From: Pseudomonas spelaei
GTDB taxonomy: Bacteria > Pseudomonadota > Gammaproteobacteria > Pseudomonadales > Pseudomonadaceae
Length of the DNA: 64,000 nt
Assembly: GCF_009724245.1 (NCBI RefSeq)
Contig: NZ_WNNK01000007.1
Coordinates: forward strand, 186,001 to 250,000
Direction of reading: 5' to 3'
This document shows, piece by piece, positions 1-64,000 of the stretch (its first letter is position 1; the number at the start of each line of letters is the position of its first letter). The notes under the pieces are model-generated. The model was not told the DNA's origin and ran no database searches. It worked only from the letters and a program-made list of their open reading frames with translations. The position numbers were made by a program, and so were the translations under genes.

Positions 1-383
1 AGTTTGTAGTCGTGGATGCCCATGCCCCAACCCTGGCTGGCCCGCTCAGCCTTGCCGCCCAACAACAGCGCCAACAACTGATGACCGAAGCAGACGCCGA
101 TCAACTTGTCGCCGCGCTCATAGCGGTTCAGCAGGTAAGTCTTGAGGGTCTGAATCCAGGGGTCGGTACCAAAGGAATCGGCTTTGCTGCCAGTCACCAG
201 GTACGCATCAAACACTTGGTCATCCGACGGGTATTCACCCTGTACCACGTTGTAGACAACGAATTCAGCGGCGATCGGCTGCTTGGAAAACAGGCGCTTG
301 AACATCTGCCCGTAACCTTGATATTGATCGACCAGGCCTGGACGCAGGTTATCGGTTTCGAGGATGCAGACGCGTAGCGACAT
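1..383 (-). CDS. Class I glutamine amidotransferase-like protein (3' part missing)
   Basis: Reading from the ATG at 383 leftwards gives 127 codons with no stop before the window edge, so the C-terminal half is outside. The visible part has the alpha/beta fold of class I glutamine amidotransferases. The nucleophile elbow GVCFGHQ places the catalytic cysteine near residue 98; the His-Glu pair would lie in the missing part. The N-terminus (MSLRVCILETDN) resembles GMP-synthase-like amidotransferases that stand alone rather than as a domain of a synthetase. Such proteins hydrolyse glutamine or gamma-glutamyl compounds to release ammonia. The true substrate cannot be told from the sequence. It is the downstream neighbour of the beta-oxidation pair, 95 bases away, and may or may not share its transcript. 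Confidence 0.85.
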   Translation of the reverse strand, partial: MSLRVCILETDNLRPGLVDQYQGYGQMFKRLFSKQPIAAEFVVYNVVQGEYPSDDQVFDAYLVTGSKADSFGTDPWIQTLKTYLLNRYERGDKLIGVCFGHQLLALLLGGKAERASQGWGMGIHDYK

Positions 384-478
384 AAAAAATACCTGACACT
401 GTGATGGGAATAATGCACACCCACAGAGCCTGCCTTGAAATACCCTGGCAAGGCAAGCCCCGCGTGCACCCAAAACCG

Positions 479-2623
479 TCAGAAAGTCGTGCCCTGCGTT
501 GCTTTTTCCAGGAGCAAGGCCGGTGGCGAGAACCGTTCACCGTATTGCTCGGCCAGGTAGCGGGCGCGGGCAATAAAGTCGTTCAAGCCATATTGATTGA
601 TAAATTGCAGCGCCCCGCCACTCCAGGCCGCAAAGCCGATACCGAAGATCGAGCCGACGTTGGCGTCGGCGGTGGACATCAGCACGCCCTCCTCCACGCA
701 GCGCACGGTTTCAATCGCCTGGATAAACAGCAAGCGATCACGCACATCTTGTGCAGAGATCTGCTGGCCCGACTTCTCAAAACGGGTTTTCAGCTCCGGC
801 CACAGGTGTTTCTGCGCGCCAACCGGGTAATCGTAGAAACCACCGCCGGCCGCCTTGCCTGGCCGCTTGTACTCATTGAGCAACAAGTCGATCACCACAA
901 ATGCCGGATGCTGAGGCAGTGGTTTGCCCTCGGCCTGCAGGTCCTTTGCGGTTTGCTGACGGATATGGCTCATCAAGCTGAGAGACACTTCGTCGGAAAC
1001 CGCCAGCGGACCAATGGGCATACCGGCCTTGCGCGCTTCGGTCTCGATCATCGGCGCCGCTACACCTTCGCCGAGCATGGCGATGCCTTCATTGGTAAAC
1101 GTGCCGAATACCCGCGAGGTGAAGAAGCCGCGACTGTCATTGACCACGATCGGCGTTTTCTTGATTTGCAGGACGAAATCGAAACCACGCGCCAGGGTTT
1201 CGTCGCTGGTTCGAGCACCTTTGATGATTTCCACCAAGGGCATTTTTTCCACCGGGCTGAAGAAATGCAGGCCGATGAACTTGCTCTGGTCGGGCACTGC
1301 CGTGGCCAGGCCACTGATAGGCAAGGTCGAGGTGTTGGAGGCGATCACCGCCTCAGCGCCCACAACACGTTGTGCGGCGGCCGAGACCTTGGCCTTGAGT
1401 TCACGGTCTTCGAATACCGCCTCAATGATCAGGTCGCAACCGGCCAGGTCGGCGTCAGACTCGGTCGGAAGAATCCGCGCCAAGGTGCTTTCCCGTTGAT
1501 CGGCGGTCAATTGCCCACGGCTGACCTTCTTGTCCAGCAGCGCTGCCGAATGGGCTTTGCCCTTCTCGGCTGCCGCCAGGGTGATGTCCTTGAGCACTAC
1601 CTCGATCCCGGCTGATGCGCTGGTGTAGGCGATCCCCGCGCCCATCATCCCGGCACCGAGCACGCCGACCTTGCGAGTCACGTAGGGTGTAAAACCTTGA
1701 GGTCGCGAGCGGCCTGCATTGATTTCATTGAGCTGGAACCAGAAGGTGCCCATCATGTTTTTCGCCACCTGACCGGTGACCAGCTCGGTGAAGTAGCGGG
1801 TTTCGATCAGGTGCGCCGTGTCGAAGTCCACCTGGGCGCCTTCCACGGCAGCGCAGAGAATTTTCTCCGGGGCCGGAAAACAGCCATTGGTTTTGCTACG
1901 CAGAATCGACGGCGCGATGGCGAGCATCGGTGCCACTTTCGGGTTCGAGGGTGTACCGCCAGGGATCTGGTAACCGCTGATGTCCCAGCGTTGTTTCGCG
2001 CCGGGGTTGGCCAGGATCCAGGCTTTGGACTTGGCCAGCAGTTCATCCCGGTCCGCCGCCAACTCATCGATCAACCCGGCTTGCAACGCTTGTTGCGGCG
2101 TAACCTTTTTCCCTTCCAGCAAGTAGGGCAAAGCCTTTTCCAGACCCAGCATGCGTACCATCCGCACCACCCCGCCACCGCCCGGCAACAGACCGAGAGT
2201 GACCTCCGGCAACCCGATCTGCACCGACTTATGGTCCAGGGCCACCCGGTGCTGACAGGCCAGGCAGATCTCCCAACCTCCGCCCAGGGCCGCACCACTT
2301 ATCGCCGCCACCACCGGTTTACCGAGGGTTTCCAGGGCGCGCAGCTGGGCTTTCAACACCAGCACGCTGTCATAAAAGGCCTTGGCATGGGGCTTGTCGA
2401 CCTTGATCAGTTCATTGAGGTCGCCACCGGCAAAAAAGGTCTTCTTCGCCGAGGTGATGATCACCCCGGCAATCGACTCTTGCTCTGCTTGCAGGCGGGC
2501 AACGCTGGCCGCCATGGCCTCGCGGTACACCCCGTTCATGGTGTTGGCGCTCTGGCCCGGCATGTCGATGGTCAGCACCACAATCTGGTCCTGGTCTTTT
2601 TCGTAACGAATGGCATCGGTCAT
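479..2623 (-). CDS. FadB/FadJ-like enoyl-CoA hydratase / 3-hydroxyacyl-CoA dehydrogenase
   Basis: This 714-residue multifunctional beta-oxidation enzyme hydrates trans-2-enoyl-CoA and then oxidises the 3-hydroxyacyl-CoA with NAD+. The crotonase domain (about 1-190) carries the oxyanion-hole stretch GGGWEIC and glutamates at about 119 and 140, matching the FadB catalytic pair. The dehydrogenase domain has the Rossmann motif VLGAGMMGAG near 321-330 and the catalytic-histidine motif HFFSPVEKMP. The ATG at 2623 is used because an N-terminal extension into the thiolase gene would have no homology. The thiolase gene ends 17 bases upstream, so the two form an operon. The length fits FadJ/FadB types. 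It is distinct from the main FadBA5 pair expected elsewhere, so chain-length preference is unknown. Confidence 0.93.
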   Translation of the reverse strand: MTDAIRYEKDQDQIVVLTIDMPGQSANTMNGVYREAMAASVARLQAEQESIAGVIITSAKKTFFAGGDLNELIKVDKPHAKAFYDSVLVLKAQLRALETLGKPVVAAISGAALGGGWEICLACQHRVALDHKSVQIGLPEVTLGLLPGGGGVVRMVRMLGLEKALPYLLEGKKVTPQQALQAGLIDELAADRDELLAKSKAWILANPGAKQRWDISGYQIPGGTPSNPKVAPMLAIAPSILRSKTNGCFPAPEKILCAAVEGAQVDFDTAHLIETRYFTELVTGQVAKNMMGTFWFQLNEINAGRSRPQGFTPYVTRKVGVLGAGMMGAGIAYTSASAGIEVVLKDITLAAAEKGKAHSAALLDKKVSRGQLTADQRESTLARILPTESDADLAGCDLIIEAVFEDRELKAKVSAAAQRVVGAEAVIASNTSTLPISGLATAVPDQSKFIGLHFFSPVEKMPLVEIIKGARTSDETLARGFDFVLQIKKTPIVVNDSRGFFTSRVFGTFTNEGIAMLGEGVAAPMIETEARKAGMPIGPLAVSDEVSLSLMSHIRQQTAKDLQAEGKPLPQHPAFVVIDLLLNEYKRPGKAAGGGFYDYPVGAQKHLWPELKTRFEKSGQQISAQDVRDRLLFIQAIETVRCVEEGVLMSTADANVGSIFGIGFAAWSGGALQFINQYGLNDFIARARYLAEQYGERFSPPALLLEKATQGTTF

Positions 2624-2639
2624 GACAAATCCCTTAGGC

Positions 2640-3845
2640 TCAGAGGCGTTCGATAATGGTGGCGATACCCATGCCACCGCCGACACACAAGGTGGCCAGG
2701 CCATAGCGCTGCTGGCGCACCTCCAGCTCGTCGAGCAAGGTGCCGAGGATCGCGCACCCGGTCGCGCCCAAGGGGTGGCCCATGGCAATGGAACCGCCGT
2801 TGACGTTGACTCGGGCGGCATCGATGCCCATGTCCTTGATGAACTTGAGCACCACCGAGGCAAAGGCTTCATTGACCTCGAACAGGTCGATGTCTTCGAC
2901 TCGCAGACCGGCCTTGGCCAGGGCTTTGCGGGTGGCCGGCGCCGGGCCGGTGAGCATGATGGTCGGGTCGGTGCTGGTGACCGCCGTGGCGACAATCCGC
3001 GCCCGGGGTTGCAGGCCCAACTCGCGACCTTTGGCGTCGGAGCCAATCAGCATCAGTGCGGCACCGTCGACAATCCCGGAGCTGTTGCCGGGCGTGTGCA
3101 CATGGTTGATACGCTCGACATGGCTGTAGACCCGTAACGCCGTGGCATCGAAGCCCATCTGCCCCATCATTTCGAAACTCGGCTTGAGCTTGCCGAGGCC
3201 TTCGAGGGTGGAGTCGCCACGGATGAACTCATCGTGATCCAGCAGCACAATGCCGTTCTGGTCCCGCACCGCCACCAACGACTTATTGAAGGAACCGTCT
3301 GACCGCGCCCTCGCCGCTTTCTGCTGCGAGTGCAAGGCAAAGCTATCGACGTCGTGTCGGGTAAAACCTTCCAGCGTGGCAATCAGGTCGGCGCCGATCC
3401 CTTGCGGCGTGAAATGGCTGTGCATATTGGTTTGCGGGTCCAGCACCCAGGCGCCACCGTCACTGCCCATCGGCACCCGAGACATGGACTCGACCCCGCC
3501 GACCACCACCAGGTCTTCGAAGCCGGAGCGTACTTTCATCGCCCCCAGATTGACCGCTTCCAGACCTGAGGCGCAGAAGCGGTTGATCTGCACGCCAGCA
3601 ACGCTGATGTCCCAGTCGGCAACCAGCGCGGCGGTCTTGGCGATATCTGCGCCCTGATCACCGACCGGGGTGACGCAGCCGAGGACGATGTCATCCACTT
3701 GCCGGGTGTCGAGGCCGGTGCGCTGCTGCAGCGCCGTCAGCAACCCCGCCACCAGGTTCACCGGCTTGACGCTGTGCAAGGCACCATCGGCCTTGCCTTT
3801 GCCCCGGGGCGTGCGTATCGCATCAAAGATCAAAGCTTGGGTCAT
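2640..3845 (-). CDS. Acetyl-CoA C-acyltransferase (thiolase)
   Basis: The 401-residue protein is a full-length thiolase that cleaves 3-ketoacyl-CoA with CoA to acetyl-CoA and a shortened acyl-CoA. The nucleophilic cysteine is C91 in [10 protein letters not shown]. The histidine lies in GHPLGATG and the second active-site cysteine in LCVGGGMG about 14 residues from the end. It is the first gene of the operon and sits just upstream of the hydratase/dehydrogenase gene, so together they supply the last three beta-oxidation steps. FadA-type (degradative) function is inferred from this pairing. A biosynthetic acetoacetyl-CoA thiolase is the alternative but would not normally be paired with a FadB-like enzyme. 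No PsrA-like site was seen in the upstream gap. Confidence 0.93.
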
Positions 3846-4268
3846 GACGTCCTCGAACCACTGTGCAATGAAGCTCTCAGGGTGAGAGCCGGCCGTGCCC
3901 CTACCTTAGGCGCAGGGGCTGTGGATTCAATGACCGAAGCGCTCATTGACCTTGACGGTCACGCTCAGACGAACGGTAGGAGGCTACTGGAAATCGCTGA
4001 TTAATCGTTTTAGCTGTCTAGCCCTAGGGCTACCGCCAAGATGGCGATAGGCCTCATGCACTTTTTAAAGGTTTTTGATCTTTACTGATATGAAATGGAT
4101 CTAAGCCACGAACGACAAGGGCTCTAAGGTTGACTTTGTAGGAACTGTATTAGGTTGCTGCCGGGTCTTGCTGGAGCAGCTGTAAGAAAAGATTCATGTA
4201 GCACCGTCATAGTGAGATGCAACGGCACGCATTTGACGCTCAGGAATAACAACAAAAGGCAGTCAGCC
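3846..4268. other. 423-base intergenic region between thiolase and microprotein genes
   Basis: This gap holds the promoter of the leftward beta-oxidation operon and the leader of the rightward microprotein gene. Short dyads are visible around 4020-4055 (GCCCTAGGGC and CGCC-AAGAT-GGCG). No convincing -35/-10 pair or known operator could be assigned on either strand, and no further reading frame with a good ribosome binding site was found. Confidence 0.5.
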
Positions 4269-4364
4269 ATGTTCAAACAATCGAAAGTACGCCAGGCGGG
4301 ACTTATCCTCTTCGCCACCACCCTGATTCTGATTTTGCCCAACCTGACCAAGGTCATTGGGTGA
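4269..4364 (+). CDS. 31-residue single-pass membrane microprotein
   Basis: An ATG at 4269, preceded by AAAGG eight to twelve bases upstream, opens a 31-codon frame ending in TGA at 4364. The product starts MFKQSKVRQ, then runs through a hydrophobic segment of about 15 residues (GLILFATTLILILPN) and ends in LTKVIG. A basic N-terminus followed by one hydrophobic helix predicts an inner-membrane protein with its N-terminus inside. It is followed after about 50 bases by a strong terminator, so it appears to be its own transcription unit. I do not recognise a characterised function. The frame, the ribosome binding site and the membrane character make it a likely real gene; conservation across pseudomonads would settle it. 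Confidence 0.6.
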   Translation: MFKQSKVRQAGLILFATTLILILPNLTKVIG

Positions 4365-4416
4365 CTGATCTCATCCCTACAGGCGGCGCGAGTGCAGCGC
4401 CAGGATCGCAGCCTTT

Positions 4417-4472
4417 GGCAGCTCCTACCGGGAAATTGCGTACAGCTGTCCCGTTATAGGGGCTGCCTTTTT
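4417..4472 (+). terminator. Rho-independent terminator after the microprotein gene
   Basis: GGCAGCTCCTA (4417-4427) can pair with TAGGGGCTGCC (4457-4467), with one G-U pair, and is followed by five T. The polarity fits a rightward transcript that ends after the 31-codon gene. Confidence 0.7.
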
Positions 4473-4550
4473 GCGTGCCGGTTTTTGGTTGATTTGCGGT
4501 ATCGTTAGCCACGATTCCGACCTTTGGTTATAAGGTCGACGCTCCCACAG

Positions 4551-5363
4551 ATGGGCCCGCCTTTGAAATACATCCTCGCTTTCCTGACCCTGCTGTTGAC
4601 CTTGCCGGCCTCTGCCGCGCAGTTGACCATTGAACTGGATCACGCCAGCAAAACGTGGCAAACCGCTGACTTGCTCAAACACCCGGATGTGCGAACGGTA
4701 CAGATCATCAATGACGTTTCCTACAAGCGCCAGATGACTTATCGCGCCGTTCCTTTGGCGGTATTGCTGCCAGGTCTCACGCCGCAAAACCATGTGCAGG
4801 CGGTGGCCCTGGACGGCTTTGCCGCAGAGTTGAGCGCAGGTCCGTTGCTGGAAAGGACCGGCGCCCAAGCCTGGCTGGCGGTGGAAGATCCAGCCCACCC
4901 CTGGCCGAAGCTGGGGGATGACAAACCCAGTGCCGGGCCGTTTTATCTGGTCTGGACCGATCCGCAGGCGGGCCATATCAGCCCGGAGCAGTGGCCGTTT
5001 CAGATGTCTGCAATCAAGCAGTTGAAGACCGTTGCCGAACGATTTCCGGCGCTGTTGCCGGATCCGGAGCTGGCGCCCGATGACCCGATCAACCAGGGGT
5101 TTGCGCTGTTTCAGAAGAACTGCATGGCGTGCCACCGCTTGAATGGTGCGGGCGATGCACAAGTGGGGCCGGACTTGAATATCCCCTACAGCCCTACGGA
5201 ATATTTCGGCGGTGACTTCCTCAAGCGCTACATCCGCGATCCCCAGAGCTTGAGGCATTGGCCCCAGGCGAAGATGCCGGCGTTTGCAGCCAGTGTATTG
5301 CCGGACAGTGAGCTGGACTTGCTGGTGGGCTACCTGAAACACATGGCAGGCCGCAAGCAGTAG
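4551..5363 (+). CDS. Secreted class I cytochrome c with an N-terminal oxidoreductase-like domain
   Basis: The product is 270 residues. Residues 1-23 form a signal peptide (LKYILAFLTLLLTLPASAA), so it acts in the periplasm. Residues about 25-160 resemble the fold of the sulfite-oxidase-type molybdopterin domain, but I see no obvious cofactor cysteine. The C-terminal part is a class I cytochrome c: haem site CMACH at 191-195 and a likely methionine ligand M242 in KMPAF. The ATG at 4551 was chosen; a TTG at 4563 (giving LKYILAF) is an alternative, and neither has a strong Shine-Dalgarno. The stop codon TAG lies inside the first bases of a repeat palindrome. An electron-transfer role is likely; the redox partner is unknown. 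Confidence 0.85.
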   Translation: MGPPLKYILAFLTLLLTLPASAAQLTIELDHASKTWQTADLLKHPDVRTVQIINDVSYKRQMTYRAVPLAVLLPGLTPQNHVQAVALDGFAAELSAGPLLERTGAQAWLAVEDPAHPWPKLGDDKPSAGPFYLVWTDPQAGHISPEQWPFQMSAIKQLKTVAERFPALLPDPELAPDDPINQGFALFQKNCMACHRLNGAGDAQVGPDLNIPYSPTEYFGGDFLKRYIRDPQSLRHWPQAKMPAFAASVLPDSELDLLVGYLKHMAGRKQ

Positions 5364-5474
5364 CCGCTGCCGAGGAACGAGGTTGCGATGCGGGCCGCAG
5401 GACCGCCCTCAGGGTCTACTGCGTCGGGATGCCGCACCAAACCCATCGCAGCCTCGTTCCTCGGCAGCGGCTAC
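5360..5474. repeat. 115-bp intergenic palindrome, GTAGCCGCTGCCGAGG family, copy A
   Basis: Arms GTAGCCGCTGCCGAGGAACG... and its reverse complement ...CGTTCCTCGGCAGCGGCTAC flank a 55-65 base centre rich in GCAGGACCGCCC. It lies between the convergent cytochrome c and transglutaminase genes, and its first bases supply the stop codon of the cytochrome gene. Copies B (9949-10050) and C (22715-22817) share the arms and the centre. Confidence 0.9.
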
Positions 5475-5486
5475 AACCATCGGCGG

Positions 5487-6284
5487 CTACTGCGCTGACA
5501 CCTGCAGCGTCGGCGCCACGAACACTTTGGCATGCATCTGTTCATGCCCTCCCCCACGGCGCATCCCGCGCACCGGACACGCATCCAGGTAATCCAGCCC
5601 GACGGCCAATTTCAAATGCCGCTCGGGCCGGGCAAGCTGGTTGGTCACATCAAAGCTGTACCAGGCGTCATCCAGCCAGGCTTCGGCCCAGGCATGGCTC
5701 GCCAGGTGTTCGCTGTCTTCAGTGTACAAATACCCCGACACATACCGCGCCGGAATCCCCAGGCTGCGGGCGCAAGCCAAAAAGGCGTGGGTGTGGTCCT
5801 GGCAAACCCCGGCGCGACCGGCGAAAGCCTGGGCGGCGCAGGTGTCCACTGCGGTCGCCCCTGGTGAGTAGGTCATGTACTGATTGAGCGCGTGCATCAG
5901 GTCAATCAGCGCACTGCGGTCCCGTCGCTGGTGGCACTGCTTTTCGGCAAAGGCGCGCAGGGCGTCATCGGGCTCGGTCAGGCGCGTACAACGCAGGAAC
6001 GGGAATGCCGACTGGCTTTCATGTTCAGCCTCACGCAATTCATCGATGTCCACCTGTCCACGGGCGCCGATGATGATCGCTTCATGAGGCTCGTCCAGGG
6101 TCAACACATGCAGGATATTGCCGAACGGGTCCAACTGCGCCCGCACCGGACGGGGCAAGTCCAGTTGCCAACTGAGGACATGCTGGCGCTCACTGTCGTG
6201 AGGCGTCAGGCGCAGGTACTGAATGCTCGCGCGTACCTGGTCTTCGTAGTGGTAGGTAGTTTCGTGGCTGATGGAGAGTCTCAT
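5487..6284 (-). CDS. Transglutaminase-like cysteine protease family protein
   Basis: The 265-residue protein has an N-terminal beta domain typical of bacterial transglutaminase-like proteins (MRLSISHETTYHY, about 1-80). The core follows, with a complete triad: C161 in GVCQDHTHAF, H197 in ASHAWAEAW and D212 in WYSFDVTN. Such proteins may act as amidases, proteases or crosslinkers; the substrate is not known. There is no signal peptide, so it is cytoplasmic. Its ATG overlaps the stop codon of the alpha-E gene by four bases (ATGA), which indicates translational coupling. It is the last gene of the conserved trio with the ATP-grasp and alpha-E genes. Family assignment is secure; function is inferred only from context. 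Confidence 0.92.
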   Translation of the reverse strand: MRLSISHETTYHYEDQVRASIQYLRLTPHDSERQHVLSWQLDLPRPVRAQLDPFGNILHVLTLDEPHEAIIIGARGQVDIDELREAEHESQSAFPFLRCTRLTEPDDALRAFAEKQCHQRRDRSALIDLMHALNQYMTYSPGATAVDTCAAQAFAGRAGVCQDHTHAFLACARSLGIPARYVSGYLYTEDSEHLASHAWAEAWLDDAWYSFDVTNQLARPERHLKLAVGLDYLDACPVRGMRRGGGHEQMHAKVFVAPTLQVSAQ

Positions 6285-7231
6285 GCCGCCTCCAGGTAGG
6301 AACTGTGAATAGCGTTACCCAACTGGCGCACCAGTGGGATGAAGTCGGTCAGCCAGGCGTGCAGGCCTTCCTCGAGGATTTCGTCAATGGCGGTAAAACG
6401 CAGGCGTGCGTCCATCTCGGCGGCCAGACGCTGGGCCGGACGACCGTTGACACCGGGCAGGCTGGCGAGAATCTGGTCGATTTCTTCGCTGCAAGCCCGC
6501 AGTGAACGCGGGACATCAACCCGCAGCAGTAACAGCTCGGCCACTTGCCGCGCGCCAGGAGCGTCGCGGTAGATCTCGGTGTAGGCCTCGAACGAAGACA
6601 AGGCCCGCAGCAGCGCGCTCCACTGGTAATAGGCGTGGGCCGTGCCATCGGTGACCGCTTCAGCCTGGTCACCGGCCATTTCGTAGCGGGCATCCAACAG
6701 GCGCAGGGTGTTATCGGCTCGCTCGATAAACGTGCCCAGGCGAATAAAACGGAAGGCGTCATTGCGCATGATGGTGCCGTAAGTCGCACCGCGAAACAGA
6801 TGAGAGCGCTCCTTGACCCACTCGCAGAACCGGCTCATGCCGTAGCGGCTCAAGCCCTGCTGGGCGATGCCGCGAATTTCCAGCCATGTGGCGTTGATGT
6901 TTTCCCACATGTCGGCGGTAATTCGCCCACGCACTGCATGGGCACTGGCACGGGCGGCACCGAGGCAACTGTAGATGCTTGCCGGGTTGGCAGCGTCCAG
7001 GGCAAAAAAATGCAACAAACGTTCGGCGTGCAATTCACCGTGGCGCTCGTGGTAATCGTCCAGAGTGCCGGTGATCAGCAGCGGCATGGCCAATTCATGC
7101 AGGCCATCGCCGCGCCCGTCCTGGGGCATCAACGACAGGGAGTAACTGACATCGAGCATCCGCGCGAGGTTTTCCGCTCGCTCCAGGTAACGCGACATCC
7201 AGTACAAATCCGAGGCAGTTCTACTCAACAT
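6281..7231 (-). CDS. Alpha-E domain-containing protein
   Basis: This 316-residue, largely helical protein belongs to the alpha-E family, which occurs almost only beside circularly permuted ATP-grasp and transglutaminase-like genes. The start MLSRTASDLYWMSRYLERAEN at 7231 matches the family's N-terminus; a longer upstream frame was rejected because it runs into the preceding gene. It contains many short conserved Arg/Glu pairs such as RYLERAENLARMLD and FIERADNTLRLLD but no catalytic motif that I can recognise. It starts 4 bases after the ATP-grasp stop and overlaps the next gene, so the three are cotranscribed. The molecular role is unknown; a scaffold or partner of the ATP-grasp ligase is a reasonable guess. 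Confidence 0.9.
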   Translation of the reverse strand: MLSRTASDLYWMSRYLERAENLARMLDVSYSLSLMPQDGRGDGLHELAMPLLITGTLDDYHERHGELHAERLLHFFALDAANPASIYSCLGAARASAHAVRGRITADMWENINATWLEIRGIAQQGLSRYGMSRFCEWVKERSHLFRGATYGTIMRNDAFRFIRLGTFIERADNTLRLLDARYEMAGDQAEAVTDGTAHAYYQWSALLRALSSFEAYTEIYRDAPGARQVAELLLLRVDVPRSLRACSEEIDQILASLPGVNGRPAQRLAAEMDARLRFTAIDEILEEGLHAWLTDFIPLVRQLGNAIHSSYLEAA

Positions 7232-7235
7232 CGCT

Positions 7236-8645
7236 TCAATCCTCGACCACCCAGGTGTCTTTGGTACCGCCGCCCTGGGACGAATTGACCACCAGCGAAC
7301 CCTCCCGCAGCGCCACACGAGTCAGGCCACCGGGCACTACACGGGTTTCCTTGCCAGACAGCACAAACGGCCGCAGGTCGATATGGCGCGGGGCAATGCC
7401 GTTTTCGACAAAGGTCGGACAGGTGGATAAACACAGCGTCGGTTGGGCGATATAGGCATGGGGCTTGGCCTTGATTCGCGCCCGGAACGCTTCAATTTCC
7501 GCCGCACTGGCGGCTGGGCCGACCAGCATTCCGTAACCGCCGGAACCTTGGGTTTCCTTGACCACCAATTCCGGCAGGTTGGCCAGCACGTGGGACAATT
7601 CGTCGGGCTTACGGCATTGAAAAGTCGGAACGTTCTTCAGTATTGGCTCTTCATCCAGGTAGAAACGGATCATTTCGGTGACGAAGGGATACACCGACTT
7701 GTCATCCGCCACCCCGGTGCCAATGGCATTGGCCAGCACCACATTGCCCGAGCGATAGGCCGCTAACAGGCCCGGCACACCGAGCATGGAGTCCGGATTA
7801 AAGGCCAACGGGTCGAGGAAGGCATCGTCGAGGCGGCGATAAATCACATCGACCGCTTTCGGACCGTCGGTGGTGCGCATGAAAACGCAGTCATCCCTTA
7901 CAAACAGATCGGCACCTTCCACCAGCTCCACACCCATTTCCCGCGCCAGGAATGCATGCTCGAAGAACGCGCTGTTGAAGCGCCCGGGGGTTAATACCAC
8001 CACGCTGGGGTTATCCAGCGGGCTGGAGCTTTTCAGGGTGTCGAGCAGCAGGTTGGGATAGTGATCAATCGGCGCAATGCGCTGGGCGGCGAACAGCTCG
8101 GGGAACAGGCGCATCATCATTTTGCGGTCTTCCAGCATGTAGCTGACGCCACTGGGAGTGCGCAGGTTGTCTTCGAGGACGTAGTAAGTGCCGTCGCCAT
8201 CCCGTACGAGGTCGACCCCGGAGATGTGGGAATAGATATCGCGATGTAAATCCAGGCCTTGCATGGCCAGTTGGTACTGCTCGTTGGCCAGTACCTGTTC
8301 GGCGGGGATGATCCCGGCCTTGATGATCCGTTGTTCGTGGTACAGGTCGGCGAGGAACATGTTCAGCGCCTTGACTCGCTGAATGCAGCCGCGCTCGACA
8401 ATCCGCCATTCACTGGCAGGAATGCTGCGGGGAATGGTGTCGAAGGGAATCAGGCGCTCAGTGCCTTGCTCATCCCCGTACAGCGTGAAGGTGATGCCGG
8501 CGCGGTGGAACAGCAGATCGGCTTCGCGCCGACGCTGGGCCAGCAACTCGGCAGGAGTTTCAGCCAACCAGCGGGCGAACTCGCGGTAATGGGGGCGAAC
8601 CCGTCCTGCCCCATCGTACATCTCATCATAATAAGTGCGGATCAT
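7236..8645 (-). CDS. Circularly permuted type 2 ATP-grasp protein
   Basis: The 469-residue protein starts MIRTYYDEMYDGAG. The ATG at 8645 is preceded by AAGGAG six bases upstream, which decides it over a longer frame reaching 8708. It carries the permuted ATP-grasp features DNLRTPSGVSYMLEDRK (middle) and KETQGSGGYGMLVGP (C-terminal third). The family is predicted to ligate amino acids or carboxylates to amines using ATP, by analogy with glutathionylspermidine synthase and other amidoligases. It leads an operon with the alpha-E and transglutaminase-like genes. Published comparative genomics (Iyer, Aravind and colleagues, on amidoligases) proposed that such clusters make or process a peptide. 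The product remains undetermined. Confidence 0.92.
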   Translation of the reverse strand: MIRTYYDEMYDGAGRVRPHYREFARWLAETPAELLAQRRREADLLFHRAGITFTLYGDEQGTERLIPFDTIPRSIPASEWRIVERGCIQRVKALNMFLADLYHEQRIIKAGIIPAEQVLANEQYQLAMQGLDLHRDIYSHISGVDLVRDGDGTYYVLEDNLRTPSGVSYMLEDRKMMMRLFPELFAAQRIAPIDHYPNLLLDTLKSSSPLDNPSVVVLTPGRFNSAFFEHAFLAREMGVELVEGADLFVRDDCVFMRTTDGPKAVDVIYRRLDDAFLDPLAFNPDSMLGVPGLLAAYRSGNVVLANAIGTGVADDKSVYPFVTEMIRFYLDEEPILKNVPTFQCRKPDELSHVLANLPELVVKETQGSGGYGMLVGPAASAAEIEAFRARIKAKPHAYIAQPTLCLSTCPTFVENGIAPRHIDLRPFVLSGKETRVVPGGLTRVALREGSLVVNSSQGGGTKDTWVVED

Positions 8646-8879
8646 GCCGTACTCCTTGTCACCCGGACGCCAGAACCATCGCAAGGCCCGTGCCAGCGGC
8701 ATAAACACTTAAGTATCAATTGGTTGGATATAGCCGAACGGCCCGCCGCACCGTCCCGGTGCAGCAAATGCCAAGCGTCTCGCCCCATGCCTCATTGCGA
8801 CGCAGGCTTTGACTATCAACAGCATAGCCAGAGTTGATTTCACTGCCCGGCAATCCCTGGGGATAATCGCCTCCATCAG

Positions 8880-9006
8880 CTGAACAGGACACGTCCTACA
8901 GCCTCACCTATTGCACCACCGGTAATTTGGTACCTCGTGTACCGATCGGTTCCCCTTCATGTCCGGTCTTCCCTTTTGGCCACCCCGCTCGGGTGGCCTT
9001 TTTTTT
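8880..9006 (+). ncRNA. Candidate small RNA ending at an orphan terminator
   Basis: A strong rightward terminator at 8978-9006 has no rightward gene before it; the flanking genes both run leftward. Upstream, the region can fold into AGGAC-AC-GTCCT (8886-8897) and GGTAC-CTCGT-GTACC (about 8929-8943). A GATAAT hexamer near 8861-8866 could be a -10 element, but no good -35 lies at normal spacing. The 5' end given is therefore approximate. Homology to a named Pseudomonas sRNA could not be judged by eye. Confidence 0.5.
8978..9006 (+). terminator. Strong rightward rho-independent terminator
   Basis: GGCCACCC (8978-8985) pairs with GGGTGGCC (8991-8998) and is followed directly by eight T (8999-9006). 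On the opposite strand there is no T run, so it terminates rightward transcription only. Confidence 0.85.
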
Positions 9007-9033
9007 GTGCCGGTTATTTGCGACAGCACAAAC

Positions 9034-9062
9034 AAAATCGGCCGACCCAAGGGTCAGCCGAT
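9034..9062 (-). terminator. Terminator of rraB
   Basis: ATCGGCCGACCC (9037-9048) and GGGTCAGCCGAT (9051-9062) form a near-perfect 12-bp stem. Read leftwards it ends in TTTTG, 21 bases after the rraB stop codon. Confidence 0.7.
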
Positions 9063-9082
9063 ACGCTGTGGTGTTCATCACG

Positions 9083-9424
9083 CTACATGGGTAACCCACG
9101 CACCTCCTGCTTCACGCCCCATCCCTCGATGATCCCGCCCAGAGGCTCGACCACCGCCTCAAAGTCTTGCTCAAAGTCTCCTATGCCGTCGTAGGTGGCG
9201 AACATTACCTTGCTCAGTTCCAGGTACCAGGCGCCGTCGTCCCGCACGCTCACCTGGGCATTGAGGGATTCCCCACGAAATCGACCCGCAGCCCTGCGCG
9301 CCCGGGCTTCATCCGGGAAAATGGCGTAGAACTCGATGGGGTGGAAACGTGAGAAGTCAAAGCCGCCCTCTTTCATGCGGCGCAACACGTTGGTGCTGAT
9401 GTCTTCTTGATAGGCTGTGCTCAT
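9083..9424 (-). CDS. rraB: RraB family ribonuclease E inhibitor
   Basis: The 113-residue acidic protein matches the RraB (YjgD) family, which binds RNase E and lowers its activity on a subset of RNAs in enterobacteria. The sequence shows the typical FHPIEFYAIFPDEARARRAA segment and a C-terminal GGIIEGWGVK. RBS GGAGG is present upstream of the ATG (revcomp of CCTCCTC at 9430-9436). It is transcribed alone and has its own terminator. Its presumed target gene, rne, is 42 kb to the right. Interaction with Pseudomonas RNase E is inferred from family membership only, because the C-terminal scaffold of that enzyme differs from that of E. coli. Confidence 0.85.
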   Translation of the reverse strand: MSTAYQEDISTNVLRRMKEGGFDFSRFHPIEFYAIFPDEARARRAAGRFRGESLNAQVSVRDDGAWYLELSKVMFATYDGIGDFEQDFEAVVEPLGGIIEGWGVKQEVRGLPM

Positions 9425-9637
9425 GAAACGTCCTCCTCAAACTGATGGATAGACTTTCCGTGCTTCCCAAACCCCGTGCTCGAACGGCACAGGTAAATCG
9501 GTAATGGCATCACCGCAGGAAAACAAGCATGTAGCTGACAAGACCAGACCTTAGCGATTCATTCGCTGATCTCCCTTGCAGAGTAGCGCGAAGCTATCAC
9601 CTCCACCAGAGGCGGTTGAATGGCAGTCAGGGAATGT

Positions 9638-9874
9638 TCAGGCGACGGGGGTAATACTGAGGATTTGGATGCTGTTCTGGTACTTCAGGCTCTTGACCGT
9701 TGGCTCATCGGTGCGGCCATCCAGGTCATTAAGGTCCAGCTCGGCGGCCACGGGCAGCAGCTTGGCGCGGATCAGGTGAGCAGCGTCTTCGAGGCTGGGT
9801 TTTTCGGTGCAGGCGAACTGCTCCACAGACTGGACGCCGTGATCGTCAACGAAGGTGATGTTCCACGTTTGCAT
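9638..9874 (-). CDS. Small hypothetical protein (78 residues)
   Basis: The ATG at 9874 has a very strong ribosome binding site (GAGGAGGCACTG before ATG), which fixes the start inside a longer frame. The product begins MQTWNITFVDDHG, is mildly acidic, has no signal peptide or membrane segment, and ends SIQILSITPVA. I do not recognise the family. Its upstream side is occupied by repeat palindrome copy B, so its promoter must lie in the 75 bases between 9874 and 9949 or upstream of the repeat. Confidence 0.7.
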   Translation of the reverse strand: MQTWNITFVDDHGVQSVEQFACTEKPSLEDAAHLIRAKLLPVAAELDLNDLDGRTDEPTVKSLKYQNSIQILSITPVA

Positions 9875-9948
9875 CAGTGCCTCCTCGATAAAACCCATGG
9901 ATGGGCTTACAGACATCTGGACCTTGGAGCACTGACAATCGTTCAAAC

Positions 9949-10050
9949 TGTAGCCGCTGCCGAGGCACGAGGCTGCGACGCGGTCCGCAGGACCGCCCCC
10001 GAGGGCCGCTACGCGCCCCATCGCAGCCTCGTGCCTCGGCAGCGGCTACA
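9949..10050. repeat. 102-bp intergenic palindrome, GTAGCCGCTGCCGAGG family, copy B
   Basis: Arms TGTAGCCGCTGCCGAGGCAC and their complement surround a GC-rich centre containing GTCCGCAGGACCGCCC. It sits between the START-domain gene (stop at 10057) and the 78-residue gene. The arms match copies A and C except for the one variable base after CCGAGG, which changes in both arms together (compensating change). Confidence 0.92.
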
Positions 10051-10056
10051 CGTCGT

Positions 10057-10662
10057 TTACTTTTCAGCGCGCTCTTTGAGCGCTTTCAAGGTATTGAACG
10101 GCGCATCCACCACGAATTTGTTGGCCAACCACGACGGCACGCTGCCGCCAGGCTCGGTGTGCACCTGATAGGTCACTTCCGTCTGGTCGGCGCCTTTAGG
10201 CACCAGTTTCCAGTAACCCTCGACCTGGGCCACACGCACATAGCCCTTCACTTCCGGCTGGTAGGTCGGCACTTCCAACAGCTTGCGGGTCACGCTGCCG
10301 TCTGCCGCCTTGGTGGTGGTAATTTCCAGGATCGAGTCACGATCCGAAACCGGGAATGGCGCATTGAACTGGGTGTAGGTCCAGCTCTTGTCACCTTCCT
10401 GCTTGAGCAGTTTTTGCGACTTGCATTCATGGATCCAGGTACAGGCGCCCACCGCATCTTCCTGCAAGGCCTGAATCTTGGCCAGCGGCGCCTTGATTAC
10501 GGTCACACCGCGATACGCCTTGTATTTGGAACCGGCGATTTCACTCAAAGACACTTTGATGCCGTCTTCATCCTTGGCCGTTTGCCAGTCTTCAGCCTGC
10601 GCTGCGGCAGCAAACACAACAGTAAAACCGCACAGCACAGCCATTCGTTTCAGCGAACCCAT
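10057..10662 (-). CDS. Secreted START domain-containing protein
   Basis: The 201-residue protein starts at the ATG at 10662, preceded by AAGGA at suitable distance. Residues 1-21 (MGSLKRMAVLCGFTVVFAAAAQA) form a signal peptide, so the mature protein is periplasmic. The remainder matches the bacterial START-like fold (lipid or hydrophobic ligand binding), with the segments WTYTQFNAPFPVSDRDSI and VEGYWKLVPKG typical of the family. Ligand unknown. It is monocistronic, with repeat B just behind the stop codon. Confidence 0.85.
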   Translation of the reverse strand: MGSLKRMAVLCGFTVVFAAAAQAEDWQTAKDEDGIKVSLSEIAGSKYKAYRGVTVIKAPLAKIQALQEDAVGACTWIHECKSQKLLKQEGDKSWTYTQFNAPFPVSDRDSILEITTTKAADGSVTRKLLEVPTYQPEVKGYVRVAQVEGYWKLVPKGADQTEVTYQVHTEPGGSVPSWLANKFVVDAPFNTLKALKERAEK

Positions 10663-10703
10663 TGTTTTATTCCTTATTGTTGAAGTTCCGACAGTAAAGC
10701 CCA

Positions 10704-10958
10704 CTAAGCCGCCGTCATCTGCTCCCACCAGCCGATCAACCTGATCGCTTCTTCCTGGCTATTACCACACACCTCGATATCCGCCTGAAATGCACTGCAG
10801 ACCGCTGGCCGTTCCGGCAACCCGAACAGTTGGCACAGCTGTTCGACCGACAGATGCAGGCAGCGTTCGCCCGCCGGTTTGCCGTGAGGCATGCCGGGTA
10901 GCGGTGAACTGATGGATGGGGCAATGCAGCATGCGCCACAGCCTTCACGGCATTTCAT
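10704..10958 (-). CDS. YkgJ family cysteine cluster protein
   Basis: The 84-residue protein begins MKCREGCGACC, the hallmark Cys cluster of the YkgJ/UPF0153 family, which is thought to chelate zinc or iron. Further cysteines follow at about residues 33, 42, 54 and 64 (GERCLH, EQLCQL, AVCSAF, EVCGN). The function is not established. It ends 41 bases before the START-domain gene start, with which it may share a transcript. Confidence 0.82.
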   Translation of the reverse strand: MKCREGCGACCIAPSISSPLPGMPHGKPAGERCLHLSVEQLCQLFGLPERPAVCSAFQADIEVCGNSQEEAIRLIGWWEQMTAA

Positions 10959-11121
10959 GACGAGCAGATCCTCGACGACTAAGTATTGATGGCCAGGCTA
11001 GAGTACGCCCTTAAACATCTGTTTTAAATTGGCCTAACAGGGGTTTTTCGCGCAAAACCAATGTGACTGACCAGTCTGCGACAGAAGGTCAGCTGTTCGC
11101 GTCACGTTTACAGGCGGGAGT

Positions 11122-11610
11122 TTATTGCTTGAACTCGAAATCCAGCGCCGCCCCTTCCACTTCGCGCCGTTCTTCGTTGCGCAGTTGCAGCTTCATCTCA
11201 TTGCTGAGCAAGCGTCCATTGATCTGGAAGGCGCTATTGTCAGTGGGCTTTTCCTCGAACATCGGTGGCAACAAAGGCACACTCTTCGGCTTCGGTACGG
11301 TGCCTAGGGGCTGCAAGTGCCTGACCATGTCAGACGGCAGGCTCAAGTCCAGCCGCGCAGGCGGCAGTTTGGTCTGGGCCACTTCATGGGCCGATTTGGA
11401 CTTGCTGGCGACAGGTGCACGTTTTTTCGCGGGGGCGGCTTTCTTGGCAACCGGCTTTTTTTTGGGGGGGGTGGTTTTCTTCGCCACCGGCGCCTTGTGT
11501 TCAGTGCTGACGGCAGCGGCTCGCTCGCTCACCGGAGCCGCCAACACCACACCGGCGTTGCACAGGCTTAACAGGCAAATCAACAACGCGGCAGGAAAAG
11601 TAGATGTCAT
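11122..11610 (-). CDS. Secreted Lys/Ala/Pro-rich hypothetical protein
   Basis: The start at 11610 gives 162 residues with a clear signal peptide (MTSTFPAALLICLLSLCNAGVVLA). A low-complexity basic linker follows (about 30-75) with repeats of VAKK, PPKKKP and AKK, similar to histone H1-like or TonB-like linkers. The C-terminal 80 residues look folded (LDLSLPSDMVRHLQPLG; FQINGRLLSNEMKLQLRNEERR). Such proteins are sometimes mislabelled translation initiation factor 2 because of the low-complexity linker; there is no IF2 domain here. The coding strand contains C8A8 at 11456-11471, encoding part of TPPKKKP. Function unknown; a periplasmic or outer-membrane-associated role is likely. Confidence 0.75.
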   Translation of the reverse strand: MTSTFPAALLICLLSLCNAGVVLAAPVSERAAAVSTEHKAPVAKKTTPPKKKPVAKKAAPAKKRAPVASKSKSAHEVAQTKLPPARLDLSLPSDMVRHLQPLGTVPKPKSVPLLPPMFEEKPTDNSAFQINGRLLSNEMKLQLRNEERREVEGAALDFEFKQ

Positions 11611-11714
11611 ATCGCCAACAGCATTAACGGCAGAGGGCCATATGCTCGCTTGTTGAGCGCGGCATGACAAGCGTACTGATCAATCCACGACTGTTTGAGT
11701 CCCCTTTACACCGT

Positions 11715-13154
11715 TCAAAAACCTGCCGCCGTTTCCTGGCACAACTGGCTTGCCAGCATGCCCAGAGTCATCAACGCCCGCTCGGCCTCGCGGTTCCATG
11801 GGGTCCCGCAGTTAAGCCGAATACAGTGGTTGAACTGTTCCGTGTTACTGAAGATCAGCCCTGGCGCGATACTGATGCCCTGCTGCAATGCACGTACATG
11901 CAGTTCCTGGGTATTGACCCGTCCCGGCAAACTGACCCACAAGATGAAGCCACCGGTCGGGCGGGTCATCTGCGTGCCTTCGGGAAAATACTGTTGCACC
12001 GCCAACTGGAAGGCACTGAGGTTCTTGCGGTATTCCTGACGGATATAGCGCAAATGCCGGTCGTAACCGCCGTTTTCCAGGTACGCCGCCGTACCCATCT
12101 GGGTCACGCTGCAGGCCGAATGGGTGCTGAACATTTGCAGGCGCTGGATTTCCTGCTGGTACTTGCCGGCAATCATCCAGCCAATGCGGATGCCCGGTGA
12201 AAGTGTCTTGGAGAAGCTGGAGCAATAGATGACACGGTCCAGGCGGTCGTAGGCTTTGAGGGCCTTGGTGCGGCCCAACTCGAACATCAGTTCGCCGTAG
12301 ATGTCGTCTTCGACAATCTGGATATCGAAATCCGAGGCCAGGCGCAGCAACTGTTTCTGCCGTTCCTCGGGCATGGTGCCGCCCAGGGGATTGCTCAAGC
12401 GCGTTGTCAGCACCAGCGCCTTGATCGACCATTGGTTGGCCGCCAGTTGCAACGCTTCCAGGCTCATGCCAGTGGCCGGGTCGCTGGGAATCTCGATGAC
12501 CTTGAGGCCCAGCAGGTCGGCCAGTTGCAGCAAACCGTAATAGGTAGGCGACTCGGCCGCGATCAGGTCTCCGGGCCGCGTCAGCACCCGCAAGGACATC
12601 TGCAAGGCGTCGACGCAGCCGTGGGTGATCACCACTTCGCTGGGGTCAACCACTACGCCGGCGTCTCGCATGCGGATCGCTACCTGGCGGCGCAACGGTT
12701 CGAAACCGGGGCTGAACATGTAGCTGAAGGCCCGCGGGCTTTGAAAACGTGTGACCTTGGCCAATTGCTGGTGCAGCGCCCTGACCGGAAGGTAGTCGAC
12801 ACTGGGCACCGCAGCGCCCAACGGGAACACACCTTCACGACGGGACTCGACCAGCACTTGTTGAATGATACTGCTACGGGTGACCAACCCAGGGCGCTCC
12901 ACCCGGGCGATGTCTGGCGTAGGCGCGGTCAGGGCCGGGGTCTGGTGCACGTAGTACCCGGACTGCGGCCGTGCGCGAATCAAGCCCTGGTCTTCCAGGT
13001 TCGCGTAGGCCTGCAACACCGTGGCGTGGCTGACGTTGAGTTGGGAGCTCATCTTGCGCACTGATGGCACGCGCTCGCCCGGTTGATAAACACCGCGTCG
13101 GATATCCTCAGCCAATTGCTGAGCGATACGTTGATAGAGCAAAAGGTTGGTCAT
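11715..13154 (-). CDS. MocR/GntR-type regulator with aminotransferase domain
   Basis: The 479-residue protein has an N-terminal GntR winged helix-turn-helix (about 1-75; SSQLNVSHATVLQAYANLEDQGLI) joined to a fold-type I aminotransferase domain. The PLP lysine is in SSFSKTLSPGIRIGW. This is the MocR architecture, in which PLP or its adduct with an amino acid or amine is the effector. MocR genes often face their target gene, but here the next gene upstream runs the same way, so the target is not obvious. Residues needed for PLP binding appear to be present. It is monocistronic. Confidence 0.92.
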   Translation of the reverse strand: MTNLLLYQRIAQQLAEDIRRGVYQPGERVPSVRKMSSQLNVSHATVLQAYANLEDQGLIRARPQSGYYVHQTPALTAPTPDIARVERPGLVTRSSIIQQVLVESRREGVFPLGAAVPSVDYLPVRALHQQLAKVTRFQSPRAFSYMFSPGFEPLRRQVAIRMRDAGVVVDPSEVVITHGCVDALQMSLRVLTRPGDLIAAESPTYYGLLQLADLLGLKVIEIPSDPATGMSLEALQLAANQWSIKALVLTTRLSNPLGGTMPEERQKQLLRLASDFDIQIVEDDIYGELMFELGRTKALKAYDRLDRVIYCSSFSKTLSPGIRIGWMIAGKYQQEIQRLQMFSTHSACSVTQMGTAAYLENGGYDRHLRYIRQEYRKNLSAFQLAVQQYFPEGTQMTRPTGGFILWVSLPGRVNTQELHVRALQQGISIAPGLIFSNTEQFNHCIRLNCGTPWNREAERALMTLGMLASQLCQETAAGF

Positions 13155-13304
13155 GACGCAGCACTCGATTTCACGGGTATTTTATTTTTGTGTGAAACAT
13201 ACCGGCACAGTTTAGAAGTGTACGGGGACAGTTGCCACAATAGTCGAGCACGGGCGGCAGTGATAGAAAAAACTGTAAGGGTCGAGCACTGAATGGCGGG
13301 CATG

Positions 13305-13328
13305 AAAAACCCGGGCTATACCCGGGTT
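13305..13328 (-). terminator. Terminator of the PBP-DUF4398-OmpA operon
   Basis: Read leftwards, AACCCGGG (13328-13321) and CCCGGGTT (13315-13308) form a hairpin followed by TTTTTC. It lies 18 bases after the OmpA-like gene. Confidence 0.75.
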
Positions 13329-13345
13329 GTTTCAGCGAGCGTATT

Positions 13346-14158
13346 TTATCGGGCAGCGCCCAACTGGCCCTTCTCATCGGAGAACACAATCTCGACCCGG
13401 CGATTTTGCGCACGCCCCCGCTCGGAAGCATTCACTTCCACCGGGTATTGGTCGCCATAACCTTCCACCTGGATGCGCTTATCATCGATGCCCAGGTCCA
13501 CCAATACATCCGCCACCGCTTGGGCACGGTCCACGGACAGCTTGAGGTTTTCCTGCTCGCCACCGGTATTGTCGGTGTAACCCTCGATGCGCACCACGCG
13601 CTTGGGGTTCAGTTGCAGGAACTGGACGATTTTCAGCACCGTGCGGTTGGCCGAGCTTTTCAGCTCCGCATCACCGGTATCGAACAGCATGTCCCCCAGC
13701 GTCATCACCAGGCCACGATCCGTCTTGGTCGTCAGGTTGATGATCTGTTCCTCAAGCCACTTGCCCTGTTGCTGCACGCTCAGCAGCTTGGCCTCACGCA
13801 GGGCCAATTGCAGGCGCTGGCGTTCCAGTTCGAGCTTGGCGCCACGCTCTTCGTTAAGTGCCTGTTCGGTATGTTCACGGGCAATCGCACTGTAACGCTG
13901 GCTGAGGTAGGCGTAATGCTCTACGTCAGCACCGCTGCCCCAATAGCTGGAAAACCGGTCGGCACGGGCCAGGGATTCTCCGGCACGAATCACATCCTTG
14001 GGCGCGATGCGCAGCACGTTGGAGTCTTCCTTGACCTTCTGGAAGTCAAGGCTGGCCTGTTGCAAGGCAGCATCGCTGTCGGGATGACTGGCACAACCGC
14101 CCATCGCCATGCTGCCCAGCAGCAATACACAGCTCACACCGCGAATCATCGGGCTCAT
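13346..14158 (-). CDS. OmpA family lipoprotein
   Basis: The 270-residue protein has a lipoprotein signal (MSPMIRGVSCVLLLGSMAMGGC), so it is anchored through the cysteine near residue 22. A central helical region (about 80-150) with many Glu/Arg/Leu looks like a coiled coil. The C-terminal OmpA domain shows the peptidoglycan-binding pattern: GDMLFDTGDAEL, IEGYTDNTGG, LSVDRAQAVADVL and NRRVEIVF. The protein thus bridges outer membrane and peptidoglycan. Its start overlaps the stop of the DUF4398 gene by four bases (ATGA). The pair probably works together in the envelope; the exact role is unknown. Confidence 0.92.
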   Translation of the reverse strand: MSPMIRGVSCVLLLGSMAMGGCASHPDSDAALQQASLDFQKVKEDSNVLRIAPKDVIRAGESLARADRFSSYWGSGADVEHYAYLSQRYSAIAREHTEQALNEERGAKLELERQRLQLALREAKLLSVQQQGKWLEEQIINLTTKTDRGLVMTLGDMLFDTGDAELKSSANRTVLKIVQFLQLNPKRVVRIEGYTDNTGGEQENLKLSVDRAQAVADVLVDLGIDDKRIQVEGYGDQYPVEVNASERGRAQNRRVEIVFSDEKGQLGAAR

Positions 14159-14517
14159 TGGGCGTCTCCCAGTTGCAGCTGCTTGCGCAGGCGCGTGATG
14201 CGGGTGTTAAGCACATTCAATTTTTCCTGACTCTTCTGGGTCAGGACCCGCGCCTCCGCCAGTCGGGCGTCGAGTTCGGCCTGCTCGGCCCGCATACGGG
14301 CACGCCTGTAAGACTCATCAGCCATGTTGGACTTGGCCCGGGCGAATTTGCCCTCGGCCAATTTCAACTCAGGCGAGTCGTCGGCACTGGCGCCCACGGC
14401 AGTGGCTTGCTCCAAGGCTTGCTGGGTCAGGCGCATTTGTTCATTCGGCGCAGGATCGGCTGCACATCCCGCCAGAGCGACAACGGCGAGGGCCGCGAAA
14501 AGAGGTCGAATAGTCAC
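14155..14517 (-). CDS. DUF4398 domain-containing lipoprotein
   Basis: The 120-residue protein starts MTIRPLFAALAVVALAGC, a lipoprotein signal with its lipidated cysteine at residue 18. The rest is helical and rich in Ala/Glu/Arg (KLAEGKFARAKSNMADESYRRARMRAEQAELDARLAE), matching DUF4398. A coiled-coil stretch near the end (EKLNVLNTRITRLRKQL) may pair with the coiled coil of the OmpA-like partner, with which it is translationally coupled. Confidence 0.9.
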   Translation of the reverse strand: MTIRPLFAALAVVALAGCAADPAPNEQMRLTQQALEQATAVGASADDSPELKLAEGKFARAKSNMADESYRRARMRAEQAELDARLAEARVLTQKSQEKLNVLNTRITRLRKQLQLGDAQ

Positions 14518-14526
14518 TGAAAATCC

Positions 14527-15342
14527 CTACTTTGTTGGGGTACCGACGGCTTGCTGCAATTGCGCCTTCCAACGTTGCAGATTGCTCTGCAGCGCGGTCT
14601 CCGCCAGACCGGACGCGGGCAATTCTGTCATCTTTTTGGCGAGCTGTCCGCGCAACCACGGATCGTTGCAGGCCGAGTTGTGGGAAATGGCCAGGAACAG
14701 GCCCGGCTGATCGACGGGCAGTTCCCGAGCCATCAAGTCCTTGTCCATACCCAGGCTTTGGGCCATGGCCATGCCGGAGTAACGCCCTGCCAGTACGTAG
14801 TCCACTTCTCCGAGCAGCAGCTTCTGGAAAGCCGGGGTCACGGTTGGCGTGCGTTGCAAGGTCAGTTGCTCAGTGGCGAAGGCTTCAAAGTCACGGCTCA
14901 AACGTGCCCTCTCAGCAACCGCGCCTTTGTGCCCGTGCAGGTCGGCAGCTTGGTTGTAGACCAGCGCTGAATCCTTGCGGGTCCACACCAGATAGTCAGT
15001 CTGCACCAGCGCCGGGTGAATGTAGTCCAGGGTTTCCAGCTCGCGGGTGGTCAGTGGTGCATCGGCCAGCATGTCCATGCGCCCGCTGCTCACTTCGTTC
15101 AGCGCCAGGGAACGCTTGCCGCCATACAACAGGTCGATTTTCAAACCCAGGTCCTTGCCGACCTGTTGCAACAGGTCGGCACTGGCGCCGATCAGGTGCG
15201 TAGGGTCTTGGGGGTCACGCCACAGGTAGGGCGGTGCGTCCGGGCTGCCGGTGATCACCAGGCGCTCGCACTTGCCGGCGGCAAAGGACAAGGAGGGCAA
15301 AAGCAACAGGCCCAGCAGTACAGTCCAGGGACGCAATTCCAT
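14527..15342 (-). CDS. Periplasmic substrate-binding protein, family 3 type
   Basis: The 271-residue protein starts at the ATG at 15342 (GGAG nine bases upstream). A signal peptide covers about residues 1-20 (PWTVLLGLLLLPSLSFA). The remainder matches the amino-acid-type solute-binding fold (SBP_bac_3): PDAPPYLWRDPQD, GASADLLQQVGKDLGL and SSGRMDMLADAPLTTREL. No ABC permease or ATPase genes lie nearby, so it may work as a sensor or envelope factor with the two lipoproteins that follow 9 bases later. The ligand is not predictable. Confidence 0.88.
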   Translation of the reverse strand: MELRPWTVLLGLLLLPSLSFAAGKCERLVITGSPDAPPYLWRDPQDPTHLIGASADLLQQVGKDLGLKIDLLYGGKRSLALNEVSSGRMDMLADAPLTTRELETLDYIHPALVQTDYLVWTRKDSALVYNQAADLHGHKGAVAERARLSRDFEAFATEQLTLQRTPTVTPAFQKLLLGEVDYVLAGRYSGMAMAQSLGMDKDLMARELPVDQPGLFLAISHNSACNDPWLRGQLAKKMTELPASGLAETALQSNLQRWKAQLQQAVGTPTK

Positions 15343-15373
15343 GGCGTGATTCTCCACTCTAAAATTGACGCGC

Positions 15374-15402
15374 AAAAAAAAGCCCGGTCAACAGACCGGG
15401 CT
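15374..15402 (-). terminator. Terminator of etfBA
   Basis: AGCCCGGTC and GACCGGGCT (15381-15389 / 15394-15402) form a perfect 9-bp stem. Read leftwards it is followed by a run of T (15374-15380), 22 bases after the etfA stop. Confidence 0.88.
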
Positions 15403-15424
15403 CTTTATAAGTGAAGAGACTGGA

Positions 15425-16354
15425 TTAGACCAGCTTCTCAAACTCAGGTACGGCTTCGAACAAGTCCGCTACCAGGCCGTAATCAGCCACCTGGAAGATC
15501 GGGGCTTCTTCGTCCTTGTTGATCGCAACGATCACTTTGGAGTCTTTCATACCGGCCAAGTGCTGGATCGCGCCGGAGATACCGACGGCGATGTACAGCT
15601 GTGGCGCAACGATCTTGCCGGTCTGGCCGACCTGCATGTCGTTGGGTACGAAACCTGCGTCGACGGCCGCGCGGGAAGCGCCGACGGCAGCGCCCAGCTT
15701 GTCGGCCAAAGCGTACAGGTGCTTGAAGTTGTCGCCATTCTGCATGCCACGGCCGCCGGAAACGACGATCTTGGCAGCGGTCAGTTCCGGACGATCGGAC
15801 TTGGCCAGTTCCTCACCGACGAAGCTGGAAGTACCCGCGTCATGCACAGCCGCGACAGCTTCAACGGCCGCCGAACCACCTTCAGCTGCAACCGGGTCGA
15901 AACCGGTGGCACGCACGGTGATGACTTTTACCGAAGCGTTGGACTGTACGGTAGCAATGGCGTTACCGGCATAGATTGGGCGCTTGAAGGTGTCAGCGCT
16001 TTCTACCGAGATGATCTCGGAGATCTGGTCAACGTCCAGCTGCGCAGCAACGCGCGGCAGGATGTTTTTGCCGTTGGAGGTGGCGGCAGCCAGGATGTGG
16101 CTGTAGCCAGCACCCAGCTCTGCTACCAGAGGGGCAACGTTTTCCGGCAGCTGGTGAGCGTAGGCAGCGTTGTCAGCTACCAGTACTTTGCTCACACCAG
16201 CGATTTTTGCAGCGGCTTCAGCCACCGCGCCAACGTTCTGGCCAGCGACCAGCACGTGGATGTCGCCACCGATTTTCGCAGCGGCAGCTACGGTGTTCAG
16301 GGTGGCCGGAGCCACAACCTTGTTGTCGTGTTCAGCGATTACCAAGATAGTCAT
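15425..16354 (-). CDS. etfA: Electron transfer flavoprotein subunit alpha
   Basis: The 309-residue protein is the FAD-binding subunit of ETF, the soluble carrier that takes electrons from acyl-CoA dehydrogenases and related flavoenzymes. The C-terminal FAD domain shows [55 protein letters not shown] and NKDEEAPIF, all hallmark segments. It starts 2 bases after etfB stops and pairs with that product as a heterodimer. Its partner oxidoreductase is encoded divergently. Confidence 0.97.
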
Positions 16355-16356
16355 GA

Positions 16357-17106
16357 TCAGATTACCTTCGCTTCGTTCTTCAGTTTCTCGACCAGTTCAG
16401 CCACCGACTTGACCTTGATACCCGCGCTGCGTGCTGCTGGCGCTTCGACTTTCAGGGTTTTGTTGGTGGAGGCGGTGGAAACGCCCAAAGCATCCGGAGT
16501 CAGCACTTCGAGAGGCTTCTTCTTGGCTTTCATGATGTTTGGCAGGGACGCGTAGCGCGGCTCGTTCAAACGCAGGTCGGTGGTAACGATGGCCGGCAGT
16601 TTCAGGGAAACCGTCTGTGCGCCGCCGTCGATTTCGCGGGTCACGGCAACCTTGTCGCCGCTCACTTCGACTTTCGAGGCGAAGGTGCCCTGGCCGTAAC
16701 CGGTCAGTGCAGCCAGCATCTGGCCAGTCTGGTTGTTGTCGCTGTCGATGGCCTGTTTGCCAAGGATCACCAGCGTAGGCTGTTCCTTGTCGACAACGGC
16801 TTTCAACAGTTTGGCAACGGCCAGAGACGTCAGCTCTTCAGCGGACTCGACGAGGATGGCACGATCGGCACCCAGTGCCAGGGCCGTACGCAGCTGCTCT
16901 TGAGCAGTGGTCGGACCGATGGAGACGACGACGATTTCAGTCGCTACGCCTTTCTCTTTCAGACGTACCGCTTCTTCCACGGCGATTTCGCAGAAAGGGT
17001 TCATCGACATCTTGACGTTAGCGAGGTCGACGCCGGAATTGTCCGCCTTGACGCGAACTTTCACGTTGTAATCGACAACGCGTTTGACAGCTACAAGAAC
17101 CTTCAT
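16357..17106 (-). CDS. etfB: Electron transfer flavoprotein subunit beta
   Basis: The 249-residue protein is the AMP-binding structural subunit of ETF. It begins [20 protein letters not shown] and carries the family signature around residues 40-70 ([18 protein letters not shown]) and 120-135 ([15 protein letters not shown]). It is first in the etfBA operon. Its upstream region is shared with the divergent ETF-ubiquinone oxidoreductase gene 551 bases away, where candidate regulatory sites are found. Confidence 0.97.
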
Positions 17107-17396
17107 GGATTCCTCGTTACTCTCCGGTGAAAAGAAAGTCGCCTAGGCGAACCTGGCGGTTGATGCTCATCGGCACACAAGGGCACCTCCAAAAACGCCG
17201 GCAATCGTCGACGGGTGACCCTGCTCACGGAAGTGATGACCGTTCGTCAGTGGTGACTGAGAGGTCATTCATTATCGCGGCGTGTAAACTGCGCGCCATC
17301 GTCTGATTGCGCGTCACCTTTTTGCCTTCGCCCTGTCTTTAGAGGTGGCCTTGAAACCTACAGTCTGCCTACGGGATGCGCAAAACCGACCGTATC

Positions 17397-17422
17397 TTGA
17401 CCGGAACGCCTATTCTGGTCAA
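17397..17422. promoter_or_regulatory. 26-bp imperfect palindrome between etfB and the ETF-QO gene
   Basis: TTGACCGGAA (17397-17406) and TTCTGGTCAA (17413-17422) form an inverted repeat with nine of ten positions pairing (one G/T). It could be an operator for a dimeric repressor acting on either divergent gene. The regulator is unknown. Confidence 0.4.
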
Positions 17423-17482
17423 TACGCCAAAATGGTCAGTTATAAGCCGCGCTGCTTTGATTTACCTAGCTTGCGGGCAATT

Positions 17483-17496
17483 CAAACAAACGTTTG
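17483..17496. promoter_or_regulatory. PsrA-like operator motif
   Basis: CAAAC-AAAC-GTTTG matches the described PsrA recognition pattern (G/C)AAAC N2-4 GTTT(G/C). PsrA is a TetR-family sensor of long-chain fatty acids controlling beta-oxidation genes. The site ends 2 bases before the -35 hexamer of the ETF-QO promoter, a position suited to repression. Binding is inferred. Confidence 0.6.
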
Positions 17497-17498
17497 TA

Positions 17499-17527
17499 TT
17501 GGACGCTGAGAGTGGTGTAGATATAAT
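17499..17527 (+). promoter_or_regulatory. Sigma70 promoter of the ETF-QO gene
   Basis: TTGGAC (17499-17504), a 17-base spacer and a perfect TATAAT (17522-17527) predict transcription from about 17534, leaving a leader of about 120 bases before the GTG start. Confidence 0.75.
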
Positions 17528-17657
17528 GCGCCACCTAGAGAGAAAGGTGGGTCATCCCTGCACTATTGCATGCGATTCATGCAGGCCATAGTGGATGAAA
17601 CACCGAACCTCCACCCATTAGAAAAAAAACTGTAGAGCCTTGAGTAGGAGATAGCCT

Positions 17658-19322
17658 GTGGAACGCGAATACATGGAATTCGACGTGGTCATCGTCGGCG
17701 CTGGCCCGGCGGGCCTGTCTGCCGCCTGCCGACTGAAGCAGAAGGCCGCCGAAGCCGGTAAGGAAATCAGCGTCTGCGTCGTCGAAAAAGGCTCCGAAGT
17801 CGGCGCTCACATCCTTTCCGGTGCCGTGTTTGAACCACGCGCCCTGAACGAATTGTTCCCGGACTGGAAAGAACTGGGCGCCCCGCTCAATACGCCAGTG
17901 GTACGCGATGACATCTATGTCCTGCGCAGCCCCGAGGCTTCCACCAAGGTTCCTGACTTCTTTGTGCCCAAGACCATGCACAACGAAGGCAACTACATCA
18001 TTTCCCTGGGCAACCTGTGCCGCTGGCTCGCCCAGCAGGCCGAGAACCTGGGCGTGGAAATCTACCCGGGCTTCGCCGCCCAGGAAGCGCTGTTCGACGA
18101 GAACGGCGTGGTACGCGGGATCATCACCGGTGACCTGGGTGTCGACCGCGAAGGTCATCCGAAAGAAGGCCTCTACACCCCTGGCATGGAGCTGCGTGGC
18201 AAGTACACGCTGTTCGCCGAAGGCTGCCGTGGGCATATTGGCAAGCAACTGATCCAGCGCTTCAACCTGGACAGCGACGCCGACGCCCAGCACTACGGCA
18301 TCGGCCTGAAAGAAATCTGGGAAATCGACCCGGCCAAGCATCAGCCAGGCCTGGTGGTGCACACCGCCGGTTGGCCGCTGGACATCATGAGCGCCGAGAA
18401 CACCGGTGGCTCGTTCCTCTATCACCTGGAAAACAACCAGGTGGTCGTAGGCCTCATCGTCGACCTGTCCTACAGCAACACCTTCCTGTCGCCCTTCGAC
18501 GAGTTCCAGCGCCTCAAGCATCACCCGGTGCTCAAACAGTATCTGGAAGGCGGCAAGCGCATCAGCTACGGCGCTCGTGCCATCTGCAAAGGCGGCCTGA
18601 ACTCGCTGCCGAAAATGGTCTTCAAGGGCGGCGCCCTGATCGGTTGCGACCTGGGCACCCTGAACTTCGCCAAGATCAAGGGCAGCCACACGGCCATGAA
18701 ATCCGGCATGCTCGCGGCCGAGGCTGTGGCTGATCGACTGTTCGCCGAGTCCGAAGGCGGCGACGAACTGACCGCTTACGTCGACAGCTTCAAGAAGAGC
18801 TGGCTCTACGACGAACTGTTCGCCAGCCGTAACTTCGGCCCGGCGATGCACAAGTTCGGCCCGATCATCGGTGCCGGCTTCAACTGGTTCGACCAGAACA
18901 TCCTCGGCGGCAAAATGCCGTTCACTCTGCACGACACCAAGCCGGACTACGCCTGCCTCAAGTTGGCCAAGGACAGCCAGAAGATCGACTACCCGAAACC
19001 CGACGGCAAGCTGAGTTTCGACAAACTCAGTTCGGTATTCATCTCCGGCACCAACCACGAAGAAGAACAGCCTTGCCACTTGAAGTTGAAAGACCCGAGC
19101 ATCCCGATCGGCACCAACCTGCCACTTTATGATGAACCGGCGCAGCGCTACTGCCCGGCTGGCGTATATGAAGTGATCACCAAAGAAGATGGCGAGAAGC
19201 GCTTCCAGATCAACGCCCAGAACTGCGTGCACTGCAAGACCTGTGACATCAAGGACCCTTCGCAGAACATCACCTGGGTCACACCGGAAGGTGCGGGCGG
19301 GCCGACTTACCCGAATATGTAA
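17658..19322 (+). CDS. Electron transfer flavoprotein-ubiquinone oxidoreductase
   Basis: The 554-residue membrane-associated enzyme passes electrons from ETF to ubiquinone. The start is a GTG with AGGAG eight bases upstream, giving MEREYMEFDVVIVGAG, with the FAD motif GAGPAGLSAACRL at about 14-27. The C-terminal 4Fe-4S domain has cysteines in RYCPAGVYE and in NCVHCKTCDI (about 523, 526, 529). All expected ligands are present and the length is typical. It lies opposite etfBA and completes the pathway by which the acyl-CoA dehydrogenation step feeds the respiratory chain. Control by a PsrA-like site is inferred. Confidence 0.97.
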   Translation: MEREYMEFDVVIVGAGPAGLSAACRLKQKAAEAGKEISVCVVEKGSEVGAHILSGAVFEPRALNELFPDWKELGAPLNTPVVRDDIYVLRSPEASTKVPDFFVPKTMHNEGNYIISLGNLCRWLAQQAENLGVEIYPGFAAQEALFDENGVVRGIITGDLGVDREGHPKEGLYTPGMELRGKYTLFAEGCRGHIGKQLIQRFNLDSDADAQHYGIGLKEIWEIDPAKHQPGLVVHTAGWPLDIMSAENTGGSFLYHLENNQVVVGLIVDLSYSNTFLSPFDEFQRLKHHPVLKQYLEGGKRISYGARAICKGGLNSLPKMVFKGGALIGCDLGTLNFAKIKGSHTAMKSGMLAAEAVADRLFAESEGGDELTAYVDSFKKSWLYDELFASRNFGPAMHKFGPIIGAGFNWFDQNILGGKMPFTLHDTKPDYACLKLAKDSQKIDYPKPDGKLSFDKLSSVFISGTNHEEEQPCHLKLKDPSIPIGTNLPLYDEPAQRYCPAGVYEVITKEDGEKRFQINAQNCVHCKTCDIKDPSQNITWVTPEGAGGPTYPNM

Positions 19323-19343
19323 GGTATTGGCTTGAAAAACGAG

Positions 19344-19557
19344 GCCCCCAAATGGGTAATGCCAGTCAGTTAAGCGAACGCGGTGCTCAAGGCAGAGAAG
19401 AACGAATGTGGGAGCTGGCTTGCCTGCGATTGGATCAACTCGATATACCTGAAGTATCGAGGTGTCTGCATCGCAGGCAAGCCAGCTCCCACACTGAATC
19501 TGCTTCGGTTGCTGGATCCCCACTCCTTAACTGATCGGCATTACCCCAAATGGGGGT
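19344..19557. repeat. About 214-bp element with 30-bp inverted ends around a REPIN
   Basis: The left end GCCCCCAAATGGGTAATGCC (from 19344) and the right end (19527-19557, reverse complement beginning GACCCCCATTTGGGGTAATG) match over about 30 bases with few differences. The interior is a REPIN (19407-19493). The right end is also the terminator of the ETF-QO gene. This may be a MITE-like element, or a terminator palindrome split by REPIN insertion. Confidence 0.6.
19407..19493. repeat. REPIN 1 (87 bp)
   Basis: Arms TGTGGGAGCTGGCTTGCCTG and its complement enclose a 39-40 base centre. This is the REP doublet common in P. fluorescens genomes, mobilised in trans by RAYT transposases. None is encoded in this window. 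Confidence 0.92.
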
Positions 19558-19565
19558 CTTTTTTG
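19541..19565 (+). terminator. Terminator of the ETF-QO gene
   Basis: CCCC-AAAT-GGGG followed by GTCTTTTTTG. It lies beyond REPIN 1, about 220 bases after the stop codon. Confidence 0.6.
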
Positions 19566-19597
19566 TAGCCAGAGAAACACCAATCAACTCGGTCAAA

Positions 19598-19685
19598 TGT
19601 GGGAGCTGGCTTGCCTGCGATAGCGGTGGATCAGCAATATATCTGTGGCTGAGACACCGCTATCGCAGGCAAGCCAGCTCCCACA
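19598..19685. repeat. REPIN 2 (88 bp)
   Basis: Same arms as REPIN 1 (TGTGGGAGCTGGCTTGCCTG), with a different centre containing TAGCGGTG/CACCGCTA that extends the stem. It lies between the ETF-QO gene and the convergent AraC-type gene. Confidence 0.92.
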
Positions 19686-19712
19686 TTTTTAACCGAGTTG
19701 TACCTGAAGGAG

Positions 19713-20603
19713 TTACGCCGCCCGTTCATCTCCCGGGCTACGCTCGAAGTAGCGCTTATATTCCCGGCTGAACTGCGACGTACTCTGATACCCCACACGG
19801 TGCGCCGCCTGCGCCACGCCCATGCCTTCGACCAGCAACAACTGCTGGGCCTTGAGCAAGCGCAAACGCTTGAGGTACTGCACCGGCGACAGCAGCGTGC
19901 AGCGCTTGAAATGCTCATGGAAGGTGGACGCGCTCATATTGGCGTATCCCGCCAGGGTCTCGATGTTGAGAGGTTCGGCGTAATGGGCATGCAGATGATT
20001 CAACGAGGTGGCGATCCGGGAAAACTGTCCCTGCTGCTCCACCAAGGCCCGCAATACATCTGCCTGAGGTCCGCGCAAGGCAGTGAACAGCAATTCCCTC
20101 ACCCGCGCCGGGCCCATGATCCGGCTCTCCAGTGGATCGTGCAGGCACTGCAACAACCGTTCGACACAACCGCGCATGGCGTCATCCAGCACGACCGAAC
20201 TCATGGACTCCAGGGTTTGCGCCGCCGGCGGCGGCCCAGGCCGGATGCCCATGGCCATGACCAACTCCCCCAACACCACCCGATCAATCCCCACGGTGAC
20301 GCCCAACAGCGGCGCATTGGGCATGGCAAAGGTCTCGCACTCGAAGGGCACCGGCATCGCCTGAATCAGGTAGTGCCCGGCACCATACTCCAGGGTGCGC
20401 GGCCCGAGGTACGCGACCTTGCTGCCCTGGGCGACGATCATCAGGCTCGGCTCGTAGATCTGCGGCCCCCGTGCCACGTCACAACTGGCGCGCAATACCT
20501 GCACGCCGGGCAGGTTCGTGGGTGAGAAACCGTCGCAGGGTGTCAGCGGTTCGATCAAGGTGACCAACGCCGCATTGGCGTCGAGATGACGGGTCAACAA
20601 CAT
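19713..20603 (-). CDS. AraC family transcriptional regulator
   Basis: The 296-residue protein starts MLLTRHLDANAALV at 20603; longer starts to 20666 are possible, but none has a clear ribosome binding site. Residues about 20-170 match the AraC_N cupin-like effector domain. The C-terminal 100 residues hold two helix-turn-helix motifs (ETLAGYANMSASTFHEHFK; VAQAAHRVGYQSTSQFSREYKRYF). It faces a zinc alcohol dehydrogenase gene, with 179 bases between the start codons. That layout and domain type resemble yqhC-yqhD, where the regulator activates an aldehyde reductase. The effector is unknown; an aldehyde is a reasonable guess. Confidence 0.9.
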   Translation of the reverse strand: MLLTRHLDANAALVTLIEPLTPCDGFSPTNLPGVQVLRASCDVARGPQIYEPSLMIVAQGSKVAYLGPRTLEYGAGHYLIQAMPVPFECETFAMPNAPLLGVTVGIDRVVLGELVMAMGIRPGPPPAAQTLESMSSVVLDDAMRGCVERLLQCLHDPLESRIMGPARVRELLFTALRGPQADVLRALVEQQGQFSRIATSLNHLHAHYAEPLNIETLAGYANMSASTFHEHFKRCTLLSPVQYLKRLRLLKAQQLLLVEGMGVAQAAHRVGYQSTSQFSREYKRYFERSPGDERAA

Positions 20604-20782
20604 GACAAAAATTTCGCAGAAAGGGGATGACAGCATCATCGCAGGTTCGGCGCCAGATGCAGCCAATCAAGGGGCATTCCCGGACGAATAGGCATAAGAC
20701 TCGGAGCAATCGCCATGGCCGTCGCAGGGGCCGGCGCCCAGAATGCCCCACCTCACCTGTCACTGCTTTTGCGAGGTTCTCC

Positions 20783-21835
20783 ATGTACACCGCCATCGGT
20801 TACGCCGCCCAGTCAGCCACCACTCCTCTCGCCCCCATGTCCTTCGAACGCCGCAGCCCGCGCGCCGATGACGTGGCGATCGAAATCCTCTACTGCGGCG
20901 TGTGCCACTCCGACATCCACCAGGCGCGCAACGAATGGGGCATCGCCGTGTACCCGCTGATGCCGGGCCACGAGATCGTCGGCAAGGTCACAGCCGTCGG
21001 CGCCAGCGTCACCGCGCATAAAGTCGGCGACCTGGTCGGTGTTGGCTGCATGGTCGACTCGTGCCGCCATTGCGACGCCTGCCACGCAGACCTGGAGCAA
21101 TACTGCCTCGAAGGCCCGACCATGACCTACGCCACCCCCGACCGGGTGGACGGCAGCAACACCATGGGCGGCTACTCCGACAGTATCGTGGTCAGCGAAC
21201 ACTTTGTGGTGAAGATCCCGGCCACGCTCGACCTGGCCAGCGCCGCGCCGATTCTCTGCGCCGGCGTCACCATGTACTCGCCGATCAAGCACTACGGGAT
21301 CAAGGCCGGTGACAAGGTGGGCGTGCTGGGCATGGGTGGTCTGGGCCACATGGGCATCAAGCTGGCCAAGGCCATCGGCGCCGAAGTCACGCTGTTTACC
21401 CGCTCCGCCAGCAAGGCTGAAGAAGGCCGTCGCCAGGGCGCCGATCACGTGATCGTGTCCACCGACGAGGCGCAGATGCAAGCTGCGGCTGGGCATTTCG
21501 ACTTCCTGCTGGACACTATTCCGGTGCAGCACGACCTGAACCCCTACCTCGACGTGCTGCGTTTTGACGGCGTGCATATTCTGGTTGGATTGGTTGAACC
21601 CGTGGACCCGCCCGTCAACGCCGCCAAACTTATCCTGGGCCGTAAAGTGCTGGCTGGCTCGATGATCGGTGGCATTGCCGAAACCCAGGAAGTCCTGGAT
21701 TTCTGCGCCGAACACGGCATCAGTTGCGACATCGAAATGCTCGACATTCGCCACATCAACGAAGCCTACACCCGCATGATCGCGGGCGATGTGAAGTACC
21801 GCTTCGTGATCGACATGGCGACCTTGAAGGCCTGA
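20783..21835 (+). CDS. Zinc-dependent NAD(P)-linked alcohol dehydrogenase (YahK/cinnamyl type)
   Basis: The 350-residue protein starts at the ATG at 20783 with GAGG seven bases upstream. It shows the catalytic zinc ligands CGVCHSDIH and GHEIVG, the structural zinc cysteines in CRHCDACHADLEQYC and the Rossmann motif GVLGMGGLGHMG (about residues 178-189). The family reduces aldehydes with NADPH, or oxidises primary alcohols. The stop codon abuts the end of the convergent IclR gene. Divergent pairing with the AraC-type regulator suggests aldehyde-induced expression. Confidence 0.94.
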   Translation: MYTAIGYAAQSATTPLAPMSFERRSPRADDVAIEILYCGVCHSDIHQARNEWGIAVYPLMPGHEIVGKVTAVGASVTAHKVGDLVGVGCMVDSCRHCDACHADLEQYCLEGPTMTYATPDRVDGSNTMGGYSDSIVVSEHFVVKIPATLDLASAAPILCAGVTMYSPIKHYGIKAGDKVGVLGMGGLGHMGIKLAKAIGAEVTLFTRSASKAEEGRRQGADHVIVSTDEAQMQAAAGHFDFLLDTIPVQHDLNPYLDVLRFDGVHILVGLVEPVDPPVNAAKLILGRKVLAGSMIGGIAETQEVLDFCAEHGISCDIEMLDIRHINEAYTRMIAGDVKYRFVIDMATLKA

Positions 21836-22639
21836 TCAGGCCTTCGCGCCCAACTCCGCTGACAGCCTGGCTGCGACCTGTTTGACCACAGGTATCAGCT
21901 CGGCCATTTTTTCCAGCGGCATGTAGGGCACGGTACTGGCGATGCTGATGCCGGCGACAATCCGCCGGCTGGCATCGCGCACCGGTGCCGCCACGCAACG
22001 GATCGACGGTTCGTTGTCTTCCAGATCGAACGCATAACCGCCCGCCACATACTCTTGCATGCGCTGCTCGAACTGCGCCCAGGACTGTTCCGGGTGCTGC
22101 GGCCACTGCAGGCTTTTCCCGCCTGCCGGCAAGCTGACCTGATACAGGCGCTGCCACTCTTCCACCGTGTCATCCAGCAGCAAGGCCTTGCCGATCCCGG
22201 TACGCGCCAGCGGCATCCGATGGCCGACCCGCGAACGCATTTCCGGGCCGTTGCGGCCAGGATTCTTGTGCAGGTAGAGCACGTCGTCGAACTCACGAAT
22301 GGCCAGGTGGATGGTGTCGCCGGTCAGCGCCGATAACTCGTCCAGATACGGAACGGCCAACGTCACCAGGGGCAGCTCTTCACGAGCCTGAAAGCCCAAC
22401 TCGATCAGCTTCGGGCCCAGCAGGTAGCCGACTTGTGGCACCACGCGCAGGTAGCGTTCTTCCACCAGGCAACTGGCCAGGCGGTGAGTGGTGCTGCGCG
22501 TGGTGCCGATGCGCTTGGCAATCTCCTTGAGATCGCGCGCGCCGGCGGCCACCGCTTGCACCACGCCCAGGCCACGCAGCAGGGTCTGGGTGCCGGTGGG
22601 GGCGGCGTCTTTGACGGGTGTGTGGGCGTTTTCCTGCAT
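21836..22639 (-). CDS. IclR family transcriptional regulator
   Basis: Starting at the ATG at 22639 gives 267 residues; an upstream start at 22675 has poorer spacing. An N-terminal winged helix (LKEIAKRIGTTRSTTHRLASCLVEERYL) is joined to the IclR effector domain. It lies downstream of the L-arabinose transport operon, separated from it by repeat copy C, and is read in the same direction. It is therefore the likely regulator of the operon, binding an arabinose-pathway metabolite. This role is inferred from position. Confidence 0.9.
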   Translation of the reverse strand: MQENAHTPVKDAAPTGTQTLLRGLGVVQAVAAGARDLKEIAKRIGTTRSTTHRLASCLVEERYLRVVPQVGYLLGPKLIELGFQAREELPLVTLAVPYLDELSALTGDTIHLAIREFDDVLYLHKNPGRNGPEMRSRVGHRMPLARTGIGKALLLDDTVEEWQRLYQVSLPAGGKSLQWPQHPEQSWAQFEQRMQEYVAGGYAFDLEDNEPSIRCVAAPVRDASRRIVAGISIASTVPYMPLEKMAELIPVVKQVAARLSAELGAKA

Positions 22640-22714
22640 ATCGGGCCTATGTGGTGGAACGAAAACGAGCGGCATTATGGCAAATGCTGACCATCAAAAC
22701 AGAGAAGATCAAAA

Positions 22715-22817
22715 TGTAGCCGCTGCCGAGGTACGAGGCTGCGATGCGCGTCCGCAGGACCGCCCAGGAGGGCCGCTGCGCAGCCCATCGCAGCCTCGTA
22801 CCTCGGCAGCGGCTACA
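22715..22817. repeat. 103-bp intergenic palindrome, GTAGCCGCTGCCGAGG family, copy C
   Basis: Arms TGTAGCCGCTGCCGAGGTAC and complement, centre with GTCCGCAGGACCGCCC. It sits between araH and the IclR gene, where it could limit read-through or shield mRNA ends. Confidence 0.92.
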
Positions 22818-22844
22818 GCGGCAGCGCCCACATTGGATCGATTG

Positions 22845-23810
22845 TTATCGCTGCTTCATGCGGTCGATAATCACCGCCAGCAACAGGATCGAGCCGCGAA
22901 TCACATATTGGTAGAAGGTGTCGATGTTCTTCAGGTTCATCGCGTTTTCGATGATCGCCAGGATCAGCACCCCGGCAATCACATGCCGAATCATGCCAAT
23001 ACCACCGCTCAGCGACACCCCGCCCAATACGCACGCAGAGATCACCGTCAGCTCAAAGCCCTGGCCGATCATCGGCTGGCCCGAGGTCATCCGCGACGCC
23101 AGGATCACCCCCGCCAACGCCCCGATCACACCGTGTACGGCAAAGATGATGATCTTGGTCCGATCAACATTCACCCCGGCCAACAGCGCCGCCTCCTGAT
23201 TACCGCCGATGGCCATGGTGTTGCGCCCATAGGTGGTGTAGTTCAGCAGCCAACCGAAGAATACAAAGCACAGCACGGTGATGACAATCGGCACCGGCAC
23301 ACCAAACAGTTGGCCGTTACCGAACACGAAGAAACCTTCGTCCATCACGCCAACGGCCTTGCCGTTGGAAAAAATATAAGCCAGCCCCCGGACGATTTGC
23401 ATCGTCGCCAAGGTCGCAATCAGCGCATTGATTCGCAGCTTGGCAATAACGATGCCGTTGATCAGCCCTACCACCAGTCCCATCGCCAACGCGGCCGACA
23501 CGCCAAGCACAACACTGTCAGTGTCACGAATCACGATCCCCGCCACTACGCCTGAGCAGGCGATCACCGAGCCCACCGACAAGTCGAAGTGCCCCGACGC
23601 CAGGCAAAACAACATGGTGCAGGCGGCAATCCCAACGGTAGAAATTGCCAGGCCCAGGCCGCGCATATTCAGCGGCGAGAGGAAGTTGTCGATGAACACG
23701 GCGCTGAGCACAAAGATGCTCAAGGCCGCCAGCAGCATGACCCAATCATCGAGAAACTTGCGCTGGTTGAACCCCGGCCAAAAGCTTCTCGCGGTTTTTA
23801 CCTGTGACAT
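22845..23810 (-). CDS. araH: L-arabinose ABC transporter permease
   Basis: The 321-residue protein begins MSQVKTARSFWPGFNQRKFLDDW. The ATG at 23810 has GAGG upstream; a GTG six bases earlier is less likely. It has about nine to ten hydrophobic segments and the EAA-like loop of monosaccharide permeases (BPD_transp_2). The conserved stretches GQGFELTVISACVLGGVSLSGGIG and SGHFDLSVGSVIACSGV identify the ribose/arabinose/galactose type. It follows araG by 16 bases. Specificity for L-arabinose is taken from the binding protein. Confidence 0.93.
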   Translation of the reverse strand: MSQVKTARSFWPGFNQRKFLDDWVMLLAALSIFVLSAVFIDNFLSPLNMRGLGLAISTVGIAACTMLFCLASGHFDLSVGSVIACSGVVAGIVIRDTDSVVLGVSAALAMGLVVGLINGIVIAKLRINALIATLATMQIVRGLAYIFSNGKAVGVMDEGFFVFGNGQLFGVPVPIVITVLCFVFFGWLLNYTTYGRNTMAIGGNQEAALLAGVNVDRTKIIIFAVHGVIGALAGVILASRMTSGQPMIGQGFELTVISACVLGGVSLSGGIGMIRHVIAGVLILAIIENAMNLKNIDTFYQYVIRGSILLLAVIIDRMKQR

Positions 23811-23826
23811 ACCCACCTCGTATTCT

Positions 23827-25335
23827 TCAGTCCCGCGTACGCGGAAGCGCTAATTGCAGCAGCCGTGCTTCGTCCGCTTGGTCGCGGGTCAGTTCGCCAG
23901 TCAAAGCACCTTCGCTCATCACCAGGATGCGGTCAGAGATGCCCATCACTTCCATCAAGTCGCTGGACACCACGATCACCGCAATGCCGCTGGCCGCCAG
24001 GTTGTGGATGATCTGGTAGATCTCGGATTTGGCGCCGATGTCGATACCGCGAGTCGGCTCATCCAGCAGCAGGACCTTCATTGGCATCGACAACCAGCGG
24101 CCCAAAATAGCCTTCTGCTGGTTGCCGCCGGAGAGGTACAGAATCGGTTGATCCGCTGACGGCGTGCGCACATTCATTGCGCTGATCTGTCGCTGTGCGT
24201 TGTCCCGCTCCCAGCCGCCCTGGATCAGCCAGCCAAAGCGTGCATGGTCGCGGCGGGCGCTGATATTGATGTTCTCCGCGACACTGGCACGAGGCACGAT
24301 GCCTTCCTTCTTGCGGTCCTCCGGACACAGCAACACACCGGCGGCAATCGCATCCCGTGGCGACTTGAACGTCTGCGCCTGACCATGCAGCACCAGTGCG
24401 CCCTGCTCGCTGCGAGACAGCCCGGCCAACAGTCGCAACAGCTCCGTGCGCCCTGCCCCGACCAGGCCGAACAGTCCAAGAATCTCGCCCTTATCGACCT
24501 TCAGGCTTACGGGCTCCTGCAACCCCGGCCCAAGCAAGCCCTCGACCCGCAGCGCCTCGCCAAAATGTTCGCGAGCCCGGTAGTTGTAGATGTCCTGGAT
24601 ATCGCGCCCGACCATGCAATTAACCAGTTGATCGACGTTCAACTGCTGCATGTCCTCGAACGTGCGCACAAAACGCCCGTCCTTGAACACCGTCACCGCA
24701 TCGCAAATCCGGAAGACTTCTTCCATACGGTGGGACACATAAAGGATCACCCGGCCTTCATCCCGCAGCCGGGCGATGATCACCATCAACCGCTCGATCT
24801 CCCGGGCCGAGAGGCTGCTGGTGGGCTCATCGAAGGCAATTACATGAGCATTGCGCGACATGGCCTTGGCGATTTCCACCAGTTGCCGTTGACCGAGGGA
24901 CAGGCTGCCGAGGCGCACGTTCGGGTCAAGTTCGTCTGCCAGGCCTTTGAGTAACTCTCGGGCCTTGCGCACCATCGCCCCGCGATTGACCACGCCCCAG
25001 CGCGACGGCATATGCCCCAGCAACAGGTTTTCGGCGACGGTCATCTCCGGCACCAGTTGCAGTTCCTGGTGGATCACGGCGATGCCGTTGGCGATGCTGT
25101 CCGCCGCCGATCTGAAACTGACGCTGCGCTCGCCCAACTGCAAACTGCCGCTGTTGGGCGGATAGAAACCGCCGAGGATTTTCAGCAAGGTCGACTTGCC
25201 CGCGCCGTTCTCGCCCATCAGCGCGTGCACCGAATGGGGCCGCGCTTCAAAGCTGATCTGCGCCAGGGCCTTCACCCCGGGAAACTCCTTGCCGATGCCG
25301 TTGAAGCGCAGGGTATCGAAGGCGGCGCTGTTCAT
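23827..25335 (-). CDS. araG: L-arabinose ABC transporter ATP-binding protein (two ATPase domains)
   Basis: The 502-residue protein holds two ABC domains. The first has Walker A GENGAGKST, signature SLGQRQ and Walker B VIAFDEPTS. The second has a degenerate A loop (GLVGAGRTE), signature LSGGNQQ and Walker B VLLLDEPTRG. This two-domain form is typical for monosaccharide importers (AraG/RbsA/MglA). The ATG at 25335 overlaps the araF stop in ATGA; a GTG at 25341 is the alternative. It energises uptake of the sugar delivered by AraF through AraH. Confidence 0.95.
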   Translation of the reverse strand: MNSAAFDTLRFNGIGKEFPGVKALAQISFEARPHSVHALMGENGAGKSTLLKILGGFYPPNSGSLQLGERSVSFRSAADSIANGIAVIHQELQLVPEMTVAENLLLGHMPSRWGVVNRGAMVRKARELLKGLADELDPNVRLGSLSLGQRQLVEIAKAMSRNAHVIAFDEPTSSLSAREIERLMVIIARLRDEGRVILYVSHRMEEVFRICDAVTVFKDGRFVRTFEDMQQLNVDQLVNCMVGRDIQDIYNYRAREHFGEALRVEGLLGPGLQEPVSLKVDKGEILGLFGLVGAGRTELLRLLAGLSRSEQGALVLHGQAQTFKSPRDAIAAGVLLCPEDRKKEGIVPRASVAENINISARRDHARFGWLIQGGWERDNAQRQISAMNVRTPSADQPILYLSGGNQQKAILGRWLSMPMKVLLLDEPTRGIDIGAKSEIYQIIHNLAASGIAVIVVSSDLMEVMGISDRILVMSEGALTGELTRDQADEARLLQLALPRTRD

Positions 25336-26321
25336 TTCCACAGACCGATCTTGCTCAACTCTTCCTTGAAGTTGGCGCGGGTGATCAAGGTCACGTTATC
25401 CAATGCGGTGAACTTGGCCGGCTCGGTGCCTTTGGTGACCCACTCGAACATTGCGGTGGCGGTTTTATAACCGGACGCATCAGGGCTGAGGAGCATCGAA
25501 CCATAGAACCCGGTATCCGATTTTTTAAGCTCTTCAATGGCATCAGTGCCATTGATGCCCACACCGATCACGTTGGCGGCCTTGAAGCCGGCGCTTTCGG
25601 TGGCGCGTACGCCGCCCAGCACGGTGCTGTCGTTCATGCCGCCGATGATCAGGTTTTTCGCGCCGCTGGGCAGTTTCACCAGGGCCGAGTTGGTGGAGTC
25701 CATTGAGCCTGGAACGTCGAGGGTTTTCTGTGCGCTGAACAGGATGTGGTCGGCGGGAAGGCCGGCGGCCTTGAGGCCTTCCACCGAACCGTCGGTGCGT
25801 TTCTTGCCGGTTTCCAGCTCGTCAAAGGTGTTGATGACGGCGTAGGTGTCCTTCCAGTCCCAGTTACGGTGCTTGGCTTCGGTGGCCATGGCCTCGCCTT
25901 GTTTCTGGCCGATCTTGTAGGCGTCGAGGCCAACGTAAGGTACGTCTTCCATGGGCTTGCCCTTGGCGTCGACAAAGCGGTCATCCACCGCCAGCACCTT
26001 GAGATTGTTGAGCTTGGCCTTGGCCATGATCGCAGGACCGAGGGACACGTCCGGCGGGCAGATCACGAAGCCCTTGGCACCGTTGGCGGCGAGGGTGTCG
26101 ATGGCTGAGAGGGTTTTCTCGCCGTCGGGCACGGCGATCTTGATCACGGTGAAGCCATGGTCCTTGCCGGCCTTTTCGGCAAAGGCCCATTCAGTCTGGA
26201 ACCAGGGCTCTTCGGCTTGCTTGACCAGGAAGCCGATCTTCACTTCTTCGGCAGATGCAAGGGCACTGAGACTGCTGAGAGCAACGGCGACCGCCAGGGT
26301 GCGCACTGTCTTCTTGAACAT
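25332..26321 (-). CDS. araF: L-arabinose-binding periplasmic protein
   Basis: The 329-residue protein has a signal peptide (MFKKTVRTLAVAVALSSLSALASA). Its mature part closely follows E. coli AraF: KIGFLVKQAEEPWFQTEWAFAEKAG, VIKIAVPDGEKTL, GAKGFVICPPD and IGGMNDSTVLGGVRATE. These include the sugar-contacting regions of that protein, which supports L-arabinose (possibly D-galactose or D-fucose too) as ligand. It is the second gene of the operon, 33 bases after the SDR gene. Confidence 0.95.
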   Translation of the reverse strand: MFKKTVRTLAVAVALSSLSALASAEEVKIGFLVKQAEEPWFQTEWAFAEKAGKDHGFTVIKIAVPDGEKTLSAIDTLAANGAKGFVICPPDVSLGPAIMAKAKLNNLKVLAVDDRFVDAKGKPMEDVPYVGLDAYKIGQKQGEAMATEAKHRNWDWKDTYAVINTFDELETGKKRTDGSVEGLKAAGLPADHILFSAQKTLDVPGSMDSTNSALVKLPSGAKNLIIGGMNDSTVLGGVRATESAGFKAANVIGVGINGTDAIEELKKSDTGFYGSMLLSPDASGYKTATAMFEWVTKGTEPAKFTALDNVTLITRANFKEELSKIGLWK

Positions 26322-26354
26322 AAACCACCTCTTGTTATGGGAGAGTTATAGGGT

Positions 26355-27176
26355 TTAGTCGTGGTACATCACCGACCGCCCGCCATCGATCATCAGGCAG
26401 GTGGCATTGATAAAGGGCGCTTCATCGGTGGCAAGAAACAACGCGGTCATCGCCACTTCAATGGGCTGGCCGATGCGCTTGGGCGGGTGCAGGTCGAAGG
26501 CGCGCTGGCGTTCGGCATGGGGGTCGGGGAAGCCGTTCCAGTAGTCGACGTTGAGCTGGGTTTCGATATAACCCGGCGCAATGGCATTCACGCGGATGCC
26601 CTTGGGTGCATATTCGATGCCCAGGGCGCGGGTCAGGCCGAGCAAGCCGTGCTTGGCCACCGGATAGGGAAAGCAGCCGGGAATGATGTGGCTGGAATGG
26701 GTCGAGGCGATGTTGATGATGTTGCCGATGCCCTGCTCGATCATGTGCGGCAACACGGTACGGCAGCCGAACCAGGCGCCGTCCAGGTCGATGGCGAAGC
26801 AACGACGCCAGTCTTCGTCGGTCATCTCCAGCGGGTCGCGAAACACGTTGACGCCCGCGCAGTTGATCAGCACATCGATACGGCCAAAGCGTTCGATGGC
26901 GACATCCACCAGCGCGCGCCATTGGTCCTTGGAGGTGATGTCGACGGGTTGCGCGTAGATCTGGGCACCGCGTTCACGCCAATGGGCGGCGACCGCTTCG
27001 ACCTTCTCGCCCTGGATATCACCGATCACCAGACGCGCCTGCTGGGCCTGGAAGCAGGCCACGATGACCTCGCCGATGCCCTGGGCAGCGCCGGTGATGA
27101 TCACCACTTTGTTTTTCAGCCGCTCGCCGTAAGTCGGCTCGGGCACGGCGGGTAACGACAACGGTTGTGCCTGCAT
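26355..27176 (-). CDS. SDR family oxidoreductase, probable sugar 1-dehydrogenase
   Basis: The 273-residue short-chain dehydrogenase has the cofactor motif ITGAAQGIG near residue 30, NCAG near 108, a catalytic Ser (NIASTHSSH) and the YPVAK active-site Tyr-Lys. As first gene of the arabinose transport operon it probably oxidises L-arabinose (or D-galactose) to the lactone, the first step of the oxidative pentose route used by many pseudomonads. The lactonase, dehydratases and semialdehyde dehydrogenase of that route are not in this window. Substrate assignment is by context. The ATG is preceded by AGGTGA. Confidence 0.9.
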   Translation of the reverse strand: MQAQPLSLPAVPEPTYGERLKNKVVIITGAAQGIGEVIVACFQAQQARLVIGDIQGEKVEAVAAHWRERGAQIYAQPVDITSKDQWRALVDVAIERFGRIDVLINCAGVNVFRDPLEMTDEDWRRCFAIDLDGAWFGCRTVLPHMIEQGIGNIINIASTHSSHIIPGCFPYPVAKHGLLGLTRALGIEYAPKGIRVNAIAPGYIETQLNVDYWNGFPDPHAERQRAFDLHPPKRIGQPIEVAMTALFLATDEAPFINATCLMIDGGRSVMYHD

Positions 27177-27220
27177 CGCTTCACCTGTTTTATTTTTGGT
27201 AGTGAGTGCTGATGCAGAAG

Positions 27221-27250
27221 ACTATAAACCCAGAACCTGAAACATCTCAA
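27221..27250 (-). promoter_or_regulatory. Predicted promoter of the arabinose operon
   Basis: Reading leftwards, TTGAGA (27250-27245), an 18-base spacer and TATAGT (27226-27221) place the start near 27214, about 37 bases before the SDR start codon. No IclR operator could be assigned with confidence. Confidence 0.5.
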
Positions 27251-27287
27251 TATATAATTACTCATCCCACATACTGAGAAATCATAC

Positions 27288-27310
27288 AAAAAAACTGACA
27301 ACCGTCAGTT
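27288..27310 (-). terminator. Terminator of the GNAT transcript
   Basis: AACTGAC-GGTT-GTCAGTT (27310-27293) followed by a run of T leftwards. It lies after the GNAT gene and REPIN 3, isolating the arabinose operon promoter. Confidence 0.75.
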
Positions 27311-27346
27311 AGGTGAAAGCAGCCCTACAAGGCAACGAAAAACAAA

Positions 27347-27456
27347 TGTGGGAGCTGTCGAGCTCCAGCGAGGCTGCGATTGCGGTGGGCCCGTCAACCT
27401 CAATGCTGGCAGTGCCGACGCCATCGCAGCCTCGCTAAAGCTCGACAGCTCCCACA
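27347..27456. repeat. REPIN 3, divergent arms (110 bp)
   Basis: Outer arms TGTGGGAGCTGTCGAGCT and their complement, with an inner part GCGAGGCTGCGAT/ATCGCAGCCTCGC. The start (TGTGGGAGCTG) agrees with the other REPINs; the inner part resembles the GCAGCCTCG stretch of the second palindrome family. Confidence 0.85.
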
Positions 27457-27503
27457 GTTGATCTTTGTAGTCTTGAGCATTGCGGGTTAGATCGCTCCCA
27501 CCC

Positions 27504-27983
27504 TCAGCCTTGGGCAAATTCGCGCAGTGCATCGCCTTCCATCCGGTAGCGCACCCATTCTTCCTGAGGCTGGGCACCAATGGACTTGTAGAACGCAATG
27601 GCCGGTTCGTTCCAGTCCAGCACGCTCCACTCGAAACGTCCGCAGCCGTTATCGAAGGCGATTTTCGCCAGGTGCCGCAGCAACTTCTTGCCCGCCCCGC
27701 CGCCGCGCTGCTCCGGGTTGATGTAGAGGTCTTCCAGGTACAGGCAGTTACTGCCCAGCCAGGTGGAATAGCTGAAAAAGAACACCGCGAAACCAATCGG
27801 CAAACCGTCCCGCAGACAAATCAGGCCATGGGCGGTGGCGCCTTCACTGAACAGGCTGCGCTCGATATCCACCACGCTGGCGATCACTTCGTGGCGGGCT
27901 TTCTCGTAGTCGGCCAGCTCCGTGATGAAGGTCAGGATCTGCGCAGCATCGCTGGGCACGGCGGGGCGAATCTCGATGGTCAT
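27504..27983 (-). CDS. GNAT family N-acetyltransferase (SSAT-like)
   Basis: The 159-residue protein has the GNAT acetyl-CoA loop in NPEQRGGGAGKKLLRHLAK and the C-terminal NEPAIAFYKSIG helix. The sequence LYLEDLYINPEQRGGGAGK resembles the spermidine/spermine N1-acetyltransferase (SAT1-like) subgroup, which also includes thialysine acetyltransferases. The substrate is not determined. It is monocistronic and ends at a terminator beyond a REPIN. Confidence 0.9.
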   Translation of the reverse strand: MTIEIRPAVPSDAAQILTFITELADYEKARHEVIASVVDIERSLFSEGATAHGLICLRDGLPIGFAVFFFSYSTWLGSNCLYLEDLYINPEQRGGGAGKKLLRHLAKIAFDNGCGRFEWSVLDWNEPAIAFYKSIGAQPQEEWVRYRMEGDALREFAQG

Positions 27984-28096
27984 GGACGGGCCTTGAGGTC
28001 AAAGGAAAGGACACATACTAAGGGGGTTTGATGACTGATTGCAGTGCAATTTCATTCGCGACTACTCTATGAGGCATCCGTCCAACGAGAATCCTC

Positions 28097-28741
28097 ATGC
28101 CCTTCTCTCCCTTGTCCGCCCTTGCCGATACCTTGCTGCCTCACGCCCTGGAACCTTCAGAAGACGGCGCCCACGACCTGTCCCATTTGCAGCGGGTATG
28201 GCACAACGCGCGCTCGATTCAGGCCAAAGAAGGGGGTGACCTGGAGGTGCTGCTGGCGGCGGTGTTGTTGCATGACTGCGTGGCGGTGGAAAAGAACTCA
28301 CCCTTGCGTTCCAAAGCTTCAGCGCTGGCCGCGGCCAAGGCCGGGAAGGTTTTGCAGGCTCTGGATTGGCAACCTGTCCGTATCGCCGCCGTCACCCATG
28401 CCATCGAGACTCACAGTTTCTCCGCCGGGCTTACGCCCAACTCCCTGGAAGCCAGGATCGTCCAGGATGCCGACCGCCTCGACTCCCTGGGCATGATCGG
28501 CGTGGCCCGCACGTTCTATACCGCCGGACGCATGGGCAGCGGTTTGTATGATCCGGCTGATCCTACTGCCCTGAACCGGGACTATGACGACAAGCGCTTT
28601 TGCCTTGATCACTTCCAGACCAAGCTGCTGCACCTGGCCGATGGCTTCCAAACGGCGGCGGGACAACACATGGCGCAGGTTCGCCATCAGCGGCTCAAGG
28701 GGTTCATGGAGACGTTCATTGAAGAGATCGGCGCCCAATAA
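28097..28741 (+). CDS. HD domain-containing phosphohydrolase
   Basis: The 214-residue protein has the HD metal ligands: H in HDLSHLQRVW, HD in AVLLHDC, and a late D in IVQDADRLDSLG. It resembles the YedJ/YpgQ type, whose members hydrolyse nucleotides or other phosphates; the substrate is unknown. The ATG at 28097 follows GAGAATCCTC, a weak ribosome binding site. It is the first of two rightward genes. Confidence 0.87.
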   Translation: MPFSPLSALADTLLPHALEPSEDGAHDLSHLQRVWHNARSIQAKEGGDLEVLLAAVLLHDCVAVEKNSPLRSKASALAAAKAGKVLQALDWQPVRIAAVTHAIETHSFSAGLTPNSLEARIVQDADRLDSLGMIGVARTFYTAGRMGSGLYDPADPTALNRDYDDKRFCLDHFQTKLLHLADGFQTAAGQHMAQVRHQRLKGFMETFIEEIGAQ

Positions 28742-28854
28742 ATGCGCAATTACTCCGCCCGGCGCTAATGCAAAAACCGCTAACCACTGAACAAACCGTC
28801 TTGCCGCGCATGGTAAAAAACCTGGCATAAATCCAACGACTCACAGGCTTGCCC

Positions 28855-30084
28855 ATGCGCTCCACTCCACCGGTTGACGGAAAACTGTTCGCCCTGTTCT
28901 GCCTTGCCAGCTACCTGCTGTCGCTGTCGTACGGCTCGACCTTTCTGCTGTCGCTGCTGATTCACGCCCGAGGTGGCAATGAGCATGACGCCGGGAGCGT
29001 GATCTCCATGGCGATGCTCAGTACCTTCGTCGCGGTCATGGTGTCCGGGCATTTGTCGGACGCCCTGGGCGCGGCCCGCTCCATTGCCTGCCTGGGTGTC
29101 TTGCTGGTGGTAGCCTGCCTGGGCTTTGCCCTGGCACCCGGGTTTGGCGAAGGCTTGATGCTCTTCGGTTTATCCCTGGGGTTGGGCTGGGGCGTGTTTT
29201 ACACCTTGGGTCCGATCATTGTGGCGATGCTGGTGGAGCCGACGCAACGCGCCAAATACTTTGCCCTGCTGTCGGGCAGCATGATGACCGGCATCGGCTC
29301 GGGGCCGCTGCTGGGGCGCGCGGCAAATGCCCTCGACCTGCCGCTGACCGCAGCGTTCTACATCGCCGCACTCGCGAGCCTGGCAGGCGTGGTGATGTTC
29401 TGGCGATTGGGTGCACAGCTCAAGCAGCGACCCAACCTGTTGGGCGTCTCGGCCGTGTCGAAAATCTCCTGGTCCGCCACACGCCAGGTGCTGTCCTCCA
29501 AAGCGGTGTTCGCCATCATCATGGTCGGCCTGGGCGGTTGTGTGTTTGGTGGTTTGTCGTCGTTTCAAACCAGCTACGCAGCGGCTCATTCACTGGACTA
29601 TTCATTGTTCTTCCTGGGGTTCATGAGCGCAGCGATCACCAGCCGCCTGTTGATCGCCAGCATCGTGGTCAAGCGCGATCCCTATTGGGCGTCGTGTGTC
29701 TTGTCTGGAGTGATGCTGGTGTCGATCCTGATGTTCGGTTTCCTGGTCAACGACAGCTTCAGTTACCTGCTGGCGGCCATCACCCTGGGAGTGGGTTATG
29801 GCCTGACCTATTCAGTGATCAACGGCCTGGCAGCCAATGAGGCACCGGCGGGCACTACGTCCCAGGCACTGCTGCTGTTCAGCCTGTCGTACTTTATCGG
29901 GGTGTTCGGCTTTCCGTTGCTGGCCGGCAAGGTCATCGTCGAATACGGCATGTCGACCCTGTTGATGAGCGTGTTGGCCGTGGCTTCGCTTAACTGGCTG
30001 ATCACCGTGGGGCGGTTGATTTGGCGCCGGGCGGCGATGATTCCAACACCCCCGGGGCACCGAAACAGCCCAAGTCCTGAATGA
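28855..30084 (+). CDS. MFS transporter
   Basis: The 409-residue protein has 12 predicted hydrophobic segments and the MFS motif A-like loop GHLSDALGAARS between segments 2 and 3. The ATG at 28855 was chosen over a TTG two codons earlier. There is no neighbouring enzyme to indicate the substrate; it may be a drug or metabolite exporter. It follows the HD gene by about 110 bases and could share its transcript. Confidence 0.9.
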   Translation: MRSTPPVDGKLFALFCLASYLLSLSYGSTFLLSLLIHARGGNEHDAGSVISMAMLSTFVAVMVSGHLSDALGAARSIACLGVLLVVACLGFALAPGFGEGLMLFGLSLGLGWGVFYTLGPIIVAMLVEPTQRAKYFALLSGSMMTGIGSGPLLGRAANALDLPLTAAFYIAALASLAGVVMFWRLGAQLKQRPNLLGVSAVSKISWSATRQVLSSKAVFAIIMVGLGGCVFGGLSSFQTSYAAAHSLDYSLFFLGFMSAAITSRLLIASIVVKRDPYWASCVLSGVMLVSILMFGFLVNDSFSYLLAAITLGVGYGLTYSVINGLAANEAPAGTTSQALLLFSLSYFIGVFGFPLLAGKVIVEYGMSTLLMSVLAVASLNWLITVGRLIWRRAAMIPTPPGHRNSPSPE

Positions 30085-30153
30085 CGAGAACACCTTCGTA
30101 GCTGCAGCCGGTCATGGGATCGCACCGTGCTGAAGGGCGCCTGTTCTGCCGAC

Positions 30154-31074
30154 TCAGGCCTGCGCCAACAACGCATCCACTTCAGCGGTGCCCGGTGACG
30201 TCGCCGGCCCCCAGCGGGTGACCGCCAACGCAGCGGCCGCATTGGCACGCCTGGCCGCAACGGCCGGTGCCAACCCGTTGGCCAAACCGGCAATGAACAC
30301 CCCGGCATGGGCATCGCCCGCGCCGTTGCTGTCGACCGCCTGGACCTTGAACCCCGGCACATGTTCAGACTGCCCATGACGGCTGATCCAGCAACCGTTC
30401 GGGCCATCTCGCACCACCAGCAGCGTCTCGCCAGGCAGATGATCGTTGAGTTTGAGCAGCGCTTGGGCGATGTCTCCCGCACCGGTAAAAGCCAAGGCCT
30501 CCGGGCCGTTGCTGGTCCAGATATCGATGCGTGGCAACAAGTCGACCATCAACGAAGAATCAGGCGCCTTGACCAGCGGCCCCGGATCGAACACCACAGT
30601 AATCTGGCGCGGCAAGGCCAACAGCCAATCGATCAAGGCCTGGGACTTGCCCTCCAGCAACAAGCTGTAGCCGCTGACGTACACATAGTCGTCGGCATGG
30701 GGCACGGCGCTGGCCAAGTCTTCGGCACTCAGCTCACCTTCAGCACCGATATGGGAGATGAAGGTGCGCTCGGTGGTGGTTTCAGTCAGTGACACGCACA
30801 GGCCAGTGTCCTTGTTGTCACTGGCCGCCAGGGCCATTTCAATGCCCTCGGCCTGCATCGCAGCACGCGCCAGGTCGCCAAAGCGCCCCGTACCGTGCCG
30901 CCCCAGATAGACCACCGGCAAACCGTTGCGCCGGGCGGCGGCCATCACGTTGAAGCCACCGCCGGCTTCGAAGCTGGCGGACTTGGCCAATACGTCACCG
31001 CCGGTTGCCGGCAAGGTGTCGAGGGACATGACCAGGTCGACGATGACCTGGCCGCTGTGAATCAATCTAGACAT
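30154..31074 (-). CDS. PfkB family carbohydrate kinase (YegV-like)
   Basis: The 306-residue protein is a ribokinase-family kinase: N-terminal GGGFNVMAAARRNG, central substrate-binding region, and the anion-hole motif DSNGAGDAHAGVF with the catalytic Asp near residue 254. It phosphorylates a sugar or nucleoside. It is the last gene of the GntR, ADP-ribosylglycohydrolase, NCS1 permease, kinase locus. Its start overlaps the end of the permease gene by 8 bases. In enterobacteria the equivalent YegV sits beside YegU and YegT. The likely substrate is the ribose or ribosyl product released by the glycohydrolase, which is inference. Confidence 0.93.
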   Translation of the reverse strand: MSRLIHSGQVIVDLVMSLDTLPATGGDVLAKSASFEAGGGFNVMAAARRNGLPVVYLGRHGTGRFGDLARAAMQAEGIEMALAASDNKDTGLCVSLTETTTERTFISHIGAEGELSAEDLASAVPHADDYVYVSGYSLLLEGKSQALIDWLLALPRQITVVFDPGPLVKAPDSSLMVDLLPRIDIWTSNGPEALAFTGAGDIAQALLKLNDHLPGETLLVVRDGPNGCWISRHGQSEHVPGFKVQAVDSNGAGDAHAGVFIAGLANGLAPAVAARRANAAAALAVTRWGPATSPGTAEVDALLAQA

Positions 31075-32533
31075 TGTGGCTCTCTACTAACGCCGGGCGA
31101 CGATCAGCAGCACCGCCCAATACCGCATACATCCCGCCGGCCACCAGGAAGGTGACAATCCAGCCCAGGCCGTTATGGCCCAACCAGGAATCCGACAACG
31201 GCCCAGCGAACCAGATGTTCTCGGCGGTGGTGCCGATGGTGGTGAAGCTGAAACCCAACACAATGGCGACCACCCAGGCACCGAATGCTCGCCATTCAAT
31301 CCCGCCGCGATACCAGTAGGCGCTGCTCGGCGTGACGTCCAGCAGGTCCTTGGCGCTGTAGTAGTGGCGATGAATCAGGTCGACCACAAAGATCCCTACC
31401 CAAGCAGTGATCGGCACGGCCAGCAGCGAGATGAAGGTGATGAATGGGCCGTAGAAGCTGTCGGCGATCAGCATGAAGTAGATGGAACCGGCGAAGATCG
31501 CAACGATGTCGACAATCACCGCGTGAACGCGCTTGACCTTCAAGCCGAGGGTCAAGGTGGTCAGGCCCGCCGAATACACGGAGAGGTTATTGGAAAGCAG
31601 CAGCCCGCCAAACGCGGTGATCAGGTATGGCACGGCCATCCAGGTAGGCAGCATGTCGCGGATCGCGATGATCGGGTCAGTGGCCGAGGCCAGGTCGTTA
31701 TTGCCCACCGACAGCAAGCCGCCCAGGGTGATCAGCAGCACCAGCGGAATCCCCGCACCGAAGGCGGCAGACGCCACCAGGCGCACGGCCTTGACGCTGC
31801 GATGCTGGTAGCGGGACATGTCCGCCCCGGCGTTGGCCCAACCGATACCGGTGCCGGCGGCCATGGTGCCGACGCCAATAATCATCGCACTGAGCGGTGC
31901 CGGAGTGGCATTGAATACCGCGCTCCAGTCGATAGTCGCGCAGAGGAATCCGCCCACCAGAATGTTCAGCGCGCCGAAGACGTAGGTCGCCCACTTCTGA
32001 ATCACCAGCAAGGTGGCGTGGCCCAGACCGGAAACGGCCAGGGTCAGCAGCACAAAAATGCCGATGAACAGCAAGGTCAGCAGCGGCGCACTTTTTGCGG
32101 CCACGGGCGAGTTGAACAGGATCGAGCACAACGACAGCAGCACAAAGGCCGCCGTGGTGGTGTTGACGGTTTCCCAGCCCAGGCGCGACATCAGCGAGAC
32201 CAGGGTTGGGCCGATATTGCCGCGTACGCCGAAGATCGCTCGGGACAAGGTCAGGCTCGGCGCACGGCCACGACGGCCGGCGATGGAAATAATCCCCACC
32301 ACGGCGAACGAACCGGCGGCACCGAGGATCGCGACGATGATGGCTTGCCAGATCGCCAGCCCGCGAAAGGCCACCAGCGTCGCCCCCAACGGCAAGCCGA
32401 GGATGCTGATGTTGGCGGCAAACCAGACCCAGAACAGCTGCAGCGGATGGCCGTTGCACTCGCTTTCCGGGACGGGTTCGATGCCACGCGTTTCCAATTG
32501 CCCGGCGCCTTGGCCGGAAGAAGTCGAACTCAT
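31067..32533 (-). CDS. NCS1 family purine-cytosine permease-like transporter
   Basis: The 488-residue protein has about 12 membrane segments and matches the cytosine/purine/nicotinamide (NCS1) permease family, with GTMAAGTGIGWANAGADMSRYQ as the substrate-side signature and an N-terminal NISILGLPLGATLVAF. NCS1 members carry nucleobases, hydantoins, thiamine or nicotinamide-type compounds. Here it takes the place held by YegT (a nucleoside transporter) in the enterobacterial locus. The substrate is therefore likely a nucleobase-like or ribosylated base compound. A REPIN lies between its start and the preceding glycohydrolase gene. Confidence 0.93.
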   Translation of the reverse strand: MSSTSSGQGAGQLETRGIEPVPESECNGHPLQLFWVWFAANISILGLPLGATLVAFRGLAIWQAIIVAILGAAGSFAVVGIISIAGRRGRAPSLTLSRAIFGVRGNIGPTLVSLMSRLGWETVNTTTAAFVLLSLCSILFNSPVAAKSAPLLTLLFIGIFVLLTLAVSGLGHATLLVIQKWATYVFGALNILVGGFLCATIDWSAVFNATPAPLSAMIIGVGTMAAGTGIGWANAGADMSRYQHRSVKAVRLVASAAFGAGIPLVLLITLGGLLSVGNNDLASATDPIIAIRDMLPTWMAVPYLITAFGGLLLSNNLSVYSAGLTTLTLGLKVKRVHAVIVDIVAIFAGSIYFMLIADSFYGPFITFISLLAVPITAWVGIFVVDLIHRHYYSAKDLLDVTPSSAYWYRGGIEWRAFGAWVVAIVLGFSFTTIGTTAENIWFAGPLSDSWLGHNGLGWIVTFLVAGGMYAVLGGAADRRPALVESHNV

Positions 32534-32605
32534 GATGGGGTGCTCCTGGTGCCTGTTTTTGTGGTTGTGGCAGTTTCGGAAGTCGAATCAACATCCCGGC
32601 ACTCC

Positions 32606-32693
32606 TGTGGGAGCCGGGCTTGCCCGCGATGCTGACGACTCGGACTTTCAGGGAAACCGAGGCGATACCATCGCAGGCAAGCCAGCTCCCACA
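32606..32693. repeat. REPIN 4 (88 bp), intra-operon
   Basis: Left arm TGTGGGAGCCGGGCTTGCCC (diverged) and right arm complement of TGTGGGAGCTGGCTTGCCTG. It lies between the glycohydrolase and permease genes, inside what looks like a single operon. Confidence 0.88.
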
Positions 32694-32726
32694 TGAACCC
32701 GGTTCCTGCAAATGGGTCTGTGGCGC

Positions 32727-33728
32727 TTAACGCAACGCCAACAGCCCTTGAACCAGCGGCTGCAGATCCAGGCCATTGGCGGTCTTGACCTGCTCGATCA
32801 TCGCCTCAGGCCAGCACGCCATTCCCAGGCACGCGCCGAGCATCGCACCGAGAATCGCGGCAATGGTGTCGGTGTCGCCGCCAAGGCTGGCGGCCATGCA
32901 CAAGGCTTCAAAAGCGTCCATCTCACCCACGGCCACTTGCTGCGCGAGGGCAAACGACACCACCACCGACTCCTGGGAAGCAACGGAAGTACCGATCAAT
33001 TCGTAGAGCAGGTCGGTAAACAACGCTTTGTCGCTGCTGCCGACACTCAGGGTCCGCGCCCAACTGATGCGGGTGCCGATACGCCCACCGGCGACCCAGT
33101 GCCCATGGCTTTCGGCCTGTTGCGCGATCCGGGTGCCAATGTTCAGCGCTTCTCCCAGGTCCTCGCCATTGATACCGGCCGAAACCACCGCCGCCACCGC
33201 TGCCGCGCTGGCAATGCCAAGGGTGGTGTTGTGAGTCACCTGGCAGGCCTGGATCACCGACTGGATGAACTGTTCAGGGTTGGCAACGTTTGCCGCGATG
33301 CCCACTGGCGTAATGCGCATGGCTGCGCCATTGGTGGTGCCGTAGCGCCCGGATTCTTCCGGCGTGTGCCCGGCCAGGATCATGTCGATCGCGCGTTTGG
33401 TCGAGGGGCCCAGCAGGTCCTGGGAGCCTTTGGCGCGCATCACCGCTTCCCAGTCGATCAGGCGCTGGGCGAGCACTGTCGGCTCGATCTTGCCTTGGCC
33501 GTCCACCAGCAACTGACCCACCAGGATTGCCTGTTCGGTGTCATCGGTGATGGAGCCCTTGGGCATGTTGGGCGCAATGGGCTGGTCGGCTCCGGCGTCT
33601 TCCAGGGCCGTGATTTCACCGAAGCGTGCCTTGACCTGCTCGCGGCTCAAGGACTGGGTCGGCATACCCAGGGCGTCGCCCAGGGCCAGGCCGTAGAAAG
33701 CGCCGAGGGCGCGAATGTGCGGGGTCAT
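32727..33728 (-). CDS. ADP-ribosylglycohydrolase family protein (YegU-like)
   Basis: The 333-residue protein has the full ADP-ribosylglycohydrolase pattern: GLALGDALGMP (about 12-22), the metal-binding SITDDTEQA and the C-terminal SLGGDTDTIAAILGAMLGA, with the Asp pairs that hold two magnesium ions. The family removes ADP-ribose from proteins (DraG) or cleaves other N-ribosyl bonds. The start MTPHIRALG at 33728 overlaps the stop of the GntR gene in ATGA. Context with a kinase, a transporter and a regulator points to a metabolic rather than a signalling substrate. Confidence 0.93.
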   Translation of the reverse strand: MTPHIRALGAFYGLALGDALGMPTQSLSREQVKARFGEITALEDAGADQPIAPNMPKGSITDDTEQAILVGQLLVDGQGKIEPTVLAQRLIDWEAVMRAKGSQDLLGPSTKRAIDMILAGHTPEESGRYGTTNGAAMRITPVGIAANVANPEQFIQSVIQACQVTHNTTLGIASAAAVAAVVSAGINGEDLGEALNIGTRIAQQAESHGHWVAGGRIGTRISWARTLSVGSSDKALFTDLLYELIGTSVASQESVVVSFALAQQVAVGEMDAFEALCMAASLGGDTDTIAAILGAMLGACLGMACWPEAMIEQVKTANGLDLQPLVQGLLALR

Positions 33729-34438
33729 TTCGGCGTTCCAAATTGAAGGTGCAGGCGAAAGTGCAGCGGGTCGAGCAAGCTTTCGACGTATTCCATGAAC
33801 CGCTCGCGACGGTCGTAGGTAGTGCGCAAGGCCCTGAGAAATACGGTACCGACCGGACGCCCCAACAGCTCGGCATCGACCTCGTTCAGCGGCTCGGCGC
33901 CAATCCACTGGTCACCGCCGGCGCCGACGTAGCCGTAGGCTGCCAGGGTGATGGTCAGGGAGTTATCGATCAGGCCGACACGCGGCAAGCTTTCCAGGCC
34001 ACCGGAGGCAGGCATCAGGGAGCGCTCCAGGGACACGAAGGTGCCATCCGTGGTACGACGGCGACGATCGAGGGCAATGAACTGATCGCCACCGAAGCGG
34101 CTGAGCAAGTCCGGCCGCGTGACAGCTTCCAGGCGCAAGATATCGGCGATCACTAAAGCGCCGGTATCCGCCAGCGCCTGTGCCCAGCCACTGCGTTGAT
34201 CAAGCACCATGCCATCGAAGGTGACGATGGAGCCGACGCCGCTCTGGGTAGCGATGTAGTTGCGACGCTTGAGCTCGGCGAGGGCTTCACGCAGGGTGCC
34301 GCGACTGACCGCAAACTCTTCGGCCAATTGGTGCTCGCCCGGCAACAGGAAACCGTCGACCATCGTCCCGCCCTCGATACGGCGGATCAGCTCATCGACG
34401 ACGCGTTTTTTCTTATCAAATCGAACATGTCTAATCAT
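33725..34438 (-). CDS. GntR family regulator with UTRA-type ligand domain (YegW-like)
   Basis: The 237-residue protein (ATG at 34438; a TTG two codons earlier is possible) has a winged helix-turn-helix (LAEEFAVSRGTLREALAELKRRNYI, about 35-60). A C-terminal UTRA-like effector domain follows (VSLERSLMPA; AYGYVGAGGDQWIGAEPLN; FLRALRTTYDRRERFMEYVE). It is the first gene of the operon and probably regulates it. An inverted repeat overlapping its start codon (34421-34444) may be its operator. The effector is unknown. Confidence 0.9.
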   Translation of the reverse strand: MIRHVRFDKKKRVVDELIRRIEGGTMVDGFLLPGEHQLAEEFAVSRGTLREALAELKRRNYIATQSGVGSIVTFDGMVLDQRSGWAQALADTGALVIADILRLEAVTRPDLLSRFGGDQFIALDRRRRTTDGTFVSLERSLMPASGGLESLPRVGLIDNSLTITLAAYGYVGAGGDQWIGAEPLNEVDAELLGRPVGTVFLRALRTTYDRRERFMEYVESLLDPLHFRLHLQFGTPK

Positions 34439-34444
34439 GTACAA
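34421..34444. promoter_or_regulatory. Possible GntR autoregulatory operator
   Basis: TCGAACATG (34421-34429) and CATGTACAA (34436-34444) are imperfect inverted repeats (7 of 9) spaced by 6 bases and covering the GntR start codon. Such positions occur in self-controlled operators. Unproven. Confidence 0.35.
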
Positions 34445-34508
34445 ATTGATAACCGAAAGCGTGCCGCTACAGCAAGATAATTATTTCAAGGAAAGGAAAA
34501 ATTCGGCC

Positions 34509-35069
34509 TCAAGGCTCCAGGCCAATGGGGAAAAACACACCGCAGCTCCAGACGCCAAGCCAGTTCTGACCGTTGATCGGGCGGCTCACCGCCAACTCCA
34601 CCAACTGGTAGAAAGCGTTGCGATGCACCAGGGCTTCGAGGTTGTTGCGCACCAGCAGGTACGGCGCAGGTTCCTGGGTCTGCGGGTCGATCACCACTCG
34701 CAATGGGTGATCGGTACCGGCTTCGACCTGCTCTTCAACGTTGGTGGTAAAGCGCAAGACCTGGCTTTCACCCTGCCCGTCGACTTCCAGGGTCACCGCG
34801 ACAAACGGCGCATCCTCGACCGTGATCCCGACCTTTTCCACTGGTGTGATCAAGAAGTAATCATCGCCGTCGCGGCGGATGATGTTGGAGAACAACTTGA
34901 CCATGGGTTTGCGACCGATAGGCGTACCCAGGTAAAACCAGGTGCCATCGCGGGCGATGCGCATGTCGATGTCGCCGCAAAAGTCCGGATTCCACAGATG
35001 CACCGGTGCCGGACCTTTGCCCTTGGGCAATTGCGCCAACAAATCATTGGCCTTGGCGGAATCGGTCAT
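34509..35069 (-). CDS. DUF1285 domain-containing protein
   Basis: The 186-residue protein fits DUF1285: an acidic, soluble protein of beta-rich fold (LWNPDFCGDIDMRIARDGTWFYLGTPIGR; ITVEDAPFVAVTLEVDGQG; LVRNNLEALVHRNAFYQLVELA). No signal peptide or catalytic motif is seen. It is downstream of the DUF4823 lipoprotein gene with 17 bases between, so the two are probably cotranscribed. Its function is not established. Confidence 0.9.
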   Translation of the reverse strand: MTDSAKANDLLAQLPKGKGPAPVHLWNPDFCGDIDMRIARDGTWFYLGTPIGRKPMVKLFSNIIRRDGDDYFLITPVEKVGITVEDAPFVAVTLEVDGQGESQVLRFTTNVEEQVEAGTDHPLRVVIDPQTQEPAPYLLVRNNLEALVHRNAFYQLVELAVSRPINGQNWLGVWSCGVFFPIGLEP

Positions 35070-35086
35070 GGGGTTCTCCTCAGGTC

Positions 35087-35692
35087 TTACTGATCACTCA
35101 TGCCCAACAGGCTACGGGCGTATTGCGCCAGGGGCTTGGCAATCAGGTCTTCAGGTTTGGTGTCGTGGAACGTCAGTAAACCGCCACGACTGCGAATCCG
35201 CGCAGTATCAATCAAGTACTGGGTGCTGGTCTCGATCAACATGATCTGAATCACTCCGCTGTCGATCCCCAGGCGATCCACGGCCTGCTGGTCGGCCCAT
35301 TCGTCAGCATTACCGATGCGGTCATCGGCGTTGGCGAAGCGGGTGTACAGCAAGTAATGGGCGCCAACGCTACGCGCCTCAGCCATCGCCTGTTCCAGCC
35401 CCTCCGGCGCGCGGGCGCGGCGGACCATGGGGAAATACTCGACAAAGCCGTTGAAGGCTTCTTCGGCCACCACGTTGGGACGCGGGTAGGCGCTGCCCGG
35501 CGGCGTAAACGCACCCTGGGCAATAAAGATAAAGGAATCGGGCTGCACGCGGATCGAGTTGGCGCGACGGGTATCACTGTGATCGAGAAGCCCGGCATCG
35601 CTCATCTGATAGCGAGTGCCTTCGGCCATATCGCTGACGGTCATGCAACCACCCAACGCCAGTGACGCCAGCAACAACACCAGACTACGCAT
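35087..35692 (-). CDS. DUF4823 domain-containing lipoprotein
   Basis: Starting at the ATG at 35692 (GGAGGATAGG just upstream) gives 201 residues with a lipoprotein signal (MRSLVLLLASLALGGC). The lipidated Cys is residue 16. The mature part contains VGAHYLLYTRFANADDR and VIQIMLIETSTQYLIDTARIRSRGG, typical of DUF4823. It resembles proteins predicted to act at the outer membrane; no function is known. First gene of a pair with the DUF1285 gene. Confidence 0.9.
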   Translation of the reverse strand: MRSLVLLLASLALGGCMTVSDMAEGTRYQMSDAGLLDHSDTRRANSIRVQPDSFIFIAQGAFTPPGSAYPRPNVVAEEAFNGFVEYFPMVRRARAPEGLEQAMAEARSVGAHYLLYTRFANADDRIGNADEWADQQAVDRLGIDSGVIQIMLIETSTQYLIDTARIRSRGGLLTFHDTKPEDLIAKPLAQYARSLLGMSDQ

Positions 35693-35766
35693 CCTATCCT
35701 CCAAAAGCCGGTGACGGAAAACCGGCGAATGGGCACGAGATGCAGATTTTGCGCCAGCTTGGGGGA

Positions 35767-36735
35767 TTAGCCGCCGATGATCTTCATCACCGTTGCTCCG
35801 CCCGAGAACGCCACTTCTTGCTTGTCGCCCAACGCCTTGACCAATAGCCGCTGCAAGGCCGGCAACGCCTGATGGCGGGGCTTGTCCAACAGGTCACCAA
35901 CATAGTGACGATTACTCGACGACAGGCAGCCATGGAGCCAGCCCGTGGACGACAGCCGCAACCGCGAGCAGGTACGGCAGAACGGCACGCTTTCGTTGGC
36001 AATCACACCAAAGAAGCCTTTGCCCGGCACTTCATAACGCACGGCTGTGGCATCCACCGGGGCATCGGCTTGCAGGTATTCATGGTGGTCGCCAATCAGG
36101 CTCAGCAATTGCTGGAGGCTGACGAATTGCTGGAGGAAGGCATTGGCGTCAGTGGCCAAGTGGCCCATGCGCATCAGTTCGATGAAGCGCAACTCATAGC
36201 CGCGCTCCAGGCAATAGTCGAGCAGCGGCATGACCTGGTCGAGGTTCTGACCGCGCAACGGCACCATATTGACCTTGATCTTGATCCCGGCCGCGCTCGC
36301 CTGGTCCATACCATCGAGCACCGTGGCCAGATCGCCGCCGCGGGCAATGCTGCGAAAGCCGTCGGCATCCAGGGTATCGAGGGAAACATTGATCCGCCGA
36401 ATCCCGGCGTCCACCAGCAGTGGCAGCTTGCGTGCCAGTAACTGACCATTGGTGGTCAGGCTGATGTCACTCAAGCCCATCTGCCCCACCGCCCCCATGA
36501 AGGCTTCCAGCTTGGGACTGACCAAAGGCTCACCACCGGTAATCCTCAGACGCTCGATACCCGCGGCTTCAATCAAATAGGCCACGCCACGCGCCATTGC
36601 CTCGGCCGACAGCTCATCCTGCGCAGCCACCAGCCGCTTGCCATTGGGCACGCAGTAGGTACACGCATAGTTACAGGCTGAGGTCAGGCTGATCCGCAAA
36701 TTGCGGAATCGCCTGCCTTGTCGATCAACGATCAT
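35767..36735 (-). CDS. moaA: GTP 3',8-cyclase (radical SAM)
   Basis: The 322-residue protein has the radical-SAM cluster C21, C25, C28 in CNYACTYC, the SAM motif RITGGEPLV, a second 4Fe-4S site in CRTCSRLRLSSTGWLHGC and the C-terminal Gly-Gly (IIGG). It catalyses the first step of molybdenum cofactor synthesis. Pseudomonads commonly have two moaA copies; this one stands alone, without moaC, moaB or moeA. Part of its product may serve the Mo-hydroxylase encoded at 55-59 kb. That link is inference. Confidence 0.95.
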   Translation of the reverse strand: MIVDRQGRRFRNLRISLTSACNYACTYCVPNGKRLVAAQDELSAEAMARGVAYLIEAAGIERLRITGGEPLVSPKLEAFMGAVGQMGLSDISLTTNGQLLARKLPLLVDAGIRRINVSLDTLDADGFRSIARGGDLATVLDGMDQASAAGIKIKVNMVPLRGQNLDQVMPLLDYCLERGYELRFIELMRMGHLATDANAFLQQFVSLQQLLSLIGDHHEYLQADAPVDATAVRYEVPGKGFFGVIANESVPFCRTCSRLRLSSTGWLHGCLSSSNRHYVGDLLDKPRHQALPALQRLLVKALGDKQEVAFSGGATVMKIIGG

Positions 36736-36874
36736 GGATCACTCCGGCAGAGGATAATTCGGGCGCGCTAAAACCTGACTCATAAATCAGATTTTAGCAA
36801 GGTCCTTGCCTGAGTATATTCCTGGGCTACTGCACCCGGCAGAAAATCATATCGCCATCATTTGCGCGAATGAC

Positions 36875-37528
36875 TCAGGTAGCAGGTGTCTCGGCGTTCG
36901 GCAGATCGGTGCTGTGCTTGCGCTTGTTGCCCATGCGCACGCCGATATCCATCAGGAACTGGAAGAAGCCTTCCTGATCTTCCAGCACATTGCTCCAGAA
37001 CGGCGAGTGATACAGCGCGACGGCGCCATGCACCAACGCCCAGGCCGCACAGTAGTGGAAGTACGGTGGCACATCTTCCAGCTTGCCTTCGCTGATGCGA
37101 CCCTTGATCAGCAGGGTCAGGCGTTCGAAGTTGGAGGCGCGGATCTTGTGCAGCTCCTCGACCATCTCCGGCACCTGGTTGCCCTTGACCACCTTCTCTT
37201 CCAGGCGATCAAACAAGCGATAGCGCTGTGGATCACGCATGCGGAATTCGAAGTAGGCCCGGGACAGGGCTTCCTTGTCCTTGTCGACATCCGCCGAGTG
37301 CAACAACGCGTTCAAATCCCGCTCGTAGTCGAGCATCAGGCGCAAGTAGATCTCAGCCTTGGACTTGAAGTGCTTGTAGATGGTGCCTTTGCCGATACCC
37401 ACGGCATCCGCAATCATCTCGACGGTGACGCTGTCTTCACCTTGTTCGAGGAACAGCTTGAGTGCGGTGTCGAGAATTTCCTGCTCGCGGCGGCGAAACT
37501 CACGGACCTTACGGGGTTCTTTGTGCAT
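36875..37528 (-). CDS. TetR family transcriptional regulator
   Basis: The 217-residue protein has an N-terminal TetR DNA-binding domain (about 15-60; VEMIADAVGIGKGTIYKHFKSKAEIYL). Its all-helical ligand domain resembles the regulator next to tatD in other pseudomonads (the position of PA2957). A dyad ACTGAACG-GT-CGTTGGGC at 37621-37638, about 93 bases upstream of the start, is a possible operator (5 of 8 positions). Effector and targets cannot be read from the sequence. Confidence 0.92.
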   Translation of the reverse strand: MHKEPRKVREFRRREQEILDTALKLFLEQGEDSVTVEMIADAVGIGKGTIYKHFKSKAEIYLRLMLDYERDLNALLHSADVDKDKEALSRAYFEFRMRDPQRYRLFDRLEEKVVKGNQVPEMVEELHKIRASNFERLTLLIKGRISEGKLEDVPPYFHYCAAWALVHGAVALYHSPFWSNVLEDQEGFFQFLMDIGVRMGNKRKHSTDLPNAETPAT

Positions 37529-37823
37529 AAGAAAAGGTCTGCAGAGGTCAATATGGGGAGGGTTGTGCGTCCCAAGCTGTGCTTGGTGGAACGTTTTACC
37601 CGGTGCGTGGGATTATCCCGACTGAACGGTCGTTGGGCAACGTCTATGTGAACAACCCAGACACTTAACTTACAGTCCGCCAACGAATAAGGCCGCTTGA
37701 GTCAGAAACAAGACACGACCTATTCGGGCGTCTACCGCACCAATGAGAACTCAACCGAAGCGGACGTATTCCAAATCTGTTTAAAAAACGATCAGATGTG
37801 GCTGGACTGAATGGGATACTGAT

Positions 37824-37830
37824 CAATACT
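37824..37830 (+). promoter_or_regulatory. Possible sigmaS-type -10 element of rgsA
   Basis: CAATACT followed by TGA resembles the extended -10 (CTATACT) favoured by RpoS. RgsA is known as an RpoS-dependent RNA in pseudomonads. It lies 6-7 bases before the predicted start. Confidence 0.4.
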
Positions 37831-37836
37831 TGAAAT

Positions 37837-37953
37837 GTCGGCGCGACATCTCCCCCAAGTGATGCGTCGACCTGGGTACCGACGGACTGTGTACCTTTGT
37901 TTTACTCCTAATGGTCTTAGCCCGGATTCACCCCCCAGAACCCGGGTTTTTTT
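37837..37953 (+). ncRNA. rgsA: Probable RgsA (P16) small regulatory RNA
   Basis: In P. aeruginosa the RgsA/P16 RNA lies just before tatD (PA2958.1), and this region holds a transcript-like segment at the same place. A sigmaS-like -10 sits at 37824-37830. About 115 bases follow with stems such as GTCGGCGCGACAT and GGTACCGACGGACTGTGTACC. It ends in a terminator, AGCCCGG / CCGGGTT plus eight T. RgsA is induced by RpoS and affects peroxide resistance. Length and location agree with the known RNA. Exact ends are estimated; identity rests on synteny and structure, not alignment. Confidence 0.75.
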
Positions 37954-37954
37954 T
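37919..37954 (+). terminator. Terminator of rgsA
   Basis: AGCCCGG (37919-37925) pairs with CCGGGTT (37942-37948), with one G-U pair, and a run of T continues to 37954. It lies 10 bases from the tatD stop codon on the opposite strand. Confidence 0.8.
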
Positions 37955-37963
37955 GCCTTGAAT

Positions 37964-38746
37964 TTAAGCGACGTGCGCCAAGGGGAACAGGCGCTTGAAG
38001 TTTTCGGTGGTCTGCTCGGCAAACCGCTCGTAGGACTCGCCCCGCAACATCGCCAGGTAGTCCGCCACATCCCGCACATATTGCGGCAGGTTCGGCTTGC
38101 CACGGTGCGGAATCGGCGCCAGATACGGCGAATCGGTCTCCACCAGCAGACGGTCCGCCGGGACTTGGCGAGCCACATCACGCAACGCATCCGCATTACG
38201 GAAGGTGACGATGCCCGACAGGGAGATGTAAAAGCCCAGGTCCAGAGCGGCCTTGGCCATGTCCCAGTCCTCGGTGAAGCAGTGCAACACGCCCGCCTGG
38301 GGCAGCGCGGCTTCGCGCAGCAGGGCCAAGGTGTCGGCACGGGCGCCACGGGTGTGGACGATCACCGGTTTGCCGGTTTGCCGGGCGGCTTGCAGGTGCA
38401 GACGGAACGATGCCTGTTGGAGCTCGGCGGCTTCCGGCTCGTAGTGATAATCCAGGCCGGTCTCGCCTATGGCTACCACTCGTGGATGATTGAGCTCGCC
38501 CAGCAGCCAATCCAGGGCCGGCGCTTCACCGGGCTTGAGGTCCAGGGGATGAATGCCCACCGAACAATCGACATCGGCGTAACGCTCGGCCAGGGCTTTG
38601 ACGTCGGCGGCATTTTCGGCGCTGACGCCGATACACAGGAAGTGCCCTACCCCGCGCTGACGCGCAGCCTCAAGGGCGGCATCCAGGGAGCCGCCGTGTT
38701 CGGCGAGGTCGAGGCGATCGAGGTGGCAATGGGAGTCTACGAGCAT
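37964..38746 (-). CDS. TatD family metal-dependent hydrolase
   Basis: The 260-residue protein has the metal ligands HCHLD at the N-terminus (VDSHCHLDRLD), GETGLDYH (catalytic Glu-Asp), HTRG near 132, HCFTE near 155 and the late ETDSPYL. It belongs to the YcfH/TatD group of DNases (3'-5' exonuclease or D-aminoacyl-tRNA deacylase activities have been shown for relatives). It follows holB by 63 bases with no pilZ between. Weak SD. Confidence 0.94.
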   Translation of the reverse strand: MLVDSHCHLDRLDLAEHGGSLDAALEAARQRGVGHFLCIGVSAENAADVKALAERYADVDCSVGIHPLDLKPGEAPALDWLLGELNHPRVVAIGETGLDYHYEPEAAELQQASFRLHLQAARQTGKPVIVHTRGARADTLALLREAALPQAGVLHCFTEDWDMAKAALDLGFYISLSGIVTFRNADALRDVARQVPADRLLVETDSPYLAPIPHRGKPNLPQYVRDVADYLAMLRGESYERFAEQTTENFKRLFPLAHVA

Positions 38747-38809
38747 AGGAAATTACAACTTGAGTCACAGGAAGTGTCTGGCCAACGATACACCTGTCGG
38801 CCACTGAAA

Positions 38810-40433
<1,624 letters not shown>

Positions 40434-40443
40434 TTAGTCAGAG

Positions 40444-41574
40444 TCATTGCGGGCTTTGCGGCGCGTCGGCGTCCGGCACTGAAGCAGGCTCGGGCGCTTG
40501 TTCAGCGGGTACCTCGGGGGCCGTATCAGCGGGCTTCGCCACAGGCGCGGGGCTGGAGCGGTAATCGGCACGACGCTTGATCTGGAATTCACGCACCGCA
40601 GTATTATGCGCATCCAGGTTGTCAGAGAAAATATGGCTGCCATCGCCACGGGCGACAAAATACAGGCTACTGCCCGGCACCGGGTTCAGCGCGGCATGAA
40701 TGGCCTCGCGGCCCACCATGGCAATCGGTGTCGGCGGCAAGCCGCTAATCACATAAGTGTTGTAGGGCGTAGCTTCCTTGAGGTGGGCGCGGGTCAACTT
40801 GCCGTTGTAGCGCTCACCCAGGCCATAGATCACCGTCGGGTCCGTTTGCAGCAACATGCCGATCTGCATGCGCCGCACAAACACCCCGGCAATCTGCCCA
40901 CGCTCTTCTGGCACTCCGGTTTCTTTCTCCACCAGAGAGGCCATGATCAGCGCTTGATAGGGTTCGGTGTAGGGCGCATCGGGAGCGCGCTTGCTCCATT
41001 CCTGAGCGAGGACATCATCCAGTCGGTTGTAGGACTTTTTCAGTAACTCAAGGTCCGTCATGCCACGTACAAAACGATAGGTGTCCGGGAAGAACCGCCC
41101 TTCCGGGAAAATGCCTGGGTGACCAAGCTTGTCCATCACCTCACTGTCGCTCAAGCCCGACAGGGTTTGCTCGATTTTTTCATGTTTGGCCAAGGCGGCG
41201 CGCACCTGGCGGAAGTTCCAGCCTTCCACCAGCGTGATGCTGTACTGCACCACTTCGCCACGCTGCCACAGACCGATCAGGCCCTGGGCGGTAAGGCCGG
41301 GGGTCATGCGGTATTCACCGCTGTGCAGCGGCTGGCCGTCGAGATTGAAACGCCAGTAGAGACGCAGCCAGAAGGCGTCCTTGAGCACACCGTCATTTTC
41401 CAGACGGTTGAAGGTGCCAGTGGGTGTGGCACCGGCCGGTACATCCAGCAACTGCTCCTGGCTCAGGTTTAAAGACTGCTCCAGGGCTGAGTTCATCTTC
41501 CAGGCAGAAGCGCCCAGCAGCAGACCCGCCAGGACCAGGCCGATCTCCAGCAACAGTACAAATTTACGTCTCAA
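40444..41574 (-). CDS. mltG: Endolytic murein transglycosylase
   Basis: The 376-residue inner-membrane protein has one N-terminal membrane segment (RRKFVLLLEIGLVLAGLLLGASAW). The YceG catalytic domain follows with MASLVEKETGVPEERGQIAGVF (the first E of this motif is catalytic). A Pro/Ala-rich tail of about 45 residues follows. It cuts nascent glycan strands. The start is probably the TTG at 41574, giving LRRKFV; the SD is poor and the start lies just inside the end of pabC (2 bases apart). Confidence 0.93.
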   Translation of the reverse strand: MRRKFVLLLEIGLVLAGLLLGASAWKMNSALEQSLNLSQEQLLDVPAGATPTGTFNRLENDGVLKDAFWLRLYWRFNLDGQPLHSGEYRMTPGLTAQGLIGLWQRGEVVQYSITLVEGWNFRQVRAALAKHEKIEQTLSGLSDSEVMDKLGHPGIFPEGRFFPDTYRFVRGMTDLELLKKSYNRLDDVLAQEWSKRAPDAPYTEPYQALIMASLVEKETGVPEERGQIAGVFVRRMQIGMLLQTDPTVIYGLGERYNGKLTRAHLKEATPYNTYVISGLPPTPIAMVGREAIHAALNPVPGSSLYFVARGDGSHIFSDNLDAHNTAVREFQIKRRADYRSSPAPVAKPADTAPEVPAEQAPEPASVPDADAPQSPQ

Positions 41575-41575
41575 A

Positions 41576-42391
41576 TCAAATACCCAATAGCGCGCGAACA
41601 ATGCCCTGCAGTTTACGGGTGAGCGGCCCAACCGACCAGCTCATTGCCCCACATCCACGCACCGGCCAAATGCCATATACGCTGTTGCAAACGAAGACTT
41701 CGTCGGCCCGCTGTAGTTGCTCAAAACTGATATCGGCCACGATTACCGGGATGCCCAATGCCTGCGCCTGGGCCAACAACTCGGCCCGCATGACGCCAGC
41801 GACACCACAGCGATTCAGATCAGCGGTCAGCAACCTGCCGTCACGCACCAGGAACAGGTTGCTGAACACGCCTTCAATGACTCGACCGGACATATCCAGC
41901 ATCAAACCTTCAGCATGATCGGCATCCTGCCACTCGGAACGGGCAATCACCTGTTCCAGGCGATTGAGGTGCTTGAGACCGGCGAGTAAAGGTTGCTCGG
42001 ACAAACGGGTAGCGCACGGGAACAGGCGTATGCCTGACGCCCCATGAGCTTCGGGATAAGTGGCAGGTGGACTGCCTTGCAGAATGCGACGCGCCGAGGC
42101 CCCCGCGTTGATGCCATACCCGCGCAGGCTATCGCCACGCGTGAGGATCAACTTGAGTACACCATTGCCCAGGGCGGCGGCATAGGTCAGCAACTCGCTG
42201 CGGATCAACGGCTGATCCGCAACAATCGCCAATCGCCTGCAGCCTTCGTCGAGGCGCTGCAGGTGGCGGTCGAGCAGCACCGGCTGCCCAGCCTTGACGG
42301 CGATGGTCTCAAACAAGCCATCGCCGTATGCCAGGCCGCGGTCTTTCAGGGACACTGCGTCCGCCGGCTGACCGTCGACCCAGCTGTGCAT
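41576..42391 (-). CDS. pabC: Aminodeoxychorismate lyase
   Basis: The 271-residue PLP enzyme (fold type IV) converts 4-amino-4-deoxychorismate into 4-aminobenzoate and pyruvate for folate. It has the LKHLNRLEQVIAR lysine region and EVFVCNSVYGIWPVR near the end. Its start overlaps the fabF stop by one base. pabC next to acpP-fabF is the usual order in this group. Confidence 0.94.
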   Translation of the reverse strand: MHSWVDGQPADAVSLKDRGLAYGDGLFETIAVKAGQPVLLDRHLQRLDEGCRRLAIVADQPLIRSELLTYAAALGNGVLKLILTRGDSLRGYGINAGASARRILQGSPPATYPEAHGASGIRLFPCATRLSEQPLLAGLKHLNRLEQVIARSEWQDADHAEGLMLDMSGRVIEGVFSNLFLVRDGRLLTADLNRCGVAGVMRAELLAQAQALGIPVIVADISFEQLQRADEVFVCNSVYGIWPVRGCGAMSWSVGPLTRKLQGIVRALLGI

Positions 42392-43635
42392 TACTCGGCG
42401 AACCGACGGAACACCAGGGAACCGTTGGTGCCGCCAAAGCCAAACGAGTTGGACAACACCACGTCGATCGGCATTTTCTGCGGCTCGTGAGGCACGAAGT
42501 TCAGGTCGCAGCCTTCATCCGGCTCATCCAGGTTGATGGTCGGCGGTGCGACCTGATCCTGGATCGCCAGCACACTGAAGATCGCTTCGACCGCGCCCGC
42601 CGCACCCAACAGGTGACCGGTCATGGACTTGGTGGAGCTGACCGCCAGCTTGTAGGCATGCTCGCCAAATACCGACTTGATGGCTTCGGCTTCCGCCAGG
42701 TCGCCAGTCGGGGTCGACGTACCGTGGGCGTTGATGTACTGCACCTGATCAACGTTGATCCTGGCATCGCGCAGCGCGTTGGTGATGCAACGTGCAGCAC
42801 CTGCACCATCGGCTGGCGGCGACGTCATGTGGTAGGCATCACCGCTCATGCCAAAACCGATCAGTTCGGCGTAGATGGTCGCGCCACGAGCCTTGGCGTG
42901 CTCCAGCTCTTCAAGCACCAGCGCACCGGCACCATCGGAAAGCACAAAGCCATCACGGCCCTTGTCCCACGGACGACTGGCACGGGTCGGCTCGTCATTG
43001 CGGGTCGACAACGCACGGGAGGCACCAAAGCCGCCCATGCCCAGACCGCAAGCGGCCATTTCGGCGCCACCGGCGATCATCACGTCGGCCTCGTCATAGG
43101 CGATGTTACGCGCCGCCATGCCGATGCAGTGAGTGCCCGTGGTGCACGCCGTGGAAATGGCGTAGTTAGGCCCCTGGGCACCCAGATGGATGGACAGGAA
43201 GCCGGAAATCATATTGATGATCGAACCGGGCACGAAGAACGGTGAGATTCGACGGGGACCGGATTCATGCAGGGTGCGGCTGGTCTCTTCGATATTGGTC
43301 AGACCGCCAATACCCGAACCCATGGCCACGCCGATGCGCTCACGGTTGGCGTCGGTGACTTCCAGGCCGGCATTACGCACTGCCTGAAAACCGGCTGCCA
43401 GGCCGTATTGAATGAACAGGTCGAGTTTGCGGGATTCCTTGACCGAGAGATATTCCTCGACATTGAAACCCTTTACCGAGCCGCCAAAACGGGTGGAATA
43501 GGCAGAAAGGTCCGTATGCTCAATCAGACCAATACCACTGTGGCCAGCCAGAATGCCCTGCCAACTGCTCGGCACATCCGTACCCAGTGGCGACAACATA
43601 CCCATACCGGTGACTACGACGCGTCTACGCGACAC
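42391..43635 (-). CDS. fabF: Beta-ketoacyl-ACP synthase II
   Basis: The 414-residue condensing enzyme has the catalytic Cys in [13 protein letters not shown] (about 165) and the histidines in [12 protein letters not shown] (about 305) and [14 protein letters not shown] (about 341). It elongates fatty acids by malonyl-ACP condensation, and the FabF type is needed for temperature control of unsaturated chains. It follows acpP after a terminator-like hairpin at 43683-43716. Confidence 0.96.
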
Positions 43636-43682
43636 AGCACTCTCCTTTTTCTAATGACGACACTTTGCATCAGGCCTAAAGG

Positions 43683-43716
43683 AAAAAACCGCACGCCATA
43701 GGGCAGTGCGGTTTTT
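43683..43716 (-). terminator. Bidirectional hairpin between acpP and fabF
   Basis: CCGCAC (43689-43694) and GTGCGG (43706-43711) with A and T runs outside. Read leftwards it would end much of the acpP message, giving more ACP than FabF. Confidence 0.75.
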
Positions 43717-43745
43717 CCTTCACAGCAAGCGACGATTACAAACTA

Positions 43746-43982
43746 TTACGCCTGGTGGCTAGTAACGTAGTCGATAGCAGCTTGAACAGTAGTGATTTTT
43801 TCAGCTTCTTCGTCCGGGATTTCGGTCTCGAATTCCTCTTCCAGAGCCATCACCAGCTCAACGGTGTCAAGGGAGTCGGCACCCAGGTCTTCAACGAAGG
43901 AAGCAGTGTTGGTCACTTCTTCTTCTTTAACGCCCAGTTGCTCGGCAACGATTTTCTTGACGCGCTCTTCGATGGTGCTCAT
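43746..43982 (-). CDS. acpP: Acyl carrier protein
   Basis: The 78-residue acidic protein carries growing fatty acyl chains on a phosphopantetheine arm attached to S37 in the motif GADSLDTVE. Sequence and length are typical. The 190-base gap to fabG includes a T-rich leader and a hairpin near 44050-44075, and probably a strong own promoter, consistent with high ACP need. Confidence 0.97.
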
Positions 43983-44174
43983 ACCTTGTTTTCACTCCTA
44001 ATGGACAAATTCAGGCAGCTGGCCAGTGGGTAAGTGTATAGAAAGGCTTTTCAGCTTTTCAACTGAAAGCTTCACCCTCGTACCCTATTGGCCATCTGTC
44101 TATAAATAGATTGCAGCTTTATAACGGATTTTAGACAGCTCGTATGACATTTTTTTGAAGCGATCCGTCACAAT

Positions 44175-44918
44175 TTAACTCATGTACATCCCGCCGTTCA
44201 CCGGGATTGTAGCCCCAGTCACGTATGCCGCACCGTCGGATGCCAGGAAAGCGACCACATTAGCGATCTCTTGAGCCTGGCCCAGACGGCCCAGCGGAAT
44301 CTGCGTCAGCAAGGCTTCACGCTGCGCCTCAGGCAATTCGCGGGTCATATCGGTGTCGATGAACCCTGGGGCCACCGAGTTGACCGTAATCGACCGCGAG
44401 CCGACTTCACGCGCCAGTGCACGACTGAAACCTTCCAGACCGGCCTTGGCGGCGGCGTAGTTTACTTGGCCTGCGTTGCCCATGGCACCCACTACAGAGC
44501 CAATATTGATAATTCGACCCCAACGCGCCTTGGTCATGCCGCGCAGAACACCCTTGGACAGGCGAAACAGACTGTTCAAGTTGGTGTCGACGACATCATG
44601 CCACTCGTCGTCTTTCATGCGCATCATCAGGTTATCGCGGGTGATACCGGCGTTGTTCACCAGAATAGCCGGGGCACCGAACTGCGCGGTGATTTCGGCC
44701 AATACGGCAGCCACGGACTCATCACTGGTCACATTGAGCTCAAGACCGGTGCCTTGAACGCCATTTTCCTTCAACGTCGCAGCAATACGCTCAGCGCCGG
44801 CGGCGGAGGTTGCAGTACCGATGACCACAGCGCCCAGACGGCCCAGCTCCAGGGCGATCGCCTGGCCAATGCCACGGCTTGCGCCAGTAACCAGTGCAAC
44901 TTTACCTTGCAGACTCAT
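44175..44918 (-). CDS. fabG: 3-oxoacyl-ACP reductase
   Basis: The 247-residue NADPH-linked SDR has TGASRGIG near the N-terminus, NNAG and YAAAKAG with the catalytic Tyr-Lys, and an invariant Ser in NIGSVVG. It reduces beta-ketoacyl-ACP. It follows fabD after 31 bases and precedes acpP. Confidence 0.96.
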   Translation of the reverse strand: MSLQGKVALVTGASRGIGQAIALELGRLGAVVIGTATSAAGAERIAATLKENGVQGTGLELNVTSDESVAAVLAEITAQFGAPAILVNNAGITRDNLMMRMKDDEWHDVVDTNLNSLFRLSKGVLRGMTKARWGRIINIGSVVGAMGNAGQVNYAAAKAGLEGFSRALAREVGSRSITVNSVAPGFIDTDMTRELPEAQREALLTQIPLGRLGQAQEIANVVAFLASDGAAYVTGATIPVNGGMYMS

Positions 44919-44949
44919 GCAGGCTTCTCCTAAGTTCGGAAATTAAGGC

Positions 44950-45888
44950 TCAGGCCAGTGCCGCGCGAGCGGCAGCGAAGGCATCCGGGATATTGAGGTT
45001 GGAAGTCGACACGCCTTCGGCGCAGCGCTTGTTCAGGCCGGCCAGGACTTTGCCTGGGCCGCACTCGACCAATTGGGTGGCGCCGTTGGCGGCCAGGGTC
45101 TGCACCGACTCAACCCAGCGAACCGGCTTGTACAGCTGCTCCAGCAGGTCGCGCTTGAGGACTTCCAGGTCTTTGACAACGGCAGCGCTGACGTTCTGCA
45201 CCAGCGGAATCTGCGGCGCCTGCCAATTGATAGCAGCAACAGACTCGGCAAAACGCTCGGCAGCCGGGCGCATCAGCTCACAGTGGGACGGCACGCTGAC
45301 CGGCAGCGGCATGGCACGCTTGGCGCCACGAGCCTTGCAGCCTTCAATCGCACGCTCAACAGCCGCCTTGGCACCGGCGATCACCACCTGGCCCGGCGAG
45401 TTGAAGTTGACGGCACTGACCACTTCGCCCTGAGCCGCTTCGGCACAGGCGGCGATCACGTCAGCGTCTTCCAGACCGAGAATGGCGGCCATGCCACCCT
45501 GCCCGGCAGGAACAGCTTCTTGCATCAGTTGACCACGACGTTCCACCAGCTTGACCGCTTCACCGAGGGTCAGGCTGCCAGCAGCTACCAGGGCGCTGTA
45601 TTCGCCCAAGCTGTGGCCGGCGACGTAGGCTGGGCGCACGCCACCTTCAGCCAACCACAGGCGCCACAGGGCGATCGAGGCGGTGAGAATGGCCGGCTGG
45701 GTCTTGTCGGTTTGGTTGAGCTGCTCTTCCGGCCCCTGCTGGGTCAGCGCCCACAGGTCGTAACCCAGGGCATCGGAAGCTTCCTTGAAGGTTTCCAGGA
45801 TCAGCGGATATTGCGCGCCCAGCTCGGCCAACATGCCGAGGGACTGCGAACCCTGCCCTGGAAAGACGAATGCGAGGGATGTAGACAT
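44950..45888 (-). CDS. fabD: Malonyl-CoA:ACP transacylase
   Basis: The 312-residue protein begins MSTSLAFVFPGQGSQ and has the catalytic Ser in GHSLGEYSAL (about residue 92) and a His in VSVPSHCELM. It charges ACP with malonate. The ATG at 45888 was chosen, since the frame upstream has no homology. There is a 127-base gap from plsX, without fabH, as is usual in pseudomonads. Confidence 0.96.
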   Translation of the reverse strand: MSTSLAFVFPGQGSQSLGMLAELGAQYPLILETFKEASDALGYDLWALTQQGPEEQLNQTDKTQPAILTASIALWRLWLAEGGVRPAYVAGHSLGEYSALVAAGSLTLGEAVKLVERRGQLMQEAVPAGQGGMAAILGLEDADVIAACAEAAQGEVVSAVNFNSPGQVVIAGAKAAVERAIEGCKARGAKRAMPLPVSVPSHCELMRPAAERFAESVAAINWQAPQIPLVQNVSAAVVKDLEVLKRDLLEQLYKPVRWVESVQTLAANGATQLVECGPGKVLAGLNKRCAEGVSTSNLNIPDAFAAARAALA

Positions 45889-46015
45889 GTAACAAGCCCC
45901 TAATGATCTGGTCGTCGGTGAATTGGCACTCCACAACCGGGAGCGCAAGAAACTGACAGATTGGATGGTCAATTGAACTGGCCGGTCACATTTAAGCATT
46001 CCCGACCCGATTCGC

Positions 46016-47026
46016 CTAAGGCAACAGATCCTCAAGACGGCCGTGCAAGCGTTGCGGCAGGTTTTCCTGGATCTCGATCAAGGCGCGCTGGATAGCGCTT
46101 TGAAAGCCCTGCACACCCGCAGAACCATGGCTTTTCACCACAATGCCCTGCAAGCCGAGAAAACTCGCCCCGTTATGCCGGGCCGGTGCCAGGTCCGCCT
46201 GCAAACGCCGCATCAACGGCAATGCCAAGGCACCTACCAGCCGCGAAGCCATGTTCTGCCTGAACAACGCCTCGATACGCGCGGCAATCATGGTGGCCAA
46301 GCCTTCGCTGGACTTGAGCAAGATATTGCCGACAAAACCGTCGCACACCACCACATCCGCTTCGCCCCGGTACAAACCGTCACCCTCGACAAAACCGATG
46401 TAATTCAAGCCCCGCGCACCTTGCAACAAGCTGGCAGCCAGCTTGACCTGCTGATTACCCTTGATGTCTTCGGTGCCTATGTTGAGCAGGGCTACCCGAG
46501 GCCGCACCACACCCAGCGCCTCGGCGGCCACTGAGCCCATCACAGCAAACTGCAACAAGTGCTCGGCGCTGCAGTCGACATTCGCCCCCAGGTCCAGCAA
46601 CTGGCAATAGCCACGCTGGGTGGGTATCGCCGCCACCATCGCTGGCCGATCAATGCCAGGCAAGGTTTTCAACACATGCCGGGACAACGCCATCAAGGCC
46701 CCGGTATTGCCGGCACTGACACAGGCCTGAACCTTGCCATCACGCAACAGCTCAAGGGCCACGCGCATCGAAGAGTCCGGCTTGCCACGCAGCGCCTGCG
46801 CAGGCTTTTCATCCATGCCGATGGTTTCGCTGGCAGCCGTAATCGTCAGGCGCACACGATCCACCGCCGGATGGCTGGCAATCAGTTCTTCAAGTAGGGA
46901 GGGTTGACCGACAAGGGTCAGGTGCAGCGAGGGCGTAGCAGACAGGCAAGCAATACTGGCCTGAACAATGCTGCGGGGACCGAAGTCCCCGCCCATTGCG
47001 TCAATCGCGATGACTTGAGCAGACAA
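46016..47026 (-). CDS. plsX: Phosphate acyltransferase
   Basis: The 336-residue soluble enzyme makes acyl-phosphate from acyl-ACP, the first step towards phosphatidic acid. It begins [21 protein letters not shown] and holds [15 protein letters not shown] and [17 protein letters not shown], both hallmarks. It starts 4 bases after rpmF stops; the rpmF-plsX link is widely conserved. Confidence 0.96.
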
Positions 47027-47030
47027 GTGA

Positions 47031-47213
47031 TTACTCGTCAGCGCCCTTGTCGATCACTTTACGACCACGGTATACGCCTTCTGGCGATACGTGGTGACGC
47101 AGGTGAACTTCACCGGTGGTCTTTTCTACGGACAGGGTGCTAGCCTCGAGAGCATCGTGGGAACGACGCATGTCACGGGCAGAGCGGGATTTTTTGTTCT
47201 GCTGAACAGCCAT
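47031..47213 (-). CDS. rpmF: 50S ribosomal protein L32
   Basis: The 60-residue basic protein starts [22 protein letters not shown]. It lacks the zinc-binding cysteines seen in some L32 types (C- form). It is cotranscribed with yceD upstream and plsX downstream. Confidence 0.97.
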
Positions 47214-47226
47214 AATTGATTAACTC

Positions 47227-47757
47227 CTAAACGTTTGGGTCACGCTTTAACTGCGCCAATACACTGAACGGGTTGGACCGCGTTACCTCGTCCTCGCTCG
47301 GCTCGGCCTCGTCATCGAGACCCTCCGGCTGCTGGCATTCTTCCGGATGATGAGCAGGCACAATGGGCAAGGCGAGCAGAAGCTCCTCCTCGATCAGTGC
47401 ATGCAGATCCAATGGATCTTCGCCCAGTTCCAGCACGTCATAACCTTTCGGCAACGACTGGGTATTCGCACCCTCTTTCACCACAGCATAACTGCATTCG
47501 CTGTGGATCGGCAGGGTGACCAGCTCAAGACAACGCTGGCAAACCATTTTGACTTCAGTGTCGATAAAGCTGTGTATTACCACAGATTTACGTTCATCTC
47601 GTTCAAAAACGAATTTAGCCTGCACCGTACCGACAGTGTCGGAAAGCGGGTCGCAGAGTCTCTCCAAATCGGCCAGCAGCACTTCACCTTGAAGGGTGGT
47701 GCCACGATCAGCCAATTTGCGCGGGTCAACGTGAGGTGGAATCGGGTCATTCAACAT
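47227..47757 (-). CDS. yceD: YceD family protein (DUF177)
   Basis: The 176-residue protein is the conserved upstream neighbour of rpmF, linked to large-subunit rRNA maturation in other bacteria. It holds the family CxxC in MVCQRCLELV and the DPLDLHALIEEELLLALP segment, with an acidic tail. It faces the maf gene 106 bases away, sharing a promoter region. Confidence 0.93.
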   Translation of the reverse strand: MLNDPIPPHVDPRKLADRGTTLQGEVLLADLERLCDPLSDTVGTVQAKFVFERDERKSVVIHSFIDTEVKMVCQRCLELVTLPIHSECSYAVVKEGANTQSLPKGYDVLELGEDPLDLHALIEEELLLALPIVPAHHPEECQQPEGLDDEAEPSEDEVTRSNPFSVLAQLKRDPNV

Positions 47758-47862
47758 AGGCGCAGCATTATAGGGATGCCCCCGGCCATGTCAAAGGAAA
47801 TTCAGCCCTGTCCGTCACCTGGCCACCTCGCTAGAATTCGCGACTGCCCTGAGGAGACGTTC

Positions 47863-48441
47863 ATGCTGCCTTTATTACTCGCTTCCAGCTCGGTTTATCG
47901 CCGGGAATTGTTGAGCCGCCTGCACCTGCCGTTCATCTGCAGCTCGCCGGATATCGACGAAAGCCACCGCGCGAACGAGACGGCCGTGGAGCTGGTCAAG
48001 CGCCTCGCCGAAGAAAAAGCTCGCGCCCTGGCCGGCAGCCATCCGGGGCACCTGATTATCGGCTCGGACCAGGTCGCCGCGCTCGACGGCCAGATCATCG
48101 GCAAGCCCCACACCTTCGAGAAGGCCCGCGAGCAACTGCTGGCGGCGAGTGGCAAGCGCGTCAGCTTCCTCACCGGCCTGGCACTGCTGAACAGCGACAC
48201 CGGGCACATCCAGGTCGACTGCATCCCCTTCACCGTACACATGCGCACGCTGGACGTGGCACGCATCGAGCGCTACCTGCGCATCGAACAGCCCTACGAC
48301 TGCGCTGGTAGCTTCAAGGCCGAAGGGCTGGGGGTGAGCCTGTTTCAAAGCACCGAAGGCCCAGACGCTACCAGCCTGGTCGGCCTGCCATTGATTCGAC
48401 TGGTAGACATGCTGCTGGCCGAAGGCGTGCAGATCCCCTGA
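47863..48441 (+). CDS. Maf family nucleotide pyrophosphatase (YceF type)
   Basis: The 192-residue protein starts at an ATG with GAGGAG eight bases upstream. It shows ASSSVYRRELLSRL at the N-terminus, IIGSDQVAALDG with the catalytic Asp and the C-terminal GLPLIRLVDML. Members of the YceF group hydrolyse 7-methyl-GTP. A much longer frame opens upstream but crosses the yceD promoter region. It is followed by REPIN 5. Confidence 0.94.
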   Translation: MLPLLLASSSVYRRELLSRLHLPFICSSPDIDESHRANETAVELVKRLAEEKARALAGSHPGHLIIGSDQVAALDGQIIGKPHTFEKAREQLLAASGKRVSFLTGLALLNSDTGHIQVDCIPFTVHMRTLDVARIERYLRIEQPYDCAGSFKAEGLGVSLFQSTEGPDATSLVGLPLIRLVDMLLAEGVQIP

Positions 48442-48458
48442 GAACACCACAAAACAAA

Positions 48459-48545
48459 TGTGGGAGCTGGCTTGCCTGCGATGCAGACACCTCGGTCCAT
48501 CCGTCGCACCGAGGTGATGCTATCGCAGGCAAGCCAGCTCCCACA
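48459..48545. repeat. REPIN 5 (87 bp)
   Basis: Arms TGTGGGAGCTGGCTTGCCTG and its complement, centre containing CACCTCGGT/ACCGAGGTG. It separates the convergent maf and sppA genes. Confidence 0.92.
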
Positions 48546-48571
48546 TTTTGAGCCATGTCGCTTTCAAGGTT

Positions 48572-49561
48572 TCAGCGCAGGGTCGGCCCCTGGAAGCCCA
48601 TGTACAGCGCCAGCTTTTCAGCCACGCTGGCACCCAGCTTCTTGGAGAAACGGTCAAACGGCGATTCCTGAACGGTGAAGTCCACCAGTTCTTTCTCGCC
48701 AATCACATCCCGCGCCACCGAACTGGCACTGCCCAGACCATCGATCAAGCCCAATGGCAGCGCTTGCTCGCCGGACCAGACCAGACCGGAGAACAACTCC
48801 GGATGCTCTTTATCCTTGAGTCGATCACCCCGCCCCTGCTTGACGCTGGCAATGAACTGCTGATGAGTGGTATCCAGCACACTTTGCCAAAACTGAGTCT
48901 CGTCAGCCTTTTGCGGCTGGAACGGATCCAGGAACGACTTATGCTCACCGGAGGTATAGGTCCGACGCTCAACTCCCAGCTTCTCCATGGTGCCGACAAA
49001 ACCGTAACCGGCCGCCGTCACACCAATGGAGCCCACCAGACTGGCCTTGTCGGCGTAAATCTGGTCAGCGGCGCTGGCGATGTAATAGGCACCCGAGGCA
49101 CCCAAGTCGGAAATCACCGCATACAGCTTGATATCCGGGTGCAAGCCGCGCAGACGACGGATCTCGTCATACACATAACCTGACTGCACCGGACTGCCGC
49201 CCGGGCTGTTGATGCGCAGAATCACAGCCTTGACCTTGGAATCCTCAAAGGCTGCCCGCAGGCTGCTGACGATATTGTCGGCGCTGGCAGACTCCTTGTC
49301 GGCAATCACTCCACGCACTTCGATCAACGCCGTGTAATGACCACTACGGGTTGCGCTTTTTTCCATATCCATCAGCGGACTGAACAATGCCAGCATGCCC
49401 AGCAGATAAACGAAGGTCAGCAGCTTGAAAAAGATCCCCCAGCGCCGCGAGCGGCGCTGCTCCTGGACACTGGCCAGCAAGGTCTTTTCCAGCAATTTCC
49501 AGCTTTTGTCGTCATTGCTATCGGTACTGGCCTTTTCAGGCGCCTTCCACTCATCGGTCAT
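48572..49561 (-). CDS. sppA: Signal peptide peptidase SppA-type S49 protease
   Basis: The 329-residue inner-membrane protein has one membrane segment (about 40-60; FKLLTFVYLLGMLALF). The S49 core has VILRINSPGGSP, the Ser region in SDLGASGAYYIASAAD and the Lys region in DKASLVGSIGVT. This is the short form, about half the length of E. coli SppA. The ATG at 49561 follows GGGGTGG; a GTG at 49570 is possible. It degrades leftover signal peptides and other membrane peptides. Confidence 0.93.
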   Translation of the reverse strand: MTDEWKAPEKASTDSNDDKSWKLLEKTLLASVQEQRRSRRWGIFFKLLTFVYLLGMLALFSPLMDMEKSATRSGHYTALIEVRGVIADKESASADNIVSSLRAAFEDSKVKAVILRINSPGGSPVQSGYVYDEIRRLRGLHPDIKLYAVISDLGASGAYYIASAADQIYADKASLVGSIGVTAAGYGFVGTMEKLGVERRTYTSGEHKSFLDPFQPQKADETQFWQSVLDTTHQQFIASVKQGRGDRLKDKEHPELFSGLVWSGEQALPLGLIDGLGSASSVARDVIGEKELVDFTVQESPFDRFSKKLGASVAEKLALYMGFQGPTLR

Positions 49562-49582
49562 GCCATCCACCCCAGCAAAGAC

Positions 49583-50245
49583 TTAATTGGCCTGACTGAG
49601 CCAGGCCTGCAGTTCAGAAAAATGGTCAATCGTCAGCCTCGGCTCGTACGCCTGCAAGGCCTGGGCAGACTGGGCGCCGTAGCTGACCGCCACGGAGTCC
49701 ATCCCGGCGTTGCGCGCCATCATCAGATCGAACGACGCATCACCCACCATCAACGCTTGCCGAGGAGACACGCCACAATGGGCGAGGATCTGCTCCAGCA
49801 TCAGCGGATGGGGCTTGCCAGCGGTTTCATCCGCCGCACGGGTGACATCAAAATAATCGCTCCAGCCATGCGCCTTGAGCACCCGATCCAGGCCACGACG
49901 CGCCTTGCCGGTCGCGACAGCGAGGTGATAGCCCTCGCCACGCAACGCATCCATGGATTGCACCACCCCCTCAAATAGCGGCGAAGGCTCGGCATCCAGG
50001 GCCATATAGTAATCGGCATAGTGCTGGCGAAACGCGACCAAATCATCGTCACCGATCTGCGGATACAGGGTGCGGATGGCCTCTGCCAGACTCAGGCCAA
50101 TGATGCCCTTGACCGCCAGGTCCTCGCAGGGCTCAAACCCCGAGCGCGTCGACGCCATGTGCATTGACTCGACAATCCGACCAATGGAGTCGCACAGCGT
50201 GCCATCCCAATCAAAGATCAGCAGCTTGTAATCAGGGTGCGGCAC
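49583..50245 (-). CDS. HAD family hydrolase
   Basis: The 220-residue phosphatase has motif [11 protein letters not shown] with the nucleophile Asp, motif II in [13 protein letters not shown], a lysine in KPHPLML and motif IV in [16 protein letters not shown]. It resembles phosphoglycolate phosphatase and pyrophosphatase types, but the substrate is not fixed. It starts inside the end of rluC (14 bases overlap), a conserved pair. Confidence 0.92.
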
Positions 50246-51191
50246 TCAGGCGCTCCACGGTCTTGGCCCACATTTCATCGACAGGGGCTTGCAGCTTCAA
50301 CTCGCCGCCATCAGGCAGCGGCACGGTCAGCATGTAGGCGTGCAGAAACAGGCGCTTGCCACCCAGATCGCGGATTTCCTTGGAGAAATCCTCATCGCCG
50401 TACTTGGTATCACCGGCAATACAGTGGCCAGCATGCAGGGTATGGACGCGGATCTGGTGAGTACGGCCGGTCACCGGCTTGGCCTCGACCATCGTGGCGA
50501 AATCACCGAAGCGACGCAGCACCTTGAACAGAGTCAACGCCTCCTTACCCTCTTCGTCCACCTCGACCATGCGCTCACCGGAACGCAGGTTGCTCTTCTG
50601 CAACGGCGCACGGACGCTTTTGATGGAGGTTGCCCAGTTTCCACGCACCAGCGCCATGTAACGCTTGTCCACACCATCACCACGCAGGGCGGCGTGCAGA
50701 TGGCGCAACATGCTGCGTTTCTTGGCGATCATCAGCAGCCCGGAGGTGTCGCGGTCCAGACGATGGACCAGCTCCAGCTCCTTCGCATCCGGGCGCAACT
50801 GACGAAAGGCTTCGATCACCCCGTAATTGAGGCCGCTGCCACCGTGAACAGCAATGCCACACGGCTTGTTGATCACAATCAGCGCCTTGTCTTCGAAGAC
50901 AATCGACGCTTCAAGGCGCTGCAACAGGCCTTGGGCCAGAGGGACAGGCTCGTCACGTTCAGGCACCCGTACTGGTGGCACACGGACGATATCGCCCGCC
51001 TGCAGTTTGTACTCGGGCTTGATCCGGCCCTTGTTCACGCGCACTTCGCCTTTACGCAAAATGCGGTAAATCAAGGTCTTGGGCACGCCTTTGAGCCTGG
51101 CAAGAAGAAAGTTGTCGATGCGTTGGCCGGCATATTCCGGCGAGACCTCAAGCAGCTGGACGCTGGGGGTCTGGGGGGCGGTAGTCGTCAT
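50232..51191 (-). CDS. rluC: 23S rRNA pseudouridine synthase (955/2504/2580)
   Basis: The 319-residue enzyme has an N-terminal S4 RNA-binding domain (about 20-75; [30 protein letters not shown]) and the RluA-type core with the catalytic Asp in [12 protein letters not shown]. It diverges from rne, as in many gammaproteobacteria. Confidence 0.96.
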
Positions 51192-51950
51192 GCCGGCGAT
51201 GATAACAATTTTTTATGGAATTGAAGCACTTAATCATTGCTGCTATAGTCGCGAACGCCGCCAAAAGCGGCCTGGACAGAGGACTAGCGGCAAACTGCCG
51301 GCCCTGACCATCGCAATTCATCAGGACGCGAGGCCGTCCTACGGGGCTTTCGCCACCCTGGAAGGCTCGAGATTGTAACAAGCGCAGGTGACATGAGGCC
51401 TGAAGCGAGTGCAAAAAGCAGAGTGAATACTCGCCTTTTGCGCCGATATTTACGGCCAGTTCACAAAGTGCAGTCAGTCTTGAGCCAGACCACGGCGAAT
51501 GCTTCGGAAACAACGCCTGTTACGAGCTGAGTGAGAGCACAGTCGCCCACACCCGGTCTTGTTTAGCCATGAGCGTGGACTCCCCATTGGAGAACACGGT
51601 AAATGCCAACCCGCTGCGGATTCTGCGCGCGGCAGCACCCGAATTATCAGGGATACGTGTAGGGTGGAGATGCACAACCGTCGGACCGTGTAGCACTAGG
51701 CTTATATTTAGACGCTTCATCTCGTCCACAGTCGCCGGTTGATTCCTCCTCCTGACCTTAGCTTTTGTTGAAGTGGTGCCTTTGTCACCACCGCTAACAA
51801 GCAGGACGCGTCCGTCGCGATACCGGCCCACATTGGCGGGTTTTGCTGGACACTGGAGTGGCCAACCACTCTTGACGCACCTGACACCGACCGTGAGAAG
51901 TCGTGTGTGCCGAACGCCGTTTCCGGCAGCCCGGAAACCGACGGTACAAC
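51192..51950 (+). promoter_or_regulatory. rluC-rne divergent region with the long rne leader
   Basis: This 759-base region holds no convincing coding frame. A good promoter lies at its left end (51221-51249), predicting an rne leader of about 695 bases, longer than the roughly 360 bases in E. coli. Two perfect hairpins lie near the end: GAGTGG-CCAA-CCACTC (51856-51871) and GTTTCCGG-CAGC-CCGGAAAC (51919-51938). The latter ends 12 bases before the start codon. Leader structures of rne mediate autoregulation in E. coli, and a similar role is inferred here. Confidence 0.65.
51221..51249 (+). promoter_or_regulatory. Predicted sigma70 promoter of rne
   Basis: TTGAAG (51221-51226), a 17-base spacer and TATAGT (51244-51249). 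Start predicted at about 51256. Confidence 0.65.
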
Positions 51951-54900
51951 ATGAAAAGAATGCTGATTAACGCAACTCAACCCGAAGAGTTGCGTGTTGC
52001 ACTGGTAGATGGCCAACGCCTCTACGACCTGGACATCGAGTCCGGTGCACGCGAGCAGAAGAAGGCCAACATCTATAAAGGCCGGATTACTCGCATCGAA
52101 CCAAGCCTTGAGGCTGCCTTTGTCGATTTCGGCTCCGAGCGCCACGGCTTCCTGCCCCTCAAAGAAATCTCCCGCGAATACTTCAAGAAAGCTCCTGAAG
52201 GCCGCGTGAACATCAAGGACGTCCTGAGCGAAGGCCAGGAAGTCATCGTTCAGGTAGAAAAAGAAGAACGTGGCAACAAGGGCGCCGCCCTGACCACCTT
52301 CATCAGTCTGGCTGGCCGTTACCTGGTCCTGATGCCGAACAACCCACGTGCCGGTGGTATTTCTCGCCGCATCGAAGGTGAAGAGCGCAACGAACTGCGT
52401 GAAGCACTGAACGGCCTGATCGCTCCGGCCGACATGGGCCTGATCGTGCGCACTGCCGGCCTGGGCCGCAGCAGCGAAGAAATGCAGTGGGACCTCGATT
52501 ACCTGCTGCAACTGTGGACCGCCATCAAAGAAGCGTCCCTGGACCGTTCCGCGCCATTCCTGATCTACCAGGAAAGCAACGTGATCATCCGCGCCATCCG
52601 CGATTACCTGCGCCAGGACATCGGCGAAGTGCTGATCGACAGCGTTGAAGCCCAGGACGAAGCCCTGACCTTCATCCGCCAGGTGATGCCGCAGTACGCC
52701 AGCAAGATCAAGCTGTACGAAGACAGCGTTCCGCTGTTCAACCGTTTCCAGATCGAAAGCCAGATCGAGACCGCCTTCCAGCGCGTCGTCGAATTGCCTT
52801 CCGGTGGCTCCATCGTTATCGATCCGACCGAAGCCCTGGTGTCCATCGACATCAACTCGGCGCGCGCTACCAAAGGCAGCGACATCGAAGAGACCGCCCT
52901 GCAGACCAACCTGGAAGCGGCTGAAGAAATCGCCCGCCAGCTGCGCCTGCGTGACATCGGCGGCCTGATCGTCATCGACTTCATCGACATGACTCCGGCC
53001 AAGAACCAGCGCGCCGTGGAAGAAAAAGTCCGCGAATGCCTGGAAGCTGACCGTGCCCGCGTACAAGTCGGCCGTATCTCGCGCTTCGGCCTGCTGGAGA
53101 TGTCCCGCCAGCGCCTGCGTCCATCCCTGGGCGAAAGCAGCGGTATCGTCTGCCCGCGTTGCAACGGCACCGGCATCATCCGTGACGTTGAATCGCTGTC
53201 CCTGGCCATCCTGCGCCTGATCGAAGAAGAAGCCCTGAAAGACCGCACTGCTGAAGTGCGCGCCCAGGTGCCGATCCCGGTGGCCGCGTTCCTGCTTAAC
53301 GAAAAACGCAACTCGATCACCAAGATCGAACTGCGCACGCGTGCCCGCATCGTCATCCTGCCGAACGATCACCTCGAGACGCCGCACTTCGAAGTGCAGC
53401 GCCTGCGTGATGACAGCCCGGAAGCCCACACCAATCAGTCCAGCTACGAAATCGCTGCTGCCGCTGCCGAAGTGGAAGAAGTCCAGCCAGCTGCTGCGAC
53501 CCGCACCCTGGTTCGCCAGGAAGCGGCCGTCAAGACCGCGCCAGCCCGTGCCAACGCACCGGTTCCGGTTGAAGCCGCAGCTCCGGTTGCCGCGCCAGCC
53601 GTCATGCCTGAACCAAGCCTGTTCAAGGGCCTGGTGAAGTCGCTGGTCAGCCTGTTCGCTACCAAGGAAGAGCCAGTGGCTCCGACTGTGGCCGAGAAGC
53701 CAGTCACCGAGCGTCCTGCCCGCAACGAAGAGCGTCGCAACGGTCGCCAGCAGAGCCGTAACCGCAACGGTCGTCGTGACGAAGAGCGCAAGCCTCGCGA
53801 AGAACGTGCTCCGCGTGAAGAACGCGCACCACGTGAAGAGCGTCAGCCACGCGAAGCCCGTGAAGAAACCCCGGCCGTAGCCCGTGAAGAACGTGCACCA
53901 CGCGCGCCTCGCGAAGAGCGCGCACCGCGTGCACCTCGTGAAGACCGCAAGCCACGTGGCGAGCGTGAAGAACGCGTGCGTGAACTGCGCGAACCTCTGG
54001 ATGCCGCTCCAGCCGTGGCCACTGCCGTCACTGCCGAAGAACGCCCAGCGCGCCAGCCTCGTGAAGAACGTGCTCCACGCGCACCGCGTGAAGAGCGTCA
54101 ACCTCGCGCCGAGCAAGCTGCAGCCGCCAGCGAAGAAGAACTGCTGTCCAACGACGAGCAGCAACAGGAAGACGGTCAGGAGCACGCCGAAGGCGATCGC
54201 CCACGCCGCCGCTCCCGTGGCCAGCGTCGTCGCAGCAACCGTCGCGAGCGTCAACGCGATGCCAACGGCAACGTGATCGAAGGCTCGGAAGAAACTGGCG
54301 AAGCGACTGAAGACAATACCAGCGAACCGACTGGCGCCGAACTGGCTGCCGGCCTGGCCGTTACCGCTGCCGTTGCCAGCTCGGTCATCAGCGCACCTGC
54401 TGAAGCCCAGGCCAATGAGCAAGCCGAACGCGCTACCGCTGCGGTCCAGGAACATACTGTTGTAGAAACGCCCGTCGTTGAAGCACCAGTGGTTGAAGCA
54501 ACGACTCCAGTCGAAGCGCCAGTTGTTCCGGAAGTGGAAGTTGCACCGGTTCGTGAAGTTCGCCAAGCGCTGCCGGAAGTTGAAGTGGCTGCCGAACCTG
54601 CTGTGGTTGCCGAGCAACAGCCAGTGGTTGAAGCTGCCGTCGAAGCGCCTGTCGCCGAGCCGACGCCTGTAGTGCGCGAAGTTCGCGAAGAACAGACTGC
54701 ATTCCAGTGGACGCCCGAGCCAGCCGTTGCAGTCGAAGCACCAGCACCTGCTCCGGTCGTAGAAGAAGCTCCAGCGCCAGTCGCCGAAGTGGTTGCTGCC
54801 GAGCCAGTCGCCGTTGTTGCCGAGCCAGCGCCCGTCGTAGAAGCGCCAGTCGTTGCCGAAGCCACTCCAGTGGTAGAAGCCGCCCCTGTCAGCGCCCTGA

Positions 54901-55184
54901 CCGAAAATGGTCGTGCGCCGAACGACCCACGTGAAGTGCGTCGTCGCAAGCGTGAAGCCGAGCGTCTGCAGAAGGAAGCCGAACAGGCTGCCGTTGCTGC
55001 TCCGGTCGTTGCCGAAGCTGCACCGGTTGTGGCTGAAGTCGTCGAGGCATCCGTCCCGGCAGTTGAAGCTGTGGTTGAGCACACCGCCCCCGCCATCGAC
55101 GAGAACCTGCGTTCCGTTGAGGAAGTGGTCGAGCACAACCCTAAAGCCCTGGAAGAAGAGCACGAGCCTAAACCCCTCGCCTGA
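51951..55184 (+). CDS. rne: Ribonuclease E
   Basis: The 1077-residue endoribonuclease initiates mRNA decay and matures rRNA and tRNA. The catalytic half (1 to about 500) has the S1 domain and the metal-binding Asp residues D300 ([13 protein letters not shown]) and D343 (IVIDFIDM), matching E. coli D303 and D346. The zinc-link is CPRC at 401-404. The C-terminal half is disordered: a membrane-anchoring amphipathic helix ([19 protein letters not shown], 556-574), REER/PRE repeats (about 616-683 and 701-722), then Pro/Glu/Val/Ala-rich stretches. An [16 protein letters not shown] motif follows at 991 onwards. The ATG at 51951 gives the conserved start [13 protein letters not shown] but has no clear Shine-Dalgarno; a hairpin lies just upstream. 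Confidence 0.97.
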
Positions 55185-55199
55185 TTCCATCGGCCACTA

Positions 55200-55236
55200 A
55201 AAAGCCCCGCCTGAGTGATCAGGCGGGGCTTTTTTA
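55200..55236 (+). terminator. Terminator of rne
   Basis: AGCCCCGCCTGA (55203-55214) and TCAGGCGGGGCT (55219-55230) form a perfect 12-bp stem followed by TTTTTT. Located 16 bases after the stop codon; the A run on the other side may let it act both ways. Confidence 0.93.
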
Positions 55237-55251
55237 TGCCTGCTGTATCCA

Positions 55252-55836
55252 TTACCGATAATGCAATGCCTCTGGCACGTCCACATCCCACAGCACGCCC
55301 GGATCATCGACCGGCACTTCCAGCACCAAGGCCTGGGCAAACAAGGGCTTTGCTCCTCTATCCCCGGTCAGCGCCATCAGGGCAGGTCCGAACGAACGGC
55401 CAAACCCTACGGGGTGACCATACTGACCCTCATGCACGGGGACACTGATGCCGTCCTCCTCAACTCCGGCCGCCACTTGCTCGATACTCGACGGCAGGAC
55501 AAACGGCATGTCGCCCAGCACCACCAACCATCCTGCGCAAGCACCACTGCCCGCTACCGCCGCCGCGATGCTGTCGCCCATGCCGGTCGAGGACACAAGC
55601 AACACTTCACAGCCATGGACCTGCGCCAGGCGAATGACTTCGGATCGATCAGGCGACGTCACCACACAGCGTTTGGCAACATTGACTGGCAGATTGACCA
55701 ACACCTGCTCAATCACCGATCGCGTAACGCCATCACGGCCCACACAAGGCGCCAGCAGCTTGTCCTGATCCATCTGCGCACGAAAACGACTGCCCTGCCC
55801 CGCCGCCAGGACAATCGCGGTGATTGGCCCCGTCAA
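55252..55836 (-). CDS. Nucleotidyltransferase, probable molybdenum cofactor cytidylyltransferase (MocA-like)
   Basis: The 194-residue protein has the MobA/MocA nucleotide motif LAAGQGSRFRAQMDQDKLL and a later VVLGDMPFVLP with a metal-binding Asp. Mo-hydroxylases of the xanthine dehydrogenase type often use cytosine-dinucleotide cofactor. The gene is last in the operon encoding such an enzyme and overlaps XdhC by four bases, so it likely converts the cofactor for it. The alternative GTP-using MobA role is less fitting here. Confidence 0.88.
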   Translation of the reverse strand: MTGPITAIVLAAGQGSRFRAQMDQDKLLAPCVGRDGVTRSVIEQVLVNLPVNVAKRCVVTSPDRSEVIRLAQVHGCEVLLVSSTGMGDSIAAAVAGSGACAGWLVVLGDMPFVLPSSIEQVAAGVEEDGISVPVHEGQYGHPVGFGRSFGPALMALTGDRGAKPLFAQALVLEVPVDDPGVLWDVDVPEALHYR

Positions 55837-56819
55837 CTGACCGTCGCCTGTAACGGCTTTTTCTGCAACAGGTCCACGCCATTCTTGATGGCCACAATCT
55901 CCGCCATCAATGACAACGCGATCTCCGCTGGCGTATGACTGCCGATGTGCAAACCAATAGGCCCATGCAGGCGCTCAATGGCTTGCGGCGCCAGGCCCAA
56001 CGTCGCAAGGTTTTCCCGACGCTTTTGGCTATTGACCCGCGAACCCAGGGCGCCAATGTAGAACGCCCTGGAGTTCAACGCGGTGAGCAGCGCCATATCA
56101 TCCAGGCGCGGATCATGGGTCAGCGCAACAATCGCCGTGCGCTCATCCGTCTGGATGTTCAACACCGCCTCATCGGGCATGCCCGGCACAAAGCGTCCGT
56201 GCTGCTCCTCCCAACCGTAGACAAACTCCTTGCGCGGGTCGCAGATCAGCACTTCGAAATCCAGCAGCCGGGCCATTTCCGCCACGTAGCGTGACAATTG
56301 ACCGGCGCCGATCAACAACAGACGCCAGCGCGGCCCATAAATGGCGCGCAGTCGTTCGCCGTCAAACGTCAGCGTGTCGGTCTTGCTCGCACCGCTCAAG
56401 GTCACTTCGCCCGTGGTCAGGTCCAACTCCCGTGCGACAATCTCATGGGCCTCACAACGCGCCAGCAGTTCAGCTACCCAGGCCGGGTCACCTACCCGCT
56501 CTTCAGTCAGGCGCAAGGTCCCACCGCAGGGCAGGCCAAAACGTGCCGCTTCATCGCGGGTGACGCCGTAGGTCACTAACTGCACCGGCGGCCCGTCTTC
56601 GGGCAGGCGGCCATCCTGCAAGCGGGCGATCAGATCATCCTCAATGCAACCACCGGAGACCGAGCCAATCACCACCCCGTCCCCGCGCAAGGCCAGCATG
56701 GCTCCCGGCGGCCGGGGCGCGCTGCCCCAGGTCTGGACCACGCTGTACAACACCACCCGCTGTCCGGCGCGGCGCCACGCAAGCACGCTGCGCAGGACAT
56801 TCAGATCGACGCTGTCCAT
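55833..56819 (-). CDS. XdhC family protein (Mo-hydroxylase maturation factor)
   Basis: The 328-residue protein has the XdhC/CoxI N-terminal domain (GSAPRPPGAMLALRGDG; GSVSGGCIEDDL) and a C-terminal Rossmann domain (LLLIGAGQLSRYVAEMARLL). Such proteins bind and sulfurate the molybdenum cofactor before insertion. Its ATG overlaps the stop codon of the large-subunit gene by one base (TGATG). Confidence 0.92.
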   Translation of the reverse strand: MDSVDLNVLRSVLAWRRAGQRVVLYSVVQTWGSAPRPPGAMLALRGDGVVIGSVSGGCIEDDLIARLQDGRLPEDGPPVQLVTYGVTRDEAARFGLPCGGTLRLTEERVGDPAWVAELLARCEAHEIVARELDLTTGEVTLSGASKTDTLTFDGERLRAIYGPRWRLLLIGAGQLSRYVAEMARLLDFEVLICDPRKEFVYGWEEQHGRFVPGMPDEAVLNIQTDERTAIVALTHDPRLDDMALLTALNSRAFYIGALGSRVNSQKRRENLATLGLAPQAIERLHGPIGLHIGSHTPAEIALSLMAEIVAIKNGVDLLQKKPLQATVS

Positions 56820-59137
56820 CAGGCCTTCGCCTCCTGCCAACCCTGCAACTGATAACGCACCGGCAGGTTGCGGATGCGTTTGCCGGTGGCGGCAAAGATC
56901 GCATTGCATAGCGCTGGCGCAATCGGCGGCACACCCGGCTCACCGACGCCCCCAAGGGGCACGTCGCCTTTGGGAGTCACCAGATGCACCGCCACTTCCT
57001 TGGGCGCCAGGGACATGCGCGCCACTTCGTACATATGGAAGTTGTCCTGCTGAACCTTGCCGTCCTTGAAGCTGATTTCCCCCAGCACCGCATTGCCCAG
57101 GCCCATGACGCAAGCGCCTTCGAACTGCGAGCGAATGCGCTCCGGGTTGATCTGCGGGCCGCAATCCACCGCAATGTCGGCCTTGTGCACGATCAAGGTG
57201 CCATCATCTTTGACTTCAACCTCAATCACTGCGGCCACATAGGTGACGAAGCTGTAGTGCACCGCTAAACCAAGGCCGCGCCCTTTGGGCAAGGTGCGCC
57301 CCCAGCCGGCGGCCTTGGCAGCGGTTTCCAACACACCACGCAAACGTGCAGTGTCGATGGGATAACGCTCAGGGGATTCGCCGTAGTTCCATTCGTCGCT
57401 CAGGGTCTTGGGATCGATCTGACGGTCCGGGCCCAGGAGTTTGAGTTGGTACTTCAGCGGATCCTGGCCGGCCTTGTGGGCCAACTCATCGACAAAACTC
57501 TGGATCGCAAAGCCGTGGGGAATGTTCGATACCGAGCGATACCAGCCAACCCGGGTATGGGCTGCTGCCTCGGGGTTTTCCAGGCGCACATTAGGGATCG
57601 CGTAGGCCATGTTGGTAAAGCCCATGCCCAACTCGAACGGCGCCTCATGGTTCATCCCCGGGGCAAACAACGCAGTGATGCTCGGCGCCACCGTACGGTG
57701 CAGCCAGGCCGATGGCATGCCGTCCTTGTTCAGCCCGGCCTTGAGGTACTCGGCGGACACGGTATGGAAATAGGAGTTATGGATATCGTCTTCACGGGTC
57801 CATTGCACACGCACGGCCTTGCCCGGGAACTCCTTGGCCAGCACGGCAGCCTCGACGATGAAATCCGGTTTCGATTTACGCCCAAAGCCCCCGCCCAACA
57901 GCGTGACATTGAAGGTGACGTTATCGAAAGGCAGGCCCAACCGCTCGGCAATCCGCTCGCGGGTCACTTGCGGCGCCTGGCTCGGGGCCCAGGCTTCGCA
58001 TTGCCCCTTGTCATAGCGCGCAATGGCAACCATCGGTTCCATCGGCGACTGAGACAAGTGCGGCAAGTAGTAGGCCGCTTCCAGGGTACTGTCGGCATCC
58101 CCCAGGGCCTGGTCGATGCTGCCCGTGTTGCGCACCACTTTGCCTGGCTTCAACGCTGCGGCTTCCAGTACCTTGCGGTAGTCGATGGAGTTGTAGCCCG
58201 CGTTAACACCGTCATCCCAGACGATCTTCAAGGCCTCACGTCCCTTGATCGCCGCCCAGGTATTGCTGGCAATCACCGCCACGCCGCCCAAGGGTTGGAA
58301 CTCCGATGGCAGCGGCCTGCTTTCGATTTCCAGGACCTTGACGACACCCGGCACTTTCAGCGCCGCGCTGGCATCGAAGGATTTGACCTTGCCGCCATAG
58401 ACCTGCGGCCGCGCAATGGTGGCATAGAGCATGCCGTCAAAATGCACATCGGCACCGTAGACCGCCCGGCCGTTGACGATGTCGGCACCATCAATGGCCT
58501 TGGTGCCCTCTTTACCGATGTAACGAAACTCCGAGGGTTGCTTGAGACGCAGGCTGTCCCGCGCCGGGACAGCCAGGGCGCCGGCCGCAGCGGCCAGGGC
58601 GCCATAGCCCAGTTCGCGGCCACTGGGCTGGTGAATCACTTTATGCAACTGCGCATGGCACTCGCCCACCGGGACCTTCCACTGTTCGGCAGCGGCCTGT
58701 TCCAGCAGGGTTCGCACGGCCGCGCCGCAACGGCGCATCGGCTCGTACCAGTGACGCATGCTGCGCGAGCCATCGGTGTCCTGGTTGCCGAAGCGCACTT
58801 CATCGCCTGGCGCCTGCTGGACTTTCACCAGTGCCCAATCAGCGTCCAGTTCATCGGCCACCACCATGGTCAGGCTGGTGCGTACGCCCTGGCCCATTTC
58901 CGAGCGGTTGCAGATCACCGTCACGGTGCCGTCGGTGGCAATGCTGACGTAAACCTTGGGGTCATCGATCACACCATGAGGCATGGCATCACCGCCGTAT
59001 TTCTTCACCTCTTCGGCAAACGCATCCGGCAAGCCCCAACTGGCAGCGACCACCAAGGCACCGGTGACGCCAACGCCTTTGAGGAAGCCGCGGCGGCTGA
59101 GGTTATTCAGGACGAAATCAACAGGTAACCGGTTCAT
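56819..59137 (-). CDS. Tat-exported Mo-hydroxylase large subunit (isoquinoline 1-oxidoreductase beta type)
   Basis: The 772-residue molybdopterin-binding subunit starts with a Tat signal (SRRGFLKG near residue 14-21, then [12 protein letters not shown]). It has the hydroxylase features [12 protein letters not shown] and, at the C-terminus, [19 protein letters not shown], whose Glu matches the catalytic base. No FAD subunit is encoded, so electrons probably leave through the small subunit to a membrane or cytochrome acceptor. The substrate (an N-heterocycle or aldehyde) is unknown. Stop overlaps XdhC start. Confidence 0.93.
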
Positions 59138-59604
59138 GCCTTGGCCTCCTGCAAATGAGTCGCGGCCTGACGGATCGCAGTCTTGATGCGATTGTAGGTG
59201 CCGCAGCGGCAGATATTGCCGACCATCGCCTCTTCAATTTGCTCGTCGCTGGGGTTGGGATTGGTTTTCAGCAACGCAGTGGCAGACATGATCTGCCCGC
59301 CCTGGCAGTAACCGCACTGGGCCACAGCGGTATCCAGCCAGGCTTGCTGGACCACTTGGCCGATGGGGTCGTTATGCAGGTTATCGATGGTGCTGATGTT
59401 CTGGCCCTTGACCGAGCCAATCGGCGTGATGCAACTACGGGCCGGGGAACCGTCGATATGAATGGTGCACGCACCACACAGGCCCATGCCACAACCGAAT
59501 TTGGTGCCGTTGTAGCCCGCCACGTCGCGGATCGCCCATAACAGCGGCATATCTTCGGTGACGTCCAGTGGATGGTCTTGACCGTTGAGCTTCAGGGTAA
59601 TCAT
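59134..59604 (-). CDS. 2Fe-2S iron-sulfur subunit of the Mo-hydroxylase
   Basis: The 156-residue protein has a plant-type 2Fe-2S site (KFGCGMGLCGACTIHIDG; SC later) and a second all-helical 2Fe-2S domain (QCGYCQGGQIM; GNICRCGTYNRI). It passes electrons from the molybdenum site. It has no signal peptide and would be exported together with the Tat-tagged large subunit. The ATG at 59604 was preferred to a GTG at 59610. First gene of the operon; the region upstream (59605-59811) shows no strong promoter. Confidence 0.94.
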   Translation of the reverse strand: MITLKLNGQDHPLDVTEDMPLLWAIRDVAGYNGTKFGCGMGLCGACTIHIDGSPARSCITPIGSVKGQNISTIDNLHNDPIGQVVQQAWLDTAVAQCGYCQGGQIMSATALLKTNPNPSDEQIEEAMVGNICRCGTYNRIKTAIRQAATHLQEAKA

Positions 59605-59811
59605 GGGCACGCCCGCATATTTATTGGGTTATGGGGTCGAGCAATCTGCCGCTTGAGGCAAGCGGAATCGGTTCATGCAGATGGCTCAGGCTAATCGGGC
59701 TCTCTTGTGAAGACGGATCTTCACCGGGCCCTTGATGAACGGCATCTATGCAGCAAAAAAGCATCGTTAGTCAGCTAAGTTAACTCACCTGGCATTACCG
59801 TGTGAAGAGAA

Positions 59812-59836
59812 CAAAAAAGCCCTGCAATGCAGGGCT
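59812..59836 (-). terminator. Terminator downstream of the murB operon
   Basis: Read leftwards, AGCCCTGCA and TGCAGGGCT (59835-59819) form a stem, followed by a T run. Located 25 bases after the murB stop. Confidence 0.85.
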
Positions 59837-59861
59837 TGATCAGTCAAAAAAGAAGCTTAGC

Positions 59862-60881
59862 TCAATAGCGATTAGGCTCCATTTCCAAGTCAACCTTGAA
59901 GCGCTGGGCGATGTCCTGCTGGATCCGTTGCGCCAGGTTGGAAATTTCCAACCCCGTAGCGCCGCCGTAGTTGACCAGTACCAGGGCCTGCAAGCGATGC
60001 ACACCGGCGTCCCCCTCGCGAAAACCTTTCCAACCGGCCTTGTCGATCAACCAGCCGGCAGCCAGTTTCATTTGCCCGTCCGCCTGAGGGTAAGCCACCA
60101 GGTCCGGGTATAAGCCTTGTAACTCGGCAGCCAGCGCCTGGGAAACCAATGGGTTCTTGAAGAAACTACCTGCGTTACCCAGCACTGCAGGGTCTGGCAG
60201 TTTCTCGCTGCGAATGCTGCATATCGCCCGGCTGACATCGCTGGGCGTCGCCAGAGTAACCCCTTGCTCAGTCAGTCGTTGCTGTACCGGGCCGTATTCC
60301 AGCTTCAAGTGCACAGCACGACTCAGGGCAAAACGTACCCGCAAGATCAGCCAGCGCCCGACTTCGTGCTTGAACAGGCTGTCGCGGTAAGCAAAGTTAC
60401 ATTCAGCCAAACTGAAGTCCCGCAGTTCGCCGGTCTGGCGATCCAGGGCGGTCAGGCCAGAAAACACGTCCTTGATCTCCACCCCGTAAGCGCCGATGTT
60501 CTGCATCGGTGCAGCACCTACCGTGCCGGGAATCAGGCTGAGGTTTTCCAGACCGGAAAAACCGTGCTCCAGCGTCCACAACACAAATGGGTGCCATGTT
60601 TCGCCAGCTTCGGCTTCGACCACGACATGCACACCATCATCGTGAAGTATCCGAATACCCTGGGTGGCCATGCGCAGCACCACGGCGTCGATGTCCTGGG
60701 TCAGCAACAGGTTGCTGCCACCGCCAATCACCAGCAAGGGCAGTTGTTGCCCGGCCGCATAAGCCAGGGCCTCACGCACGTCGGCGTCACTGTGGGCCTG
60801 TGCAAACAACCGGGCGCGCACATCGATGCCAAAGCTGTTGAACGGCTTGAGCGAAACCTGCGCTTGCACGTGCAAGGTCAT
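59862..60881 (-). CDS. murB: UDP-N-acetylenolpyruvoylglucosamine reductase
   Basis: The 339-residue FAD enzyme forms UDP-MurNAc. It has the FAD segment VIGGGSNLLL, YRDSLFKHE and the active-site serine in GSFFKNP (about residue 230). It is the type I form of gammaproteobacteria. Its start overlaps the ptpA stop in ATGA. Last gene of the lpxK-kdsB-ptpA-murB run. Confidence 0.96.
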   Translation of the reverse strand: MTLHVQAQVSLKPFNSFGIDVRARLFAQAHSDADVREALAYAAGQQLPLLVIGGGSNLLLTQDIDAVVLRMATQGIRILHDDGVHVVVEAEAGETWHPFVLWTLEHGFSGLENLSLIPGTVGAAPMQNIGAYGVEIKDVFSGLTALDRQTGELRDFSLAECNFAYRDSLFKHEVGRWLILRVRFALSRAVHLKLEYGPVQQRLTEQGVTLATPSDVSRAICSIRSEKLPDPAVLGNAGSFFKNPLVSQALAAELQGLYPDLVAYPQADGQMKLAAGWLIDKAGWKGFREGDAGVHRLQALVLVNYGGATGLEISNLAQRIQQDIAQRFKVDLEMEPNRY

Positions 60882-61342
60882 AACCGTCCCTTCAATTCAA
60901 TCACCAACAAATCACAGGCGCGCTCGATCAGGTCCAATACCTGTTCGAATCCTTGCTCGCCCTCGTAGTACGGATCTGGCACTTCATCCACCACCGAGTC
61001 GTAGCGGCGCAGGAACAGGTCCAGCTCCGCCTTGCCCTGGGCCGGTTGCATCGCCTTGAGGTTGCGCAGGTTGCTGTGGTCCATGGCCAGAATCAGGTCA
61101 TACCGGGAAAAGTCGGCACGAGACACCTGCTGGGCACGCTGGGCCGACAAATCGTAGCCCCGCTGCAACGCCGCACGCTGGCTGCGTTTGTCCGGGGCCT
61201 TGCCAATATGCCATTCGCCGGTGCCGGCGGAGGCCACCTCGACCTGGGTAGCCAACCCCGCCTCACGTAGCTTGTGGCGCAATACGCCTTCGGCGGTGGG
61301 TGAGCGGCAAATGTTGCCCAGGCAGACGAACAGAACTTCCAT
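60878..61342 (-). CDS. ptpA: Low-molecular-weight protein-tyrosine phosphatase
   Basis: The 154-residue enzyme has the CxxxxxRS loop (CLGNICRSPTAEG, nucleophile C7) and the general acid Asp in DEVPDPYYEG. Such phosphatases act on tyrosine kinases or sugar-nucleotide enzymes. It is in the conserved order kdsB-ptpA-murB, coupled on both sides. The physiological substrate is unknown. Confidence 0.94.
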   Translation of the reverse strand: MEVLFVCLGNICRSPTAEGVLRHKLREAGLATQVEVASAGTGEWHIGKAPDKRSQRAALQRGYDLSAQRAQQVSRADFSRYDLILAMDHSNLRNLKAMQPAQGKAELDLFLRRYDSVVDEVPDPYYEGEQGFEQVLDLIERACDLLVIELKGRL

Positions 61343-62106
61343 CAAGCCCCCAGCAGGCGGCGCACGCGCTCGAGGTCTTCAGGGGTATCGACACCGGCCG
61401 GCGGTGCTTCCAGGGCATCACCCACATGGATCCGCACACCGTGCCACAGGGCACGCAGTTGCTCCAGGGACTCGGTGTTTTCCAGCCAGCACGGGCCCCA
61501 GCTGACGAAGTCATGGAGGAAGCCGGCGCGGTAGGCGTAGATGCCGATGTGGCGGCGGTAAGGCACACCCGTCGGCAGCACATCACGACTCCTGGCGAAG
61601 TCATCTCGCGCCCACGGCAAGGTGGAACGGCTGAAGGTCAGGGCCAAACCATTGATATCACTGACCACTTTCACCACGTTCGGGTTGAACAGGGTTTCAA
61701 TGTCTTCGATCGGTTCAGCCAGGGTCGCCATGCGTGCTTCGCCATGGGCCGCGAGGTTAGCAGCCACCTGGTCGATGACCCCGGGTGGGATCAGCGGTTC
61801 GTCGCCTTGCACATTGACCACAATGGCATCAGGTGCCAGCCCAAGCTGCGTGGCCACTTCGGCCAGACGGTCGGTGCCGGAGTTGTGGTCTTCACGTGTC
61901 AATACCGCTTCGGCGCCAAAGCCCTTGCAGGCTTCGAGGATGCGCAGGTCATCGGTGGCCACGACCACACGCTCGGCGCTGCTCTTGCAGGCCTGTTCCC
62001 AGACCAACTGGATCATCGGCTTGCTGCCGATCATCTGCAGGGGTTTGCCCGGCAGGCGGGTGGAGGCGTAGCGGGACGGAATGACAACGGTGAAGGCGGT
62101 GGTCAT
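61342..62106 (-). CDS. kdsB: CMP-KDO synthetase
   Basis: The 254-residue cytidylyltransferase activates KDO for the LPS core. It has the [13 protein letters not shown]-terminal motif, NVQGDEPLI with the metal-binding Asp and [11 protein letters not shown] at the end. Its stop overlaps ptpA by one base; its start overlaps the Trm112 gene by 4 bases. Confidence 0.96.
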
Positions 62107-62288
62107 TTATCCAGGCGCTCGTCGGTGGTCAAGGTGCGGGCTTCGCTTTCCAGCATCACCGGAATGCCATCGCGGATCGGGTAGGCCAGGCCAGCGCCCT
62201 TGCTGATCAGCTCGGTTTTGTCGGCGCTGAGCTTGAGTGGGCCTTTGCAGATCGGGCAAGCGAGGATGTCGAGCAGTTTGGTGTCCAT
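62103..62288 (-). CDS. Trm112 family protein (YcaR)
   Basis: The 61-residue protein starts [20 protein letters not shown]. It has one CxxC only, where eukaryotic Trm112 has two. It is a conserved small protein between lpxK and kdsB. A role as a partner of methyltransferases is inferred from the eukaryotic relative. Confidence 0.94.
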
Positions 62289-62312
62289 GAGTGTTTCCTG
62301 GAGAGCAACGTG

Positions 62313-63323
62313 TTAAGGCAATAGACGGGCGGGCAGCAGACGCATCAACTGCGTGTCGAACCAGGCGATAAACGCCGGTGACGGTACCGCATCCACCGCA
62401 AGGTACCACCAGTCGGGCCGGGCAAAGGCGCGGCACTTCACCGCGTCCTTTTCAGTCATGACCAGCGGCAATGCCGGTGTGAAATTCAGGACCTCGGCGC
62501 TGTAGGGCGCGTGGTCGGCAAAAGCATGGGGTAGCGCCAGCCAGTGTAGCGTTTCAAGGGTCTTGAAGAAACGTTGCGGGTTGCCAATGCCAGCCACGGC
62601 ATGAATGCGCTGCCCCACCGGAAAATGGTCGACGGGCTTGCGCTCGCCGCTTTGCAGGTTGACCAGGGCGCTGGGCAGCAGGCGGAAGGCAAAACCATCG
62701 TCACGGTCCACGCCGGCGCCGTTATAAAGAAGCGCGTCGACACTTTGCAAACGCTCGATCGGCTCGCGCAACGGACCAGCCGGCAGGCAATGACCATTAC
62801 CCAGACCTCGGGCGGCATCGATCAATACCAGCTCCAGGTCACGGGCCAGACGGTAATGTTGCAGGCCGTCATCGGACAGGATCAGGTCCAGCGTCTCGCT
62901 GGCCAGCAGCGCCTGCACTGCACGGCTGCGGTCGGGGTCGATCATCAGCGGGACACCGCTGCGCTGGACGATCAACAAGGGCTCATCCCCCGCCACTTCA
63001 GCGCTGTGACTGGCTTCCACACGCCAGGGCAATTGCGGCGGCTTGGCACCATAACCACGGCTGACCACGCCCACGCGCAAACCGGCGCGCTGGCAGTGCT
63101 CGATCAGCCAGAGAATCAAGGGTGTCTTGCCAGTGCCACCGACGGTGATATTACCGACCACGATCAACGGTACCGGCGACTGGTAGATCTCACCCTCGCC
63201 CGCCAGGAAGCGCTCGCGCTTGCGCCGCACCACCCGGCGATAGAGCCATTCCAGTGGCTGCAGGAGCTTGAGGGCCGGATGGCCCGCGTACCAGGCATTG
63301 AGCAAACGATCGGACATGGCCAT
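62313..63323 (-). CDS. lpxK: Tetraacyldisaccharide 4'-kinase
   Basis: The 336-residue membrane-bound kinase phosphorylates lipid A at the 4' position. It has the P-loop in [14 protein letters not shown] and a typical N-terminal amphipathic helix region ([23 protein letters not shown]). The start overlaps the exbD stop by one base. Confidence 0.95.
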
Positions 63324-63751
63324 CAGGGTTGCTTCGCCGCCTCGACAGTGGTCATGCGCAAATGGCTGAAACCGAGCTTGCCGGCGGCATCCATGGCCGT
63401 GATCACGGCCTGATGCTGGGTCTTGCCGTCGGCACTGATGGACAGTGGCTGGCTGGTATCACCGCCGGACGCCTTCTGCAGCGCGTCCATCAAGCCGGCC
63501 AGGTCGTTTTTCTCCAGCAACTGGTTATTCACCGAGAAGATGCCATCAGCGCTGATGGCGATGTCCAATTGCTTGGCTTGCGAGTCTTCAGCAGGCGAGC
63601 CGCTGACCGCTTCCGGCAGGTCGACCCGCAGTTGGGTTTCCCGGGTAAAGGTGGTGGTGACGACAAAAAACAGCAGCAGGATAAACACCACGTCGATCAA
63701 CGACGCCAGGTTGATATCGACGTTTTCCCGTTGCTTGCGGCGAAATTTCAC
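63323..63751 (-). CDS. exbD: ExbD/TolR family biopolymer transport protein
   Basis: The 142-residue inner-membrane protein has one membrane segment (about 15-36; [21 protein letters not shown]), including the functional Asp at residue 20, then a periplasmic domain. With the ExbB-type partner it forms a proton-driven motor. Start overlaps the partner by four bases. The partner of this complex (TonB-type or other) is not in the window. Confidence 0.94.
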
Positions 63752-64000
63752 GCTTTGCCCCCAACCAGGTCTACGTCACGGTCACCCTGCACCACTTCCA
63801 CCAGTTTGATGGCTTCCTGCTCCATACCCACCACCAGTTCATCGATCCGGCGTTGCAGGAAGCGGTGGAAGAACACCGAAGGAATACCCACCATCAGGCC
63901 CGCGGCCGTGGTGATCAAGGCCTTGGAAATACCTCCCGCCAATACGGCGGCGTTGGTGGTCATGCCCGAGCCCATGAAGGACGAAAAGATATCGATCATG
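63748..64000 (-). CDS. exbB: MotA/TolQ/ExbB family proton channel (5' part missing)
   Basis: Only the C-terminal about 83 residues are within the window; the start lies beyond 64000. The segment TNAAVLAGGISKALITTAAGLMVGIPSVFFHRFLQRRIDEL is the conserved third transmembrane region and cytoplasmic tail of ExbB/TolQ. It is the channel partner of ExbD. The stop codon overlaps the exbD start. Confidence 0.9.
   Translation of the reverse strand, partial: MIDIFSSFMGSGMTTNAAVLAGGISKALITTAAGLMVGIPSVFFHRFLQRRIDELVVGMEQEAIKLVEVVQGDRDVDLVGGKA

What the first reader, a model, noticed from the sequence alone, without database searches (positions are those of the whole stretch)
38747..38809. pilZ missing between holB and tatD
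In the pseudomonads I recall, pilZ (type IV pilus assembly) sits between holB and tatD. Here only 63 bases lie there, with no remnant of a PilZ frame. This suggests a clean loss, or relocation, in this lineage and possible loss of type IV pilus function.
Basis: partly seen in the sequence, partly recalled or inferred. Interest (0 to 1): 0.5.

Follow-up and report, generated by a model that had tools for sequence, protein, structure and literature searches.

The report
Pilus motor gene pair lost together
The small pilus gene pilZ is truly gone from between two housekeeping genes in this Pseudomonas, and it left together with the pilus motor gene pilB, while a slimmed-down remainder of the pilus machine has been kept by selection and probably does another job.

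Summary
Confirmed: 63 bases separate holB and tatD, with no detectable pilZ remnant. It is a loss, not a relocation: 41 of 59 sampled genus genomes have pilZ there; the other 18, this one included, have none anywhere. The trees need at least three losses; two genomes carry pilZ fossils at the site.

PilZ goes with PilB: of 298 genomes 167 have both, 126 neither, 5 one alone. The tip protein PilY1 is found in exactly the 41 pilZ-bearing genomes.

'Loss of type IV pilus function' is half right. This genome keeps PilA, C, D, T and PilMNOPQ, remodelled: PilM lost its second half, PilQ its AMIN domains. In its clade pilM-Q and pilA, C, D are under purifying selection. Best reading: twitching pili were given up and a reduced machine, laid out like E. 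coli HofMNOPQ, was kept, perhaps driven by an orphan TfpB-like ATPase matched in 59 of 59 genomes. Ellison et al. 2021 noted a pilB-less, tfpB-bearing P. fluorescens; the pilZ link and parallel trimming I did not find in print.

The parts
38747..38809 (-). holB-tatD intergenic junction, the site where pilZ is found in pilZ-bearing relatives; 63 bp, no detectable remnant
38810..39799 (-). holB (DNA polymerase III delta' subunit); the GTG start at 39799 is inferred by inspection
   Evidence: (DNA_pol3_delta2, E 2.9e-45)
37964..38746 (-). tatD (TatD-family DNase), 260 aa
   Evidence: TatD_DNase, E 5.1e-83
39792..40424 (-). tmk (thymidylate kinase), upstream neighbour, overlaps the inferred holB start
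   Evidence: Thymidylate_kin, E 1.6e-50

Best explanation
pilZ was deleted from an ancestral holB-pilZ-tatD arrangement because its client was lost. PilZ is reported to be a small stabiliser of the N-terminal domain of the pilus extension ATPase PilB; in this lineage pilB was excised from between pilA and pilC, and the tip protein PilY1 is gone too. What is left is a reduced, still selected type IVa-pilus-like machine: pilin PilA, platform PilC, peptidase PilD, a PilT, and PilMNOPQ with a half-size PilM and a secretin PilQ without AMIN domains. Shown: the absences, the retained genes, purifying selection on pilA, C, D and pilM-Q in the own clade, and repeated loss. Inferred: canonical twitching pili are no longer made; PilM keeps the half that binds PilN; the remainder makes a short pseudopilus for DNA uptake or secretion, as proposed for E. 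coli HofMNOPQ; and the orphan TfpB-like ATPase supplies the extension motor (about 0.4).
For: pilZ in 41 of 59, always in the order holB-pilZ-tatD; in the 18 others no T4P PilZ match with E<=0.001 anywhere. PilB over cut-off in 40 of 59: 40 of 41 pilZ-bearing (the exception, G034, has a pilB split by a frameshift) and 0 of 18 pilZ-less. PilB/PilZ in 298 genomes (which include the 59): 167 both, 126 neither, 1 PilB alone, 4 PilZ alone. PilY1: 41 of 41 and 0 of 18. From the pilin's N-terminal motif to pilC is 212-275 bp in 6 group-A genomes and G021, against 1971-2029 bp in 5 pilB-bearing genomes, i.e. pilB excised. At least three losses; fossils in G021 and G128. PilQ is recognised only from reference residue 268-279 on in the 17 pilZ-less genomes other than G021; AMIN lost in the own PilQ. 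Median dN/dS: PilM 0.24, N 0.18, O 0.31, P 0.21, Q 0.13 in 9 group-A genomes; PilA 0.11, C 0.14, D 0.16 in 6; no internal stops in the aligned parts. In 15 of 16 named reduced loci each of pilM-Q aligns as one frame without stops. PilN keeps an NLLPWR/NLMPWR motif in 18 of 18 pilZ-less genomes. PilM' model matches P. aeruginosa PilM:PilN1-12 (5eou_B) with Z 17.3, rmsd 3.0, 180 aligned. Orphan ATPase match in 59 of 59; catalytic motifs kept in 21 of 21 examined. PilZ binds the PilB N1 domain: PMC11656802 passages.
Against: G177 (complete) keeps an intact pilZ without a recognised pilB; G080 and G223 do too but are 86% and 73% complete; G240 (77% complete) has pilB without pilZ. The Fisher p-values ignore shared ancestry. 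Support for group A as one clade is weak (88, 78, 52 in the trees), so losses could be more than three; the place of G021 differs between trees. Selection shows that the products matter, not that they form one machine, and rates are several-fold above aroB/aroK. In group B pilO is not recognised in 5 of 8 and pilP in 1 of 8 genomes, no pilin with the class III motif lies within 3.5 kb upstream of pilC in 7 of 7 examined, and the PilT frame holds a stop in G024 and G025 and no PilT-family match passes the cut-off in G009. PilM of P. kitaguniensis (L211) is split over two frames. No expression or phenotype data.
Confidence: 0.78

Rival explanations
1. Type IV pili are simply lost and the remaining pil genes are decaying leftovers.
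For: PilB, PilZ and PilY1 are gone; pilM-Q evolve faster than aroB/aroK; PilM and PilQ are truncated; in group B pilO is often unrecognisable and PilT carries stops in two genomes; L211 has a split pilM. Passages of PMC6713353 report that P. fluorescens C7R12 does not twitch, though its clade was not tested here.
Against: No internal stops in 9 of 9 group-A genomes for pilM, N, O, P, Q and in 6 of 6 for pilA, C, D, with dN/dS of 0.11-0.31. PilQ is trimmed at nearly the same place in groups A and B, and sizes are two-state: 16 reduced against 64 full-size among the 80 loci kept. PilN keeps the NLLPWR-type motif.
Confidence: 0.1
2. The reduced machine still extends a pilus, with the TfpB-like orphan ATPase as sole extension motor and PilT as retraction motor; PilZ is dispensable because TfpB does not need it.
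For: Orphan ATPase match in 59 of 59 genomes, catalytic motifs kept in 21 of 21 and dN/dS 0.13 in group A. Ellison et al. 2021 show that TfpB drives part of extension in Acinetobacter baylyi and noted that P. fluorescens A506 has T4P parts and tfpB but no pilB (PMC8213720). PilT-family match over cut-off in 58 of 59.
Against: The ATPase occurs equally in genomes with PilB, so its presence is not specific, and in group B it evolves faster (dN/dS 0.27). Orthology to A. baylyi TfpB was not tested. Of seven PilB-model matches in this genome only the three listed were looked at. G009 lacks a PilT over the cut-off; G024 and G025 have a stop in theirs. PilY1, needed for normal pili in P. aeruginosa (recalled), is missing.
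Confidence: 0.4
3. pilZ moved elsewhere in the genome.
For: None; the PilZ domain family has six members here.
Against: A profile of T4P PilZ finds nothing at E<=1 in this genome although it finds all 6 positive controls at E<=2e-73.
Confidence: 0.02
4. pilZ was never here; pilZ-bearing relatives gained it by insertion.
For: Counts of changes on an unrooted tree cannot tell gain from loss; the root used here is the midpoint.
Against: Bearers lie on all sides of the loser groups in the trees; pilZ is at the same site in all 41 bearers; G021 and G128 hold 3' pilZ fossils of 41 bp and about 130 bp at the site, 0 of 300 shuffles each.
Confidence: 0.02

Closest known systems
Type IVa pilus machinery as in Pseudomonas aeruginosa (PilABCD, PilMNOPQ, PilT, PilZ, PilY1)
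   Same: Same gene families and neighbourhoods as in pilZ-bearing relatives: ponA-pilMNOPQ-aroK and pilA-pilC-pilD-coaE; the PilM' model matches solved P. aeruginosa PilM.
   Different: No PilB, PilZ or PilY1; PilM half-size, PilQ without AMIN domains.
HofMNOPQ of Escherichia coli (DNA utilisation proteins as annotated in MG1655)
   Same: Reduced pilMNOPQ-type operon between the penicillin-binding-protein gene and aroK; short secretin aligned without the N-terminal region, and a short PilM-like first gene (HofM 259 aa, HofQ 412 aa; own 221 and 464).
   Different: The trimming arose within Pseudomonas, nested among full-size relatives. E. coli keeps a PilB homologue HofB (recalled, not tested).
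TfpB, second extension motor of Acinetobacter baylyi (Ellison et al. 2021, PMC8213720)
   Same: Orphan PilB-like ATPase away from pilC; the paper already noted P. fluorescens A506 with T4P parts, tfpB and no pilB.
   Different: A. baylyi also has PilB. The main text does not mention PilZ (0 occurrences). Orthology was not tested here.
PilB-PilZ(-FimX) complex of Xanthomonas citri and P. aeruginosa
   Same: Explains why pilZ and pilB would be lost together: PilZ binds the PilB N1 domain (PMC11656802, passages).
   Different: Here both partners are absent.

Membership tests
Canonical type IVa pilus system | Extension ATPase PilB beside pilC | tested here: not met
   No match over the PilB cut-off in G000; pilin motif 275 bp from pilC with no pilB between
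Canonical type IVa pilus system | PilM, N, O, P alignment complex and PilQ secretin | tested here: met
   All five Pfam families present, but PilM matches only 1-169 of 340 and PilQ lacks AMIN
Canonical type IVa pilus system | Major pilin with class III signal, PilC and PilD | tested here: met
   Pilin and N_methyl, T2SSF; prepilin peptidase domain
Canonical type IVa pilus system | PilY1 tip protein | tested here: not met
   PF05567: no match in G000; present in all 41 pilZ-bearing genomes
Canonical type IVa pilus system | PilZ | tested here: not met
Canonical type IVa pilus system | Retraction ATPase PilT | tested here: met
   G000:C1:131871-132887, 493.6 bits, cut-off 319.1
Canonical type IVa pilus system | Twitching motility / visible pili | not testable with these tools
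   needs a strain
HofMNOPQ-type reduced operon | Five-gene operon between the PBP1A gene and aroK with a short secretin lacking AMIN | tested here: met
HofMNOPQ-type reduced operon | Function in DNA uptake/utilisation | not testable with these tools
   needs mutants
TfpB extension motor | PilB-like ATPase not linked to pilC | tested here: met
   L134:7434-9188 (minus), MshEN and T2SSE domains; neighbours read by eye show no pil genes
TfpB extension motor | Phylogenetic placement with A. baylyi TfpB | not tested
   no named Acinetobacter sequence was fetched

The most novel reading that the evidence does not exclude
Pseudomonads have repeatedly (at least three times) turned a type IVa pilus into a minimal, PilB-, PilZ- and PilY1-free machine powered by a TfpB-type ATPase, with a PilM that no longer has a full actin-like ATP-binding fold and an AMIN-less secretin: a Hof-like uptake or secretion device evolved in parallel to the one in enterobacteria.
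Probability: 0.35. Interest if true: 0.75.

Novelty: new variant of a known kind. Interest (0 to 1): 0.55.

Why it matters
It makes two open questions testable by genetics in soil bacteria: whether a TfpB-type ATPase can be the only extension motor of a type IV filament (raised, untested, by Ellison et al. 2021), and what PilZ is for (if it serves only PilB, the two should disappear together, as they do in 293 of 298 genomes). It is also a natural experiment on which parts of PilM and PilQ are needed only for a long, force-bearing pilus: in this genome's clade the second half of PilM and the AMIN region of PilQ are what goes.

Tried and rejected
Relocation of pilZ: rejected. Absence as an assembly gap: rejected, since the junction is contiguous in single-contig pilZ-less genomes as well, e.g. 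G003, G015, G017, G032. One single loss: one clade of all 18 rejected (p-AU 9e-12), groups A+B as one clade rejected (p-AU 0.0088; groups were named after seeing a tree); G021 and G128 as one event not rejected (p-AU 0.11), and with G080 added deep nodes weaken to 53-64. A plasmid copy of the region: no match. pilZ remnants in the other long-standing losers: none clear, though G003 (3 of 300 shuffles), G017 (14), G025 (21) and G057 (25) are marginal. A first AlphaFold2 model of the short PilM from 9 sequences was useless (pLDDT 39.6); the second from 50 sequences has pLDDT 71, with residues 1-13, 172-188 and 200-221 under 50, so its C-terminal part is not trusted. Two type II secretion-cluster ATPases of this genome were considered as replacement motors and set aside because of their gsp-type neighbours (read by eye); four weaker PilB-model matches of this genome were not listed and not looked at. 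G045 is not in the ATPase set of 21; one search reports one TGA in the G007 ATPase match, which the alignments do not show. FimX, minor pilins other than PilY1, competence genes and natural transformation were not tested. Papers: PMC8213720 passages and section 7; PMC11656802, PMC4672498, PMC6713353, PMC7545093 passages only; all others search listings only. Searches whose listings showed no paper on linked pilZ/pilB loss or truncated PilM/PilQ in Pseudomonas: (open-licence library only; most hits not opened). PMC4672498 does report P. fluorescens strains missing one to seven T4P genes, one of them lacking pilB among others.

Full report
Observation. On the minus strand the order is tmk, holB, tatD. 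holB stops at 38810 and tatD starts at 38746, leaving 63 bases. No stretch of them resembles pilZ beyond shuffles (102 of 300 shuffles do as well). The window lies in G000, contig C77, 186001-250000.

Loss, not relocation. A BLAST of the holB-tatD stretch over 59 genomes of the genus gave one uninterrupted match in 18 and two matches separated by an extra stretch in 41. In all 41 the T4P PilZ gene lies in the order holB-pilZ-tatD. A profile of this PilZ finds nothing with E<=0.001 in any of the 18 (best 0.38), while 6 of 6 positive controls score E<=2e-73. The tree of holB+tatD puts the 18 in three places: group A (9, with this genome), group B (8) and G021 alone, each among pilZ bearers; parsimony gives 3 changes and a single clade is rejected (p-AU 9e-12). 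A five-gene tree of 43 of the 59 genomes also gives three places, although group A has support of only 52 there and G021 sits beside other relatives. All are midpoint-rooted. G021 still carries 41 bp of the 3' end of pilZ and G128 (outside the 59) about 130 bp (0 of 300 shuffles each): the gene was deleted in place, and in this genome's lineage long enough ago to leave no trace.

PilB and PilY1 went too. PilB exceeds the curated cut-off in 40 of 59 genomes: 40 of the 41 with pilZ and none of the 18 without. The one exception, G034, has a pilB split by a frameshift, probably an assembly error since its pilC and PilY1 are split as well. In 298 genomes, which contain the 59, PilB is found in 168 and PilZ in 171: 167 both, 126 neither, one PilB alone (G240, 77% complete) and four PilZ alone (G080 86% complete, G223 73% complete, G177, and G128 with only the fossil). 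Genomes are not independent observations; the weight rests on the three or four separate losses. PilY1 is found in exactly the 41 genomes with pilZ. From the pilin's N-terminal motif to pilC is 212-275 bp in 6 group-A genomes and G021, against 1971-2029 bp in 5 pilB-bearing ones, so pilB was excised cleanly.

What stayed. A PilD-type peptidase domain is in 59 of 59, a PilT-family ATPase over the cut-off in 58 of 59, though with a stop inside in G024 and G025, and PilC in all 13 group-A/B genomes examined and in G021. In the ponA-pilMNOPQ-aroK locus pilM, pilN and pilQ are recognised in 18 of 18 pilZ-less genomes; pilO is not recognised in 5 and pilP not in 1, all of group B. In 17 of 18 PilQ is recognised only from reference residue 268-279 on; the 464-residue PilQ of this genome has STN, Secretin_N and Secretin domains but no AMIN, where the reference PilQ has two. 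In group A PilM is recognised over about its first 180 residues, in some with a short C-terminal piece (221 aa here); in group B open frames of 306-431 codons remain, but the profile recognises mostly the first half, and two genomes align full length at only 26-28% identity. G021, the recent loser, still has full-size genes. Of the 80 best named loci kept (of at least 581 candidates) with the short PilM as query, 16 have the short PilM and PilQ (P. yamanorum, grimontii, costantinii twice, poae, edaphica, canadensis, proteolytica, kitaguniensis, fluorescens and others) and 64 have full-size ones, without intermediates.

Selection. In 9 group-A genomes pilM, N, O, P and Q have no internal stops in the aligned parts and median pairwise dN/dS of 0.24, 0.18, 0.31, 0.21 and 0.13; pilA, pilC and pilD in 6 genomes 0.11, 0.14, 0.16; controls aroB 0.04, aroK 0.03, nadC 0.05 (5 genomes), coaE 0.10. 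Constraint is weaker than for the controls but clearly purifying. Among the 16 named reduced loci, 15 have each of pilM-Q aligned as one stop-free frame; in L211 pilM is split over two frames. PilN keeps an NLLPWR/NLMPWR motif at its start in 18 of 18 pilZ-less genomes (14 with a strict pattern; 4 with a looser one). The model of the short PilM (50-sequence alignment, pLDDT 71) matches P. aeruginosa PilM bound to PilN1-12 (5eou_B, Z 17.3, rmsd 3.0, 180 residues). From memory of the PilM-PilN structures, PilN's N-terminus binds in the first domain of PilM, so the retained half should be the PilN-binding one; I did not compute the contacts. What is gone in the own PilM includes the FtsA-like second half.

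Mechanism. PilZ is reported to bind the N1 domain of PilB and improve its solubility, and pilZ mutants of three species lack pili (review PMC11656802, passages). A PilZ without PilB has no client, so joint loss is expected; G177 and G128 hint that pilB goes first, but two cases prove little. What remains lacks its canonical extension motor. Of the seven matches to the PilB model in this genome three were listed: two sit among type II secretion genes and one is an orphan of 585 residues; the four weaker ones were not seen. The orphan has a match in 59 of 59 genomes; its Walker A, GEIRD (Walker B) and paired-cysteine motifs are kept in 21 of 21 genomes examined, with a one-residue gap in the first cysteine pair of G015. 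Ellison et al. showed that A. baylyi uses such a second motor, TfpB, and remarked that P. fluorescens A506 has T4P parts and tfpB but no pilB (PMC8213720). I give 0.4 to this ATPase driving the reduced machine. By layout the reduced operon resembles E. coli hofMNOPQ, annotated as DNA utilisation proteins, which suggests DNA uptake or secretion as its job; that step is inference.

Novelty. That some P. fluorescens strains lack T4P genes, pilB among them, is in print (PMC4672498, PMC8213720), as is variation in AMIN number among T4aP secretins (PMC7545093). I did not find the joint loss of pilZ, pilB and PilY1, its repetition, or the parallel trimming of PilM and PilQ in the listings. I file it as a new variant of a known kind.

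Noticed in passing
L279 (G128:C1 around 5115691-5115804): A fossil of pilZ (last 37 codons) between holB and tatD in a genome without a recognised pilB: an intermediate stage of the deletion.
   Followed up: yes
L115:4793-6223 (G000:C97): A gene resembling an O-antigen ligase / pilin glycosyltransferase (TfpO-like, by eye) sits next to pilA; homologues at the same place in G031, G048 and G052, in G052 split over two alignments.
   Followed up: partly
L117-L120, L127, L128, L195: In 7 of 7 group-B genomes examined no class III pilin motif lies within 3.5 kb upstream of pilC, unlike in group A; where their pilin is remains unknown.
   Followed up: no
G024:C62:187469-188476 and G025:C21:29721-30707: The PilT-family gene holds one TAG stop in two group-B genomes, which may mean that retraction is being lost there.
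   Followed up: no
L125, G034: pilB, pilC and PilY1 are all split in this single-contig genome; probably indel errors of the assembly rather than biology.
   Followed up: partly
L211: The short pilM of P. kitaguniensis MAFF 212408 is split over two frames.
   Followed up: partly
L201 and L202: Two contigs of the P. costantinii LMG 22119 record both carry the ponA-pilM-aroK locus; possible duplicated or mixed assembly.
   Followed up: no
L207: A record named P. syringae PA-4-7F carries the reduced P. fluorescens-type pilM-Q locus; probably misnamed.
   Followed up: no
G023:C1:5509083-5510819: The orphan TfpB-like ATPase of this pilZ-bearing genome is only 60% identical to the one here, while most pilZ-bearing genomes have 73-76%.
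   Followed up: no
L132 and L133 (G000:C33): Two type II secretion-like clusters lie on one contig, the second beside two similar DING/PstS-like protein genes (named by eye).
   Followed up: no
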